Positions 1 through 64,000 of a stretch of 64,000 nt of DNA are shown in pieces. The DNA is taken from assembly GCA_003250355.1 (NCBI GenBank), contig QKGS01000079.1, forward strand, positions 79,092 to 143,091, read 5' to 3'. Under the pieces are notes generated by a model. It was not told where the DNA came from. It was given only the letters and a program-made list of their open reading frames with translations, and made no database searches. Source of the DNA: Bacteroidota bacterium (GTDB lineage Bacteria > Bacteroidota > Bacteroidia > Bacteroidales > SZUA-534). Position 1 is the first letter of the stretch. Every line of letters starts with the position of its first letter. The position numbers and the translations under genes were made by a program.

Positions 1-2
1 AG

Positions 3-788
3 AAAGGCGAATACGAACTGCTTAATGGTAACCAAACTGGGGTGTTTTTGGTTTATTATCTGCTCACCAAGTGGAAGGAAAATGGTTTACTAAAAGGTAA
101 AGAGTATGTAATAAAAACTATTGTAACTACTGAGCTTATAGTAGATATGGCAAAAGACTTTGGGGTAGAATACTACGATGTTCTAACCGGATTCAAGTGG
201 ATAGCCAATATTATTAAAAACAATGAAGGGAAGAAAAAATTCATTGGAGGAGGCGAAGAAAGTTACGGATACTTAGCCGGAGAGTTTGTTCGCGATAAAG
301 ATGCAGTAATGGCTTGTATGCTTATTGCAGAGGCAGCAGCGTGGGCAAAAGATCAAGACAAAACCATTTTCGATATTTTAGCTGAAATTTATCAAAAATT
401 TGGTTTTTATAAAGAAGCGCTTGTTAACCTAGTTAAGAAAGGAAAATCGGGTGCAGAAGAAATACAGAAGATGATGGCAGATTTTCGCTCAACACCACCT
501 GCCGAATTAGCAGGGTCAAAGGTTGTAGCAGTTAAAGATTACGAATTATCGGTAGAAAAAAATCTTATTGACGGAACAGAAAAAACAATAGATTTGCCAA
601 AATCAAATGTATTACAGTTTTATACAGCCGATGGTGCTAAAATATCGGTACGTCCTTCGGGAACAGAACCAAAAATTAAATTTTACGTAAGTGTAAAAGC
701 TCCAATGTGTTGTGCCGGTAAATATAGAGAAATAGAATCGCAGTTGGTCGATAAAATTAAGGCTGTTTGCAAAGATTTGGGAGTTTAG
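3..788 (+). CDS. Phosphoglucomutase/phosphomannomutase family protein, C-terminal part (5' end outside window)
   Basis: Frame is open from window start (KGEYELLNGNQTGVFLVYYLL...); contains GGGEESYGYL and C-terminal phosphate-binding RPSGTEPKIKFY motif. Confidence 0.9.
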   Translation, partial: KGEYELLNGNQTGVFLVYYLLTKWKENGLLKGKEYVIKTIVTTELIVDMAKDFGVEYYDVLTGFKWIANIIKNNEGKKKFIGGGEESYGYLAGEFVRDKDAVMACMLIAEAAAWAKDQDKTIFDILAEIYQKFGFYKEALVNLVKKGKSGAEEIQKMMADFRSTPPAELAGSKVVAVKDYELSVEKNLIDGTEKTIDLPKSNVLQFYTADGAKISVRPSGTEPKIKFYVSVKAPMCCAGKYREIESQLVDKIKAVCKDLGV

Positions 789-819
789 CATTGATTTAAC
801 ATATTGAATATTAGATAAT

Positions 820-858
820 AAATAAGAAAAGCGAACATTTGTTCGCTTTTCTTATTTT
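820..858. terminator. Intrinsic terminator, probably bidirectional
   Basis: Perfect inverted repeat AAATAAGAAAAGCGAACA-TT-TGTTCGCTTTTCTTATTT after the mutase gene. Confidence 0.85.
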
Positions 859-903
859 CACTAATTTTGTAGTGTTTTAAAAAATGGGGTTAAAATAGGA
901 ATT

Positions 904-2808
904 ATGAAAACAATTATCCGGTTATTTGAAGAGAATGTAGAGAAGTACCCGAGCAATCCGTTTTTAAAGGAGAAAATAGGTAGTGTGTATGTTGAAACTA
1001 CTTATAAACAGACGTATGAGAAGGTTATAGACTTTGCCGGCGGTTTGCTTAGTATGGGTATAAAAAAAGGTGATAGAATAGCTTTATTGTCTGAGGGGAG
1101 AACAGATTGGGTAGTTGCCGAATTAGCAATATTATATACCGGAGCTATAGATGTGCCACTATCAATAAAACTGGAAGCATCGGAGCTAAAATTCAGACTT
1201 GAGCATTCCGGGGCACGAATGATAATAGTATCGAGAAGTCAGGCTCTTAAAGTTGAAGAAATACGCAATGAACTACCCTCTTTAGAAAATGTAATATACA
1301 TTGATGATAAAAAAGAATTATCGGGAAAAGATATAATATGGGCAAATATTGCAGATAAGGGAAGAATGTATAATCTAGCCAATCCGGAAGCTGTAACTGA
1401 TTCAAAAAATAAAATTACCGGCGATGATTATGCAAATATTACATATACATCGGGAACAACCGCTGACCCTAAAGGCGTAGTTCTTTCACACCGAAATTAT
1501 ACTGCAAATGTTGAACAAGCATTGTCGTTAATAACAATTCCTCCTACATATAAAACCCTTGTAATACTGCCACTCGACCATTGCTTTGCACACGTGGCAG
1601 GTATATACAGCTTTATGGCTTGTGGTGCGAGTTTGTCATTTGTACAACTAGGCGATACTCCTATGCAAACATTAAAAAACATACCAATCAATATTAAAGA
1701 AACTAAGCCAAACTTAATATTAAGTGTACCTGCATTGGCAAAGAATTTTAAGAAAAATATTGAAAAAGGTATTTCTGATAAGGGAAAATTTACAGAGTCA
1801 TTGTTTAAGTTTGCTTTAAGTATATCGTATAAATATAATAAGGAAGGATATAATAAAGGCACAGGATTGACATTTATATATCAGCCTCTTGTAAAACTTT
1901 TTGATAAGATTCTATATAGTAAGGTGCGAGATGTATTTGGCGGTGATATGGAGTTTTTTATCGGTGGAGGTGCTTTACTCGATATAGAATTACAACGATT
2001 CTATTATGCAATAGGTATACCTATGATGCAGGGTTATGGCTTATCGGAAGCAACACCGGTTATTTCATCGAACTCACTCAGAAAGCACAAATTAGGTTCG
2101 TCGGGATATTTGGTTGAACCAATTGATTTGAAGATATGTGACGATGAGGGTATAGAGCTGCCTCAAGGTATAAAAGGAGAAATAGTTATTCGAGGCGAAA
2201 ATGTTATGAAGGGTTATTGGAATAACCCCGAAGCTACTGCCGAAATGATTAAAGGAGAGTGGCTACATACCGGCGATATGGGTTATATGGATAAAGAGGG
2301 TTTCTTACATGTAATGGGACGTTTTAAGAGTCTGCTTATAAGTAATGATGGTGAAAAATATTCGCCAGAGTCGATTGAAGAATCGTTAGTAGCTAAGTCA
2401 CCATTCATAGAGCAGGTAATGCTACATAATAATCAGAATCCTTATACTGTAGGTTTGATAGTACCAAATAACGAGGCTGTAAAGCGACATTTGAAAGAAA
2501 TGGGACTTAATGCATCAGACCCTAATGGAGCAGCCGAAGCTTTGAAGCTTATACAACATGAGATAAACCAGTTTAAAAAGGGCGGCAAATATGCCGGAGA
2601 ATTTCCTGAGCGGTGGTTACCTGCAGCAATAGGGGTTATTAATGAGCCATTTTCTGAGCAAAATAAGTTTATAAATTCAACAATGAAAATGGTTCGCGGA
2701 AAGATAACAGAACATTATCAAGATAAAATATCGTATCTGTATACTCCTGAAGCTAAGTTAATTGTAAACAGTCATAATATAGAAGCAATTCAAGCAATAA
2801 GTAATTAG
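904..2808 (+). CDS. AMP-dependent synthetase/long-chain-fatty-acid--CoA ligase
   Basis: ANL motifs YTSGTTADPKGVVLSHRN, QGYGLSEATPV, LHTGDMGYMDKEGFLHVMGR. Confidence 0.93.
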   Translation: MKTIIRLFEENVEKYPSNPFLKEKIGSVYVETTYKQTYEKVIDFAGGLLSMGIKKGDRIALLSEGRTDWVVAELAILYTGAIDVPLSIKLEASELKFRLEHSGARMIIVSRSQALKVEEIRNELPSLENVIYIDDKKELSGKDIIWANIADKGRMYNLANPEAVTDSKNKITGDDYANITYTSGTTADPKGVVLSHRNYTANVEQALSLITIPPTYKTLVILPLDHCFAHVAGIYSFMACGASLSFVQLGDTPMQTLKNIPINIKETKPNLILSVPALAKNFKKNIEKGISDKGKFTESLFKFALSISYKYNKEGYNKGTGLTFIYQPLVKLFDKILYSKVRDVFGGDMEFFIGGGALLDIELQRFYYAIGIPMMQGYGLSEATPVISSNSLRKHKLGSSGYLVEPIDLKICDDEGIELPQGIKGEIVIRGENVMKGYWNNPEATAEMIKGEWLHTGDMGYMDKEGFLHVMGRFKSLLISNDGEKYSPESIEESLVAKSPFIEQVMLHNNQNPYTVGLIVPNNEAVKRHLKEMGLNASDPNGAAEALKLIQHEINQFKKGGKYAGEFPERWLPAAIGVINEPFSEQNKFINSTMKMVRGKITEHYQDKISYLYTPEAKLIVNSHNIEAIQAISN

Positions 2809-2819
2809 TTTATTACATA

Positions 2820-3290
2820 TTATAAAGACTTTATCTCTTCTTGCAAAATGTCTTGAATTTCAATGAAATTTCGCTGCAACTTATACATATTATCAGCATA
2901 GAATTGAAATATCTCAGGCCAGTTATCTGAATTATGATATTTTAAACCTTCCATACAAACATAAATCTGTGATACAAATTTCTTTTCAGCTAGTTGAATA
3001 TCATCTGCCCATATTATCTCATCTCCAAAACCTTCATTGAGAATATTTTTATATTTATTCAGTATTAAAAATATTTCAAATCTCTTATCGTCATTAACCT
3101 CATTAACTTCAAGAACAACAGAATAAGAACTCTTTTCAAATCCAAATTTCATTTCTACACCTTTCACTCCCGTATCATAAAGCATCCATGAAATAGGCTC
3201 TCCTATTTTTTTACTATAATACCTTGTATAATTTGCAAATGACTTCCAAAACCTTTGCTTCAATTCTTTTGACTCTGCCTTGCTAAACAT
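2820..3290 (-). CDS. DUF4268-like protein
   Basis: 156-aa ORF overlapping the 3' end of the PfkB gene by 8 nt (same strand); N-terminal KQRFWKSFANY resembles DUF4268 proteins. Confidence 0.6.
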   Translation of the reverse strand: MFSKAESKELKQRFWKSFANYTRYYSKKIGEPISWMLYDTGVKGVEMKFGFEKSSYSVVLEVNEVNDDKRFEIFLILNKYKNILNEGFGDEIIWADDIQLAEKKFVSQIYVCMEGLKYHNSDNWPEIFQFYADNMYKLQRNFIEIQDILQEEIKSL

Positions 3291-4191
3291 TTTTAAACCT
3301 TTTTATATAATCTGCCGATAAATAATTATCATACGATTTACACACCTCAGCCGAAAAAGAGACCGATGTCTTTAACATATTTATCACAAACTCTTCGCTA
3401 ATTATTTTATTTTCATTTAAAACATAAGAATATATTATTCCTGCCGAAAATGTATCACCTGCTCCAATTGTACTAAGAGCATGAACTCTATCTGAATTTA
3501 AATCATAATCAAAACTTTCACTTAAATACCCTACCCCATATTCTCCTTTAGTGTAAACCAAATACTCGACATCATACTTTTTCACTCTTTCAAATACCTC
3601 ATATTTGGTATTGAATCCAAAAATTAAATTAAAATCTTCATTTGAACCTTTTACCATATGTGACAAACTTAAATTCTCTTCAACATAAGGCATATATTCA
3701 TTCAATTTATTCAAATAGGACTTTCGAAAATTTGGATCATATATAATAAAAGCCCCATTACTCCGTGCATAACGTAAAAAGCTAATTAATCCTTTTCTAA
3801 ATATTCTATTCAAACTAAACAATGAACCAAACAAAACAATATCACCTTGTTCAATCTTTGGATAATTCATCTCTATTGACCGTTCCAATTCATCCTTATA
3901 AAAAGTATAATCGGCATTTCTATCACAATCCAAAATAGCTAAAGCTAAATTTGGTCTTACTCCATCAAAAAAAGTAATATTGTTACTATTTACGTTATTC
4001 TCTTCCAAAAAATCAACTATTAATCCGGAAGCACTCCCCTTAGCTAAATATGAAATATGACTAATATCTATCCCTAAACGCCCTAATGAAATTGCAGTAT
4101 TTAACATAGAACCACCTACTCTAACTTTTGCACTATCTAATTTATCAATAACTATATCCAAAACAACTTCCCCAATTGTAAAAACTTCCAT
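3283..4191 (-). CDS. PfkB-family carbohydrate kinase (fructokinase-like)
   Basis: GGSMLNTAISLGRLG N-terminal motif and C-terminal TIGAGDTFSAGIIY signature. Confidence 0.88.
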   Translation of the reverse strand: MEVFTIGEVVLDIVIDKLDSAKVRVGGSMLNTAISLGRLGIDISHISYLAKGSASGLIVDFLEENNVNSNNITFFDGVRPNLALAILDCDRNADYTFYKDELERSIEMNYPKIEQGDIVLFGSLFSLNRIFRKGLISFLRYARSNGAFIIYDPNFRKSYLNKLNEYMPYVEENLSLSHMVKGSNEDFNLIFGFNTKYEVFERVKKYDVEYLVYTKGEYGVGYLSESFDYDLNSDRVHALSTIGAGDTFSAGIIYSYVLNENKIISEEFVINMLKTSVSFSAEVCKSYDNYLSADYIKRFKNV

Positions 4192-4292
4192 ATCATTGAA
4201 TTGTTAATTTTATTAGAAAACTAATATTTCGTTAAACATACTAACATTTTAATGTAATAAAACAATTCTGTTTTTTTTAATATGTTTTTTTA

Positions 4293-4300
4293 TATATTTG
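4293..4300 (+). promoter_or_regulatory. Bacteroidota -7 promoter element (TATATTTG) for the siaB-like gene
   Basis: Exact match to TAnnTTTG, ~25-31 nt upstream of ATGs at 4325/4331; -33 element not clear. Confidence 0.5.
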
Positions 4301-4324
4301 TGTTATAAACCCATAGAGTTAATA

Positions 4325-4873
4325 ATGATAATGGCTTTTGATGTAGGGCAATGGTTAAATAAGAATTCTGAAGGCGATGTACTCTTCCTTTTTAAAGGAG
4401 AAGTATCGAATAGCCTCGTTGCCGATTCTCTTGAGAAAATCGAGGAGAAAACATCAGAAGTACCTTCAAAAGTCAAAAAAAAAATATACAATGTTTTTGT
4501 AGAATGTATGCAAAACCTTTTTCACCACTCTTCTATCATACCTGAATTTGGAAACGGCATAAAAGGAAAGTATGCTATTTGCATTCTTAAACAAACAAAA
4601 ACTAATTATCAAGTCATATCAGGCAACTTTATTGGCGACAAACAAAGAAACTTTCTAGAAAAGCATATTACACATATTAATTCTTTAGATTCAGGCGAAT
4701 TGAAAGAATTATACAAGGAGATACTAGATAATCAAGAGTTTTCCGACAAAGGAGGAGGAGGCTTAGGCTTAGTTGATATGTCTCGCAAATCGGGAAGCAA
4801 ATTAGAATACAAGTTCTCAAATCACGAAAATGGCTTTTTCTTTTTTGAATTATTGATTAACATTGATGTATAA
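4325..4873 (+). CDS. SiaB family protein kinase (GHKL/HATPase-like; DUF6272)
   Basis: N-box-like VFVECMQNLFHHS and GGGGLGLVDMSRKSG G-box; followed by a SiaC homolog. ORF-track start at 4298 overlaps the putative -7 box, so 4325 or 4331 is preferred. Confidence 0.75.
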   Translation: MIMAFDVGQWLNKNSEGDVLFLFKGEVSNSLVADSLEKIEEKTSEVPSKVKKKIYNVFVECMQNLFHHSSIIPEFGNGIKGKYAICILKQTKTNYQVISGNFIGDKQRNFLEKHITHINSLDSGELKELYKEILDNQEFSDKGGGGLGLVDMSRKSGSKLEYKFSNHENGFFFFELLINIDV

Positions 4874-4893
4874 TACTTAAAAAACATTTAGAT

Positions 4894-5271
4894 ATGGAAC
4901 CAATAACTATTGCAGGAACACCAAAAACACCTACCGTAAGTTTTGAGCCTTCTGGTAAGGTTGAAATAAAAGGACGCTCTATACCGGAAAATTCTATTGC
5001 TTTCTACAAACCGTTAGTTGACTGGTTAGAAGAATATATGCAAAATCCTGCTACAAAAACAGAAGTTAATATTCAATTAGAATATTTTAACACAAGTAGC
5101 TCAAAATGTATTTTAGATGTATTTAAAAAACTTGAAGCAATATATAAAAGCGGTAATGATGTTGCCATAAGTTGGTATTACGAGGAAGACGACGAAGATA
5201 TGCTTGAAGCGGGTGAAGATTACCAATCTATCATCAAAATCCCGTTTAAGATGATTGAAATTGAAGAATAG
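4894..5271 (+). CDS. SiaC family regulatory phosphoprotein (DUF1987)
   Basis: IQLEYFNTSSSKCILDVFKKLE and WYYEEDDEDMLEAGEDY motifs typical of DUF1987/SiaC. Confidence 0.85.
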   Translation: MEPITIAGTPKTPTVSFEPSGKVEIKGRSIPENSIAFYKPLVDWLEEYMQNPATKTEVNIQLEYFNTSSSKCILDVFKKLEAIYKSGNDVAISWYYEEDDEDMLEAGEDYQSIIKIPFKMIEIEE

Positions 5272-5286
5272 GGAATAATTATAACT

Positions 5287-5320
5287 AAAAAAAGCTGATT
5301 AAATTGATCAGCTTTTTTTT
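5287..5320. terminator. Bidirectional intrinsic terminator between convergent genes
   Basis: AAAAAAAGCTGAT-loop-ATCAGCTTTTTTTT. Confidence 0.85.
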
Positions 5321-5335
5321 ATAGTTAACATTTAA

Positions 5336-8300
5336 TTATTTACCTCTTTCAGAAATATATTCAAGCAATTTCCTTAACAACCTAAACTGTAAAACAAAAT
5401 ACAATAATATATTTGAACCCCATATTACTGCAATATTAATCCAATAAGTATCATATTCCAAACCTAAGAACCTCTTGTATGGTGAATAAAAATGAGCCTT
5501 AACAAAATTGCCTTTGGGATCCATATAAATTGGATCGATTTTCTGATACAGCCTGCCATTTATTTCTACTATTCTGTCAATCGTGTTAATGTTCCTTACA
5601 AAATCAGTTAGATTAGAATTTGTATATTTTTTCTTTTTATCAATAAATGTATTTTTATTTCCTGATTCCTGTTGCATTTCATGAATAATATCATCCTTCA
5701 TTTTACTTACCTTATTGTATTTCCTAAGGTAATAAACTCTTAAAGTGCTAAGATACTCCATTGTACTTAACAATACTTTATCATTCACTCTTCCTAAATA
5801 CAAGTCAAAAAACACATCAGTAGAAACATTGGGATTAAACTCAAGCTCATCTCTGATTTCATGTCTTAGCAATTCAAGTTCATATTTTATCACTTGCTTC
5901 TTTGTTTCATCATTCAAGTATCTCCTACAATAAGATACTTTATTTTCCATTGTTTTTAACCAATAATTCTTCTTATAATCTGATTCACTTAAAATCTTAT
6001 CATATAAGTAAAACTCCTTTTCAAACTCATTTGATTTAAATTGATGAACTGCTAATGCCTCATATGCCCATCGTGCTGTTATTATTTCACCATACCAAGG
6101 AATTTTATTAGGACTCGAAATTGCCGGATTTAATTTATCGAAAGAAATAATAATTCCACTAAGTATTAACTGAGGTATTACCAAAAACGGAATTAGAATA
6201 TAAATAGTTACAACAGTATCGAAGCTGTCGGATATTATTAAACCTAATATGTTGGCAGAGAACCAAGCACTAAACAACACTAACCAATAATACATATACA
6301 TATCGGTAATACCCATAATAAAATTACCTATAAGTACAAACAAAGCTGTTTGAATTGCACTAATAAAAAACAAAATTGAGAGCTTAGAAAAAATATAACT
6401 TGTTCTACTTAGATTTAGAAATTTCTCTCGTTTTAGAATTTTCTGATCCTTAATTATCTCCTCTGCACTTACTGTTAATCCAACAAATATTGCAATAATT
6501 ACTGCCATAAACAGATAAACCGGTAAATTTGGATTCCCACTCAAAGTATATCCGGCACTATTAACACTATAATACTTAATAATAAATGACAATAAAAATG
6601 CCAAAGCCGGCACCTCAAAAAGGTTTATCACCAAATACTGCTTATTTGCAAGCTTTGCAAAAGTATCTCTTAAAACAAATACTAAAAACTGTTTTAATTT
6701 ACTTGGTTTCTTGAAAATATTTGGAGGAAGCTTCTCGGTAACTTCATCACTTGAATCATATCTATCGAGCGAATTCTTATATCTTCTACTCCACTGCTCC
6801 GGCGATATTTTCCTGTTGGCTGTAGGATTACCATACTCATCAAGAGTATGTGATTCAATAATATTGAATATTTGTTCAGGGTTTACATTACCACAAAGAC
6901 GACATTCACTATCATTCCAATTTGCATGGTGAATATTCGATTTAAAATATATAATTGAATCTATCGGATTACCACTATAAATCAAATATCCTCCCTGATC
7001 CATTATATACAACTTATCGAACATTTTAAATATATCAGAAGAGGGTTGATGTATTACACAAAATATCAACTTCCCTTTCAATGATAATTCTTTTAGTAAA
7101 TCCATTATATTTTCTGAATCGCGCGAAGAAAGACCCGATGTTGGCTCATCAAGAAATAATATTGATGGTTCTCTAATAAGTTCAAGTGCTATATTTAATC
7201 TCTTACGCTGACCTCCACTTATTTTTTTATTCAGCGGACTGCCTACTACCATATCTTTTATCCCTAACAGACCAATATTATGCAATACTCTGAATATTTT
7301 ACGGTTAATTTGCATATTGCTTAAACCTCCAAAACAAAGTTTTGCATTAAAATAAAGATTCTGATAAACCGTCAACTCTTCAAAAAGTAAATCATCTTGT
7401 GCTACATACCCAATTAGCCCTTCTATTTGGTTTCTTTCAGCATTTATATCAATTCCGTTAACCTTAACCGAACCATAAGTAGGAACATAACTCCCATTAA
7501 GTACATTAAGCATTGTGGTTTTTCCTGAACCACTCCCCCCCATTATACCTATAAGGTTACCCGATTCTTCTTTTATACTAAACCGATTCAATCCGATTTT
7601 ACCACCTCGAAATTCATATAAAATATCTTCGGCCTTATAAATAATTTTATAATCTGATTCAAAAACATGATAAGCACTAACAATATCGGAATAATATATT
7701 GGCTGTAATTTGGAATCACGTAAAGCTGATCCATTCGATAAAAAATAAACTTTCCCTTGAGCTAAAAGATGTCCATTTAAATAGTATTCATGTTCTCCAA
7801 AATACCGAACCATATACATCTCAACATGAGTGGAATACATTACCCATATTTCATCGAGCATAGACTCCTGATGCATATGACGTACACCGGGTTTATTGGT
7901 AGTTTTATTGCCATCTATCAACAAAAGCCTTGCTGTTTCAGGCATTGAATTATTATTGGCGAGAATATAGTTTTTTAAAAGCTCATACTCTTCAATCGGA
8001 TAATGAAAAATATCGCTTACTGTATATACAAATTCAAGTTCTTGTTCTGAAACCTCTTCGTCGGCGTTAATAAATTCCATTAACCTTACAAGAACAACAA
8101 TTTTTTGTTTTTGAGTTAGTTCCTCATTAATTTGAGTACATATTTTAAGAACTTTTACAGAACTGAGTGAAAGGTTTTTCGCTTTTTTTGTCTGATTTGT
8201 CTGTTTTTTTTGATAAAGAGCATAAAAACCATCAAATAATTTCAGATAGTCTTCTATAAGCTCTTCATTTATTTGCTGTTTTAAAAAGTATTCAACAATA

Positions 8301-8383
8301 TTTCTACCATTCCTGTTTGAGCTACGAGGTCCGGCAATTATGGCAAATAATTGCATTAAAGCTTTTAAAATCCTTTCGCTCAT
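5336..8383 (-). CDS. ABCG-type ABC transporter (fused ATPase and ABC-2 membrane domain) with N-terminal TerB-like helical domain
   Basis: Walker A GGSGSGKTT, signature ISGGQRKRLNIALELI, Walker B ILFLDEPTSGLSS, C-terminal multi-TM region; N-terminal ~130 aa with EFINADEEVSEQELEFVYTVSDIF resembling TerB. Confidence 0.85.
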   Translation of the reverse strand: MSERILKALMQLFAIIAGPRSSNRNGRNIVEYFLKQQINEELIEDYLKLFDGFYALYQKKQTNQTKKAKNLSLSSVKVLKICTQINEELTQKQKIVVLVRLMEFINADEEVSEQELEFVYTVSDIFHYPIEEYELLKNYILANNNSMPETARLLLIDGNKTTNKPGVRHMHQESMLDEIWVMYSTHVEMYMVRYFGEHEYYLNGHLLAQGKVYFLSNGSALRDSKLQPIYYSDIVSAYHVFESDYKIIYKAEDILYEFRGGKIGLNRFSIKEESGNLIGIMGGSGSGKTTMLNVLNGSYVPTYGSVKVNGIDINAERNQIEGLIGYVAQDDLLFEELTVYQNLYFNAKLCFGGLSNMQINRKIFRVLHNIGLLGIKDMVVGSPLNKKISGGQRKRLNIALELIREPSILFLDEPTSGLSSRDSENIMDLLKELSLKGKLIFCVIHQPSSDIFKMFDKLYIMDQGGYLIYSGNPIDSIIYFKSNIHHANWNDSECRLCGNVNPEQIFNIIESHTLDEYGNPTANRKISPEQWSRRYKNSLDRYDSSDEVTEKLPPNIFKKPSKLKQFLVFVLRDTFAKLANKQYLVINLFEVPALAFLLSFIIKYYSVNSAGYTLSGNPNLPVYLFMAVIIAIFVGLTVSAEEIIKDQKILKREKFLNLSRTSYIFSKLSILFFISAIQTALFVLIGNFIMGITDMYMYYWLVLFSAWFSANILGLIISDSFDTVVTIYILIPFLVIPQLILSGIIISFDKLNPAISSPNKIPWYGEIITARWAYEALAVHQFKSNEFEKEFYLYDKILSESDYKKNYWLKTMENKVSYCRRYLNDETKKQVIKYELELLRHEIRDELEFNPNVSTDVFFDLYLGRVNDKVLLSTMEYLSTLRVYYLRKYNKVSKMKDDIIHEMQQESGNKNTFIDKKKKYTNSNLTDFVRNINTIDRIVEINGRLYQKIDPIYMDPKGNFVKAHFYSPYKRFLGLEYDTYWINIAVIWGSNILLYFVLQFRLLRKLLEYISERGK

Positions 8384-8402
8384 GCAACTCCTCCGTTGAC
8401 AA

Positions 8403-8825
8403 TTATTGTTTAAAACCTATTAACATTACTGCAAATCCTGAAGCCATATACTTTGTATCAAGTTTTGCTTCAATTGTACAATCTAGCGTGTTATCAAATT
8501 CAAAATCCCAATACTCAGCATTTTGAAAATCAGAATTTGAAAAAATTAAATTTCTCTCTTGATCATATAAAGAAAAAATCAGATTACCTGCATCTTTTCC
8601 ACTATATCCTACTATTCTATATGTAGTTCCGCCATAAAAAGTAGCATAAAATTCAGCCGATTCTTCTCCGTTCAACAAAGCTGTATATGTTTGTCCATCT
8701 GATATAAACGGCAACTCGATATGAGAACGACATTTTGTTAATGTAGAATCTAATTGTGCATTCATACTATTGGCTACAAATAAAGCAATAAGTGTAACTA
8801 TAGCTATGTATATATTCTTTTTCAT
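8403..8825 (-). CDS. Secreted hypothetical protein (paralog of 16794..17267 and 17272..17796)
   Basis: Signal peptide MKKNIYIAIVTLIALFVANSMNAQ; shared core YRIxxxxGxxxxNxxxFxLxDxxxxxLxxNS. Confidence 0.65.
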   Translation of the reverse strand: MKKNIYIAIVTLIALFVANSMNAQLDSTLTKCRSHIELPFISDGQTYTALLNGEESAEFYATFYGGTTYRIVGYSGKDAGNLIFSLYDQERNLIFSNSDFQNAEYWDFEFDNTLDCTIEAKLDTKYMASGFAVMLIGFKQ

Positions 8826-8852
8826 TTTATAAGCTTTTTCAAAAAAATTACT

Positions 8853-9752
8853 CTATTTAACTACTTCCTCCCTGATTTTTTTAATGCCAATAGCGATTTT
8901 ATTAAGAACTTCATCACTAACTACCACATCAGATTTTGATTTCACTTTTGTTAACTTATTATCTGCAATAACCTCAGGCTCAATATAAGTATACTCTGAT
9001 TGAACCTCATCAAATTCATAAGAAAGATCTACTAAATTATCAATTAGTTTTGCCATCTCGTCTGATTCATGATAATATGGAGTCATTACTTTAATCAAAC
9101 TGTTTAACGGCTGCTTATTTTCACCTAAACGCTTTATTAAATCTTTATTCTTTGTTTCAACAGCTAAATGTGACAATAAGTACATTGACTCAATCCAACC
9201 TCCAACAAGAATTAGTGCACCATCTTTTTGTCTTTGATTCTCTTTCAAGAAAAAGTCAACGTCAGCATAGGTATTCGATATAATATACATTAAAGAGTCC
9301 TTATTTGTTACATTATGCTCAATTCTATCAAATACATTCACATCAATTGCTGAAGTTAGCCCCAAATCTTGAGTCAATAATTTTATTACTGAAAAATATT
9401 TCACAGCAATAGGCGATTGTTCATAAGCATTGGCATAAGCTAAATCGGCTCCATATACACCCAAATTAATACTCTTTTTAAAAGTATTATTATATTGTGT
9501 ATACCGAGTAGGTACATTAAGCAGCAATTCATTATATCCTGCTCCTATTTCCTTAACAAGAACCGACAACTGATAAGGAGATGGTATACTAAATAGAGTT
9601 TGTTCAAACTTTATAACCTTATCGGCTGTATCAATTGTTACTTCTAGTTTATCTTCAATAGCTTTTGATCTCTTTTTATCTTTTCCAGACTCACATGAAA
9701 AGAATAAAAAAGAAACCATTACACAAATAGAAAAAATTGTAGTTTTTTTCAT
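8853..9752 (-). CDS. Hypothetical lipoprotein
   Basis: From MKKTTIFSICVMVSFLFFSCES (lipobox FFSC); ORF-track start at 9833 is upstream of the likely start at 9752. Confidence 0.7.
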   Translation of the reverse strand: MKKTTIFSICVMVSFLFFSCESGKDKKRSKAIEDKLEVTIDTADKVIKFEQTLFSIPSPYQLSVLVKEIGAGYNELLLNVPTRYTQYNNTFKKSINLGVYGADLAYANAYEQSPIAVKYFSVIKLLTQDLGLTSAIDVNVFDRIEHNVTNKDSLMYIISNTYADVDFFLKENQRQKDGALILVGGWIESMYLLSHLAVETKNKDLIKRLGENKQPLNSLIKVMTPYYHESDEMAKLIDNLVDLSYEFDEVQSEYTYIEPEVIADNKLTKVKSKSDVVVSDEVLNKIAIGIKKIREEVVK

Positions 9753-9904
9753 ATAAATACATTTGAATAATATCGTTATTTCTTGCTTATGCAAGTAATG
9801 AAAAAAAAAATAAATCTCAAAGCTATAAAACAATAATGATTATTGCTTTTTGAATCTATTAGTAAATCTATAAAAATTAAGGAAATAAAGAAAGAATGCT
9901 TCTG

Positions 9905-10852
9905 TTAATTAAATGAATTTAACATTTTTTTATATTCAGACCTGGATAAGTCTTGTACATAATAAGTAGCAGGATTAATTCTCTTATTGTTGTAAATTAC
10001 TTCATAATGTAAATGAGGACCTGTTGAACGACCGGTATTTCCCAGTAAACCTACAACTTCACCACGTTTTACAGAATCACCAACATTAACCAAAATTTTA
10101 TGAAGATGCGCATATCTTGATTTATATCCAAATCCATGATCAACTAAAACCATTCTTCCATATCCGCCATTCGATTCTGAAACCTGACATACAACCCCTT
10201 TTCCAGTTGAATACACATCTCTTCCTACTTCAGCTGAAATATCTACACCATCGTGCATATCCCAAACTTTTAAAATCGGATGAAATCTATATCCAAATTC
10301 TGATGTTATCCAATACTTGTCGGGGAAAATTGGAAAAATGCCCGGAACAGATAAGATGCTATCGTTTTTTGAATAAACTGCTTTACCAACAAGCTGATAT
10401 GATTCTATCTGCACTTCCAACTGTTTAAGCAGTTGATCTCCTTTCCTATTCGATTCAATCAAAAATTCACCATTCTCGAACCCCCTAAGCTCCGTATAAG
10501 ATTCAGTACCACCATAACCTGCTTTGCGCTCTGTCTCTGACAACTCTTCCATTTGAACTATTACTCTATACAGCTTATCGTCATTATCCTGAATATTCGA
10601 CAATCTGTTTGAAATAGAATCAAATTTTTTATTAATATCGGTTAATTTGCTTATAAGCTTCTCATTTTTATAAGTTAACATAACCGTATCAAAAGAAAAG
10701 TCGAATACAAAATGAAAAACTCCCCAAACAAGTGAAGCCAACAATAAGCTACCTCCCAAATACTTAAATACCTTTACAGCAAGATGCTTAGCTGAAAGTT
10801 TTGAAGTTTCAAATTGTAAAGTTTCTTTATTTAATATTATGTTATTACGCAT
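9905..10852 (-). CDS. M23 family metallopeptidase with N-terminal TM and coiled coil
   Basis: HDGVDISAEVGRDVYSTGKG, YAHLHKI, GRSTGPHLHYEV motifs. Confidence 0.92.
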   Translation of the reverse strand: MRNNIILNKETLQFETSKLSAKHLAVKVFKYLGGSLLLASLVWGVFHFVFDFSFDTVMLTYKNEKLISKLTDINKKFDSISNRLSNIQDNDDKLYRVIVQMEELSETERKAGYGGTESYTELRGFENGEFLIESNRKGDQLLKQLEVQIESYQLVGKAVYSKNDSILSVPGIFPIFPDKYWITSEFGYRFHPILKVWDMHDGVDISAEVGRDVYSTGKGVVCQVSESNGGYGRMVLVDHGFGYKSRYAHLHKILVNVGDSVKRGEVVGLLGNTGRSTGPHLHYEVIYNNKRINPATYYVQDLSRSEYKKMLNSFN

Positions 10853-11100
10853 ATTTTTATGTTTATAAAAGCAAATATATTTTTTTGAGCCTAAAAAACA
10901 ATAGTATTAGTACATTTTTTTATCTAAAAAAAATATTATGTTATGTATTTTTACTAATAATGTTAATAAATGCCATTTTTACATTAGTTTTCAACATTTT
11001 GCGACAAATAATACATACTTATAAACTTATACGGACAAAAAGTCTTTAAGTTTACAAATGGCAAATTAATTGTGGTTGGTTATGTAAAAAACATTACGTC

Positions 11101-13689
11101 ATGAACTACAATAATTTAACTATTAAAAGCCAAGAAGCTTTAGAAAAGGTTTTAAATATTGCTGTAAAACATGAACACCAAGCAATAGAACCTCTTCATA
11201 TTTTAAAATCTATAATAGAAGTTGAGCAGGAAATAAGCAATTTCATTTTCAACAAACACAACATCAACTCTATTAAATTTAATGAAATTCTTGACTCTAT
11301 TCTATCGTCGTACCCAAAAGTTTATGGTGGGTCTCCTTATTTATCGGAAGATAGTAATAAAGTTTTAGTAACAGCTCAAACGATATGTAATAAAAAAGGG
11401 GATCAATTTGTTACAACAGCCCATATATGGAGCGGCTTACTTGAAATAAAATCAGATGCCAGTAAGCTTTTAAACGATCAGGGAATTACAAAAAAGAGCT
11501 TAGAACAAACTATTGAACAATTAACTCAAGGTAAAAAAGTTAATTCGCAAACTGCTGAAGATTCATACAACTCTTTAAATAAATACTCCATTAATTTAAA
11601 TGAACTCGCTGCAAACGGAAAGCTTGATCCGGTGATTGGTCGTGACGAAGAAATAAGAAGAATTCTTCAAATTTTAAGTAGGCGGACAAAAAATAATCCT
11701 ATTGTGGTTGGTGAACCTGGTGTTGGAAAAACCGCCATTGCCGAAGGGATTGCACAACGCATAGTTAATGGAGATGTTCCGGAAAACTTAATTAATAAAA
11801 AAATATACTCACTTGATATGGGTGCCCTTATAGCAGGTGCTAAATACAAAGGTGAATTTGAAGAACGGCTTAAAAGTGTTGTTAATGAAGTTATAGAATC
11901 AAATGGTGATATTGTTTTGTTTATAGACGAAATACACACCATAGTTGGTGCAGGAAAAAGCGAAGGTGCCATGGATGCTGCAAATATTCTAAAACCGGCA
12001 CTTGCCAGAGGTGAGCTAAGAGCTATTGGAGCAACAACATTAAACGAATACCAAAAGCATTTTGAAAAAGACAAAGCATTAGAACGTCGATTTCAAATGG
12101 TATTAGTAAATGAACCTGATAACTTAAGTACAATATCAATTCTAAGAGGAATAAAAGAGAAATATGAAACTCATCACAAAGTAAGAATACAAGACGATGC
12201 TATTATTGCTGCAGTTGAACTTTCTCAAAGATATATCAGCGATCGTTTTCTTCCCGATAAGGCTATTGACCTTATGGATGAAGCTGCATCGAAACTTCGC
12301 CTTGAAATAAACTCTGTGCCGGAAGAGATTGATGAACTAGAAAGACAAGTAAAGCAATTAGAAATAGAGAGAGAAGCAATAAAACGAGAAGGGAATACTA
12401 TAAAACTTAGCAGCATTGCTGAAAAACTATCAATAATAAACGAAGAGCTTAAAGCAAAAAGAGCTAAATGGAAATCGGAAAAAAATATTATAGACAATTT
12501 GCAAGCTGCCAAACAGAATATTGAAAATTACAAACACGAAGCCGAAGTTGCAGAACGCTCGGGCAACTATGGTAAGGTTGCTGAAATTAGATATGGGAAA
12601 ATTAAGGAAGAAGAAGAAAAAATAAGAGTTTTAGAATTGGAGCTTAAAGAAAAACAAATATCGGGTGCTTTAATAAAAGAAGAAGTAACTACTGAGGATA
12701 TTGCAGAAGTTGTATCAAAATGGACTAAAATACCTGTCAAAAAAATGATTCAAGGAGAAAAAGAAAAGCTTCTGAATCTTGAAAATGAACTTCACAATCG
12801 GGTAGTTGGTCAACACAATGCAATTACATCAATTGCAGATGCTGTTAGAAGAAGCAGAGCCGGACTACAAGATGAAAACAGGCCAATAGGTTCATTTATA
12901 TTTTTGGGTACTACCGGTGTTGGAAAAACAGAATTAGCAAAGGCTCTTGCAGAATTTTTATTTGATGATGAACATCAGATAACAAGAATTGATATGTCGG
13001 AATATCAGGAAAGACACTCTGTGTCGCGATTAATTGGAGCGCCTCCGGGATATATTGGCTATGACGAAGGTGGACAACTTACTGAAGCTGTTAGAAGAAA
13101 GCCATATTCTGTTATTTTACTCGATGAAATTGAGAAAGCCCATCCTGATGTATTCAATATATTACTTCAGGTTCTTGATGATGGACGTCTGACCGATAAT
13201 AAAGGACGGATTGTAAATTTCAAAAACACTATAATTATAATGACATCAAATTTAGGTGCAGAAATAATAAAAGACTGGTTTGATAAATATGATGAATCAG
13301 AATATGAAAGCCACTTTGATTTACTTAATGAAAAAATGTTTGAAATGCTCAAAAAAAACATAAAACCTGAATTTTTGAACAGAATAGATGAAGCGATTAC
13401 ATTTAAACCTCTTTCTCATGAAAATATCAAGAAAATAGTTCTTTTACAAATTGACAGAGTAATAAAAAGACTTAACAAGCAGAACATTAAGCTTGATATA
13501 TCTGAGAGTGCATTAGAATATCTTGCACAAAAGGGTTATGATCCTTCTTTTGGAGCAAGACCTGTTAAAAGAGTTATTCAAAATGAATTACTCAATAATT
13601 TAAGTAAAGAAATAATTTCCGATAAAATAAATATTAGTTCTACTCTAAGAGTAGACATGGTTGATAATAGAATTACGTTCTCTAATTAA
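11101..13689 (+). CDS. clpB: ATP-dependent chaperone ClpB
   Basis: Two AAA+ modules ([32 protein letters not shown]), middle coiled-coil, C-terminal D2-small domain; 862 aa. Confidence 0.95.
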
Positions 13690-13692
13690 CAT

Positions 13693-13726
13693 AAAAAAGG
13701 TTCAGACAAAGTACTGAACCTTTTTT
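13693..13726 (+). terminator. Intrinsic terminator of clpB
   Basis: AAAAAAGGTTCAG-ACAAAGTA-CTGAACCTTTTTT. Confidence 0.85.
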
Positions 13727-13839
13727 ATAACATACCTTTAAAATATCGATAAAGAACAATAGCAAAATAAATAGCTCTGCAGGGTTGAAAAACAACTTTT
13801 TTTTAGTAAAATAGCAGTATAAAATTAAACTGAAGCTAT

Positions 13840-16791
13840 ATGCAAATAAGGGCATCGATAAGAACAAAAATGTTAGTTTCAATTCTAACAACAGTTGTAA
13901 TTATTTTCACTATATCAATTATTGTATCAAAAAAACAATATAACAAAGCAGCAACAGAAGAATCGAAGAGGCTAGCTTTGAACGTTGCAAAAGCAAACAC
14001 TTCTGAAATTGAAAAAAAAATACAGCTCGCTGTTTCAAACATTACAACATTGGCATCGGCGTTCAGTAAAAAAGATGCAATACCCGAAAATCAATGGAAA
14101 AATATTTATTTGTCAATGTATCAGAAAGTATATTCCGACAACCCTATAATTCACAAATTATGGGACACATGGGAGTATTATGAATATGATACCATAAACA
14201 ATAAAACTTATGAAAGATATGGTATTAGACTTTACAATAAAAACAATTTAGTACGACAAGATATTTTCCACAACAATACAAATGATGAAAATACTATATA
14301 TTCTGAGTCAAGAGAAGCTTTAAAACCTCTTATTCACACACCTGTAAATATTAAAAACAACGAACTAATTAAACAAGTAGCTACTATTTCTGCTCCTATT
14401 ATAATTAACAATGAGTTTGCGGGTATTATTGCTGCAGAAATACTTATTGAAGATATTCAAAAGATAGTAAAAGAGATTAGGCCATTTCCAAATACTCATG
14501 CTATTCTTACTGCAAATAATGGCTCAATAATATATCACAAAGACTCATCGCTAATAGGAAAAGATATTACAATTGCTTTTCCTGACCTTAGCGAAGAATT
14601 TACACTATCTGACAAAATAAAAAATGGAACAGAAGGAATATACTCCGGGAAGTATCAAAAAAAGGATATTACATTAACAATTACTCCAATTAATGCAAAC
14701 TTTTCAAGCCAGCCATGGAGTCTTTGCCTTGTTATTCCAACAAAACATCTTACTTCGGTTACTAACAAAACCACTATTTATACAATAATTACAAATATTA
14801 TTGGATTATTATTGGTAACAATTGTAATAATATTTATTGCCAAGTATATTAAAAACAATTTAAATAAAGCAAGTGAAACACTTGTGTTATTAGCTACCGG
14901 AAATATTGATAATGCTAAAGAAATAATTATTAAAACCGGAGATGCTATTGAAAATATTGCAGACTCTGTAAATAAACTAATAAAAGGGCTAAATACAACT
15001 TCTGAATTTGCAAAACAAATAGGTGAAGGTAATTTAAATGTAGAATACAAACCATTAAGCGATAAAGATTCATTAGGCAACTCTCTATTATATATGAGAG
15101 AAAATTTAAAAAAAGCTAATAAAGAAGCTGAAGAGAGAAAGCTATTGGAGAGCAAACAAAACTGGGCAACAAGTGGATTAGCCAAATTCAGCGATATTCT
15201 CCACGCCAATAACGATAACATTCATAAACTTTCATACCAAATTATGAGTAACCTGATAAATTATTTAGATGCAAATCAGGGAGCACTTTTCATTATTGAA
15301 GAAGACTATAACAAGAATAAAATTCTGAGCCTAAAATCTGCTATTGCTTATGGTAGAGAAAAGCATATGAAGAGAGAAATTGAAATTGGAGAAGATCTTG
15401 TGGGCAGATGCGCTTATGAAACTAAAACAATATATATAACCGATGTGCCCAATGACTATATAAATATAACATCGGGTTTAGGTACTGCAAATCCGGGATT
15501 TTTATTATTAGTACCTCTTTCATTAAATAACGAAATATTCGGAGTTATTGAAATAGCCTCATTCAATAATTTAGAAAAGCACCAAATAGAGTTTGTTGAG
15601 AAACTGGGCGAAAGTATCGCTTCTACTATTTCAAATGTAAAAATAAACGAACGCACTTCATCGCTATTAAAACAGTCGAAACAACAAACAGAAGAAATGG
15701 CGGCCCAGGAAGAAGAAATGCGCCAAAATCTTGAAGAACTTCAAGCTACTCAAGAAGAAGCTTCAAGAAGAGAACATGAACTGGAAGCTATGTTAAAAAC
15801 ACTTGGTGACTCAGCATTCATTGTAGAATATGATATGGATGGAAAAATTATTTATGCAAATGAAAAATATGCCGGTGTTTTAGGTATAGAACACGATAAA
15901 ATTATTGGCATGAACCACGCTGATGGATTTGATTTTAACAAAACACAAACTGCCGGTTATGAATACTTTTGGAACGACCTAAAGAAAGGAATAAGCAAAA
16001 AAGAAAGAAATAAACTCATTATAAAAAATAAAGAGATTTGGATTGAAGAGTCATATACTCCTATTTTTGGCAAAGAGACAGACAAACCTTATAAAATACT
16101 AAAAATAGGTATTGATATTACTGCCGAAATAAAATACAATGAGTTGTTGACCAAGCTTAAAACAATGGAGGAAGCAATAACTTATGACAATAACAAAGAC
16201 AATGTAATACTAATTGACAAAGGAAAAATTAATAATGATTTAATATCAGAAAAGAAAACTGATTTTAATACTACAAATGAACATATAACTACTCATAATA
16301 AAAAAACACAAGACAATAATGAACTTGATTCCAAAAATGTAGATTCTGAATTAGACTATTCCAAAGAAGATGAGTCATCACATGATATTATTACAGAAGA
16401 TGGCAAACTTATATGCTGGCACGATAAATACGAAATCACAAATAATGAATTAAACGAACAACACAAACAACTAATTGAACTTGCAAATATCTTATATTCA
16501 TCTGTTGCTAATGAAAAAAGCAAAAAGGAGATTAAAGATAACCTAAGAAACCTAACTGATTTTGCGGCATATCACTTTGGAAATGAAGAGTCATATTTAG
16601 AAGAAGCCGGATATAATAATATGACAATACAATTAGACAGTCACAAACAATTTATGACTTTACTTGAAAATATTTCTAAAGCACTAAAAAACAAGACAAT
16701 AACAGATTACAGCAATATAATGAATGATATGAAAGTATGGCTTCACTTACATTTTTCTGACATTGACAAATTATACGATGGAATAGTATAA
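13840..16791 (+). CDS. Membrane sensor: dCache-like periplasmic domain, HAMP-like region, GAF, PAS, C-terminal bacteriohemerythrin domain
   Basis: N-terminal TM plus extracellular Cache-like region, second TM near 14780-14850, GAF (NYLDANQGALFIIEE...GEDLVGRCAYETKTIYITDVP), EEMAAQEEEMRQNLEELQATQEEA linker, PAS (FIVEYDMDGKIIYANEKYAGVLG), hemerythrin (NEQHKQLIE, YHFGNEESYL, WLHLHFSDIDKLY). Confidence 0.82.
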   Translation: MQIRASIRTKMLVSILTTVVIIFTISIIVSKKQYNKAATEESKRLALNVAKANTSEIEKKIQLAVSNITTLASAFSKKDAIPENQWKNIYLSMYQKVYSDNPIIHKLWDTWEYYEYDTINNKTYERYGIRLYNKNNLVRQDIFHNNTNDENTIYSESREALKPLIHTPVNIKNNELIKQVATISAPIIINNEFAGIIAAEILIEDIQKIVKEIRPFPNTHAILTANNGSIIYHKDSSLIGKDITIAFPDLSEEFTLSDKIKNGTEGIYSGKYQKKDITLTITPINANFSSQPWSLCLVIPTKHLTSVTNKTTIYTIITNIIGLLLVTIVIIFIAKYIKNNLNKASETLVLLATGNIDNAKEIIIKTGDAIENIADSVNKLIKGLNTTSEFAKQIGEGNLNVEYKPLSDKDSLGNSLLYMRENLKKANKEAEERKLLESKQNWATSGLAKFSDILHANNDNIHKLSYQIMSNLINYLDANQGALFIIEEDYNKNKILSLKSAIAYGREKHMKREIEIGEDLVGRCAYETKTIYITDVPNDYINITSGLGTANPGFLLLVPLSLNNEIFGVIEIASFNNLEKHQIEFVEKLGESIASTISNVKINERTSSLLKQSKQQTEEMAAQEEEMRQNLEELQATQEEASRREHELEAMLKTLGDSAFIVEYDMDGKIIYANEKYAGVLGIEHDKIIGMNHADGFDFNKTQTAGYEYFWNDLKKGISKKERNKLIIKNKEIWIEESYTPIFGKETDKPYKILKIGIDITAEIKYNELLTKLKTMEEAITYDNNKDNVILIDKGKINNDLISEKKTDFNTTNEHITTHNKKTQDNNELDSKNVDSELDYSKEDESSHDIITEDGKLICWHDKYEITNNELNEQHKQLIELANILYSSVANEKSKKEIKDNLRNLTDFAAYHFGNEESYLEEAGYNNMTIQLDSHKQFMTLLENISKALKNKTITDYSNIMNDMKVWLHLHFSDIDKLYDGIV

Positions 16792-16793
16792 GA

Positions 16794-17267
16794 CTAAAAA
16801 CCGGTTTTAATTGAAACCATATCTTCAATTAATATGCCGATACAACCTTCATAATATATTGTATCGGCAGTACCGGCCGATGGTTTTGGAGCATTTAACT
16901 CAATTGATAAGTCTTGAGATTTCACACATGAAAATTCTACATGAAAGCTATAATCATTAGTACTATTATCATATAACAACTCACCATCATCTTTTATTAA
17001 TCGAAATTGTATAACATTATCGAAAACATTGTCGGCACATATTGTAATTCGATAATCTTTTCCTGAAAAAATTGGTAAAGTAACAATTCTTTGTTCTCCA
17101 GATTTAAATTTAAAACTAACTGATGATTTATTGAGTGAATAAACAAACTTTGAATCGGGACTAATACATGATTTTCGATAATAATCGAAACAGTCCTGAG
17201 CTTTTAATGATAAACAAAGAGGCAAAAAAAACAATACCAATGACACAAAATATCTATAATTAGCCAT
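16794..17267 (-). CDS. Secreted hypothetical protein (small paralog family)
   Basis: Signal peptide; core FSGKDYRITICADNVFDNVIQFRLIKDDGELLYDNSTNDY and C-terminal GCIGILIEDMV shared with 17272..17796. Confidence 0.65.
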   Translation of the reverse strand: MANYRYFVSLVLFFLPLCLSLKAQDCFDYYRKSCISPDSKFVYSLNKSSVSFKFKSGEQRIVTLPIFSGKDYRITICADNVFDNVIQFRLIKDDGELLYDNSTNDYSFHVEFSCVKSQDLSIELNAPKPSAGTADTIYYEGCIGILIEDMVSIKTGF

Positions 17268-17271
17268 AAAG

Positions 17272-17796
17272 CTAAAAACCTTTACTTGGTGTAATCATAT
17301 GCTCAACAAGTACTCCAACGCAACCCATTTCCTGATCTTTGCGAACAAATATTAAATCTTCTGCTTCCTGATTTTTAATTAATTCGTTAGTTCCAGGTAC
17401 CTTTATTTGAATATATACATCTCTTGATTGAGCAACTGTAAATTCAAATTCAGAAGCAAACTCATCGGTTGAGTTATCATACAATACATTATCGGTATCG
17501 GCATCTATAATTTTAAATTCCAACCTATTACCGAGATTGAAATCCCAACAAATAGAGATTCTATAATCACGCCCATTATAAATGGAAAGTGGAAAACGTG
17601 ATGTTTGACCTTTTAAAAATAATGCGCTACGTGATTCTGAATTATATTTGTAATATATATTTCCACTATTAGGACAACTATCCCTTTCGTATTGAAAACA
17701 TTTTCTTACTCTATAATCATTTGATTGAGCAAATGCGTTGTTAAATGTCAAAAACAATGACACAAATAATACGCTTATAAAAATTCTTTTTATCAT
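17272..17796 (-). CDS. Secreted hypothetical protein (small paralog family)
   Basis: Signal peptide; core YNGRDYRISICWDFNLGNRLEFKIIDADTDNVLYDNSTDE and GCVGVLVEHMI shared with 16794..17267. Confidence 0.65.
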   Translation of the reverse strand: MIKRIFISVLFVSLFLTFNNAFAQSNDYRVRKCFQYERDSCPNSGNIYYKYNSESRSALFLKGQTSRFPLSIYNGRDYRISICWDFNLGNRLEFKIIDADTDNVLYDNSTDEFASEFEFTVAQSRDVYIQIKVPGTNELIKNQEAEDLIFVRKDQEMGCVGVLVEHMITPSKGF

Positions 17797-17808
17797 TAAA
17801 ACAACTAG

Positions 17809-18234
17809 TTAATTTGAAAAGACAACCTTTACTGTTTTTGTAGACGGTTCCGACTGCCTATTACTGCCCGAATATAAAACAATATCTTTTATGTAAAAAA
17901 ACTTATACGAAACATCTTTGTTTTTTACAATCAAATTTTTCATTTCCTCTGTAATTCTACATCCATCGGATTGTAAAGTTATATTATTACCCAAACTTAA
18001 TGCATTAAACTTGAAACTTACTACATTTAACCCTTTTTGGTTAACCAAAATAGTATCGGCCTCAAGTATTTGCTCTCGTGTAACCATAACCTTATCGGAA
18101 TCTATTAATAAATTATTAATAACAATTAAGGTATCGTAATGACTATTATATTTTTTCTCATCATTTTCCTGACAAATAGCCATTGTAAAAAACAATAACA
18201 TTATAAATGAAAAAAATAATTTCCTTATTGTCAT
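17809..18234 (-). CDS. Secreted hypothetical protein
   Basis: 141-aa ORF with N-terminal signal peptide MTIRKLFFSFIMLLFFTMAICQ; upstream of and co-directional with the paralog pair. Confidence 0.6.
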   Translation of the reverse strand: MTIRKLFFSFIMLLFFTMAICQENDEKKYNSHYDTLIVINNLLIDSDKVMVTREQILEADTILVNQKGLNVVSFKFNALSLGNNITLQSDGCRITEEMKNLIVKNKDVSYKFFYIKDIVLYSGSNRQSEPSTKTVKVVFSN

Positions 18235-18311
18235 ATTAAAAATTATTATAAATCAAGCTCAAAAATATAAAATCCATTATAATTATTATCTCTTAGCTAT
18301 AATTTTTTCTG

Positions 18312-20015
18312 TTATTCTATACTAAAAACTAATCCTGAAGCATTTCTAATATTTAACCAAATTCCTCTGTTTTTCAATTCCTCGTAACTTACAATAATTT
18401 CATTTGCATCAAACAATGCCGACTTTAATACTATTTGCTCATTTTCAGATAATCCCATTAATTCTAATGCATTGTCGGGTATTTTTAAAATTATCGGATA
18501 ATTGTTATGCCTATCAAAATTTGTAACAACCAGCACCCTTTGAGTTACTGAATATCTCATAAAAGCATAAACAAAGTGCTTTGCTCCTGGATTTTCAAAA
18601 GAGTTACACCACATAAGATCATAGAAATCGCCTTTTGCTATTGCTTCATTCGAGATTGAATAATTAAGTATCTGCTTATATATATTTCTTAACTCTTTCT
18701 GCTCTGAACTTAAATCTCCACCATCGAATTTATGATTATTAACCCACTTAATATGTTCCGGTACATGAAAGTAATCAAATATAGTAGTTCGTCCATCGTC
18801 GCCGCTATATCCGGTTTCACCAAGTGCCGGCTCACCCACTTCCTGACCAAAATATGTCATTACAGGTCCCTGATGCAGCAATGCTGAAACTAACATTGCC
18901 GGTAATGTTAAATGTACATCACCGGTAAAGAAACGGCTTGCAAACCTTTGTTCATCATGATTTTCAAGAAACCGCAACATATGCTTATCAATTCCGTGAA
19001 GCGATTGCCAACAATTTGTAATTAAAGAAACCGGCGAACCATAACAAGTAATGGCTTTTATAGAATCGTACAGACCAACCTTATCGTACATATAATCGAA
19101 TCCACCTTTATATATGTATGAATTATAAAGATTGGGATTATAAACCTCTGCATAAAATTTCACATCGGGATACTGTTTTTTAACTTTTGCTATTGCATAT
19201 TCCCAAAACTCTACCGGTACCATTTCAACCATATCGCAACGAAAACCGTCAATATTTTTCGATGCCCAATACAACAATATATCAACCATTTTATTCCAAA
19301 GCGGAGGAGTTAAACTAAAATGACCATAGTTACCATTAGAATAATCTACACCATAATTCAGCTTAACTGTTTCGTACCAATCGTTCTTCTCGGGATATGC
19401 TGAGAATTGGTCATTACCTGTTGCCTTAGCCGGAAACTCATTATACTCAACAAAACCATCATTTGTCAAAATAGTACCAATATTATCGGGCAATACAAGA
19501 TTATGTCCCGGTATATAATAGAAGTCATTTTTAGGTGAAAATGACTTAGTAACATCATCATTAATACCAAAATTCCTTTCAGGAAATATATCTGATTTAT
19601 ATTCACGCGCAACATGATTTGGAACAAAATCAATTATCACTTTCATTCCTGCGTTATGTGTTCGTTCAACCAATTGCTCAAACTCTTGCATTCTATTTTC
19701 CGGTTTTTCAGCAATATCAGGATTTATATCATAATAATCGGTTATAGCATATGGTGAACCCGCTCTACCCTTAATAATCTTAGGATTCCCGGCCGCAATT
19801 CCTATATCGCTATTACCTTCACATCGTGCGTGCTCAATAATACCTGTATACCAAATATGAGTAATACCCAGTTTTTTTATCTCGTATAAAGCTTTAGTTG
19901 TAAAATGCGACATTTTTCCAACTCCATTTTCAGAACTACTTCCATGTATTTTTCCTGTACTATTAGTATTTCCAAATAAACGAGTGAAAACCTGATATAT
20001 TGAAATTTTTTCCAT
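18312..20015 (-). CDS. Alpha-amylase family (GH13) enzyme
   Basis: GH13 motifs VIIDFVPNHV, DGFRCDMVE, FYAEVY, FLENHDEQ. Confidence 0.9.
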   Translation of the reverse strand: MEKISIYQVFTRLFGNTNSTGKIHGSSSENGVGKMSHFTTKALYEIKKLGITHIWYTGIIEHARCEGNSDIGIAAGNPKIIKGRAGSPYAITDYYDINPDIAEKPENRMQEFEQLVERTHNAGMKVIIDFVPNHVAREYKSDIFPERNFGINDDVTKSFSPKNDFYYIPGHNLVLPDNIGTILTNDGFVEYNEFPAKATGNDQFSAYPEKNDWYETVKLNYGVDYSNGNYGHFSLTPPLWNKMVDILLYWASKNIDGFRCDMVEMVPVEFWEYAIAKVKKQYPDVKFYAEVYNPNLYNSYIYKGGFDYMYDKVGLYDSIKAITCYGSPVSLITNCWQSLHGIDKHMLRFLENHDEQRFASRFFTGDVHLTLPAMLVSALLHQGPVMTYFGQEVGEPALGETGYSGDDGRTTIFDYFHVPEHIKWVNNHKFDGGDLSSEQKELRNIYKQILNYSISNEAIAKGDFYDLMWCNSFENPGAKHFVYAFMRYSVTQRVLVVTNFDRHNNYPIILKIPDNALELMGLSENEQIVLKSALFDANEIIVSYEELKNRGIWLNIRNASGLVFSIE

Positions 20016-20021
20016 TGCTTT

Positions 20022-22046
20022 CTATGTTCGTTTTTTTCTTGCTCTTACACTTGGAACCGGCATTTTTTCAAGTACCAAAGCTGTTCGTGCGGGCAAATAC
20101 AACATAAGGTGTTGAAATTTTCCATCAACTGTTGTTAAATGTGTATTATAATCTTGCTGAGGATCTATTCTATCATAACCTCCATTCTTTCCCTCGTCGG
20201 AACTAAATATATACTTATATCGTCCTTCCATAACAGGAATTGAGTAATCGGTATAACTCCTAGTTGCATGAAAGTTAAATACAAACAAATATTTAGAACG
20301 GGTAAAAGCGATGACTTTATCGCCTTCATTACACATTTGTTGGTGCATTGGAAAAATATCGAGAAAACTATCTTTTGAAATAAGTTCTATCATCTGTTGA
20401 TCAAATTTATTTAAGAACTTATATTTAAGGTCTTCTCTATCTGTCAAACTCCATTGTCGGCGAGCATGTTTATAAGACCAACCATTACCTTCACGGGGAA
20501 AATCTATCCACTCCGGATGACCAAATTCATTTCCCATAAAATTGAGATAGCCTCCTCCGGCTGTTGCAACAGTAATAAGTCTAATCATTTTATGAAGTGC
20601 TATGCCACGGTCAATATCAAGGTTTTGATCATTAACCATCATATGGAAATACATTTCCTTATCCATTAACCTGAATGCTATTGTTTTATCACCAACCAAA
20701 GCCTGATCGTGAGATTCTACATACGATATAGTTTTTTCATCATCTCGCTTTGCTGTTAGCTCATGATATATTTGCCCCAAAATCCAATCTTCATCTAATC
20801 GTTCTTTAAGTGTTTTTATCCAAAAATCGGGTACACCCATAGCAAGCCTGTATGAAAAACCAACACCACCATCGGCTACTGAATTAGCAAGTCCGGGGTA
20901 GCCGCTCATTTCTTCAGCAATTGAAATTGGGTTACCGTCTAATTCCGACATTAAATCATTAGCAAGCATTAAGTAAGTTATTGCTTCTTCATCTTGTCCT
21001 CCATCGAAATAAAAATCGTATGAAGTAAAATCACGCCCTAACCCATGATCGAGATATAGCATACTTGTAACACCATCGAAACGATAACCGTCGAATTTAT
21101 ACTCTTCAATCCAAAATTTCACATTTGAAAGTAAAAAATGAAGCACTTCATTTTTTCCATAATTAAAACAATATGAATCCCACGCCGGGTGCTCTCCTCT
21201 GCCACCGGCATGAAAAAATTGATAACGTGTTCCATCAAGATTACCAAGACCTTCCATTTCATTTTTAACAGCATGAGAATGAACAATATCCATTATAACC
21301 TTAATTCCATTACCATGAGCCTCGTCAATTAAATGCTTCAGTTCTTCAGGAGTTCCAAAACGTGACGATACTGCAAAGAAATTTGACACATGATAACCAA
21401 ATGAACCATAATAAGGGTGCTCTTGAATAGCCATTAGCTGAATAGTATTATACCCTAATTTTACAATTCGCGGTAAAATATTTTCACGAAACTCATTGAA
21501 CGATGAGACTTTATGCTCCTCACCCCCCATTCCTATATGAGCCTCGTAAATAATTGGAGGATTCTGATTTTTAGGTTTTTCATACTTCCATTCATATGCA
21601 CTGTCGGGCATCCATAATTGCGCATCGAAACCATGAGTATTTTCATCTTGCACAACACGTCGTACCCACGCCGGAATACGTTCCCCCTCGCCTCCATTCC
21701 AATATACTTTTAGTTTGTATTTTTGTTCATGAGATAGATTTTTCAACCTTAATTCCCAAAAACCATTTATTTGTTCAAACTTATATTCATCAACAGGATT
21801 CCAATTTGAAAAATCACCAATAAGAAATACGGAACTTGCATTTGGCAACCATTCTCTTATTACAAACTCGTCGCCTTGCTTAAAACAACCCAATGTTTCG
21901 TAACCAGATGCATATTCTTTAAGTGATTTAAACTGCTTTCCTAAAAGCTCTTTTTTCTTTGCTTCATAGAGTTTTATTCGTTTTTGGATAGTTTCAGTAT
22001 GTGGTGATAACCACGGGTCCTTTTTTACAATTTTGGGTACAGACAT
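20022..22046 (-). CDS. glgB: 1,4-alpha-glucan branching enzyme, GH13_8-like (eukaryotic-type)
   Basis: CBM48-like N-terminus (FKQGDEFVIREWLPNASSVFLIGDFSNWNP), VIMDIVHSHAV, FDGYRFDGVTSMLY, ISIAEEMSG, YVESHDQALVGDKT. Confidence 0.88.
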   Translation of the reverse strand: MSVPKIVKKDPWLSPHTETIQKRIKLYEAKKKELLGKQFKSLKEYASGYETLGCFKQGDEFVIREWLPNASSVFLIGDFSNWNPVDEYKFEQINGFWELRLKNLSHEQKYKLKVYWNGGEGERIPAWVRRVVQDENTHGFDAQLWMPDSAYEWKYEKPKNQNPPIIYEAHIGMGGEEHKVSSFNEFRENILPRIVKLGYNTIQLMAIQEHPYYGSFGYHVSNFFAVSSRFGTPEELKHLIDEAHGNGIKVIMDIVHSHAVKNEMEGLGNLDGTRYQFFHAGGRGEHPAWDSYCFNYGKNEVLHFLLSNVKFWIEEYKFDGYRFDGVTSMLYLDHGLGRDFTSYDFYFDGGQDEEAITYLMLANDLMSELDGNPISIAEEMSGYPGLANSVADGGVGFSYRLAMGVPDFWIKTLKERLDEDWILGQIYHELTAKRDDEKTISYVESHDQALVGDKTIAFRLMDKEMYFHMMVNDQNLDIDRGIALHKMIRLITVATAGGGYLNFMGNEFGHPEWIDFPREGNGWSYKHARRQWSLTDREDLKYKFLNKFDQQMIELISKDSFLDIFPMHQQMCNEGDKVIAFTRSKYLFVFNFHATRSYTDYSIPVMEGRYKYIFSSDEGKNGGYDRIDPQQDYNTHLTTVDGKFQHLMLYLPARTALVLEKMPVPSVRARKKRT

Positions 22047-22245
22047 AGTTTTTAACTTAATTTGATGCTATAAATGTACATTTTTTTGTTAATCATAACA
22101 CAAGAATCGCAATGAATTCATTGCATAGTTCGAGTTTTCAATATATATTTAATGATTATTTAAAAAAACAGATATTTAAACGAAATAACTAATTGAAACA
22201 TTAGATTCCAGAACCATAAAACCAACAAACTCAAAACCTCCATAT

Positions 22246-23448
22246 ATGGCGTTGACAAAAGAAAACATTGTTCAGTTATTGAAAGAAATTGATTTATTTT
22301 CTGAATTTAAAGACAAAACACTGCAACTATTTGCAAAGAATATGAATCGTGTTTTTCTTCACAAAGGTGACATACTATTCAGCAAAGGCGATATTGATAA
22401 TTCGCTATACATAATAAGTGAAGGATGCGTTGAGATACACGACAAAAATTATGTTTTCACCACACTCACAAGCAAACAATACTTTGGAGAATACACCTTA
22501 ATTGATTCAGCATGCAGGTCGGCAACCGTTACTGCAGTACACAACACTGAATTATATGAACTAAGTAAAGAAACATTTGAAGCTGTAACAAACAAGAATC
22601 CTGAGTTATGGAGGAACACACTTGTTGCAATGGTAAAACGTTTAAGAGATTACAATATTCTTGAAGAGAAGCTAACTTCGCGTACTATTGATGTTCAAAA
22701 AAAGAAATATCACATAGAAAAAGAAAAAGATTTTATTGACCAACAAAAGAAAAACCTAGAAGCAATAAATAATTCTAAAGACAAATTCTTAACAATAATA
22801 GCTCACGAACTAAAAAGCCCTCTATTTTCAATAAATGCATTAAGTGAAGACATTATTAGTCAATACGATAATATTGATAAAGAAAAGTGTCTGAACCAAA
22901 TTGAGCAAATCAAAAAATATTCAACAAATGCCTCAAATCTTTTAGAAAACCTACTGCAATGGGCAAGATCGCAAGCCGGAAGTTTGAAGATAAATTTTAA
23001 AAGAACAAATATTAATGATATAATTGTAGAAGTTATTGAGTTATATGAAGCTATTTGCCAATCAAGAAACATAACTATTGTTAATAACATTGGTAATGAA
23101 CACTTTGGTTATATTGATAGCGATATGATAAATACCGTTTTAAGGAATCTTATATCAAATGCAATACAATATTCATACGACAATAGTAAGATTGAACTCA
23201 ATATTGAAGAGGTGGCCGATATGCTAAATATTTCAATACAAGATTATGGGATAGGCATAGAAAAAACAGTAAAAGATACTCTTTTCAGCATTGACCAAAG
23301 ACCGGAAACAAATAATAAAGAAGAATCTTCCGGAATAGGGTTAGTTCTTTGTAAAGAGTTTGTTCTTAAAAATGGTGGAAGCATTTGGTTAGAAAGCACT
23401 CCTGGAAAAGGGACAACATTTAGTTTCAGCATTCCAAGAGCGTTATAA
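22246..23448 (+). CDS. Sensor histidine kinase with N-terminal cyclic nucleotide-binding (CAP_ED) domain
   Basis: cNMP-like LYIISEGCVEIHD...GEYTLIDSACRSATVTA; HisKA IIAHELKSPLFSI; HATPase N-box NTVLRNLISNAIQYS, G-box ESSGIGLVLCKEFV. Confidence 0.87.
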   Translation: MALTKENIVQLLKEIDLFSEFKDKTLQLFAKNMNRVFLHKGDILFSKGDIDNSLYIISEGCVEIHDKNYVFTTLTSKQYFGEYTLIDSACRSATVTAVHNTELYELSKETFEAVTNKNPELWRNTLVAMVKRLRDYNILEEKLTSRTIDVQKKKYHIEKEKDFIDQQKKNLEAINNSKDKFLTIIAHELKSPLFSINALSEDIISQYDNIDKEKCLNQIEQIKKYSTNASNLLENLLQWARSQAGSLKINFKRTNINDIIVEVIELYEAICQSRNITIVNNIGNEHFGYIDSDMINTVLRNLISNAIQYSYDNSKIELNIEEVADMLNISIQDYGIGIEKTVKDTLFSIDQRPETNNKEESSGIGLVLCKEFVLKNGGSIWLESTPGKGTTFSFSIPRAL

Positions 23449-23473
23449 AATAAATAACATTAGCAAATAAAAT

Positions 23474-25279
23474 ATGGCAAATTTAGGTTTTGCAATAAAA
23501 GCAAGTTTAGGGTTAATTCCGGGAACAGAAAAAATTGAAGAAAAGAAGAAATTACTCGAAGAAGAATATCAGAAACTTCTTGATTATTCAATTTCAAACG
23601 AACTAAAAGAGTACAATGAACTTGATGCTTATATCAACTCATCAGCATTTAAAACAAAAAAGAATGAAATTCTTTCATTAAACTATAAAACAACCGAAGA
23701 ATTTCAAAAAGAACAACGACTTGCAAAATTAAAAAAAGACAAAGGCATTATTAACTATTATAAAGTATTAGAATCATCAGATTTTAAACGCTTTACCAAT
23801 ATTGAAACATCAGCCGAATTAGAAGAGTTTAACAAACTGAATACATTAGTAAACTCAAAAGAACATAATTCAAAAAAAGAACAACTAGCGAATGTATTGG
23901 CAGAAGAAATAGCTAAAGAAAAAGAATTTACTACTCTTAAAAAAGATAAAGAACTTAAAAAGTATTTTAAATTCAAGGAATTAGCGTCATATAAAACTTT
24001 CCTTGAAATAGATGGCTCAGAAGAACTTGCTAATTACAAACAAGCAGAACAAGAAAACAACGATGAGTTCAAAACCCTTAAAAAAGAGAGCAGATTTAAA
24101 ACTTACTTCAAGTTTAAAAATTCAAAACAGCTGCAACTTATCAACAATGTTGAATCGTCGGATAAGCTAGAAAAATTCCAAGAACTGGAAGTTTATATTA
24201 CCTCTAATGAATTTACAAACAAAAAGGAATCGTTAAAATTTGAAAATTCAGAAGAATTTGAAAACGAAAAAAGATACAATGAATTAGCAAAATCTGATAA
24301 TCTGAAATTTTTTAATAAATACGGAATTTCAAAGCAATTTAAACTATTTGCCCAAACCAAAGCAAGCTCTGAATTACAAGAATATATGAAGTTGGAAGAG
24401 TTTGTTAAAACTAAAGAATTTATCGCCTACAAAGAGTATATGCTCGATAAGAATAAGTATTCAAAAAGCGAAGAAGCTGAGAGAGAAAACAGATATAATG
24501 AACTAAAGAAAAGCGATAATATTAAGTGGTATTTATCAATTAAAGACTCTGATAAGTTCAATTCATTAAAAGAATGGAACTTAACATTTGAAGATAATTT
24601 TAATACAGGTAAAATTGATGAAACCAAATGGATGAACAGTTTCTTTTGGGGCGAAATGTTAATAAAAGACCATTATGTAATTGCCGGAGAGAAACAAGTA
24701 TATACCAAGAATAAAAATGCTGTATTGAACGGTACAACAGTAAAACTTGTTACTAAAAACGAAAAATCGACCGGAAAGGTATGGCATCCTAAATATGGTT
24801 TTAATCAACAGGAATTTGACTATACATCGGGAATGCTAAGTACTGCAAATAGTTTCAGACAGCAATATGGAAAGTTTGAAGCAAAAATTAAAATAGACCC
24901 AACTTACCCGGTATATCAGGCGTTTTGGTTAAGAGGCGAAAAAATTGCTCCTGAAATTGATGTATTCAGATATAATATGTCAAAAAAGAATAAAATGGAA
25001 TTTATAAACCATATTGACAGCAATTCAAAAAACTCAATTGCTTCAAACTTAGGAGCAGGTGCTCTTACCGGCAAATACTTCATTTACACTTTAGAATGGT
25101 CGCCCAAAGAGATAAAATGGCTAATAAACGGAATAGAAGTACATAAAACCACACAAAATATACCGTCGGAACCAATGTACGTTCTTCTTTCGACAGGAAT
25201 AAAGCAAGATCCTAAAGGTGAAGCAATTAATTCAGAATTTGAAATAGATTGGGTACGCTGTTACGATAAAGCAGAATAA
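23474..25279 (+). CDS. GH16-fold protein with N-terminal charged helical repeats; catalytic motif degenerate
   Basis: GH16 features (LTFEDNFNTGKIDETKWM, YQAFWLRGEKIAPEIDVFRYN, YFIYTLEWSPKEIKWLINGIEVH, IDWVRCYDK); ~370-aa N-terminal repeats (LKKDKELKKYFKFKELASYKTF...); no obvious signal peptide. Confidence 0.8.
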   Translation: MANLGFAIKASLGLIPGTEKIEEKKKLLEEEYQKLLDYSISNELKEYNELDAYINSSAFKTKKNEILSLNYKTTEEFQKEQRLAKLKKDKGIINYYKVLESSDFKRFTNIETSAELEEFNKLNTLVNSKEHNSKKEQLANVLAEEIAKEKEFTTLKKDKELKKYFKFKELASYKTFLEIDGSEELANYKQAEQENNDEFKTLKKESRFKTYFKFKNSKQLQLINNVESSDKLEKFQELEVYITSNEFTNKKESLKFENSEEFENEKRYNELAKSDNLKFFNKYGISKQFKLFAQTKASSELQEYMKLEEFVKTKEFIAYKEYMLDKNKYSKSEEAERENRYNELKKSDNIKWYLSIKDSDKFNSLKEWNLTFEDNFNTGKIDETKWMNSFFWGEMLIKDHYVIAGEKQVYTKNKNAVLNGTTVKLVTKNEKSTGKVWHPKYGFNQQEFDYTSGMLSTANSFRQQYGKFEAKIKIDPTYPVYQAFWLRGEKIAPEIDVFRYNMSKKNKMEFINHIDSNSKNSIASNLGAGALTGKYFIYTLEWSPKEIKWLINGIEVHKTTQNIPSEPMYVLLSTGIKQDPKGEAINSEFEIDWVRCYDKAE

Positions 25280-25300
25280 AAAAGAAAGAATTATATTTAC

Positions 25301-25326
25301 AAGCCGGTTATTACAACCGGCTTTTT
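25301..25326 (+). terminator. Intrinsic terminator
   Basis: AAGCCGGTT-ATTAC-AACCGGCTTTTT. Confidence 0.75.
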
Positions 25327-25346
25327 CTATTATAAAAAAGAAGCAA

Positions 25347-26315
25347 ATGAATAATAAAGATAACTTCCGAATAGTATTTATGGGCACTCCCGACTTTGCA
25401 GTGGAAAGCCTTAAACAAATAATTAACAACAAATATAATGTTGTAGCAGTAGTTACAAGCCCCGATAAACCTGCCGGCCGAGGACAAAAAATTAGTGAAT
25501 CGGCTGTGAAACAATATGCCATTGAAAAAGGATTAAATATACTGCAGCCTACCAATTTGAAAGATTCTGATTTTCAGCTAGAATTAAAAAAATTAAATGC
25601 TGACTTAAATGTAATAGTTGCATTCAGAATGTTACCTGAATCGGTATGGAATATGCCCCCGTTGGGTTCAATCAACCTTCATGCATCATTACTACCCCAG
25701 TACCGTGGTGCTGCTCCAATAAACTGGGCTGTAATAAACGGAGATAAAAAGACAGGAGCTACTACTTTCTTTTTAAAACATGAAATAGATACCGGCAATA
25801 TACTATATCAAACTGAATTTGAAATTGGCGAAAATGATACAGCCGGAATAGTACATGATAAACTTATGGTTAATGGTGCTAATTTGCTTGTAGAAACGCT
25901 TGATAGAATACTTAGCGGAGATTACAAAGAAACGCCTCAGGATAATTTAATTGAAGGCGAACTAAAACATGCCCCAAAAATATTTAAAGAAGATTGTAAA
26001 ATAAACTGGCATAAAACCGGTCAAGAGATTCACAATCTTATACGTGGTCTAAGCCCCTACCCTGCTGCATGGTGTGAGTTAATATCGGAAAATCAAGACC
26101 CAACAACAATGAAAATTTTCGAAACTATATATATTAAAGATACTCACAATGAAAAACCGGGAACAATATGCACTGATGGAAAAAGAGAACTTAAAGTATG
26201 CTGTCCTAACGGATATATTAAAATAAACGAACTTCAAATAGCCGGAAAAAGGAGAATGAAAACCGAAGATTTTCTAAGAGGATTCGGTCAAATAGATGAG
26301 TATACCGCTAAATAA
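25347..26315 (+). CDS. fmt: Methionyl-tRNA formyltransferase
   Basis: FMGTPDFAVESL, SPDKPAGRGQK, NLHASLLPQYRGAAPINWAVINGDKKTGATTF. Confidence 0.96.
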   Translation: MNNKDNFRIVFMGTPDFAVESLKQIINNKYNVVAVVTSPDKPAGRGQKISESAVKQYAIEKGLNILQPTNLKDSDFQLELKKLNADLNVIVAFRMLPESVWNMPPLGSINLHASLLPQYRGAAPINWAVINGDKKTGATTFFLKHEIDTGNILYQTEFEIGENDTAGIVHDKLMVNGANLLVETLDRILSGDYKETPQDNLIEGELKHAPKIFKEDCKINWHKTGQEIHNLIRGLSPYPAAWCELISENQDPTTMKIFETIYIKDTHNEKPGTICTDGKRELKVCCPNGYIKINELQIAGKRRMKTEDFLRGFGQIDEYTAK

Positions 26316-26336
26316 ACATAAAATTGATAAGTATTT

Positions 26337-26361
26337 AAAAATGCTGTAAAACAGCATTTTT
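26337..26361 (+). terminator. Intrinsic terminator of fmt
   Basis: AAAAATGCTGT-AAA-ACAGCATTTTT perfect hairpin. Confidence 0.8.
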
Positions 26362-26483
26362 ATTCTGCGTTACATAGAATTATAGGGTATATTTAATTAA
26401 TTAAACCCAAATTATTCAACCCGACAGTGTTAGTAATCAGTAACTATAATTTATTTCTGACACCGTTACTAAATGTAAAACAG

Positions 26484-28607
26484 ATGAAAAAAACTATTCG
26501 TTCCCTTTGCTTAACAGCATTGATTCTTTTTGTTGTAATAAATATTTATGCAGAGAAATTACCGGAATTTAAGCCTGGTAACATTGCATTTACAGCATTT
26601 TGTGCCGATGGTAATGACCATTTTGCTATTGTAGCACTATCAGAACTACCGGCCGATACAGCAATATATTTTACCGACAATGAACCCGATGCTACGGGTG
26701 GACTAGCAGATACAAATGAAGGTATACTCAAATGGAATACAGGCAATAACAATATTGCATCAGGTACAATTATTGTATTTGACAGTATAACAGTAAGTAA
26801 CAGAACTGTAAGCATTGGTTCGTTAACAAGTGTATCGGGTAATGTTAACTTAACGGCAACCGGCGATGCATTATTTGCATATATGGGTGCTTCGCCAACC
26901 GATATTAAAGTATGGCTTGCCGGTATTCAAAACTCGACAGGAAATGAAGGCGATTTAAAAATGACCGGGTTAACTCCCGGGTTAACTTTCATAAACTTTT
27001 ACACTACCGGCAGCCCCGATGGTGGTTTTTACTCCGGAGCAAGAGATAATAAATTGAGTTATGCCGAATATCTTCCAGAACTAGCCAATAGTTCAAACTG
27101 GACTACTGAAACATCGGACGGTAATCTGATTTTGCCCATATCAACCAATGGTTTTTCATTAAATCCATATTTAATTGATGTAGTAACCACTGACAATAAA
27201 GAGTATACAGCCGGTGATACAATAGAAATAACATGGGTGGCAAAAGGGTTAGACAGTGTTTCTTTATTTGTATACATTCAAGCCGAAAAAACATGGTCGC
27301 CTCTTGGTAACTTTAAAAACCGTGGCCTAGATTCAATAATAATTCCTGATGATGCGAGCTATGGCAATATGTATCAAATTAAGGTATCGTCAATAATTGA
27401 TACTACAATAAACGCCGTTTCAAATTATTTCGCCATATACGAAAAACCTTTAATATCATATAAAGCTTCAGAGATACTTAGGCCTTCAATAATGCTTGAT
27501 GCTGACACAAATATTATTTACAACGAAGCTGACAGTATTTATATAACGGGAACAAACTTAACCGGAGATATAATAATAACTGCGCCAAACAAACTACTTC
27601 TTTCATTTAATATAAATGGAGAATTCAAAGATTCTTTAAAAATCAGCAATGGCGGAGGTACTGTGACCGACAAAAAGATATATATTAAAGTTAAAGATAC
27701 CGATATTACATTTATTGAATTTGACTCTGTAAAAATAGAAAGCCCCAAAGCTTCAACCATATACAGAGCATTGTCGGCAACTAAAGTCTTCTTTTTACCC
27801 ATTAAAAAAATACAAACCCCCATAACTGGAGGTTCATCGCCTTATGAAAATAAATATGTATACACGTACGGTAATGTTACTGCCACAAACAATGAAACAT
27901 TTGTTATTCAGGATTATAACGAAAAAGCTCCTGAATATACAGGCATACACATTTATATGAATGAGAAAACAGTAAAAATTGAAGAAAATGATAACTTGTA
28001 TGTTCTTGGACAAGTTAAAGAAATTAATGGATTAACAACAATCTCATACTTTTATCACGATATAAATACTGAAATACCTCAAAATAAAAATATTCCAAAT
28101 ATAACCAGTGCAACAGCTAATACTGAACCATTTGAAAGTGTATTAATAAGAATTGAGAATGCAGAGTGTACTGAACCAAAAGATATAAATAACGAATGGG
28201 TAGCAACTGATATTGATGGAAATATTATAATTAATGATAGTTTTTACAACTTCACCCCTATTCTTAATAAAGTATACAGTATTACCGGTATTGTAGAATA
28301 TTCCAATAATGAATACTCACTAACCCCTCGCTATGCCATCGACATAGACGAAATAACTAACTCAGAAACATATATATACAATGACATAAAAATATACCCT
28401 ATTCCGACAAAAGACATTGTAAATATTGAAACGTCTGAAATAATTAAAACAATACTTATTTACAATATGAATGGAACTCTCTTAGAAACTGTAATACCTA
28501 ATAGCAGCATTACTCAAGTAAATATTGCAGAATATTACAGTGGAAAATACCTATTTTCTATACAAACAGAGCAAGAGATAAGAAATATTTGTGTAATTAA
28601 GTATTAA
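26484..28607 (+). CDS. T9SS type A sorting domain-containing secreted protein
   Basis: Signal peptide from MKKTIRSLCLTALILFVVINIYA; C-terminal IKIYPIPTKDIVNIETSE...GKYLFSIQTEQEIRNICVIKY type A CTD. Confidence 0.8.
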   Translation: MKKTIRSLCLTALILFVVINIYAEKLPEFKPGNIAFTAFCADGNDHFAIVALSELPADTAIYFTDNEPDATGGLADTNEGILKWNTGNNNIASGTIIVFDSITVSNRTVSIGSLTSVSGNVNLTATGDALFAYMGASPTDIKVWLAGIQNSTGNEGDLKMTGLTPGLTFINFYTTGSPDGGFYSGARDNKLSYAEYLPELANSSNWTTETSDGNLILPISTNGFSLNPYLIDVVTTDNKEYTAGDTIEITWVAKGLDSVSLFVYIQAEKTWSPLGNFKNRGLDSIIIPDDASYGNMYQIKVSSIIDTTINAVSNYFAIYEKPLISYKASEILRPSIMLDADTNIIYNEADSIYITGTNLTGDIIITAPNKLLLSFNINGEFKDSLKISNGGGTVTDKKIYIKVKDTDITFIEFDSVKIESPKASTIYRALSATKVFFLPIKKIQTPITGGSSPYENKYVYTYGNVTATNNETFVIQDYNEKAPEYTGIHIYMNEKTVKIEENDNLYVLGQVKEINGLTTISYFYHDINTEIPQNKNIPNITSATANTEPFESVLIRIENAECTEPKDINNEWVATDIDGNIIINDSFYNFTPILNKVYSITGIVEYSNNEYSLTPRYAIDIDEITNSETYIYNDIKIYPIPTKDIVNIETSEIIKTILIYNMNGTLLETVIPNSSITQVNIAEYYSGKYLFSIQTEQEIRNICVIKY

Positions 28608-28662
28608 CAATAATTCTCAAAAAAATATAAGAGACTACCCAAAAGGTAAGATTTTATTTCAT

Positions 28663-28732
28663 TCACGGGGTGAATTACTAATAGTCAGTAATATAACACT
28701 TGCGATTTCTAGCAAACACATTCACCCCGTGA
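28663..28732. repeat. 13-bp inverted repeat (TCACGGGGTGAAT / ATTCACCCCGTGA) with 44-nt spacer
   Basis: Arms 28663..28675 and 28720..28732 are perfect reverse complements. Confidence 0.8.
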
Positions 28733-28843
28733 CTTTTTCGCCAACCTCTTTTGTTTTCATACTTAATAACTTGTCAATAACTGAAATGGATATGGTTTGC
28801 ATTAATAGATGTTTCAAAGCTATTTTTGCAAAAAAAGATATTG

Positions 28844-29782
28844 ATGAAAAAATATATTGTAACAATAACCTTAATTGCAACTCAAATTTTATTTGCAGCA
28901 AATAACGACAGACAACTTTATGTAGAAAAATACAAAGATATTGCTATAAAAGAGATGAAACGCTCGGGGATTCCTGCCAGCATTACACTTGCTCAAGGCA
29001 TACTTGAGTCGGGTTGTGGAAAAAGTTCACTTGCTTTAAAATCGAACAACCATTTTGGCATAAAATGTCATGGAAACTGGAATGGCAAAACCACAAAACA
29101 CGACGACGACCGACCCAATGAGTGCTTTAGAGTATATGACCACCCTGAACGTTCGTATCACGATCATTCGCAATTTTTACTAAAAAACACCCGATACAAG
29201 TTTCTGTTTGATTTGAAACCAACCGATTATAAAGGATGGGCTCATGGCCTTAAAAAAGCAGGATATGCTACTGCCAACGATTATGCTCACCTACTGATTA
29301 AGATAATTGAGGAAGAAAAGCTATACCGTTTCGATGAAAGAAGCTACAAACCGGAGCAAGATGTATATGAACCGGAGATTTATGCATCGGTAAATATTGA
29401 TGATTACAAAATAACTCCATTTGGCGGAGAGGTAGTTAAAGAAAACCGTATTGAGTACACTGTTGCCCGCAAAGGCGATACTTATGAGAAAATTGCCGAA
29501 GAACAAGGTGTTATGCTTTGGCAAATATTGAAATATAACGAGCGTACAAAAGGGTATCCGGTTATTCCGGGTGAACCAATATACCTACAACCCAAGCGCA
29601 GAAAGGCTGATGTAAAATACAAAACTCACACAATTGAAAAAGGTGAAACGATGTATTCTATATCGCAAAAATACGGTATTAAAATTAAATACCTGTATAT
29701 GAAAAATAACATAGAATTTGGCTCTGAACCAGAAGTTGGTACTGTTCTTAATTTACGTAAAAAGAAAAAGCCTGATGCATAA
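28844..29782 (+). CDS. Glucosaminidase (mannosyl-glycoprotein endo-beta-N-acetylglucosaminidase) domain protein with C-terminal LysM domains
   Basis: SITLAQGILESGCGKSSLALKSNNHFGIKC; two LysM-like segments (YTVARKGDTYEKIAEEQGV; HTIEKGETMYSISQKYGI). Confidence 0.9.
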   Translation: MKKYIVTITLIATQILFAANNDRQLYVEKYKDIAIKEMKRSGIPASITLAQGILESGCGKSSLALKSNNHFGIKCHGNWNGKTTKHDDDRPNECFRVYDHPERSYHDHSQFLLKNTRYKFLFDLKPTDYKGWAHGLKKAGYATANDYAHLLIKIIEEEKLYRFDERSYKPEQDVYEPEIYASVNIDDYKITPFGGEVVKENRIEYTVARKGDTYEKIAEEQGVMLWQILKYNERTKGYPVIPGEPIYLQPKRRKADVKYKTHTIEKGETMYSISQKYGIKIKYLYMKNNIEFGSEPEVGTVLNLRKKKKPDA

Positions 29783-29793
29783 TTAATTTATCA

Positions 29794-31395
29794 CTATTCA
29801 TCATGTTCTACTATCACAATTTTGTCTTCTCTTTGACGCTGCAAATCATTTTCGTATAAGTGTTCCTGACGAAGAAGGTCTGATAATGTTTTAACCGGAT
29901 TAAATGTAATTACCGGAACTTCTACAAATATTGTAATCCAATCGGACATAGCCCCATTCCATAACCCCGGTAATTCGAGAGCCTTTAACGTTCTTCCCTG
30001 ATATGATTTTTCGCTTATAAACCCGGCATTATGGTCAACAAATTGAGTAAGGTCGAATTTTTTTCCTTTATAGTCTTTAATATAACAAACCAAATCAACA
30101 GGGTTGAAATGGGTAGCTTTTTGCATTAATGGCTTATATTGTTCACTTATCTGAGGTTCTTCAACAATTTGCAGCGACTGTGTACCATCAGAATTCATAA
30201 CCCAATAAGGGCCACCTCCAGGCTCACCTTGGTTGCGTACCATACCGCATACTCTAATTGGTCGGTTCAGTTTATTAATTAAAATATATCGTTGCTTTTC
30301 AATATCAAATGTATCAAAATTGGCGGGCATAACTATACAAAGCTTGCTCTTAGCAAATTGAACAATACCATCAATTAACTCCTTTTTAACCGATTTTTTA
30401 TTTAACTTTTTCAAATAATCAGCTATTACTTCCCTATGCCAAAGTAATAGTCCGGCAAGAGCCTTTTTGTAAGTATATGTTTCACTTTTTAATCTATCCT
30501 GAACCACATTGTCGATGTTTTTGACAAAAACCAAATCGGCATCAAGTTCGTTTAGGTTTTGTATTAAAGCTCCATGTCCTCCGGGGCGGAATACTAAGTT
30601 ATTATTCTCATCGCGGAATGGTTCATTGTTTTCATTGGCGGCAATTGTATCTGTTTCAGGCTTTTGGATACTAAAGTCAATTTCATATTTAACTTTATAT
30701 TTTTTCTGATATAATTCTACAACTTCACCTATATGCTGTTTAAACAATTCCATATGTTGCGGTGATACTGTAAAATGAATTTTCACTTTCTTTCCTGTTA
30801 ATGAATAGTTTGCACCTTCAACCAAATGCTCTTCGGCCGGAGTTCTGGTAACTCCCTGAGCTCCTTTATGAAACTTTAGCAAACCCTTTGGCAGATTACC
30901 GTAATTTAAACCCTCTTCTGTTAGAAGTTTTTTAAGCAATAAAACGTAATCTTTACTTTTTTCAACATCGTCAATTGATGAGCCGCCCGATTCTAATGAG
31001 TTACACAAGTCACGATATAAAGCCAACTTATCTATATTCTCATAGATATAATATGGTGAACCAAAATCCTTTTTAGCTGTTAATTTAAGGTATTCTTCTT
31101 CTGTCCCTTTATAACTGTTCATGAGTTCAAACAGCGATTTGAACATACGAGAAGCTGCACCCGATGCAGGAACAAATTTTATCCGTTTAATTTTTTTTGA
31201 TGCTTTTTCGTAGTATCGAACATTGGCACTAAGCCTGCTTTCAGTCATACATTTAATACCGCCATTCTTAACGGTTGCTGGTTGAATAATTTCCAAATCA
31301 GGGAATCCTTGTTTAAACTGTTGAATCTGTTCTTCTACCTGTTTTTCGCTTATTCCTTTCGACTTTATATAGTCTTTATCGTTTACTGAAATCAT
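29794..31395 (-). CDS. DUF4301 family protein
   Basis: KFVPASGAASRMFKSLFEL and RPGGHGALIQNLNELDADLVFVKNIDNV motifs; 533 aa. Confidence 0.8.
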   Translation of the reverse strand: MISVNDKDYIKSKGISEKQVEEQIQQFKQGFPDLEIIQPATVKNGGIKCMTESRLSANVRYYEKASKKIKRIKFVPASGAASRMFKSLFELMNSYKGTEEEYLKLTAKKDFGSPYYIYENIDKLALYRDLCNSLESGGSSIDDVEKSKDYVLLLKKLLTEEGLNYGNLPKGLLKFHKGAQGVTRTPAEEHLVEGANYSLTGKKVKIHFTVSPQHMELFKQHIGEVVELYQKKYKVKYEIDFSIQKPETDTIAANENNEPFRDENNNLVFRPGGHGALIQNLNELDADLVFVKNIDNVVQDRLKSETYTYKKALAGLLLWHREVIADYLKKLNKKSVKKELIDGIVQFAKSKLCIVMPANFDTFDIEKQRYILINKLNRPIRVCGMVRNQGEPGGGPYWVMNSDGTQSLQIVEEPQISEQYKPLMQKATHFNPVDLVCYIKDYKGKKFDLTQFVDHNAGFISEKSYQGRTLKALELPGLWNGAMSDWITIFVEVPVITFNPVKTLSDLLRQEHLYENDLQRQREDKIVIVEHDE

Positions 31396-31565
31396 AATGC
31401 TTTTCGGTTAAATTACTTTTGGCTTCTATATGTACATTGCATTTAATACTTTTTAATGTATTATATAGCAGTAATTCCAAACTTAATTTTTTTATCCAAG
31501 AAACACAATACCTAACTGTTATTATTTTAACCCGCATTGCATTAGGTTTTTCAAATTGACTTTAA

Positions 31566-33407
31566 TCAATTTATATTATCATCGCCACGAAGCTTTCTAA
31601 AACGGTTCCGTGCTTCAACAGTATAAACACTTCCCTGATAATTTAGCAAGAGCTTTTTATAATATTCTAAAGCCTTTTCTTTATTGCCGGTTTCATTTTC
31701 GAAGATATATGCCAAAGCATATAACGATTTATCGGCAAGAACCTCATATTCAAAGTCGTTAACAACTTTCAAATAAGCCTCTTCGGCTTTGTCAAAGCGA
31801 TTATTATCTTTATAAATCTGACCTTTCAAATACCAAGCATCATCAGCCAAAGCATGGTCGGCAAATTGAGTTGTAATAGAATCGAGAGTTGCTATTGCAA
31901 GTGAATCTTGCGACTGGTAGTATAGCAAATCGGCACGTGAATACATACCCATAGCTGTTTCGAGCGAATCGCCCCAACCGGTATTGTCATATATAAACAG
32001 CGATAACCTTGCAGCATCGTTGGCTATAAGTTTCGATGTACTCCCTTTCAATACATCGAGTTGTGCCATTGACCATTCATAATTACCTATATAATATGCC
32101 AGTTTTGCTTTACGATATTTTGCTTCAGCACCAACCGGATTGTTTTTATTTTTTTCTTCAACCCTTGCATATGTAAATGTGGCATCCCAAATATTTCCGG
32201 CTGCCAAATAAATGTCGGCAAGTTCGAGTTCAAAAAGAGCCTGCGAACGAGCATCTATTCTGGGCATAGTAACTACATCTTCGAGCAAAAATATAGCCTC
32301 GGCTGTTTTTCCTAAGTAAAATGCCTGAATATGAGCCAAATTCTTTATCATATCGGCAGTTTCGGAATTGGTTCCCAACTCTGTTAATGCATTAATATAA
32401 CTTTGTTCCATTCTTACAAAATCTTCCCTTTTAGCATCTAACCCAAGGTCAATTCGCTTAAACATAACCTCAAGCATTTCATTGCGGGCGGCATAAAAAT
32501 ATTCAACGTTCCTCCCCTTTTCTATTACATATTCGTAAGCTTTTATGGCGGTTGAATAATCGTCGTTATCTGATGCTATTCGAGCCAGTGCTATTATTCG
32601 TTTGCCATCTTCTCCAAGCCGCAAGTCGAGTGCTCTTGCCTGAATAAATGCACTTTTAAAATCGCTATCCTGAATATATAGCCAAATGAGTAATTCGCTG
32701 AATACCGTAACTTCGGGCTTATCCTGAACTCTTGCCAATAACGCATCGTTCAATTTCTGTTTCAAACTGCCGTCAATATCGTTATATACAGCACTTTGGA
32801 GATTATTTTGAACCGATTGTATATATTGCTCATTTACTTCAAGCAAGTCGAGATACTGACTTATCATTTTATCGTAATTGCGCTGATAATAGTATAACCA
32901 AGCCAACTCAATATGAAAACCATAAGAATTGTTAATTTGCTTTTTTGCATCGAAATATGTTTGCTCTGCATATTCATACAAGCCCTTGTTTATAAATGCA
33001 TTTGCAAGTGAAATAGCCTGATGCTGATTGGATTCAATTTTCTTTATTGCTGATAAATATGTTGATTTGGCTTTTGATTCATCGCCTTCGAGCTGATATA
33101 TGTAACCCAACTCCACATAATTTCTTAAATCGAAACTATTGGCTTTCAAATGCAACTTTATAAGCTTTTCAGCTTCTTTATAATCTTTTAACTCTGTTAA
33201 ACATTTTAAGTAGTAGGTGAAATATGTCTCAGTTTTTGTTTCGTAATACAACTTTCGGTAAATCTCAACTGCCTTTTCATATTCACCGTTTCTATAATAC
33301 TGCAATGCTAACTGATTATCGCCTGCCAACTCACTTTTTTGAGCATTTACGCAAAGTGTGCCGATTAGCAATATTACAAATAACAAATTTCGTATTATAT
33401 TTTTCAC
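31566..33407 (-). CDS. Tetratricopeptide repeat protein, exported
   Basis: Signal peptide and multiple TPR-like helical repeats (ALQYYRNGEYEKAVEIYRKLYYE; RFDKAEEAYLKVVNDF). Confidence 0.82.
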   Translation of the reverse strand: MKNIIRNLLFVILLIGTLCVNAQKSELAGDNQLALQYYRNGEYEKAVEIYRKLYYETKTETYFTYYLKCLTELKDYKEAEKLIKLHLKANSFDLRNYVELGYIYQLEGDESKAKSTYLSAIKKIESNQHQAISLANAFINKGLYEYAEQTYFDAKKQINNSYGFHIELAWLYYYQRNYDKMISQYLDLLEVNEQYIQSVQNNLQSAVYNDIDGSLKQKLNDALLARVQDKPEVTVFSELLIWLYIQDSDFKSAFIQARALDLRLGEDGKRIIALARIASDNDDYSTAIKAYEYVIEKGRNVEYFYAARNEMLEVMFKRIDLGLDAKREDFVRMEQSYINALTELGTNSETADMIKNLAHIQAFYLGKTAEAIFLLEDVVTMPRIDARSQALFELELADIYLAAGNIWDATFTYARVEEKNKNNPVGAEAKYRKAKLAYYIGNYEWSMAQLDVLKGSTSKLIANDAARLSLFIYDNTGWGDSLETAMGMYSRADLLYYQSQDSLAIATLDSITTQFADHALADDAWYLKGQIYKDNNRFDKAEEAYLKVVNDFEYEVLADKSLYALAYIFENETGNKEKALEYYKKLLLNYQGSVYTVEARNRFRKLRGDDNIN

Positions 33408-33424
33408 CTATATACAGTTTATAT

Positions 33425-33880
33425 TTACCTTATTCTATCAACCGATTTTACAAGATTATCATCTTTTTTTATAGCACGCCATGCCAATATTAACAGAACT
33501 ATTGTAATAACAGGAATAACTGCAAAAATAGTTGGCTTACCACTCAAATTACATAAATTCACTATTTGACTATAATAATATAGATAAGTAGCTATCCATA
33601 AAATATTTACGAAAATATTAACCTTATTAATCTTTATTTGTTTTGTTCTGTTTTTATAGCTTACAAGAACATAAAGCGATAAAATTGCAACAGCAAATGT
33701 AAAAAAAGTGAGAGGCATAACATTTATAAGTTCTGACATATCAGGTGTTGCTGTCAAATGACAATAGTACATTTTAACAATTTGTGCCGATGACTGAAAT
33801 ATACCTACCGAAAAAGCATTCGATACCAATGCCAATATTGCTGCAACTAGTAAATAAACCGATTGAATTCTTTGAATCAT
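33425..33880 (-). CDS. DUF4293 family membrane protein
   Basis: MIQRIQSVYLLVAAIL N-terminus and 4-TM architecture. Confidence 0.8.
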   Translation of the reverse strand: MIQRIQSVYLLVAAILALVSNAFSVGIFQSSAQIVKMYYCHLTATPDMSELINVMPLTFFTFAVAILSLYVLVSYKNRTKQIKINKVNIFVNILWIATYLYYYSQIVNLCNLSGKPTIFAVIPVITIVLLILAWRAIKKDDNLVKSVDRIR

Positions 33881-34025
33881 TTTTTATATATTTTCTTGTT
33901 TCACACTAAATAATTGCGAAAATACTATTTCCGGTTAAATAATACCACTCATAATAAAATATATAAAGCATTTTAAATAATCTCTTTTGGAACTTGAGCA
34001 ATGTAACACTATTTTTGAGCGCACT

Positions 34026-34994
34026 ATGAATAAGGAACTTTTTATAAATACAGCAAATGAATATGGAAAGCAAGGTATTGCCTTTCTTATGATTGCAAAC
34101 TATGAACTAAATAAGTTCTTTATAAAACCATTAACCGAAATTGATAATACAAAAATTCTATATTCGGTAAACGGTATAAGCAACTTTTCGAAAAAGGCAC
34201 AAGCTCCTGAAAAATATACTTTCGAAAAGTTACCAATTAGTTTCGCTGAGTTTGAAAAGTCATTTAACCACGTTGTTGAAAAACTTAATAAAGGATATAG
34301 CTACCTAACTAACTTAACCTGTGAAACACCTGTTAAAACAAATCTTTTGTTAAAAGATATTTTTTTCTCGGCCAATGCCAAATACCGTTTATTATTCAAC
34401 GATGAGTTTGTTGTTTTTTCGCCTGAAATATTTATTCAAATAAAAAACGGCAATATTTATTCATTCCCAATGAAAGGAACCATTGATGCTTCAATTCCCG
34501 ACGCCGACCGAATAATACTCGACAACGAGAAAGAAAAAGCTGAGCATGCTACTATCGTTGACCTGTTGAGAAACGACCTAAGCTGCGTGGCAACAAATGT
34601 ACGTGTTGACAAATACAGGTACATAGATGTATTAAAAACAAATGAAGGTGAACTATTACAGATAAGTTCTCAAATAAGTGGCAAACTACCCCATAACTAT
34701 AAAGAGAATATTGGGGATATTATTATAAAAATGTTGCCTGCCGGAAGTATATCGGGCGCCCCCAAACCTGCAACACTGGAAATAATAGATGAAGCAGAAA
34801 CACACAATCGCAATTATTATACCGGTATAGTTGGAGTATTTGACGGTAATAATTTCGATTCGGGAGTAATGATTCGTTATATTGAAAAACGAAACGGACA
34901 ACTATACTTTAAAAGCGGTGGTGGTATAACCAGCCAAAGTAATGCTGCAGATGAATACAATGAAATGATTAGAAAAGTGTACCTTCCGTTCTAA
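34026..34994 (+). CDS. pabB: Aminodeoxychorismate synthase component I-like (chorismate-binding)
   Basis: SFPMKGTID, DLLRNDLSCVA, LPAGSISGAPKPATLEIIDE, YTGIVGVFDG; start taken at MNKELFIN rather than 33987. Confidence 0.85.
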   Translation: MNKELFINTANEYGKQGIAFLMIANYELNKFFIKPLTEIDNTKILYSVNGISNFSKKAQAPEKYTFEKLPISFAEFEKSFNHVVEKLNKGYSYLTNLTCETPVKTNLLLKDIFFSANAKYRLLFNDEFVVFSPEIFIQIKNGNIYSFPMKGTIDASIPDADRIILDNEKEKAEHATIVDLLRNDLSCVATNVRVDKYRYIDVLKTNEGELLQISSQISGKLPHNYKENIGDIIIKMLPAGSISGAPKPATLEIIDEAETHNRNYYTGIVGVFDGNNFDSGVMIRYIEKRNGQLYFKSGGGITSQSNAADEYNEMIRKVYLPF

Positions 34995-34998
34995 AATA

Positions 34999-35997
34999 TT
35001 AGAACTCAGGACAAGGTAATTGCTTAAATTTTTTCTTTTTACTTACCTCAAACCTGTAAATCATTGATAGTTCATGTGCTCCACCGGTTGTAGTTACAAG
35101 TTGTGAAACTGTAAAATCGTAACTATACCCAAGAGTAATCATATCGAGTTTTGCACCAAGCATAATAATAATAGCATCGCGGTTAGAATTTTCTTTCATC
35201 AAAGGTAAATCGCGATACCAAATACCTAGAATTAATGGGTCATAGGTCCAATACAACCCTACATCGAACTGGTCGGCAGCCCCTTGGTGGCGGTATGTTC
35301 CTGCAACTGTTACCACCTGTTTTTTTGTCCCTACCAATCGTTCTACCTTACGAAAACGATAACCACCATACACGGTATACTTTACCGGTAAAGGTTCAGC
35401 CCTTTCGGTAAATGACACATTGGGTGCAAATAGATGGTCAAGAGTTACTCCAGCCCACAAATCGCGCGACAAAGCCAGTAACGATATTCCACCATCCATA
35501 GCATTGCGATTTTGCAGTTCACCAAGTGTCTGAGGTCTAACAGGCGACCCCGGATTGTCGGGGTTTAATGCATCTATCTCACTACTCAGTATCATACTAT
35601 TTCGGTCAATAGCTTTTTGCAAATAATAAAAACCAATACCCGGACGCAGAAATAACCTGCGGTTTACTTTAACATTATATGAATATAATAATCCGGCCGA
35701 CAGAGTAGATAAGGAATTAACTCCAATAACGTCGCGCATTACAATAAGCCCTAGTCCGCTGTTAATTTCCATAATATTAACATCAATACCGGTTGAAAAT
35801 GTTTCAACCTTTCCCGGCATTTTAGGCCACTGGTTTCTATAATTAATTGTTCCCCTATATCCTTCCGATGTACCTGCAAACGATGGTGACTGGTACAATG
35901 GGTTAGAATAAAACTGCGAAAACTGCGGATCCTGAGCAAAGCCTGTTTTATATAAAAAAAATGTTAGGCTGCTTATAATAATTATTCTTATTGTCAT
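34999..35997 (-). CDS. Type IX secretion PorP/SprF family outer membrane protein
   Basis: QDPQFSQFYSNPLYQSPSFAGTSEGYRGTINYRNQWP, C-terminal beta-barrel-like segments. Confidence 0.93.
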   Translation of the reverse strand: MTIRIIIISSLTFFLYKTGFAQDPQFSQFYSNPLYQSPSFAGTSEGYRGTINYRNQWPKMPGKVETFSTGIDVNIMEINSGLGLIVMRDVIGVNSLSTLSAGLLYSYNVKVNRRLFLRPGIGFYYLQKAIDRNSMILSSEIDALNPDNPGSPVRPQTLGELQNRNAMDGGISLLALSRDLWAGVTLDHLFAPNVSFTERAEPLPVKYTVYGGYRFRKVERLVGTKKQVVTVAGTYRHQGAADQFDVGLYWTYDPLILGIWYRDLPLMKENSNRDAIIIMLGAKLDMITLGYSYDFTVSQLVTTTGGAHELSMIYRFEVSKKKKFKQLPCPEF

Positions 35998-36002
35998 TAA
36001 CT

Positions 36003-39000
36003 CTATTTCCTTATTAGGGTTACATCACCTGCCAATTTAAATGCGTTACCATTATAATACTTACCGGTTGCTTTCCAAAAATACACACCTTGCGATAATG
36101 GCTGCCCTGTGTTGCTATAACGACCATTCCAACCTTCTCTAATATTAGTGGTAGTAAATACTTGTTCCCCCCAACGGTTGTAAACATACAAATTATACTC
36201 CATAACCTGAGAATAATGGGGGTGAAATACATCATTCTTTACATCGGGAAATTCGTATGCTCCATTAGCCGGGCTATCGTCGGAAGCAATAAATGTATTG
36301 GGGAAAGTTATATTACCAGCTCCGCTTACCTGAATTTGAGTGCCGTGAATTAAAGAATCGACACACCCTTTTTCCGATATAGCTTTAAGCATTATATCAT
36401 AAAAACCTTCTTTGGTATACTGATATGATGGACTAACAAGGTTACTTATACTACCGTCGCCAAAATACCAAACATAGCTCTTTCCATTTTCGGTTAAGTT
36501 ATAGAACTGTACTCGTTGGTCGGGTAGCATTACATATTCGGGTTCAAAACGATAATCGACTACCGGCAGAGGGTGTACTACTACTGCTATATAATCGTAC
36601 CTTTCGCCACCATCGCCACTTACAGTAACTTTTACATTATATATACCATCTTTGGTAAATGTATGTACCGGTTCAAATTCGGTACTTGTTGTACCGTCGG
36701 CAAATTCCCAAACATAGCTGTTACCATATCGCGAAGATGCATCGAAGTTAACCGTTAACGGAACACAACCGTTGGGTTCGGGGTTCATAATTGTAATTTC
36801 AGGGTCGGGCGGTAACAAACGGAGCTTATGTGTTTTTGCAGTATCGCAATGTGTACCGTCAACCCTGAGTGTAACATAGTATGTATTGTCGAGAGCATTT
36901 GGTGCCCAACCGGTATATCGTATATCGAACGATTTAGCCTGCTCACTAAATTCAGGTGTCCCATCGCCTATTGTCCAGTAATAATTATAATCACCAACAT
37001 CCGACAAGTTTGTAATGGTATACACTGTATCGGGATATATTTGCCACGGCTCTGTAATATCGAAATATGCTTTAGGGCTTGGGTATACTGTTACCTTATG
37101 GGTAGTATCCTTACTACATCCGTATTTGGAAGAACCCTTCAAATAAACTGTATAATTTTCAATAGAACCGGTGCGGTTATGGTATGTAAATACCGGATTT
37201 TTAATTACACTCGACTCTCCGCTATAGCCAAAATCCCAACTGTACAAACCAACGGCATTGTTACATAAATTGTTAAAATTAACTGTATGCGGACTACAAC
37301 CTGCTTCATTCAGTGAGAAATCGACATCGACCTCGGGGTAAGCATGAACAGAATATACCACAGTATCTCTACATGGCAATATTGAATTTGTTTCAACAGC
37401 CAGCTCTATATCATAGGTATTTATTTTTTCGGAGTTGTTTCTGTTCTGGTATACATAATTGAGTGAACCGCCAACTGTTCCCGGATATATAAAACCATTG
37501 CCATCGTCGAGATTCCACATTAGACTGTATCCGCTCTTGGCAATTGAAGCATCGGTAAAGTTAACTGCAAGCGGTGCACACCCTTTCGATATATCGGGTA
37601 CTATTCTTGCCAGTGGTTTGGGATATACTGTAATGGTTTTTGATGTATCATCGACACAACGATATTGTGTAGTAGCTGTTAGCTTAACTGTATAGACAGT
37701 ATCGTTAGTATAACTGTAATTATTGAACAAATAATATGGGTTGCGCTCATTACTTGATGCTCCATCGCCATACTCCCAAAAATAGCTTGTATTTCTGTCG
37801 TCGACGGTTATATTGTCGAATGTAACAGGGTGCGGACTACAACCACCATATATTGCATTAAAATCGGGATTTGTACGAGGGTATACTTCAAGGTTTCTTG
37901 TGTCTTTTGAATTACAACCATGTAAATTTGTTACCTCCAGCGTAATTGTATAATCTTTATTTACCAGTGGGTTATCGTTACTTCCATTTACGTAAGTTTT
38001 ACTAATAGGAGCCGGTTTATTGGGATAAGTATAACTACCGGTAGTACCTTCTCCAAAAATCCATTCCCACGTACCGTTTGTTACCGATGAATCGGTAATT
38101 ACAACATTGAACGGTGTACAACCGCCAACTATTTCACCCGATGCTAACGAACCTTTCGAAAAACCGGCTTTTGTTAATCCAAATTTCGCATTTACGTAAG
38201 AATAAACAGTAATAGGTACAGTAGCACTATCTTTACAGCCAGTAACTTCCTGCTCTACAACTAACTTTGCTGTAAATACTTTGTCACTATTCTTAACATG
38301 ACTAAACCTGTGAGCAGGGCTTTTGTCGGCCGACGATTGTCCATCGTTAAAATCCCAAACATACGAAAGCCTTCCGGTACTGTTATTAGTAAATTTTACA
38401 TCAAGAGGGTTACAACCTTCGGTAACATCTTGTGTAAATGATACCACTACTCGCGGATAAACCTGATATACTTTACTTGTTGTATTTTTACAAAAATCGT
38501 TAGTAGCAGTTAATGTTACTGTAACATTATTAATATTTTCGGCAGTTAAGTTATCAAAAGCTTTATTTACAGCATTCTTATTATTTGTTGGAAAATCAGC
38601 TGCATCGCTAAACTGCCACAAATACGACGCTGCTCCGGTTGATATATTTCTTATAGGCTCAGTTTCTGGTGCACAGAATATATACTCGTCCGATTCTATT
38701 GCAGCTGTAACTTTCGGATACACACTTACCACCGATGAATATGTTTCGGTACAACCGTCGACTGTTAGTGTTAACGTAACTGTAAAGCTCTGTGGTGTAG
38801 TGTTATTGTTTTGAGTATTTAAAAACTGGTGCGAAGGGTTCTCAACATTACTTGTAGCTCCGTCGCCAAAATTCCAGCTAAATTGTGTTTTTGCCGAAGA
38901 ATGTATTGCTGTATTGTTTTTATATATCGATGTATTGGTAAATTGAATATAATCAGCGTGGCATATTAAAGATTTATCGACAGCAAACTGAGGTGTTATT

Positions 39001-42000
39001 TCCGGTTTTACTGTAATAGTCTTCGAATATGTTTTTTCGCAACCTGCATGATTATTACCATTGGTTAATATTATGGTTGGGGTAAAATTGGCCGAACCCT
39101 GATTTACATACTGCACAGTAAACGGAAGAGTGTTATTTGCCACTCCGGTTCCGCCGTTAAAATTCCATACAAAATTCTTTGCTGAATTGGCTGATGTATT
39201 ATTCTTTAAGTTTGCAATAAAAGGTGAACAACCGGTAGTATCCTGAACAGTAAACTTGGAGTCAACATGAGCATACACATTTACCGGAAGGGTAACACTA
39301 TCGGAACAACCTATGGCATTGGTAATTTTCAATTCAACATTACGAACCACATCAAGTGGAGTTTTATTTATAAAATTATGGTTTAAAGAGTTACTACTGT
39401 TTATTTCAGTAGTACCATCGTTCCAGTCCCACTCTACAACAAGGCTGCTTAATGCACCACCGGTAGAACTATTGGTAAAAGTAACCGCCAATGGTTCACA
39501 ACCTGCATTTACACTTGGAGTAAACTGTGGGTTCAACTCAGGGTATATTGTAAATTGTTTTGAAATAGTCCGCTCGCACTGACCATTTCGGGCAGTAAGT
39601 GTAAGTGTTTGTGTATTTATAGTATTTGAATTTGGCGGATTGGTAAACGTATGTGTTATATTGGTTGTATTATATGTAGTTCCGCTTGTAAAACGCCATG
39701 TATAACTCGACGCTCCAATACTGGTATTTTTAATATTAACAGTTATTGGTGTACATAGGGTATAACTATCGGCTGTAAACTGAGGTTTCATCTCGGGCAG
39801 CACAGTAACGGTTGCCGTTTGGGTATCGGTACAGCCATCGACAGTAATTGTAAGGGTAATAGTAAAAACCTTTTGAACAAGGTCGGTATTAACATATTTA
39901 TGCCAACCTGTTTCGGTAGAGCTTAATGTGCCATCGCCAAAGTTCCATTCATAAGTTGCCATAGCACCTCTTATATCGGTACCATTTACAAATTCCGATA
40001 AATTAATATACTGAATAGAATCGCCGTGACAAATAATATTATCGTTTAATTGTATATCCGCTACTATTAATGGCTTTACTGTTAGTCTTTTTGTAAATGA
40101 TTTATCGCACCCGGCATGACCGTTTCCGTTGGTTAAGGTTATTACCGGATTGGTATTGGCACTGTTATTATTGTCATAAGTTACATTGAACGGTACAGCA
40201 TTCGATGGTACTCCGGTAGCTCCGACACCCAGATTCCACGCAAAATTCTTAGCCGAATTTACCGAAGTGTTATTTGTAATAGTTACAACCAATGGTGCAC
40301 AACCAAAAGTATCGGGGGCTACGGTAAAGTTTGCTCCTACAAAAGCATATACATCCACATTTCGTGTTGGCGAAGTGTCGGTACATTCGTATTCGCTTGT
40401 AGCTATTACCCTTGCTGTATAAGTTTGATCGGTAGGTTTCAGGTGCGAATACTTTTTACTTCCCGGATCGGCAACACCCGATGATGTCCCATCGCCAAAA
40501 TTCCAGTAGTATGTCATATTTGGCAGCGGGTTATTGAGTGTCGATGTGAAAGTAGCTGTATATGGATTACACCCCTGTTGGTTACCCTGATCTATTGTAA
40601 CATTAAATTCGGGATACACCGTTATGGTATCTACCCCACAAGTGTCGTAACAGTGCGAACCATCGTCGTTTGTTTTATCTATAATAAGAAAAACATAGTA
40701 CTCCAAAGGTGCATTTGTAGTATTAGTATAAGTTAAGGTAGTATCGCTCAGGTATGCATTATAATCGACCGGAGTACCTGATGAATTATTACCTGTTCTG
40801 AACCACCAGTTATAATCGACTATACCGTTAGAAAGGTTTGTAATGGTAACATCGAGCGGCGAACACCCTTTTTTATTGTTAATAGCGTAACGAGCACGTG
40901 CTACACCTGGCACTTCGACAGGAATTATTTTCGAGGTATCGGTACACCCTGTTAAGCTGTCTAATACTATTAAATACACATTATATATAGTATCGAAATT
41001 GGTTAAATTAGAAAATGAATGTGTAAAAGTATCAGTAGAGTCGGCAGCATCGAAGCTTTCCTGCCCTGTGCCATCGCCCCAATCCCAAATACCTGTTGTG
41101 TATGGCCCCGATGAACCTGTTGCATAAAAGTCTTGTGTTATATCCTGACGACACCCTGTTTTTGCCCCTTTTGAAGCCATTGCTCCTATTTCGGGGTGTA
41201 CAGGCATTACCAAAGTATCAATATCGGGGCAGTTATATGTAAAACTGGAGTTTAAAACCAATGTAACATCTTTGGTACTGTTGGTTTTATTTGTAAATGT
41301 AAATACTCCCGGATCGGCTAATGTACTGGTTGTGGTTTTATTATACTCTATTATTTCCCATTCATACTGGTTTGAACCTTTACTCTTATTATTTATGTCG
41401 ATAGTAACAGGGCTGCAACAACTGGGGGTTAGCATTACAGTATCTAATACTGCCTTAATTTCGGGATATCCAATAGCACTAACCTTAATAACAGTATCAC
41501 GCTTTAACAACTCAGGATAACAAGCTCTGGTAATAGTTGCCTGGTAAAACATTTGCCCCACAGGCGGTGTTACCCTTGGAGTACTCAGGGTTGTTGGGTC
41601 TATAAATGTATTTGGATAAGGTGGATTGGTATTTACGTTCTCCCAACGGTATTTTACCCCACCGCGAGCTTGCAGCTGAACGGTATCGCCATAGCAATAA
41701 AAAAGGAAGTCGGTTTTTTCACCTCCAATTACCGCTTCACCAAGGTTGTCGTTAAAGTCGGAAAAATATCCATAGCGACAACCACTCGATGGTCCACCGT
41801 TAATTAAGGCAAGGTGAAACAAGCCTTCGGTATTTACAACCTTGGTTACTTTATTGACAGGTATTGCCGGAAAAGGACCATGTGCATTGGTAAATTCGTT
41901 ATACGCTTTATCGAGAAAGTACCATTCGGTAGAGTCGAGCCCCAGTGCGGGATCCATTCCTGTACCGGGTATGCGTGTAAACCATGTTTTGGGTATCGGT

Positions 42001-43268
42001 ATTGGAGCAGCCTGCCCATCGATATAAACAAGAAAATCGTCAATAAATTTCTCCTTTGTCATGATATTAAGGAAGAAACTTTCACCGGTTGAGCGGGTAA
42101 AACTAACTTCGGTAGAACCGGTACACCCTTTAATTGATGGTAATATAGCTGCCCCCTTTTCACACCCGAACCCGGCTACGTGAAAAACAGAAAATGTCTC
42201 TTCTCCTATTGACTTCATATGCAGTGCATCAATATTTTTATTCAGCTCGTTTAGCTGTATCTTCTGTATAGTTCCCGGAGCCCCGGTAGTAATATTGGCA
42301 GGAGTAACAGCCGTTGATGCTGCCGGTTTTACAATATTAAACTCTATTTCAACACCTGCCTTTAACGACATTATGTATACATACTCTTCAGTTCTGTTGC
42401 TATTTACTCCGTCGGGTGAACCCAACTGCCCCCGCATAACTACATATTCATTCCCTGCCACCTTGGTAGGAACAAGTTGGTCGCCAATTAAATCGCGACA
42501 GTTATTTCCTTTTACCGAATCGTCTTTCCATTGCACTACTATATTTTTACCACCTGTAGTCCATACCCGGGTTCCTCCCAAATGTGCACCTACTGTAAGA
42601 GTATCAGCTACTAAACACAAAGTTTCACCCCTCTTTAATGTAACTTTTTTAAGTCCCGATCCGTAACCTTTAACAACTTTTCCTGCCGGCGGAAGAAAAT
42701 AAACCTCAGCATCTTCAACAGCAACTATATCAATAGAATATAATGGCATAGGTGTGTAATTACCATTTTCATCGGTAGTTTGCGAGGGTGCATAAAAATC
42801 GTCGCCATAAGCTGTTTTTCCTTTTAGCGCCCATATATCGGTATTATAAGGGTTATTACGCTCCAGATATGCTGTAATATAACTCGACGATTCAACTAAA
42901 ACCCCCTTCTTAGTAGGTTTACCATAATCGCCCGGTAATCCTAATTCTAAAATATTTGACTGATTTGCACTACCATTGTCAACACCCGGAATATAAGCGG
43001 TACGTATATACCCGGTTAAGTCAACCTTTTGAGTTGTTTTTGCCGGCACAAAAACATCGATTGGAGTAAACAATGGTTGCTGGGGCATTGAAATTGTTAC
43101 CACAGCATCGACATCGAGTGCAGACAAATGGAGGTATGTTGGCTCTCCATCTTGCGGTCTATGCCCATATGAAACCTCAGGTACAGCAAACCAAAACTCG
43201 GTATCGGTTTGTGAATAAATAATTCCCGACAGTAATATGGTTATTACAAATAGCAATTTCCTGACCAT
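36003..43268 (-). CDS. Giant PKD-repeat secreted protein with gliding-motility-associated (type B) C-terminal domain
   Basis: Many PKD-like repeats (YxWxFGDG...), C-terminal PNTFIASDDS...FHPHYSQVMEYNLYVYNRWGEQVFTTTNIREGWNGRYSNTGQPLSQGVYFWKATGKY. Confidence 0.93.
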   Translation of the reverse strand: MVRKLLFVITILLSGIIYSQTDTEFWFAVPEVSYGHRPQDGEPTYLHLSALDVDAVVTISMPQQPLFTPIDVFVPAKTTQKVDLTGYIRTAYIPGVDNGSANQSNILELGLPGDYGKPTKKGVLVESSSYITAYLERNNPYNTDIWALKGKTAYGDDFYAPSQTTDENGNYTPMPLYSIDIVAVEDAEVYFLPPAGKVVKGYGSGLKKVTLKRGETLCLVADTLTVGAHLGGTRVWTTGGKNIVVQWKDDSVKGNNCRDLIGDQLVPTKVAGNEYVVMRGQLGSPDGVNSNRTEEYVYIMSLKAGVEIEFNIVKPAASTAVTPANITTGAPGTIQKIQLNELNKNIDALHMKSIGEETFSVFHVAGFGCEKGAAILPSIKGCTGSTEVSFTRSTGESFFLNIMTKEKFIDDFLVYIDGQAAPIPIPKTWFTRIPGTGMDPALGLDSTEWYFLDKAYNEFTNAHGPFPAIPVNKVTKVVNTEGLFHLALINGGPSSGCRYGYFSDFNDNLGEAVIGGEKTDFLFYCYGDTVQLQARGGVKYRWENVNTNPPYPNTFIDPTTLSTPRVTPPVGQMFYQATITRACYPELLKRDTVIKVSAIGYPEIKAVLDTVMLTPSCCSPVTIDINNKSKGSNQYEWEIIEYNKTTTSTLADPGVFTFTNKTNSTKDVTLVLNSSFTYNCPDIDTLVMPVHPEIGAMASKGAKTGCRQDITQDFYATGSSGPYTTGIWDWGDGTGQESFDAADSTDTFTHSFSNLTNFDTIYNVYLIVLDSLTGCTDTSKIIPVEVPGVARARYAINNKKGCSPLDVTITNLSNGIVDYNWWFRTGNNSSGTPVDYNAYLSDTTLTYTNTTNAPLEYYVFLIIDKTNDDGSHCYDTCGVDTITVYPEFNVTIDQGNQQGCNPYTATFTSTLNNPLPNMTYYWNFGDGTSSGVADPGSKKYSHLKPTDQTYTARVIATSEYECTDTSPTRNVDVYAFVGANFTVAPDTFGCAPLVVTITNNTSVNSAKNFAWNLGVGATGVPSNAVPFNVTYDNNNSANTNPVITLTNGNGHAGCDKSFTKRLTVKPLIVADIQLNDNIICHGDSIQYINLSEFVNGTDIRGAMATYEWNFGDGTLSSTETGWHKYVNTDLVQKVFTITLTITVDGCTDTQTATVTVLPEMKPQFTADSYTLCTPITVNIKNTSIGASSYTWRFTSGTTYNTTNITHTFTNPPNSNTINTQTLTLTARNGQCERTISKQFTIYPELNPQFTPSVNAGCEPLAVTFTNSSTGGALSSLVVEWDWNDGTTEINSSNSLNHNFINKTPLDVVRNVELKITNAIGCSDSVTLPVNVYAHVDSKFTVQDTTGCSPFIANLKNNTSANSAKNFVWNFNGGTGVANNTLPFTVQYVNQGSANFTPTIILTNGNNHAGCEKTYSKTITVKPEITPQFAVDKSLICHADYIQFTNTSIYKNNTAIHSSAKTQFSWNFGDGATSNVENPSHQFLNTQNNNTTPQSFTVTLTLTVDGCTETYSSVVSVYPKVTAAIESDEYIFCAPETEPIRNISTGAASYLWQFSDAADFPTNNKNAVNKAFDNLTAENINNVTVTLTATNDFCKNTTSKVYQVYPRVVVSFTQDVTEGCNPLDVKFTNNSTGRLSYVWDFNDGQSSADKSPAHRFSHVKNSDKVFTAKLVVEQEVTGCKDSATVPITVYSYVNAKFGLTKAGFSKGSLASGEIVGGCTPFNVVITDSSVTNGTWEWIFGEGTTGSYTYPNKPAPISKTYVNGSNDNPLVNKDYTITLEVTNLHGCNSKDTRNLEVYPRTNPDFNAIYGGCSPHPVTFDNITVDDRNTSYFWEYGDGASSNERNPYYLFNNYSYTNDTVYTVKLTATTQYRCVDDTSKTITVYPKPLARIVPDISKGCAPLAVNFTDASIAKSGYSLMWNLDDGNGFIYPGTVGGSLNYVYQNRNNSEKINTYDIELAVETNSILPCRDTVVYSVHAYPEVDVDFSLNEAGCSPHTVNFNNLCNNAVGLYSWDFGYSGESSVIKNPVFTYHNRTGSIENYTVYLKGSSKYGCSKDTTHKVTVYPSPKAYFDITEPWQIYPDTVYTITNLSDVGDYNYYWTIGDGTPEFSEQAKSFDIRYTGWAPNALDNTYYVTLRVDGTHCDTAKTHKLRLLPPDPEITIMNPEPNGCVPLTVNFDASSRYGNSYVWEFADGTTSTEFEPVHTFTKDGIYNVKVTVSGDGGERYDYIAVVVHPLPVVDYRFEPEYVMLPDQRVQFYNLTENGKSYVWYFGDGSISNLVSPSYQYTKEGFYDIMLKAISEKGCVDSLIHGTQIQVSGAGNITFPNTFIASDDSPANGAYEFPDVKNDVFHPHYSQVMEYNLYVYNRWGEQVFTTTNIREGWNGRYSNTGQPLSQGVYFWKATGKYYNGNAFKLAGDVTLIRK
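38208..40352 (-). repeat. Two tandem ~357-codon super-repeats (four PKD-like domains each) inside the giant protein
   Basis: Repeat anchors VYAFVGANF (V codon 5' end at 40352), VYAHVDSKF (39278), VYSYVNAKF (38207) give periods of 1074 and 1071 bp; matching internal order of domains. Confidence 0.8.
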
Positions 43269-43540
43269 AACTCTATTATTAAAATATTACATAACCGATG
43301 CTTTAAACCGAAATAATTTCAATTTGTTTAAATCACCCTCTTATTGTTCAATACACCGTCGGTAAAAATAGAATAAACAAATTACCGCAACAAATTATTG
43401 GTCAAAATATATAGTTAATAAGTCTAAAGATTTTAAGTATTTACAGTTTTTTTCTTAATATGGTACGTTATTTAATTGTATTAGTTACAATTAATATAAA
43501 ATTATTTTCATCAACTAAAACAGATTGTATAACAAACTAA

Positions 43541-43572
43541 TTTGCTGTACATAATGTAATTGTGTACTTTTG
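43541..43572 (+). promoter_or_regulatory. Bacteroidota-type promoter: -33 TTTG, 20-nt spacer, -7 TACTTTTG
   Basis: TTTG at 43541..43544 and TACTTTTG at 43565..43572, 28 nt upstream of the GTG start at 43600. Confidence 0.65.
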
Positions 43573-43599
43573 GAAAATGTTTAATTAAATACTATTCAT

Positions 43600-46500
43600 G
43601 TGAAAAAAATATTACTACTCATTGCTGTAATTACAAACATATTAGCTTACAGCCAGCAAGTATATTTCCAGGAAGGTTTTGAAAGCGAAAGCCGCAGAGC
43701 ACTTTGGACACAAGAAATTCTTGAAGGGATAGCCGACTGGGACTATACAAACGGTGGAGTATTACCCCCGAATGCAACAAAAAAAATACCTGCACAAGCG
43801 GTAAATGGCAAATATAATGCCCGCTTCTTTAAGCAATCGCAAACTATACACCGTACATATTTGGTGTCGCCACCATTTAGCCTTGCTCTTTCACAAAAAC
43901 CTCAACTAAGATTCTACTATGCACAGTACCCTAACGAAATACCGGGAGGTGATAAAGACAACTCAAAATTCACCCTTTGCTACCGAACACCCGACTATGG
44001 CAATAAATGGATTGAATTGAAAGACTATTTTTTGGCAACCGATGGGTGGATATTCGATTCACTTCCACTCCCCGACTCTGTAAAGTACTCTAATATTCAG
44101 TTAGGATTTCTTGGCATAAGTGCAACTGTTTCATATAGTTCATGTATTGACAGTATAATGATAGTTGAAACCGATACTATTGACAAAACTGTTGATAAAG
44201 TTTTTGCAACACACCCAAACCAGGATATTGTCCCTACCGGCTCAGAAGACAACCCAATATTAAAAATACACCTGCCTGTAAAAGGTAACAACGGCGAATT
44301 ATTTTTAAAAAAACTTTTAGTAAATGCCAAGCTGGAAACAGAACTGCTTGTTCCGGCAAACGGAGTTCGTATATATATAACTCAAACTGAACATTTCACA
44401 CGCAATACTCCACTTGGCGATACAGTAAGTTTTGTAAACGGAACAGCTACATTCTCAGGTTTAAATTATTCACTCCCGTTTGGCGATAATTATGTATGGG
44501 TAACCGTAGATGTTGCAGAAGATACACAACACAAATTTAAAGGGTGGAAACTCGATGCAAAAATACCTAAAAACGGTATTCAGCTTAACGACAAATTCTA
44601 CGACAACGAATCAGAACTTGACCCTAACGGGTATCGCGAAGTAAACGAGTCGATATTCTACGACGATTTTGAGAACGCAATAAACTGGGATTTAGTTACC
44701 GAGTTTGAGATAGATTCAGCTTACGGCCTGGGCGGCGCTCAACAAAACCCTGACCCCGACTATGCTCCAAGCGGTTATAAAATAATGGGTACCGACCTTT
44801 CCGGACTTAATCTTGAACCCGGTGATTATGAACAACTTGTAGGCAATGGCAATGGTGATATTTATACTGCTACATCACCAAATTTTAACTGTGAATATTT
44901 CAAAGACCTTAACTTACAATTCTACCGTTGGTTAAATATTTCGGCCGACGATTATGTTAAAATTGATTATTCAACCAACAACGGAGTAAGCTGGACTAAA
45001 CTATGGGATAATACTACCGAGGGTACAAAAGTTCTTGTAGCTGAATCGAATTGGAAGTTTATAAAATACAGCCTTAGCTCTACACTTGACAGAACATACA
45101 ATGTAAAATTCCGTTTTTCACTTGGCCCAACAGGTATCGCAGCTACATATTCCGGTTGGAATATCGACAACTTTGCACTTACCGGCAACTATGTAAACAA
45201 CGACGTAGGTATTTCTGAATTTATATCGCCATCGGGCGGTTCAGGACTTACAGCCTCCGAATTGGTTAAGGTAAAAATAAGAAACTACGGTTTTGACCCA
45301 TCGAGCAATATAATACCGGTAGGATACTCTACGGACAACGGATACAGCTGGACAATGGATACACTAAAACAAGTACTGGCTCAAGACGAAGAGGTTTTAT
45401 TTACATTCACAAAACCGCTTAACCTTTCAATTCCGGGCAAATACAGAATAATAGTAAGTACAATGCTAAGTACCGATGAAGATTCGAGAAACAACCTTAA
45501 AGACACTACAATATATTCAACAAAATATGCAACAGTTCCATTTGCCGACAACTTTGAGAACAATAACAGCAATGGTTGGCGTTCGGGAGGCACAAACCCT
45601 ACATGGAAGCTTGGCACACCTGCCAAAACACAAATAAAATCGGCATATAGCGGCACTAAAGCATGGGTAACAAACCTTACGGGCAACTATGTAAACAATG
45701 ACAACGCCTGGCTCGAAAGCCCTACCTTTAATTTTACCAATATTGACAAACCAATACTTGAGTGCAAACTATTTACCGCAGGCGAAGTAAACAAAGACGG
45801 ACTTGCAGTATATTATACTATTAACGAAGGTAGCAGTTGGGTATTAATACCCGAACATACAGGTACATACAACTGGAACTGGTACAATAACAAAGGGACA
45901 ATAGCGGCGCTTGGTCACGAAGGCTGGGATATAGCAGACAATAAATGGTTTATGGCACGCGAAGTATTACCTGCAGAAGTAGCAAATCAGCCAAAAGTTC
46001 GCTTCCGCTTTGTATTCAAATCCGACGCTTCGGGCACTAACGAAGGTTTTGCCATAGACGATGTAAGAGTGTACAACGCCCCTGTCGATGCAAGCATTGT
46101 TGCAATTACCGACCCTGTTTCCGACTGTATATTGTCTGACAAACAACCTATAACTGTAAGAATACGAAACCTTGGTATAAGACCAATTTATGCTACCGAT
46201 TCATTATTTACATCAGTAACTATAAATAGTGAAACCACATTGAAAGATACATTTTTTGTTTCATCGCCATTGGCAATAGGACTCAATACAACATTTACTT
46301 TCGATGAAACATACAATATGTTCAAAAAAGGGAGCTATGCAATGACAGCTACAGTTAGCGCACGCGGCGATACATCGTTCTATAACACAAACAACAACAC
46401 CAGAACAGCAACCGCTACCGTTTTGGGCGAACCGGAATACTCACTAGGCCCCGACATAGGAACACTTAACCCACAAAGTGTAACACTAGATGCCGGAGCC

Positions 46501-49500
46501 GGTTTTACTTCGTATGCATGGAAAAACCATTATAACGATTCTACTGCAACAGGCCAATTGTTTAATGTTTATGAATTTCCGACAGGTGTATATGAAACCA
46601 ATTACTCAGTAATAGCTACCAAATCGAACGGATGCATTTCGTACGACACTATAAGGGTAATGAAATCGGTTGATGATTTGGGAGTAATAGCAGCAACCGG
46701 ATTGTCGAACTCATGTTTCTACGGCAACACCGGTCAAAACCTTCAGGTTACTGTACAAAATTATTCAACCGATACAACATATCAGGTTGGAAATAAAATA
46801 GTAGTAGCCTGCGAACTCGACAATGAGAACATATTTTACGATACAGTAACACTAACAACTACACTTGGACTAAATGAAACCTTTGTACACAACTTTACTA
46901 AAAAAATTATGTATCCCGAAGGTAAAATTTATGAAGTAAAAACGTATCCTGTATTATATGGCGATCTCAATTTTTCAAACGACACAACATATCAAACTGT
47001 TAGCATATACGAATCGGCCAATATTGATTTTGGTCCCGATACTATATTTACCCTTAGAGCCGATACCATAACACTCGATGTAGGCGAAAACCTCACCGAT
47101 ATTCATTGGCTTGGCAATGCTACTGCCGGTATCAGAACATACAACATCGCAACAAACCATACTGCAAAATACTATGCTAATGCAATAGATATAAATGGTT
47201 GCTTCAGAGATTCTGACACCATACAAATAATTGGCGACAGTTGGGAACTAACATCGTTAACACCTAACGATATGTGTTTACCTTCGCCAATGGAACAGGT
47301 TACTTTATCGATTAAAAATAAGTCGAACAATTCATATACCGCCGGATCAAAAACCATAAGGGCTAAAGTAAACTTTGCAGGAAAAATAATGGAAGAAAAT
47401 GTAGTAATACCTGCATTAGCTGCCGGCGCTTCTATGAATTACACATTTAGCCAAACGGTTAATATGTCGGAGACTAAAGCATATCCGGTTACTGCATCGA
47501 TAATACCAAGTGCAGATATGAGTATAACCGATAATATAATAACAAAAGATATTCACATATGGGGTACCAAAGAAGTTAACCTGGGCGAAGATATAATAAG
47601 CAAAAGAGCCGATACTATAACTTTAAAACCGGGGGCTTTCTATAAAACATACCAATGGCAAGACGGAGCTACTTCGTCGACATACAAAATAACAAATGTA
47701 GGTTCAGCTATTTATTGGGTAGATGTAGAAGACTATAACAACTGCTACTCGTCGAGAGATTCCATAAAAGTATTTGCCAATGACATAAGTGTAGTAAATA
47801 TACTTTCGCCAACTAAATCGTGCGATGTTCAAAATTTATCGTTATTGAAATTTACAATTGAAAATACCGGCAATGATCTTATTCCAGGTGGCGAAAACAT
47901 AATAATATCATACAAAATAGATAACCGCCCAACCGAATATATTAACTATGTACTACCAAGCGATTTGGAAGTTGGGTATAAACAAAACATATCGGTAAAT
48001 AAAGATTTCAACTTCGACAAAAACCTTACACACACATTTGCATTAAGCGCAAGGTCGGCTTTCGATTTCTTCCCTGAGAATGATTCGGCAGTATCGACAG
48101 TATTCCAAATGAATGTACCTGTTGTTGATTTGGGCGACAATATTGTATATACAACCCAAGCCGACTCAATGCTACTTAAAGCTCCTGCAGGATATGCAGC
48201 TTATCGTTGGCAAGACGGTTCACGACAAGAAACTTTCGATATAAGTTACAATGGATCATACCGATACTGGGTTAAAGTTACTAACGACGAAAACTGTACT
48301 TCAAGCGATACTGTAACAATTATTGCCGGCGATGTATTACTTAAAAATATAACAGGCATAAAACAAGACAGTTGCATAGGACCTAAATATTTAGACAGTT
48401 TATATGTTGAATATCCTCTTACCTATGAGGTTCAGATAACAGGTGCCGACACACTAAGAGCAGGGCAGTCAATAAAATTTTATTATTCGACCAACAACGG
48501 CTTTATCGAATACAAAAACATACTGTTGGCCGACAACTATTATGCAGGAAAAAACTATGTATACACATTTTCAAAGAAAATGGATCGAAGAATAGGGCGT
48601 TACGATTTTACCGGGTGGATTGATGTAAACAATGATTTTAATACTGCCAACAACAAGTATACAACATCGTTCAATATAGGCCCGTTCAATGTTGGTCTTA
48701 TTGACTCTATCCTTTCAATTCAGGAATTTATAACGCTTAAAGCAAATAGCGGATTTAGTTCATATTTGTGGAGTACCGGTGCTGTATCCGATTCTATTAA
48801 CGTGTTTTACAGTGGTAAATACTACATAGAGGCTATGCCTGAGTTCAATTGTCCTTCAAAAGACAGTACTGTAGTGGAATTTAGTGGCAACCGGGCAAAA
48901 ACAGAGTTGGTTAACATTAACCTTTCGGAATGTAAAGATAATATTAGCATTAATCCGGAATTCAACTTCACTAATATTGGAGACAGTATATGGAAAGCCG
49001 GCCAATCGGTTAAATACATTTACCAGCTTAATAACGGAAGTCAGTATCAGGAATCAAAAACAATACTTAGTACGGTTAACCAAAACGGCACTATGAGTCA
49101 TACATTGGGGCAAGCCATTTCGCTTGCTACATCCGGTACCAAAACCATTAGAATACGAGTTGACATAAACAACCAAACCGTAAGCGACAGAACATTTGCA
49201 ATAGCAGTATCAGAGCCTCCGGTATTTTCATTCAGTGGCGATACTGTTTACACGGTATCGTACCCATTAGTACTTGACCCTGGAATAAACAATGTAACTT
49301 ATTTGTGGAACACCGGCGCAACAACTAAAACAATTGAGGCTTACAGCGATACCACATTTACACTTACAGTTACAAATGCATCGGGTTGCTCATATACACA
49401 ACAGGTAGCAGTTCGCTTTGGTATTCACGTTGATGAAACCCTCGACTTCAATGCTAAGATATACCCTAACCCTACCAATAGCCGACTTTACATATCACTA

Positions 49501-49686
49501 TCACGTGAATTTAGAAACGTAAACGTTCAGGCAGTTGACATAAGCGGTCGTATAGTTATGGTTGACCAAATATCGAACAATGGAACAATGATAATTAATG
49601 TGAGCAATTGGGAACCCGGAGTATATCTGATAAGATTATATAATGAACACACATACAGCATTCACCGAATAGTTGTAAGCGAATAA
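43600..49686 (+). CDS. Large T9SS type A sorting domain-containing secreted protein (GTG start), MAM/CUB-like and CARDB-like repeats
   Basis: Signal peptide MKKILLLIAVITNILAYS; C-terminal AKIYPNPTNSRLYISLS...GVYLIRLYNEHTYSIHRIVVSE; repeated LGxDxxxxxADTITLxxGxxxxxYxWxDG units. Confidence 0.88.
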   Translation: MKKILLLIAVITNILAYSQQVYFQEGFESESRRALWTQEILEGIADWDYTNGGVLPPNATKKIPAQAVNGKYNARFFKQSQTIHRTYLVSPPFSLALSQKPQLRFYYAQYPNEIPGGDKDNSKFTLCYRTPDYGNKWIELKDYFLATDGWIFDSLPLPDSVKYSNIQLGFLGISATVSYSSCIDSIMIVETDTIDKTVDKVFATHPNQDIVPTGSEDNPILKIHLPVKGNNGELFLKKLLVNAKLETELLVPANGVRIYITQTEHFTRNTPLGDTVSFVNGTATFSGLNYSLPFGDNYVWVTVDVAEDTQHKFKGWKLDAKIPKNGIQLNDKFYDNESELDPNGYREVNESIFYDDFENAINWDLVTEFEIDSAYGLGGAQQNPDPDYAPSGYKIMGTDLSGLNLEPGDYEQLVGNGNGDIYTATSPNFNCEYFKDLNLQFYRWLNISADDYVKIDYSTNNGVSWTKLWDNTTEGTKVLVAESNWKFIKYSLSSTLDRTYNVKFRFSLGPTGIAATYSGWNIDNFALTGNYVNNDVGISEFISPSGGSGLTASELVKVKIRNYGFDPSSNIIPVGYSTDNGYSWTMDTLKQVLAQDEEVLFTFTKPLNLSIPGKYRIIVSTMLSTDEDSRNNLKDTTIYSTKYATVPFADNFENNNSNGWRSGGTNPTWKLGTPAKTQIKSAYSGTKAWVTNLTGNYVNNDNAWLESPTFNFTNIDKPILECKLFTAGEVNKDGLAVYYTINEGSSWVLIPEHTGTYNWNWYNNKGTIAALGHEGWDIADNKWFMAREVLPAEVANQPKVRFRFVFKSDASGTNEGFAIDDVRVYNAPVDASIVAITDPVSDCILSDKQPITVRIRNLGIRPIYATDSLFTSVTINSETTLKDTFFVSSPLAIGLNTTFTFDETYNMFKKGSYAMTATVSARGDTSFYNTNNNTRTATATVLGEPEYSLGPDIGTLNPQSVTLDAGAGFTSYAWKNHYNDSTATGQLFNVYEFPTGVYETNYSVIATKSNGCISYDTIRVMKSVDDLGVIAATGLSNSCFYGNTGQNLQVTVQNYSTDTTYQVGNKIVVACELDNENIFYDTVTLTTTLGLNETFVHNFTKKIMYPEGKIYEVKTYPVLYGDLNFSNDTTYQTVSIYESANIDFGPDTIFTLRADTITLDVGENLTDIHWLGNATAGIRTYNIATNHTAKYYANAIDINGCFRDSDTIQIIGDSWELTSLTPNDMCLPSPMEQVTLSIKNKSNNSYTAGSKTIRAKVNFAGKIMEENVVIPALAAGASMNYTFSQTVNMSETKAYPVTASIIPSADMSITDNIITKDIHIWGTKEVNLGEDIISKRADTITLKPGAFYKTYQWQDGATSSTYKITNVGSAIYWVDVEDYNNCYSSRDSIKVFANDISVVNILSPTKSCDVQNLSLLKFTIENTGNDLIPGGENIIISYKIDNRPTEYINYVLPSDLEVGYKQNISVNKDFNFDKNLTHTFALSARSAFDFFPENDSAVSTVFQMNVPVVDLGDNIVYTTQADSMLLKAPAGYAAYRWQDGSRQETFDISYNGSYRYWVKVTNDENCTSSDTVTIIAGDVLLKNITGIKQDSCIGPKYLDSLYVEYPLTYEVQITGADTLRAGQSIKFYYSTNNGFIEYKNILLADNYYAGKNYVYTFSKKMDRRIGRYDFTGWIDVNNDFNTANNKYTTSFNIGPFNVGLIDSILSIQEFITLKANSGFSSYLWSTGAVSDSINVFYSGKYYIEAMPEFNCPSKDSTVVEFSGNRAKTELVNINLSECKDNISINPEFNFTNIGDSIWKAGQSVKYIYQLNNGSQYQESKTILSTVNQNGTMSHTLGQAISLATSGTKTIRIRVDINNQTVSDRTFAIAVSEPPVFSFSGDTVYTVSYPLVLDPGINNVTYLWNTGATTKTIEAYSDTTFTLTVTNASGCSYTQQVAVRFGIHVDETLDFNAKIYPNPTNSRLYISLSREFRNVNVQAVDISGRIVMVDQISNNGTMIINVSNWEPGVYLIRLYNEHTYSIHRIVVSE

Positions 49687-49688
49687 AA

Positions 49689-49715
49689 ACAGGGGGCATA
49701 AGCCTCCTTTTTTTA
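49689..49715 (+). terminator. Probable intrinsic terminator
   Basis: AGGGGGC-ATAA-GCCTCCT with one G-T wobble, followed by T-run. Confidence 0.6.
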
Positions 49716-49927
49716 TTAAAATATAAATAAAGAAAAAAATCTTTATTTATTATTTATCTCCCATATTTTGCTATACTTGCAGCAAATAACAAAACACCGG
49801 GGTTGAGCTTCTCAGTTCGTTTATATTTTGCAGACATTTGTTCTACACTATATTTTAATCCTGATTGTAACAAAAGTTGCACAGTTTTTGTTATATCCTT
49901 GAATCGTTAAAAAAATTATAATAAAAT

Positions 49928-50152
49928 ATGGCAAAAGTAAGAGGGGCTGTCGTTGTAGACACAGAAGCCTGTAAAGGCTGTTCGGTTTGCGTTGTATCGT
50001 GCCCCAAAAATGTTCTGCAACTAAACAAACAAGTAAACAGCAGAGGATACAACTACTCATATATGGCTAATGCCGATGAATGCATTGGTTGCGGTAATTG
50101 CGGACTTGTATGTCCCGACAGTGTTATTACTGTTTACAGGGCAAAAGAATAA
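49928..50152 (+). CDS. 2-oxoacid:ferredoxin oxidoreductase, ferredoxin (delta) subunit, 2x[4Fe-4S]
   Basis: CKGCSVCVVSCP and CIGCGNCGLVCP motifs; first gene of VOR-type operon. Confidence 0.9.
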   Translation: MAKVRGAVVVDTEACKGCSVCVVSCPKNVLQLNKQVNSRGYNYSYMANADECIGCGNCGLVCPDSVITVYRAKE

Positions 50153-50238
50153 TACTAAAACATAAGGTTATAACCACGCATAATTTTATTTAAACCAAAT
50201 AAAGCCAATTAGTGTTATAACTAAAACAAAATTCAAAA

Positions 50239-51333
50239 ATGGGCGAATTAAAACTAATGAAAGGGAATGAGGTAATTGCAGAAGCAGCAATACGCTGCGG
50301 ATGTGACGGATACTTTGGTTATCCTATTACACCTCAATCTGAAATAATGGAATACCTTGCTCTTCGCGAACCGTGGAAAGAAACCGGTATGGTTTTTTTA
50401 CAAGCAGAAAGTGAAGTAGCAGCCATAAATATGATCTATGGAGGAGCATCGTGCGGTAAACGAGTAATGACCACATCGTCGAGTCCGGGCATGAGCCTGA
50501 TGATGGAAGGCTTGTCGTACATAGCAGGAGCAGAATTGCCTTGTGTAATTGTAAATATTGTACGCGGAGGGCCGGGCTTAGGAACAATACAGCCAAGTCA
50601 GGCCGATTACAATCAGGCAACAAAAGGTGGTGGCCATGGCGACTACCAGTCAATAGTACTTGCCCCCGCAACAGTACAGGAAATGTACGATTTTGTTGAA
50701 TTAAGCTTCGACTTGGCATTTAAGTACAGAATACCCGCAATAATTCTTTCCGATGGTGTTATTGGACAAATGATGGAAAAAGTAACACTTGGCGAATTTA
50801 AACCACGCTGGACAGCTGAACAAATTGAACAAATGAGCGGTTCGTGGGCAACAACCGGCATGAAGGGTCGCAAAATGAATGTTACCACTTCATTGCGTTT
50901 ACAGTCGGAAGACCTTGAAAAACACAACAACAACTTACAGGCAAAATACAGAACCATAGAAAAAGAAGAAGTTCGTTTCGATGAATATATGACCGACGAT
51001 GCAGAATACATACTTGTTGCATACGGTTCATCGGCTCGTATTTGTCATAAAACAGTTGAACTGGCTCGTGAAAAAGGTTTAAAAGTAGGGTTATTACGCC
51101 CTATTACAGTTTGGCCTTACCCAACAAAACGATTACAAGAACTTGCACAAAAAGCAAAAGGCATGATGGCAGTAGAGATGAGTGCCGGACAAATGTTCAT
51201 AGACCTAAAACTTGCCGTAAACGGCAAAACACCAGTTGAATATTATGGCAGAATGGGAGGCATGGTTCCTTCACCATCGGAGGTACTTGGAGCTCTTGAA
51301 AAACAACTAATAGGAGGAGCAAACAATGAGTAA
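50239..51333 (+). CDS. vorB: 2-oxoacid:ferredoxin oxidoreductase alpha subunit (VorB-like)
   Basis: GYFGYPITPQSEIMEYL, MTTSSSPGMSLMMEGLSYIAGAELPCVIVN. Confidence 0.88.
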   Translation: MGELKLMKGNEVIAEAAIRCGCDGYFGYPITPQSEIMEYLALREPWKETGMVFLQAESEVAAINMIYGGASCGKRVMTTSSSPGMSLMMEGLSYIAGAELPCVIVNIVRGGPGLGTIQPSQADYNQATKGGGHGDYQSIVLAPATVQEMYDFVELSFDLAFKYRIPAIILSDGVIGQMMEKVTLGEFKPRWTAEQIEQMSGSWATTGMKGRKMNVTTSLRLQSEDLEKHNNNLQAKYRTIEKEEVRFDEYMTDDAEYILVAYGSSARICHKTVELAREKGLKVGLLRPITVWPYPTKRLQELAQKAKGMMAVEMSAGQMFIDLKLAVNGKTPVEYYGRMGGMVPSPSEVLGALEKQLIGGANNE

Positions 51334-52132
51334 CATAAACGATATTATAAAACCGGAAAACCTGGTTTATAAAAAAGCCGATGCACTATCGGACAATATA
51401 ATGCACTACTGCCCCGGCTGTAGTCACGGAACGGTACACAAACTTATTGCCGAAACACTTGATGAACTAGGTATACAGGACAAAACCATAGGAGTATCTC
51501 CGGTAGGTTGTGGTGTATTTGCATACAACTACATAAACTGCGACTGGCAACAAGCTGCTCACGGACGTGCTCCGGCACTTGCCACAGGCACAAAACGGCT
51601 AATGCCCGACCATTATGTATTTACCTATCAAGGCGATGGTGACTTAGCATCAATTGGAACATCGGAAATAATGCACGCCGTAAACCGCGGCGAAAATATT
51701 ACAGTTATTTTCATAAACAACGGAATATACGGAATGACAGGCGGTCAAATGGCTCCTACCACCTTGGTTGGAATGGAAACATCATCGTCGCCTTACGGAA
51801 GAGATATTTCCATTCACGGCTACCCTATAAAAATAACCGAAATACTGGCTCAGCTTCCGGGTGCTGCTTATGTAACACGCCAAAGCGTTCACAATGCAAC
51901 AGCAGTACGCAAAGCTAAAAAAGCAGTAAAAAAAGCATTTGAAGTTCAGGGTAAGGCCATTGGAACATCTATTGTTGAAATAGTATCTACCTGCTCATCG
52001 GGTTGGAAAATGACACCAACCGGAGCAAACGAATGGATGACTGAGAATATGTTTCCAAACTATCCGCTTGGCGATATTGTTGACAAATCGAAACCAAAAC
52101 AAGAAGACTTAGAACAGTTCCCATTAAAATAA
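51326..52132 (+). CDS. 2-oxoacid:ferredoxin oxidoreductase beta subunit (TPP-binding)
   Basis: YCPGCSHGTVHKL, TYQGDGDLASIGTSEIMHAVNRGENITVIFINNGIYGMTGGQ; 8-nt overlap with upstream gene. Confidence 0.92.
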   Translation: MSNINDIIKPENLVYKKADALSDNIMHYCPGCSHGTVHKLIAETLDELGIQDKTIGVSPVGCGVFAYNYINCDWQQAAHGRAPALATGTKRLMPDHYVFTYQGDGDLASIGTSEIMHAVNRGENITVIFINNGIYGMTGGQMAPTTLVGMETSSSPYGRDISIHGYPIKITEILAQLPGAAYVTRQSVHNATAVRKAKKAVKKAFEVQGKAIGTSIVEIVSTCSSGWKMTPTGANEWMTENMFPNYPLGDIVDKSKPKQEDLEQFPLK

Positions 52133-52139
52133 AATAAAA

Positions 52140-52691
52140 ATGACAGAAGAAATAATAATAGCAGGCTTCGGAGGTCAGGGTGTTTTATCAATGGGTAAAA
52201 TACTTGCATACTCAGGAGTAATGCAAAACCAGGAAGTATCGTGGATGCCCGCTTACGGCCCCGAAATGCGTGGCGGAACAGCTAACGTAACCGTTATTTT
52301 AAGCGATGAAAAAGTTAGCTCTCCAATACTCCACGAATACGATACCGCTATTGTGCTTAACCAGCAATCGATGAATAAATTCGAGAAAGCTGTAAAACCG
52401 GGTGGCATACTACTGTTTGACCCCAATGGAATAACCACTCCGCCAACACGTACCGATATAAACATATATAAAATAGAAGGTACCGCCGAGGCTGCAAATA
52501 TGGGTAACCCCAAAACATTCAACATGATAATTCTGGGTGCTTATTTGAAACTTAAGCCAATTATTAAAATGGAAAATGTTGAAAAAGGGCTACAAAACTC
52601 ATTGCCCGAAAGGCATCATAAGCTAATACCACTTAACCTGAAAGCTATTGATATGGGTATGGAAAAAGTTGAAAAATTTTCGCTGCAATAA
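52140..52691 (+). CDS. 2-oxoacid:ferredoxin oxidoreductase gamma subunit
   Basis: IIIAGFGGQGVLSMGKILAYSG...SWMPAYGPEMRGGTANVTVILSD. Confidence 0.92.
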   Translation: MTEEIIIAGFGGQGVLSMGKILAYSGVMQNQEVSWMPAYGPEMRGGTANVTVILSDEKVSSPILHEYDTAIVLNQQSMNKFEKAVKPGGILLFDPNGITTPPTRTDINIYKIEGTAEAANMGNPKTFNMIILGAYLKLKPIIKMENVEKGLQNSLPERHHKLIPLNLKAIDMGMEKVEKFSLQ

Positions 52692-52693
52692 AT

Positions 52694-52724
52694 AAAAAAG
52701 CTGCTCATTCGAAGCAGCTTTTTT
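52694..52724 (+). terminator. Intrinsic terminator of oxidoreductase operon
   Basis: AAAAAAGCTGCT-CATTCGA-AGCAGCTTTTTT. Confidence 0.85.
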
Positions 52725-52798
52725 ATGTTATAATTTTTCGACAAAATGTAACTATTCTTTGACAAACAAAGTATAAAGCATTATAAAACACAAAAATT

Positions 52799-53182
52799 AT
52801 GACTAGCATATACGAACTGGCAGGCACTAAAAAAACACCCTATATTAAATTCGACAAAAATATAGGGACGCTAGAAATTAAAGGTTGTTCACTACACTCC
52901 GATGCAGTAGGCTTTTATGACGACCTGAAACTACATATTGAAGAGTACATTAAAAACCCGGCCAATGTAACACAACTCAACTTTCAAATTGAATATATGA
53001 ACACCAGTTCGTCGAAAGTTGTATTTATGATAATTACCATGTTTGAAAAAATACATGATATGGGTAAAAACATTGAATTTAACTGGTATGTTGAAGAAGA
53101 TGACCCCGATATGCTTGAAATAGGTAATGAATATAGAAAAAGCTTAAAATTCAATACTAACGTTATTGAAATATCATTGTAA
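52799..53182 (+). CDS. SiaC family regulatory phosphoprotein (DUF1987), second copy
   Basis: IEYMNTSSSKVVFMIITMFE and WYVEEDDPDMLEIGNEYR; paralogous to 4894..5271. Confidence 0.83.
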   Translation: MTSIYELAGTKKTPYIKFDKNIGTLEIKGCSLHSDAVGFYDDLKLHIEEYIKNPANVTQLNFQIEYMNTSSSKVVFMIITMFEKIHDMGKNIEFNWYVEEDDPDMLEIGNEYRKSLKFNTNVIEISL

Positions 53183-53238
53183 TAAAATATAAAAAGCGAA
53201 ATCACTCCCCCACTATTTCCTATTCTGAATAAAAAAAC

Positions 53239-53246
53239 TATTTTTG
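53239..53246 (+). promoter_or_regulatory. Putative -7 element (TATTTTTG) of the thr leader transcript
   Basis: Match to TAnnTTTG, 8 nt before the leader ATG at 53255. Confidence 0.5.
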
Positions 53247-53254
53247 CTGTCGTT

Positions 53255-53353
53255 ATGATGAAACACAGCAAAATATTCAGAAATTATTCTTTAATAAAAG
53301 CATCTGCTTCAGTTGCCAATACTGCTGTTTTCACAACAACCACAACCCCCTAG
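53255..53353 (+). CDS. Candidate threonine-operon leader peptide (32 aa): MMKHSKIFRNYSLIKASASVANTAVFTTTTTP*
   Basis: Short ORF ending in five consecutive Thr codons (ACA ACA ACC ACA ACC) then CCC TAG, 158 nt upstream of thrA; absent from the supplied ORF track because of size. Confidence 0.75.
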   Translation: MMKHSKIFRNYSLIKASASVANTAVFTTTTTP

Positions 53354-53388
53354 GGGGGATTAATTATATATTTCAGCCACAGTTGTGA
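53331..53388 (+). promoter_or_regulatory. Candidate attenuator/antiterminator region of thr leader
   Basis: CCCCCTAGGGGG palindrome spanning the leader stop codon, and TCACAAC (53331..53337, in the Thr-codon run) complementary to GTTGTGA (53382..53388); no clear poly-T terminator. Confidence 0.4.
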
Positions 53389-53511
53389 TTACGACTTCTT
53401 ATCGACAAAAAAATAGAGTAACACTTCATATAATGGTAAATTCCATTTGCTTTATTTTATCGCAACAAATTCACATACCTTTTTATCAATTAATTACTAA
53501 ACTTTGAAAAA

Positions 53512-55959
53512 ATGAAAATAATAAAGTTTGGAGGTACTTCGGTTGCCAATGCTCAAAGAATAGAACAAATAGCTAATATTATTAGCAACTATTATAAAAA
53601 CGACAAACTGGTTATAGTAGTATCAGCACTATCGGGTGTTACAAACCTATTAGAAAAATGCGGCAACGATGCTTTAACAGGTGCAAATGCATATACCATT
53701 TCACTGAAAGAGATTGAAGAAAAGCATTTTGAAATAATATCAAAACTGGTAGAAGCAAAAAACAGGAGCGAAATAGCTGCAAAAATCAAAATGCTCTGCA
53801 ACGAAGCCGAAGATATTTGCAATGGCATATCAATATTAGGCGAATATTCGGCACGTTCAAAGGCTAAACTTTTAAGTTTGGGTGAGCTTATGTCGTCGAA
53901 CCTTATAAGTTGTGCACTTAACCACCTTGGCCATGATAACATTTGGCTCGACTCTCGCAATATAATTAAAACCGACAACACATACACATCGGCCAAAGTT
54001 GATTACACTACATCGGAAATAAACGCAAAAAAAGCATTTGAAAATATTACACGTATTACGCTAATGCCCGGTTTTATTGCAAGCAATGCAATAAACGAAA
54101 CCACTACACTTGGCCGTGGAGGAAGCGACTTTACCGCTGCATTAATTGCCAATTTCATTAATGCTGAAAGAGTTGACATCTGGACCGATGTAAATGGTAT
54201 GCTTACAGCATCGCCAAAAATTGTATCATCGGCTTATACTATTCCGTCAATATCGTACGAGGAAGCAATGGAACTTTCACATTTTGGTGCAAAAGTTATA
54301 TATCCGCCTACTATTCAGCCGGCAATGGAAAAACGAATACCTATTATGATAAAAAACTCTTTTGACCCTGAACATACAGGAACACTTATATCCGAAACAT
54401 CAGAGGCCGATGGTTCAAACATAAAGGGATTTTCATCGATTGATAATATTTCGCTTATAAACATTTCGGGCAGTGGCATGATAGGCATTCCCGGTTTTGC
54501 TATGAGAACCTTCAAAGCTTTAAGCGAAGCCGATATTAATGTTTATTTAATTACACAATCATCGTCGGAGCATACCATAAGCGTAGGTATTGCAAGCTGC
54601 GATGCTAATTCGGCAGTTCAAAAACTCAATGAAGAATTTGAAATAGAAATAAGCCGCCACAAGGTAAATAAGGCAACTTCCGAAAATAACCTTTCAATAG
54701 TTGCAATAGTTGGCGATAAAATGAAACATTCGGTTGGCATATCGGGCAGAGCATTCAAATTACTTGGCGACAACGGAATAAACGTTCGTGCAATAGCTCA
54801 AGGGGGAACAGAAAGAAACATATCGGTGGTTATTTCTGAAAAAGACACTAAAAAAGCTCTTAATGCTTTACACGATGGATTCTTCTTATCGAAATACCGC
54901 AAGGTTCACTTGTTTGCAATAGGTTTAGGTACTGTTGGTGGCACTATGCTCGACCAACTAAATGAGCAATTTGAATATTTACGCAACGAATACTCATTAG
55001 AAATACGTTTGGCAGGTATAGCCAACTCACGCAAAATGCTTTTCAATGAAGACGGAATAAATTTGGCTACATTCCGCAACGATTTGGAAAACAGTGACAT
55101 TAAAATGGATTTGGGTAAATTTGTAGAAACAGTTAAAGAGATGAATTTACGTAACAGTATTTTCATGGATAATACAGCCTCGGCCGATATAGCTGAGATA
55201 TACAAGCCCATGGTTGAATTAAAAATACCGGTAGTTGCAAGTAATAAAATAATGGCATCGTCGCCATTAGAAAAATACATTGCCTTTAAGCAAGCTGCAA
55301 AAAAGAACAATGTAATGTTTCTTAACGAAACCAACGTAGCTGCGGGGCTTCCTGTTCTAAAAACTATTGAAGACCTGGTTGCATCGGGCGATAAAATCAC
55401 AAAAATACAAGCAGTACTTTCAGGTAGTTTGAACTATATATTCAATAATATAAGTGAAACTGTGTCATTCTCTGAAGCTGTGATAAAAGCGCGTGAATTG
55501 GGATTAACCGAGCCTGATCCGTCAATAGACCTTAGCGGGCTTGATGTTCGGAGAAAAATACTAATTCTTGCACGTACTTCGGGTTATAATATTGAGTTAA
55601 ATGAAGTAGACAAAAACGATATAGTTCCCGAAAAAGAACTACAAGCAACCAATTTCGATGAACTATTGAAAAATTTGGAAGCCAACAACGCTCAAATTGA
55701 AAATATAAGAAAAGATGCTCATAACAGTGGCAAAAAACTTCGCTATGTTGCAGAATACAATAACGGCAAAGCTGTAACCGGCTTGCAGGCAGTTGATTCT
55801 ACTCACCCGGCATATAACCTCGACGGAATGGATAACATTATACTGTTATACACACGACGATATAGCGAACAACCACTTGTAGTTAAAGGTGCAGGTGCCG
55901 GACCGGGAGTAACAGCATCAGGAGTTTTTGCCGATGTAATGCGACTAGCTAATAATTAA
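53512..55959 (+). CDS. thrA: Bifunctional aspartokinase / homoserine dehydrogenase
   Basis: MKIIKFGGTSVANAQRI, TTTLGRGGSDFTAAL, two ACT regions, HSD GLGTVGGTMLDQL and GLTEPDPSIDLSGLDVRRKILILAR. Confidence 0.95.
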   Translation: MKIIKFGGTSVANAQRIEQIANIISNYYKNDKLVIVVSALSGVTNLLEKCGNDALTGANAYTISLKEIEEKHFEIISKLVEAKNRSEIAAKIKMLCNEAEDICNGISILGEYSARSKAKLLSLGELMSSNLISCALNHLGHDNIWLDSRNIIKTDNTYTSAKVDYTTSEINAKKAFENITRITLMPGFIASNAINETTTLGRGGSDFTAALIANFINAERVDIWTDVNGMLTASPKIVSSAYTIPSISYEEAMELSHFGAKVIYPPTIQPAMEKRIPIMIKNSFDPEHTGTLISETSEADGSNIKGFSSIDNISLINISGSGMIGIPGFAMRTFKALSEADINVYLITQSSSEHTISVGIASCDANSAVQKLNEEFEIEISRHKVNKATSENNLSIVAIVGDKMKHSVGISGRAFKLLGDNGINVRAIAQGGTERNISVVISEKDTKKALNALHDGFFLSKYRKVHLFAIGLGTVGGTMLDQLNEQFEYLRNEYSLEIRLAGIANSRKMLFNEDGINLATFRNDLENSDIKMDLGKFVETVKEMNLRNSIFMDNTASADIAEIYKPMVELKIPVVASNKIMASSPLEKYIAFKQAAKKNNVMFLNETNVAAGLPVLKTIEDLVASGDKITKIQAVLSGSLNYIFNNISETVSFSEAVIKARELGLTEPDPSIDLSGLDVRRKILILARTSGYNIELNEVDKNDIVPEKELQATNFDELLKNLEANNAQIENIRKDAHNSGKKLRYVAEYNNGKAVTGLQAVDSTHPAYNLDGMDNIILLYTRRYSEQPLVVKGAGAGPGVTASGVFADVMRLANN

Positions 55960-56021
55960 ACATTTAAGCATTTTGTCGAAAGACGAAATAGGAGAAGTAA
56001 AAAACGTGATAAAAGAGACAT

Positions 56022-56951
56022 ATGTTGACTAAAGTTAAAGCTTTTGCGCCGGCGAGCGTTGCAAACGTTTCGTGCGGATTCGATATACTCGGTTTTCCTA
56101 TTGATAATATAGGCGACACAATAGAAATAGAACGCAACAATACCGGAAAAATAACTATTAACCCCATAAAGGGACCCGGAACACTATCAACCGACCCCGA
56201 TAAAAACGTATGTGGTGTAATAGCAAAAGCAATGCTTAAAGACTTAGGTAAAAGCGATGGTATTGTTATAAGCTTAACAAAAGGAATACTACCCGGCAGC
56301 GGACTTGGCAGCAGTGCTGCAAGTTCGGCAGTTACTGCATTTGCCGTTAATGCATTATATGGCAACCCCTTCGATGGCAAGAAACTTGTTGAGTATGCTA
56401 TGCTTGGCGAAGAACTGGCATCGGGAACAAAACATGCCGACAATGTTGCTCCGGCTACACTGGGCGGTTTTATTGCAATACGCAGCTACGACCCTTTTGA
56501 CTTAATTAACATTCCTGTACCTGAAAACTTATATTGTGCAGTAATACACCCAATGGTTGAAGTGCGCACTGAGCTTTCGCGAAATGTACTTAAAAAAAAT
56601 GTTCCACTAAAAACAGCTATTAAACAATGGGGTAATGTGGCAGGGCTAATAGCCGGCTTATTTAGCTCCGATTATAATTTAATTGGTCGCTCACTGGAAG
56701 ACCATATAGTTGAACCGGTTCGTTCATTACTCATTTCAGGATATGCCGAAATAAGAGAAGCAGCAAAAAATGCAGGAGCTTTAGGTGGTGGAATATCGGG
56801 TTCGGGACCTTCTATATTCAACCTTTGCGAAGGCGAAGAATCGGCTAAAGCAGTAGCTAATGCTATGGCAAAAGCCGCCGATGAACTTAAACTGCCTTAT
56901 GAAGTTCATGTTTCAAAAATATCGACCACCGGCTGCCGATTTGTTGAATAA
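56022..56951 (+). CDS. thrB: Homoserine kinase
   Basis: GHMP kinase motif LPGSGLGSSAASSAVTAFAVN; AFAPASVANVSCGFDILGFP. Confidence 0.95.
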   Translation: MLTKVKAFAPASVANVSCGFDILGFPIDNIGDTIEIERNNTGKITINPIKGPGTLSTDPDKNVCGVIAKAMLKDLGKSDGIVISLTKGILPGSGLGSSAASSAVTAFAVNALYGNPFDGKKLVEYAMLGEELASGTKHADNVAPATLGGFIAIRSYDPFDLINIPVPENLYCAVIHPMVEVRTELSRNVLKKNVPLKTAIKQWGNVAGLIAGLFSSDYNLIGRSLEDHIVEPVRSLLISGYAEIREAAKNAGALGGGISGSGPSIFNLCEGEESAKAVANAMAKAADELKLPYEVHVSKISTTGCRFVE

Positions 56952-56981
56952 AATTAATTGTAACTTTGTAAAAAAAATGCT

Positions 56982-57164
56982 ATGCTGTCGAAGGATACCG
57001 TAAAAAAAACAATGAATAACTTACCTGATTCATTTACTTTGGATGAACTTATAGACCAACTAATATTTGTTGAAAGAGTAGAATCAGGAATTAAACAAGC
57101 CGATAATAAAAAAACAGTTTCAAATGAAGATGTAAAAAGTATAATTGAAAAATGGTCAAGCTAG
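56982..57164 (+). CDS. Putative antitoxin of RelE/ParE-type TA pair
   Basis: 60-aa ORF overlapping the toxin start by 13 nt; LPDSFTLDELIDQLIFVERVESGIKQAD resembles Bacteroidota TA antitoxins. Confidence 0.75.
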   Translation: MLSKDTVKKTMNNLPDSFTLDELIDQLIFVERVESGIKQADNKKTVSNEDVKSIIEKWSS

Positions 57165-57454
57165 TTTGGACAGAATTATCAATAAATGACTTGGAAGATA
57201 TATTCGATTATATTGCAAAAGACTCTCCCAAATATGCATCAATTACAATAAATGGAATATATGAAAAAGCTCAAGAAATAATTTTAAATAAAAATATTGG
57301 CAGAATTGTTCCTGAAATAAATGATATATCAATAAGAGAAGTTCTTAAAGGAAATTATCGCATTGTATATAAAAACTACTTAAACTATTCATCAGTTCTA
57401 AGAGTATATCATTCATATCGAAAATTAGATTATTCAAGCATCAACATAAAGTAA
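57152..57454 (+). CDS. Type II toxin-antitoxin system RelE/ParE family toxin
   Basis: VWTELSINDLEDIFDYIAKDSPKYA...EVLKGNYRIVYKN...VLRVYHSYRKLD. Confidence 0.87.
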   Translation: MVKLVWTELSINDLEDIFDYIAKDSPKYASITINGIYEKAQEIILNKNIGRIVPEINDISIREVLKGNYRIVYKNYLNYSSVLRVYHSYRKLDYSSINIK

Positions 57455-57474
57455 GAACATAAAATATCACATAA

Positions 57475-58767
57475 ATGAAATTCTACTCTATTAAAGATAA
57501 AAGCCATAAGGTATCGTTTAAGCAAGCTATAATAAATGGCTTGGCTCCAAACTTCGGCCTTTATTTTCCGGAAGAAATACCACAATACTCAAAAGAGTTC
57601 TTTGATGGTATAAAAAATATGACTTTACCACAACTTGCTGAGCACGTATTATATCCATATGTTTCGGAAGACATTAATAAAGAGACACTTAAAACCATAT
57701 GCGAAGATGTATTCAGTTTTGAAATTCCGTTAGTTGAAGTAGAAAAAGGAATTTACTCGTTAGAGTTATTTCATGGACCAACTTTGGCTTTTAAAGATGT
57801 AGGAGCTCGTTTCCTTGCCAAGAGTTTACAATACTTAAACAAAGATGCAAAAATACGTGTTCTGGTTGCAACTTCGGGCGATACCGGCAGTGCTGTTGCC
57901 AATGGTTTTTTAGGTGTTGAAGGAACCGATGTTGTAGTACTATATCCTAAAGGAAAAGTAAGTGAGCTTCAACGCAAGCAATTTACAACTTTGGGTCAAA
58001 ATATTATCCCTATTGCAATAGACGGCACTTTCGACGATTGCCAGCGTTTGGTAAAACAAGCTTTTGCCGATACTGAAATGAAAGCTGCACAAAACCTTAC
58101 ATCTGCCAACTCAATTAATATTGCCCGCTGGATACCACAATCGGTTTACTATTACTGGGCAGTAGCTCAAGCTAAAAAAATATCTAAAACCAAGAAAATA
58201 ATAATCTCTGTGCCAAGTGGTAACTTAGGCAACATAACTTCGGGTATGCTAGGTAAAGCCACCGGCCTGCCTGTTGACAGGTTTATAGCTGTTAGCAACA
58301 AAAACGACGTGGTTCCTAAGTATATAGAATCGGGTGAATATAACCCTATTACCACTATCCAAACTATTGCAAATGCTATGGATGTTGGCGACCCAAATAA
58401 CTTTCCACGTTTGCTGGAGTTATATAACAACGACCATGCATTAATAAAAACTGAAGTGAGCGGAGCTGCATATAGCGACCAACAGATACGTGATATTATA
58501 CGCAAATGCAAAGCAAAAACAGGCTATATTCTTGACCCCCATGGAGCTACCGGATATGGCTCACTGAAAGATTTGGGTGAAACTGAAGCTATTGGCATTT
58601 TCCTTGAAACTGCTCATCCGGGTAAGTTCGTTGAAGAAGTAGAAGCTACTCTTGACGAAAAAATTGAGCTACCTGAAAAGCTGCAAGAATTTGCAAAACG
58701 GACAATTTCAACTCATGAACTATCAGCCAACTTTGATGATTTTATGAAATTTCTAAAAATTAATTAG
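57475..58767 (+). CDS. thrC: Threonine synthase
   Basis: LELFHGPTLAFKDVGARFL, VATSGDTGSAVANGFLG, SVPSGNLGNITSGMLG. Confidence 0.95.
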   Translation: MKFYSIKDKSHKVSFKQAIINGLAPNFGLYFPEEIPQYSKEFFDGIKNMTLPQLAEHVLYPYVSEDINKETLKTICEDVFSFEIPLVEVEKGIYSLELFHGPTLAFKDVGARFLAKSLQYLNKDAKIRVLVATSGDTGSAVANGFLGVEGTDVVVLYPKGKVSELQRKQFTTLGQNIIPIAIDGTFDDCQRLVKQAFADTEMKAAQNLTSANSINIARWIPQSVYYYWAVAQAKKISKTKKIIISVPSGNLGNITSGMLGKATGLPVDRFIAVSNKNDVVPKYIESGEYNPITTIQTIANAMDVGDPNNFPRLLELYNNDHALIKTEVSGAAYSDQQIRDIIRKCKAKTGYILDPHGATGYGSLKDLGETEAIGIFLETAHPGKFVEEVEATLDEKIELPEKLQEFAKRTISTHELSANFDDFMKFLKIN

Positions 58768-58791
58768 TTATAAAATTAAATAATATCAAAT

Positions 58792-58825
58792 AAAAAACGC
58801 AAGGAGATTAATTCTTGCGTTTTTT
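58792..58825. terminator. Bidirectional terminator after thrC
   Basis: AAAAAACGCAAG-GAGATTAATT-CTTGCGTTTTTT between convergent genes. Confidence 0.85.
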
Positions 58826-58840
58826 ATTACTAACTGTAGC

Positions 58841-59128
58841 CTATTTCGGTTCAATATAATTCTTCAAACTATTTACATAAGCTTCAAATGCCATAATTCC
58901 TTTTTCGGTAATTGAAAGCATAGTTTTAGGATAATTGTTCTGAAATGTTTTCTCTACCTCAACATATCCGGCTTCCTGCAGCTTCTTTATTTGTAAACTT
59001 ATATTACCTGCAGCTGCTTTTGTTTCTTGCTTTATGTAAGTAAAATCTACTTTTTTTGAGCTTACCAGCATCGAAACTATTGCCAACCTTAATTGTGAAT
59101 GTAAAATAGGATCTAAATCATTATACAT
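58841..59128 (-). CDS. Winged-helix transcriptional regulator (DNA-binding, MarR/ArsR-like fold)
   Basis: MYNDLDPILHSQLRLAIVSMLVSSKKVDFTYIKQETKAAAGNISLQIKKLQEAGYVEVEK; start MYND preferred over 59182. Confidence 0.8.
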   Translation of the reverse strand: MYNDLDPILHSQLRLAIVSMLVSSKKVDFTYIKQETKAAAGNISLQIKKLQEAGYVEVEKTFQNNYPKTMLSITEKGIMAFEAYVNSLKNYIEPK

Positions 59129-59130
59129 GC

Positions 59131-59730
59131 TTACTCCTTTCCTGCAAATTTCAATAAATATCCCGGAATCAGATAACCACAAATCATTGATGCTGCCATT
59201 AGTAACGATACAAACTCATCATTTACAAATGTAGATGCTATACTAAAAATAAAAAACAAAAAACCTCCAATTATAAGTGGTTTAAACTTAAGCATAAACC
59301 CTGATGTTGCTGTTGCAATTCCGGCTATTAATAACATTATAGCAGGTGGGGCTATGCCTGTTCTAAGGCAAATAAATGAACCTACAACAAATGCTATGGC
59401 TGCCGATGACCAAAGGTATTTCATATAAATATCGATATGACTTTGTAATAATTTTTGCTTATTAATTTTTCGCATTGCAAAATAGAGCAGTACAAATCCG
59501 GCAGCACAAGCAATAACCCAATTACACAACATAAACACTCCTACATAGGACGATAGATTAGTTTCAGGCAAGTAGCGTATTATTAAAAACGATAATATAC
59601 TCGCAATAATAAATACCCAACCCCATAACAAATAAACTACTGAATTTTCTTTATAGTTTACTCTAAAGTTTGAAATAGCTCTACTAATTATAGCTAAGCT
59701 TTCTTCCGGTGTTAAATCATTTTTATTCAT
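59131..59730 (-). CDS. Multi-TM membrane protein co-operonic with the winged-helix regulator
   Basis: 199 aa, about six hydrophobic segments; stop immediately precedes regulator start. Confidence 0.7.
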   Translation of the reverse strand: MNKNDLTPEESLAIISRAISNFRVNYKENSVVYLLWGWVFIIASILSFLIIRYLPETNLSSYVGVFMLCNWVIACAAGFVLLYFAMRKINKQKLLQSHIDIYMKYLWSSAAIAFVVGSFICLRTGIAPPAIMLLIAGIATATSGFMLKFKPLIIGGFLFFIFSIASTFVNDEFVSLLMAASMICGYLIPGYLLKFAGKE

Positions 59731-59923
59731 TTTTATACTTATTAAATTAACTAACTCAATACAAATATAAACTAGTTAATTTTATTAACCAAATATTTGT
59801 AAAAATTTATTCAGTATATGTCAACATATATAAGAAAGGTATCGTGTAAAAAAACAAGTATTTATAAATATATACCAACATCGCAGATATGTTTCCAAAA
59901 CATTAACATAAGCTTCATAAAAT

Positions 59924-60421
59924 TCAAATATTATGCTCATTGCAAATATGCTTTAACAAACCTTCACAAGCATCTTCAAGTATATCAAGCACTTGCTCAA
60001 ACCCATCGCTACCACCATAGTAAGGATCGGGAACATATCCGGGATTAGGCTTTGTGCAATAATCAGTCATCCGCTTTAACTTACCTGAATACATTGCCGA
60101 TGGCATAAACAATTTTTCCAAATCGGTATAATTATCGTTATCCATCGCAATTATATAATCAAATTCATCGAAATCTGATTTTATAACCTGACGCGAAATA
60201 CCGGTAAGATTGTAACTTCGCTTTTTAGCATGTCGCTGCATACGGCTATCTGCCGGTTCGCCTGCATGGTATGCAATGGTTCCTGCCGAATCGCATTTAA
60301 TTTTATCAAACAAACCTGATTTACGAATATACGAGTTCATTACCGCTTCGCCGCTTGGCGAACGGCAAATATTGCCCATACATACAAACAACACTTTTAC
60401 CTCTTTCTTATCGTTATCCAT
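59924..60421 (-). CDS. Low molecular weight protein-tyrosine phosphatase
   Basis: VLFVCMGNICRSPSGEAVM P-loop and VPDPYYGGSDGFEQVLD. Confidence 0.93.
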   Translation of the reverse strand: MDNDKKEVKVLFVCMGNICRSPSGEAVMNSYIRKSGLFDKIKCDSAGTIAYHAGEPADSRMQRHAKKRSYNLTGISRQVIKSDFDEFDYIIAMDNDNYTDLEKLFMPSAMYSGKLKRMTDYCTKPNPGYVPDPYYGGSDGFEQVLDILEDACEGLLKHICNEHNI

Positions 60422-60457
60422 AATTATATTTTAGAATATTTTCAATTTACAACTTTA

Positions 60458-61543
60458 TTACCAATGAATATTTTCATTTATAAAATGAATTAACACATTA
60501 GCAAGTTGCTGTTGTTCAGCAACATTCGGATGCCCCGGCGTATTTTTATACGGCACTATCAATGTATATACATTACTATCATTCAAGTGTTTAACTGCAT
60601 CTTCCAACACATTAGCCCATTCCGAATTAACCTTAGTTATATCCATATTACCCAACATACATATAATGCTTGTATTTGGGTACTCACTGCGCAAAAGTTT
60701 TATAAAATTCACATAAGAATTTACAACATATTCAACCGATGGGGTACTGTTTTTGAAATAGTATCGGTATGTAAAATAATCGGGTTTATTAATTAACCAA
60801 CTATCGTTCTGCATTAGGTTAATTACAACAATGCCGGGCTTATTTACTGAAAAATCCCATAACTTCGCATCATTATTTGGGTCTAACCTATTGTAAATAT
60901 CGGTTATTAAAACAGGAAACCAACTAATAGTAACCCCTATCCCACTCCTGCTTATGCAAGTATAATTTGCATTAAAATTCCTTGCCGTAATTGCACTATA
61001 CGACATATAATTATTTGTATAAATGCTATCGGGGCGGTCTAATCCGGTACTATCTTCAACCGCATATCCACACGTTATAGAGTTCCCGTAAAATTCTATA
61101 CTACGCTCCTTCTTTAATTTATTTTCAATTACTTTTCCTCCTGCCGATATTACAAAACCGTAGAACTTTGTAGAGCCACAAGTATATTCGGTTCTTTTAA
61201 ATATTTCAACACAGTGAATGCCTTGCGGCAAATTGGCAGCTAATTCGTATTGTATCTTCCCCGCCTTTAAACGTAACAGAGTTACACTATCCTCATCAAT
61301 TATTACATTATAATAATTTGCGCCTGTATCGTCATTAAGTATTGCCGATACAGCAGTTCCTTCAAAATATATTTTAACCGACGACCCCGACCAATAAATT
61401 TCAGAATAATCGGCATTACTATAATTTACACGACCTGAATATTCTAAATATTCATTTTTTGAATCAATGAAAACAGTATTGTCATAACCTCCTTTGATAC
61501 AAGAAGAACACACAATACATATTACAATTATTAAATATTTCAT
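60458..61543 (-). CDS. SGNH/GDSL hydrolase, CE2-like acetyl esterase, lipoprotein-like
   Basis: N-terminal jelly-roll-like region, EFYGNSITCGYAVED nucleophile block, NTPGHPNVAEQQQLANVL His block. Confidence 0.82.
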   Translation of the reverse strand: MKYLIIVICIVCSSCIKGGYDNTVFIDSKNEYLEYSGRVNYSNADYSEIYWSGSSVKIYFEGTAVSAILNDDTGANYYNVIIDEDSVTLLRLKAGKIQYELAANLPQGIHCVEIFKRTEYTCGSTKFYGFVISAGGKVIENKLKKERSIEFYGNSITCGYAVEDSTGLDRPDSIYTNNYMSYSAITARNFNANYTCISRSGIGVTISWFPVLITDIYNRLDPNNDAKLWDFSVNKPGIVVINLMQNDSWLINKPDYFTYRYYFKNSTPSVEYVVNSYVNFIKLLRSEYPNTSIICMLGNMDITKVNSEWANVLEDAVKHLNDSNVYTLIVPYKNTPGHPNVAEQQQLANVLIHFINENIHW

Positions 61544-61706
61544 AACGGATAATAATAAATTATGACTATCGCATTTAATAAATTTTAAACTATTCAGCAG
61601 TATAACCTATCAACGTATCTCTATACCATTGTAAAGGATTATTTATGATATATCCCAATATTTTCATGTACGATTGCTCACTACTGATTATATATTATTA
61701 ACAAAA

Positions 61707-61732
61707 AACCGGCTTGATAACTCAAACCGGTT
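61707..61732 (-). terminator. Intrinsic terminator of sulfatase gene
   Basis: Minus-strand AACCGGTTTGAGTTATCAAGCCGGTTTTTT hairpin and T-run. Confidence 0.65.
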
Positions 61733-61756
61733 ATATAATTAATTGTGTAAAATAAC

Positions 61757-63292
61757 CTATTTCAAAAATGAGGCTGGTACAATAGCTCTAAGTACCGAAT
61801 CCATTTGACTTACTATTTGAGGATTTGCCTCTGCAACATTGTTTGACTCGCTAATATCGGTATCGAGATTATATAGTTTTACAACAGGTGACACGCCGCT
61901 TTCTATTTTCTTTTTATTATCAATCCACCCCGACCAACTGTTCGAAGCCGGAATATATTTCCAACTACCCATTCGTAACCCCATTGCAAAACTCTCTTCG
62001 AGCATAAACTCACGCCCTTGCTCATTTTTACCTAACCACGCATTAAGTAACGCTTTACTGTCAACCCCTTCGCCTTGTGTAAGTGGCTGACCAACAAGCT
62101 CGGCAACCGAAGCATAGATATCAATATGCGATAACAAAGCTTTACTCTCTTTAGGTGATATAGCTGATGGCCAATATGCAATAGTTGGCACTCTGGTTCC
62201 AGCCTCAAAGGTACTGTATTTACCACCTCGTAAAGAGCCTGCCGGCTTATGATTACCTAGCATTTCAATAGCTTTATCGTCGTATCCGTCGCTAAGTACC
62301 GGACCGTTATCGCTCGAAAATAATATCAATGTATTATTTGCAATACCTAACTCTTCAAGGCACTTAATAATTTCGCCGGTACACCAATCCATTTGTGCTA
62401 TTGCATCGCCGCGAGGCCCCATAGTACTAGCACCAACAAAGCGTTGATGCGGAACACGAGGCACATGAATATCATGATACGCAAGGTATAAAAAGAATGG
62501 TTGGTCTTTACTGGCGGCAATAAAATCTTTCGATTTTTGAACCAATACATCGGGCATATCTTCATCGACCCACAGAGCAGCTTTACCCCCCGATTGGAAA
62601 CCAATACGCGGAACACCGTTAGTTATTGTTCCGGCATGTTGTGTATCGGCTATTTGCTTACATAAATCGGGGCGTTCCAAACCGGTTGGCCAATCGCCTA
62701 CTTTTACTTTATAGTTTACTTGTACCGGGTCGTTAGGGTCAAGGCCAACAATATTATAATTTTCAACATACACCGATGGTACTCTGTCGCCTGTAGCCGG
62801 AATTAAAAAACTATAATCGAAACCTATTTCAAGTGGCCCCGGTTTTATAGAATCGTTCCAGTTCAAATTACCACTACCTAAGCCAAGATGCCATTTTCCG
62901 ACAACTCCGGTTTTATATCCTGCCCGTTTCAAAATATCGGGTAATGTAACTTTTGCAGTATCAATTAACAAAGGTGCATCACCATCGAGAATAGCAGCAT
63001 TATTACGAAAAGCATATTCGCCCGTTAATAACGAATAGCGCGAAGGTGTACAGGTTGACGACGGACAGTGAGCATCGGTAAACTTAACGCCCCCCGCAGC
63101 AAGCTTGTCAATGTTTGGAGTTTCTACTCCTGTTGCTCCATAACAGCCTACATCGCCATAACCAAGGTCGTCGACATATACTATTATAATGTTTGGTTTT
63201 GGAGTTTTTGCAGACTCATCTGTACTTTTTTTATGCGTACACGAACTAAACGCCAAAGTAAAGGCTACTGCTAAAAATAAAAATCGAATCAT
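61757..63292 (-). CDS. Arylsulfatase-type sulfatase
   Basis: Sulfatase signature CTPSRYSLLTGEYAFRN; YVDDLGYGDVGCYGATGVETPNIDKLA; GVVGKWHLG. Confidence 0.93.
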   Translation of the reverse strand: MIRFLFLAVAFTLAFSSCTHKKSTDESAKTPKPNIIIVYVDDLGYGDVGCYGATGVETPNIDKLAAGGVKFTDAHCPSSTCTPSRYSLLTGEYAFRNNAAILDGDAPLLIDTAKVTLPDILKRAGYKTGVVGKWHLGLGSGNLNWNDSIKPGPLEIGFDYSFLIPATGDRVPSVYVENYNIVGLDPNDPVQVNYKVKVGDWPTGLERPDLCKQIADTQHAGTITNGVPRIGFQSGGKAALWVDEDMPDVLVQKSKDFIAASKDQPFFLYLAYHDIHVPRVPHQRFVGASTMGPRGDAIAQMDWCTGEIIKCLEELGIANNTLILFSSDNGPVLSDGYDDKAIEMLGNHKPAGSLRGGKYSTFEAGTRVPTIAYWPSAISPKESKALLSHIDIYASVAELVGQPLTQGEGVDSKALLNAWLGKNEQGREFMLEESFAMGLRMGSWKYIPASNSWSGWIDNKKKIESGVSPVVKLYNLDTDISESNNVAEANPQIVSQMDSVLRAIVPASFLK

Positions 63293-63484
63293 TGTAGTTT
63301 AATTTTAAAAATAGTAAATAGTTCGGCTAATATACCTAATAATTAACAGTATGTAAACACTAAAACACCAATAATTGAATAGATTTGGGGATAATATACA
63401 GTACAAAAAACAATATTTAATTACAATTGTATTAAGACGACATAAACTAATACGATTGCGACACTATAACAAACTTATTCTATT

Positions 63485-63877
63485 GTGAAAAAATACTTAT
63501 CTGAAGCCTTAGGAACCTATGGGTTAATATTTTTTGGAACCGGTGCTATGGTTATTAATGAACTAACAGGTTCACTTACTCACCCAGGAGTAGCAGTAGC
63601 GTGGGGGCTTATAGTAATGATTATGATTTACGGTTTTGGTCAAATTTCGGGTGCGCATATTAATCCTGCAGTTACAATAGCATTTTGGTTCTCGGGTAGG
63701 TTTGCGGGCAAAGAGGTGCTACCGTATATAATTGCCCAATCAATTGGAGCATTTTCGGCAAGCTTAAGCCTTATACTGCTTTTTCCCGAAAATACATCAC
63801 TTGGAGTTACGCTACCTGCCAATGGAGTATGGCAAACATTTATAATAGAGATAATATTGGTACTACTGCAAATTTAG
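63485..63877 (+). pseudogene. Aquaporin/MIP family, truncated after first half
   Basis: EALGTYGLIFFGTGAMVI, SGAHINPAVTIAFW (first NPA box); ORF stops after FIIEIILVLLQI with no second NPA half following. Confidence 0.75.
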
Positions 63878-63898
63878 TGGAAATATTAACTTAGCGAA

Positions 63899-64000
63899 AT
63901 GAATTTTACAGAAGATTTTTTCAATTTAGTTTTAGATTTTGGTGATGAATGGGTTGTAAAAAGCGTAGAAGCAGACCATAAGAAACTGCATATATATTTG
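63899..64000 (+). CDS. Start of probable ISL3-like transposase (truncated by window end)
   Basis: MNFTEDFFNLVLDFGDEWVVKSVEADHKKLHIYL resembles the N-terminus of ISL3-family transposases; sits directly against the aquaporin break. Confidence 0.5.
   Translation, partial: MNFTEDFFNLVLDFGDEWVVKSVEADHKKLHIYL

Follow-up and report, generated by a model that had tools for sequence, protein, structure and literature searches.

The window (the whole 64-kb stretch of DNA that was analysed) carries a threonine biosynthesis operon, thrABC, with a short open reading frame (ORF) in the region between a SiaC-family gene and thrA (Table 1). The peptide ends in ...FTTTTTP at a TAG stop codon (53351-53353), which is separated by 158 nt from the start of thrA at 53512. 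The original prediction had described a 32-codon ORF opening at ATG 53255, its five Thr codons and the 158-nt distance to thrA, and all of these coordinates were confirmed. A Bacteroidota promoter box 8 nt upstream of the ATG, which makes the ORF near-leaderless, and a palindrome over the stop codon (53346-53358) were likewise found as described; the palindrome, to which no role had been given, proved to be the decisive element.

A chance origin of the Thr run can be ruled out. The leader's own is the only run of at least five Thr codons in the six frames of the window, with 0.1 such runs per mononucleotide shuffle, and the exact 18-mer of the run occurs once in the 3.7-Mb genome; Thr enrichment recurs in upstream regions that were selected by a hairpin alone (see below). 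Between thrB and thrC, the segment 56982-57454 contains a ParE-family toxin gene (PF05016, 57152-57454), the start of which is overlapped by a 60-aa ORF that is probably the antitoxin. A look at thrABC in the two nearest relatives, L002 and L003, detected neither.

Table 1. Features of the leader region and the thrABC operon, in positions of the window
Feature	Position	Strand	Remarks
SiaC-family gene	52799-53182		Upstream neighbour of the leader region
Bacteroidota -7 promoter box TAnnTTTG (TATTTTTG)	53239..53246	+	8 nt upstream of the leader ATG
thr leader peptide ORF, MMKHSKIFRNYSLIKASASVANTAVFTTTTTP*	53255..53353	+	32 codons, near-leaderless; relatives have an ORF of this kind before thrA
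Thr control codons ACA ACA ACC ACA ACC	53333..53347	+	Five consecutive codons, at most 13 nt from the hairpin
Stop-codon hairpin CCCCC-UAG-GGGGG (CCCCCTAGGGGGG)	53346..53358	+	Loop is the stop codon 53351-53353; conserved and covarying
TATAT	53365..53369	+	Weak local form of conserved YATAT, 7 nt downstream of the hairpin; possible pause or termination point
GTTGTGA	53382..53388	+	Complementary to TCACAAC in the Thr run; such a helix would enclose the stop hairpin and is not considered functional
thrA, bifunctional aspartate kinase/homoserine dehydrogenase I	53512..55959	+	Regulated gene; NF006959, 968.5 bits (cut-off 726)
thrB, homoserine kinase	56022..56951	+	NF002288 and TIGR00191
thrC, threonine synthase	57475..58767	+	TIGR00260

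Threonine-rich leaders across Bacteroidota

Homologues of thrA were collected from public genomes, from 99 relatives and from 399 genomes sampled evenly across the phylum, and 80 further upstream regions were fetched beyond this collection. Short ORFs with Thr/Ile-rich ends lie upstream of thrA in Flavobacterium, Lutibacter, Allomuricauda, Deminuibacter, Gracilimonas and other Balneolaceae, and in the window's own family. At the family level, ORFs with Thr codons were found in Flavobacteriaceae, a Chitinophagaceae-containing family, Balneolaceae, the window's family and several others. The element is present in 43 of the 109 genomes of the broader sample, spread over seven families; counting the window's family there are eight, belonging to two classes. 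About 60% of these 109 genomes, including whole families, have no such element. One contig filed under Bifidobacterium breve (L081) carries a Flavobacteriaceae-like thrA with a leader and is probably a mis-binned metagenome contig.

For an unbiased selection, 208 distinct upstream regions were screened for ORFs of 12-60 codons that end at a hairpin, with no criterion on threonine. A strong stop hairpin was found in 122 of them. Thr makes up 53.9% of the last ten residues of the peptides selected in this way, Ile 11.4% and Pro 8.9%, as compared with 16.2% Thr in the earlier part of the peptide. For all six codons before the hairpin, entropy is higher at codon position 3 than at positions 1 and 2, so that it is the amino acid rather than the RNA sequence which is kept. 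On this comparative evidence the Thr-rich leader shows strong conservation, with selection acting on its Thr/Ile codons, which supports the suggestion that it is a functional analogue of the enteric thr attenuator. The near-leaderless start is conserved too, as 30 of 65 non-redundant leaders have a TAnnTTTG box 4-12 nt upstream of an in-frame ATG, against 7.5% after shuffling of the upstream 80 nt.

The hairpin at the leader stop codon and the CATAT element

The general anatomy of these leaders is a run of control codons leading into a hairpin of 4-9 bp, with the stop codon in the loop or an arm, or 0-6 nt past the hairpin. In the window, the hairpin is C5-UAG-G5, with a 5-bp GC stem and a predicted energy of -8.9 kcal/mol. 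Using a criterion of at least 4 bp, at least three of them GC, at the leader stop codon, we found a hairpin in 122 of 130 distinct thr leaders, in comparison with 6 of 35 his and ilv leaders and 5% of shuffled windows. Of the 65 non-redundant leaders, 53 have their stop codon inside or overlapping the hairpin, and in the other 12 it comes at most 6 nt later. The distance from the hairpin to thrA ranges from 65 to 188 nt, with a median of 85 nt.

The upstream regions of thrA in relatives keep the Thr-codon run while the stem covaries, a pattern for which the original prediction had proposed to look. Most stems read ACCCC/GGGGT, and compensatory swaps from C-G to G-C pairs, seen as ACGGG/CCCGT in L246 and L265 and as GGGT/GCCC in L251, support the hairpin at the level of sequence; L208 has the divergent stem GATCCGC/GCGGATT. 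Because MAFFT misplaces the stem when aligning so short an element, pairs were counted with the sequences anchored on the loop. The fifth pair, which is not required for detection, is formed in 63 of the 65 leaders (shuffle mean 53.9, maximum 61), a count that is supportive and not a formal test, since the shuffle ignores relatedness.

Control codons are concentrated next to this hairpin. Over the five codons that lie no more than 13 nt from it, the Thr+Ile density is 0.97, 0.95, 0.94, 0.89 and 0.80; densities of at least 0.80 are confined to this interval, and beyond 29 nt the background is 0.2-0.35. Folding of a terminator has been reported to need 10-15 nt between the ribosome A site and the hairpin (PMC4824070). 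A ribosome stalled at almost any of these codons would therefore be expected to block the hairpin.

On the other side of the hairpin, the motif YATAT occurs 7-12 nt downstream in 49 of 65 relatives, with a peak at 9-12 nt; a control window contains it in only 4 of 65. Its wider consensus is T-rich, aCATAT(a/c)AtCc. Several close relatives have no CATAT motif, and the counterpart in the window is only TATAT. In Balneolaceae (L191-L210, the Balneolia-type leaders), a second covarying hairpin, with stems GGC/GCC, AGGA/UCCU and GGGA/UCCC, follows just past CATAT; it varies between clades. A pattern search of 12 genomes for a CATAT-type element in other operons returned the thr copy and a few scattered matches near the control level. 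As to CATAT being a general pause motif, 12 of 35 his and ilv leaders have YATAT within 32 nt past the stop codon, clustered in relatives and with no GC hairpin before it. An identity of CATAT with boxA, the NusB-dependent element, was not supported, as the motif agrees poorly with the rrn boxA of its host genome by genome: several genomes have the rrn boxA GTTCTTTGACATATTGG, and in one genome of Balneolaceae the rrn boxA is GTTTTTTGAAAATTGGG and the thr motif CTACATATCG. The rRNA operons of L302, L303, L305 and L307 contain GTTCTTTGACATATTGG-like boxA candidates, which have ACATAT in common with the thr element.

Terminators of the thr, his and ilv leaders

The his and ilv operons across Bacteroidota (L152-L189) have classical attenuators, with HHHHHH and ILV-rich peptides followed by U-tract terminators; some ilvD upstream regions (L172 and L186) contain two tandem leader-like ORFs. 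We applied one detector for the classical GC hairpin with a U-run to the thr, his and ilv leaders. In the same genomes, it detected a classical U-tract terminator in 15 of 19 leaders for his and 13 of 16 for ilv, including the his (L170) and ilv (L179) leaders of the genome studied here. In contrast, any match at all was obtained in only 11 of 130 thr leaders. Six of these 11 (L242, L252, L257, L269, L274 and L288) are clearly classical: they have a strong U-tract terminator and lack the stop hairpin. With this minority of classical thr leaders, the two designs replace each other within the phylum.

No classical GC hairpin with a U-tract was found between the leader and thrA in the window. A loose terminator scan does flag the stop hairpin, because its tail is A/T-rich. 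Across the thr leaders, the 8 nt after the stop hairpin contain 3.7 T, against a background of 4.1 and 5.6 for the his and ilv terminators; the tail is not enriched in T, nor does it form the U-tract of a pyrBI-type intrinsic terminator, and any intrinsic termination at the stop hairpin is putative. The original prediction stated that the textbook GC hairpin and poly-U were both missing, which holds for the U-tract and not for the GC hairpin, as the 5-bp stem at the stop codon is present. Its expectation that the switch would differ from the textbook one agrees with the rarity of clearly classical thr leaders beside the his and ilv leaders. What comparison of the sequences shows, then, is the ORF, selection on its codons, a stop hairpin whose pairs change in a compensatory way, the distance at which CATAT follows, and the lack of a terminator with a U-tract.

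A candidate attenuator and its relation to known systems

The reading that we favor, with moderate confidence, is that the element is a leader-peptide attenuator of thrABC, of a non-classical, direct-occlusion type that would be common in Bacteroidota. The transcript would start a few nucleotides upstream of the leader ATG, and the ribosome would translate the leader into the Thr codons (Thr and Ile codons in relatives), which end at the short GC hairpin. When Thr-tRNA is scarce, the ribosome would stall within about 13 nt of the hairpin with its leading edge over the 5' arm, which would keep the hairpin unfolded and allow RNA polymerase to proceed into thrABC. When Thr-tRNA is plentiful, the ribosome would reach the stop codon and depart, the hairpin would fold, and RNA polymerase would pause and terminate about 10 nt downstream, at or near CATAT. 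The ribosome itself would thus serve as the antiterminator, as at pyrBI, with amino-acid control codons of the thr/his type. We infer that transcription ends near the hairpin, that readthrough rises upon threonine limitation, and that CATAT is the point of pausing or termination. The second hairpin of the Balneolia-type leaders has no role in the direct-occlusion model. Also counting against it are the T content of the tail, the weak TATAT of the window with the loss of the motif from several close relatives, and the large share of genomes in the broader sample that do not have the element. Timing is a weakness of the model, as a ribosome tightly coupled behind RNA polymerase could block the hairpin in either condition; the polymerase would need to pause long enough for the ribosome to finish.

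The main rival is Rho-dependent termination in the manner of tnaC, an explanation that we regard as unlikely. Here the leader would again sense threonine, and Rho would load on C-rich, G-poor RNA after the ribosome leaves the stop codon and end transcription ahead of thrA; stalling of a ribosome in the Thr run would block loading, and the pause required by Rho would be set by the stop hairpin. That the thr leaders have no U-tract would fit this, and Rho of Bacteroides has been described as an active terminator (PMC13269538). Base composition points the same way, with C exceeding G in the leader-to-hairpin stretch of 63 of 65 leaders and in the hairpin-to-thrA stretch of 45 of 65, but Thr codons, being ACN, account for the excess in the leader, and the median C/G ratio between hairpin and thrA, 1.29, is near the 1.23 of the ilv control. 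Moreover, the 65-188 nt of RNA downstream of the hairpin would stay just as exposed under a stalled ribosome.

Less probable still is a classical attenuator, in which mutually exclusive antiterminator and terminator helices form downstream of the leader and the stop hairpin acts as a pause hairpin only. The second hairpin past CATAT in the Balneolia-type leaders is what such a design might contain, and classical terminators do occur in the his and ilv leaders of the same genomes and in the six classical thr leaders. However, the leaders with a stop hairpin have no U-tract terminator, and alignments of three clades revealed no conserved helix that competes with the stop hairpin as an antiterminator would. 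The original prediction had noted that TCACAAC can pair with GTTGTGA. We rejected this pairing as a conserved switch, as the helix is found in a few close relatives only, arises trivially from ACA-ACN codons, and encloses the stop hairpin, with which it is compatible and does not compete. A very unlikely alternative is an effect of the leader on translation or on the stability of the mRNA in place of transcription, for example through reinitiation at thrA or decay via the stop-codon hairpin: an aid to reinitiation has been proposed for leader genes near structural genes (PMC4833913), but the median of 85 nt between hairpin and thrA is far from the reinitiation peak of 11-14 bp in Bacteroidetes (PMC4833913), and the choice of Thr and Ile codons points to sensing.

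Overall, the earlier interpretation of a threonine attenuator is partly supported, and direct occlusion of the stop hairpin by the ribosome is the form that we prefer. More tentatively, these leaders may represent a minimal attenuator, in which the stop codon lies in the hairpin loop, the ribosome is the sole antiterminator, and the polymerase pauses or ends at CAUAU about 10 nt further on with no U-tract. If true, this would imply a pause or termination signal that has not been described for other RNA polymerases, and the conserved CATAT at a fixed distance from the hairpin would offer a handle on pausing and termination by the Bacteroidota enzyme. With a leader that starts near the 5' end and a ribosome that would antiterminate alone, the element would also be a natural test of transcription-translation coupling in bacteria without Shine-Dalgarno-led initiation.

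Searches of Rfam gave no match for the leader at the gathering threshold, the loose matches being due to chance, and no NCBIfam or Pfam model matched the leader peptide. In the main texts of the literature searched, no description of the thr element was found. Based on the absence of both a description and a database match, we rate the thr leader as a new variation on leader-peptide attenuation. It is a candidate for the control of threonine (and isoleucine) synthesis in a major phylum, and one that neither Rfam release 15 nor the tested models of NCBIfam and Pfam include. Related observations have been made: a study of Flavobacterium psychrophilum suggests leader-peptide attenuation upstream of amino-acid operons and names pheA and hisG elements (PMC9723704), and short ORFs reminiscent of leader peptides have been noted in Bacteroides (PMC7366714).

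The enteric thr attenuator (thrL; Rfam Thr_leader) likewise has a short ORF directly upstream of thrABC that is rich in Thr codons and, as in the relatives of the window's leader, in Ile codons. Unlike thrL, the control codons here abut the hairpin that holds the stop codon, and neither a U-tract terminator nor a competing antiterminator was found. At tnaC, a ribosome near the leader stop codon controls Rho-dependent termination downstream; the control point has no U-tract, and the ribosome is stalled by free tryptophan acting via the nascent-peptide sequence and not by starved codons. The thr leaders resemble tnaC in the proposed action of a ribosome near the leader stop and in the lack of a U-tract, and differ from it in that the proposed stall is on starved codons. 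In the pyrBI operon of Escherichia coli, the terminator lies within the leader gene (pyrL), and the ribosome prevents its folding with no alternative antiterminator (PMC4824070, PMC5021804). As in pyrBI, the leader ORF of thr runs into the candidate controlling hairpin, with the stop codon in or just after it; yet at pyrBI it is UTP that is sensed, by way of polymerase pausing, and the U-tract is a true one, while the putative signal here is Thr- or Ile-tRNA and the tail is not U-rich. A further comparison is with the his and ilv leaders of Bacteroidota, which are the same kind of short ORF with control-codon runs upstream of biosynthetic operons and which, in contrast to the thr leaders, have GC hairpin and U-run terminators downstream of the stop codon. 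Being present in the same cells, these classical leaders provide a built-in control for the thr element.
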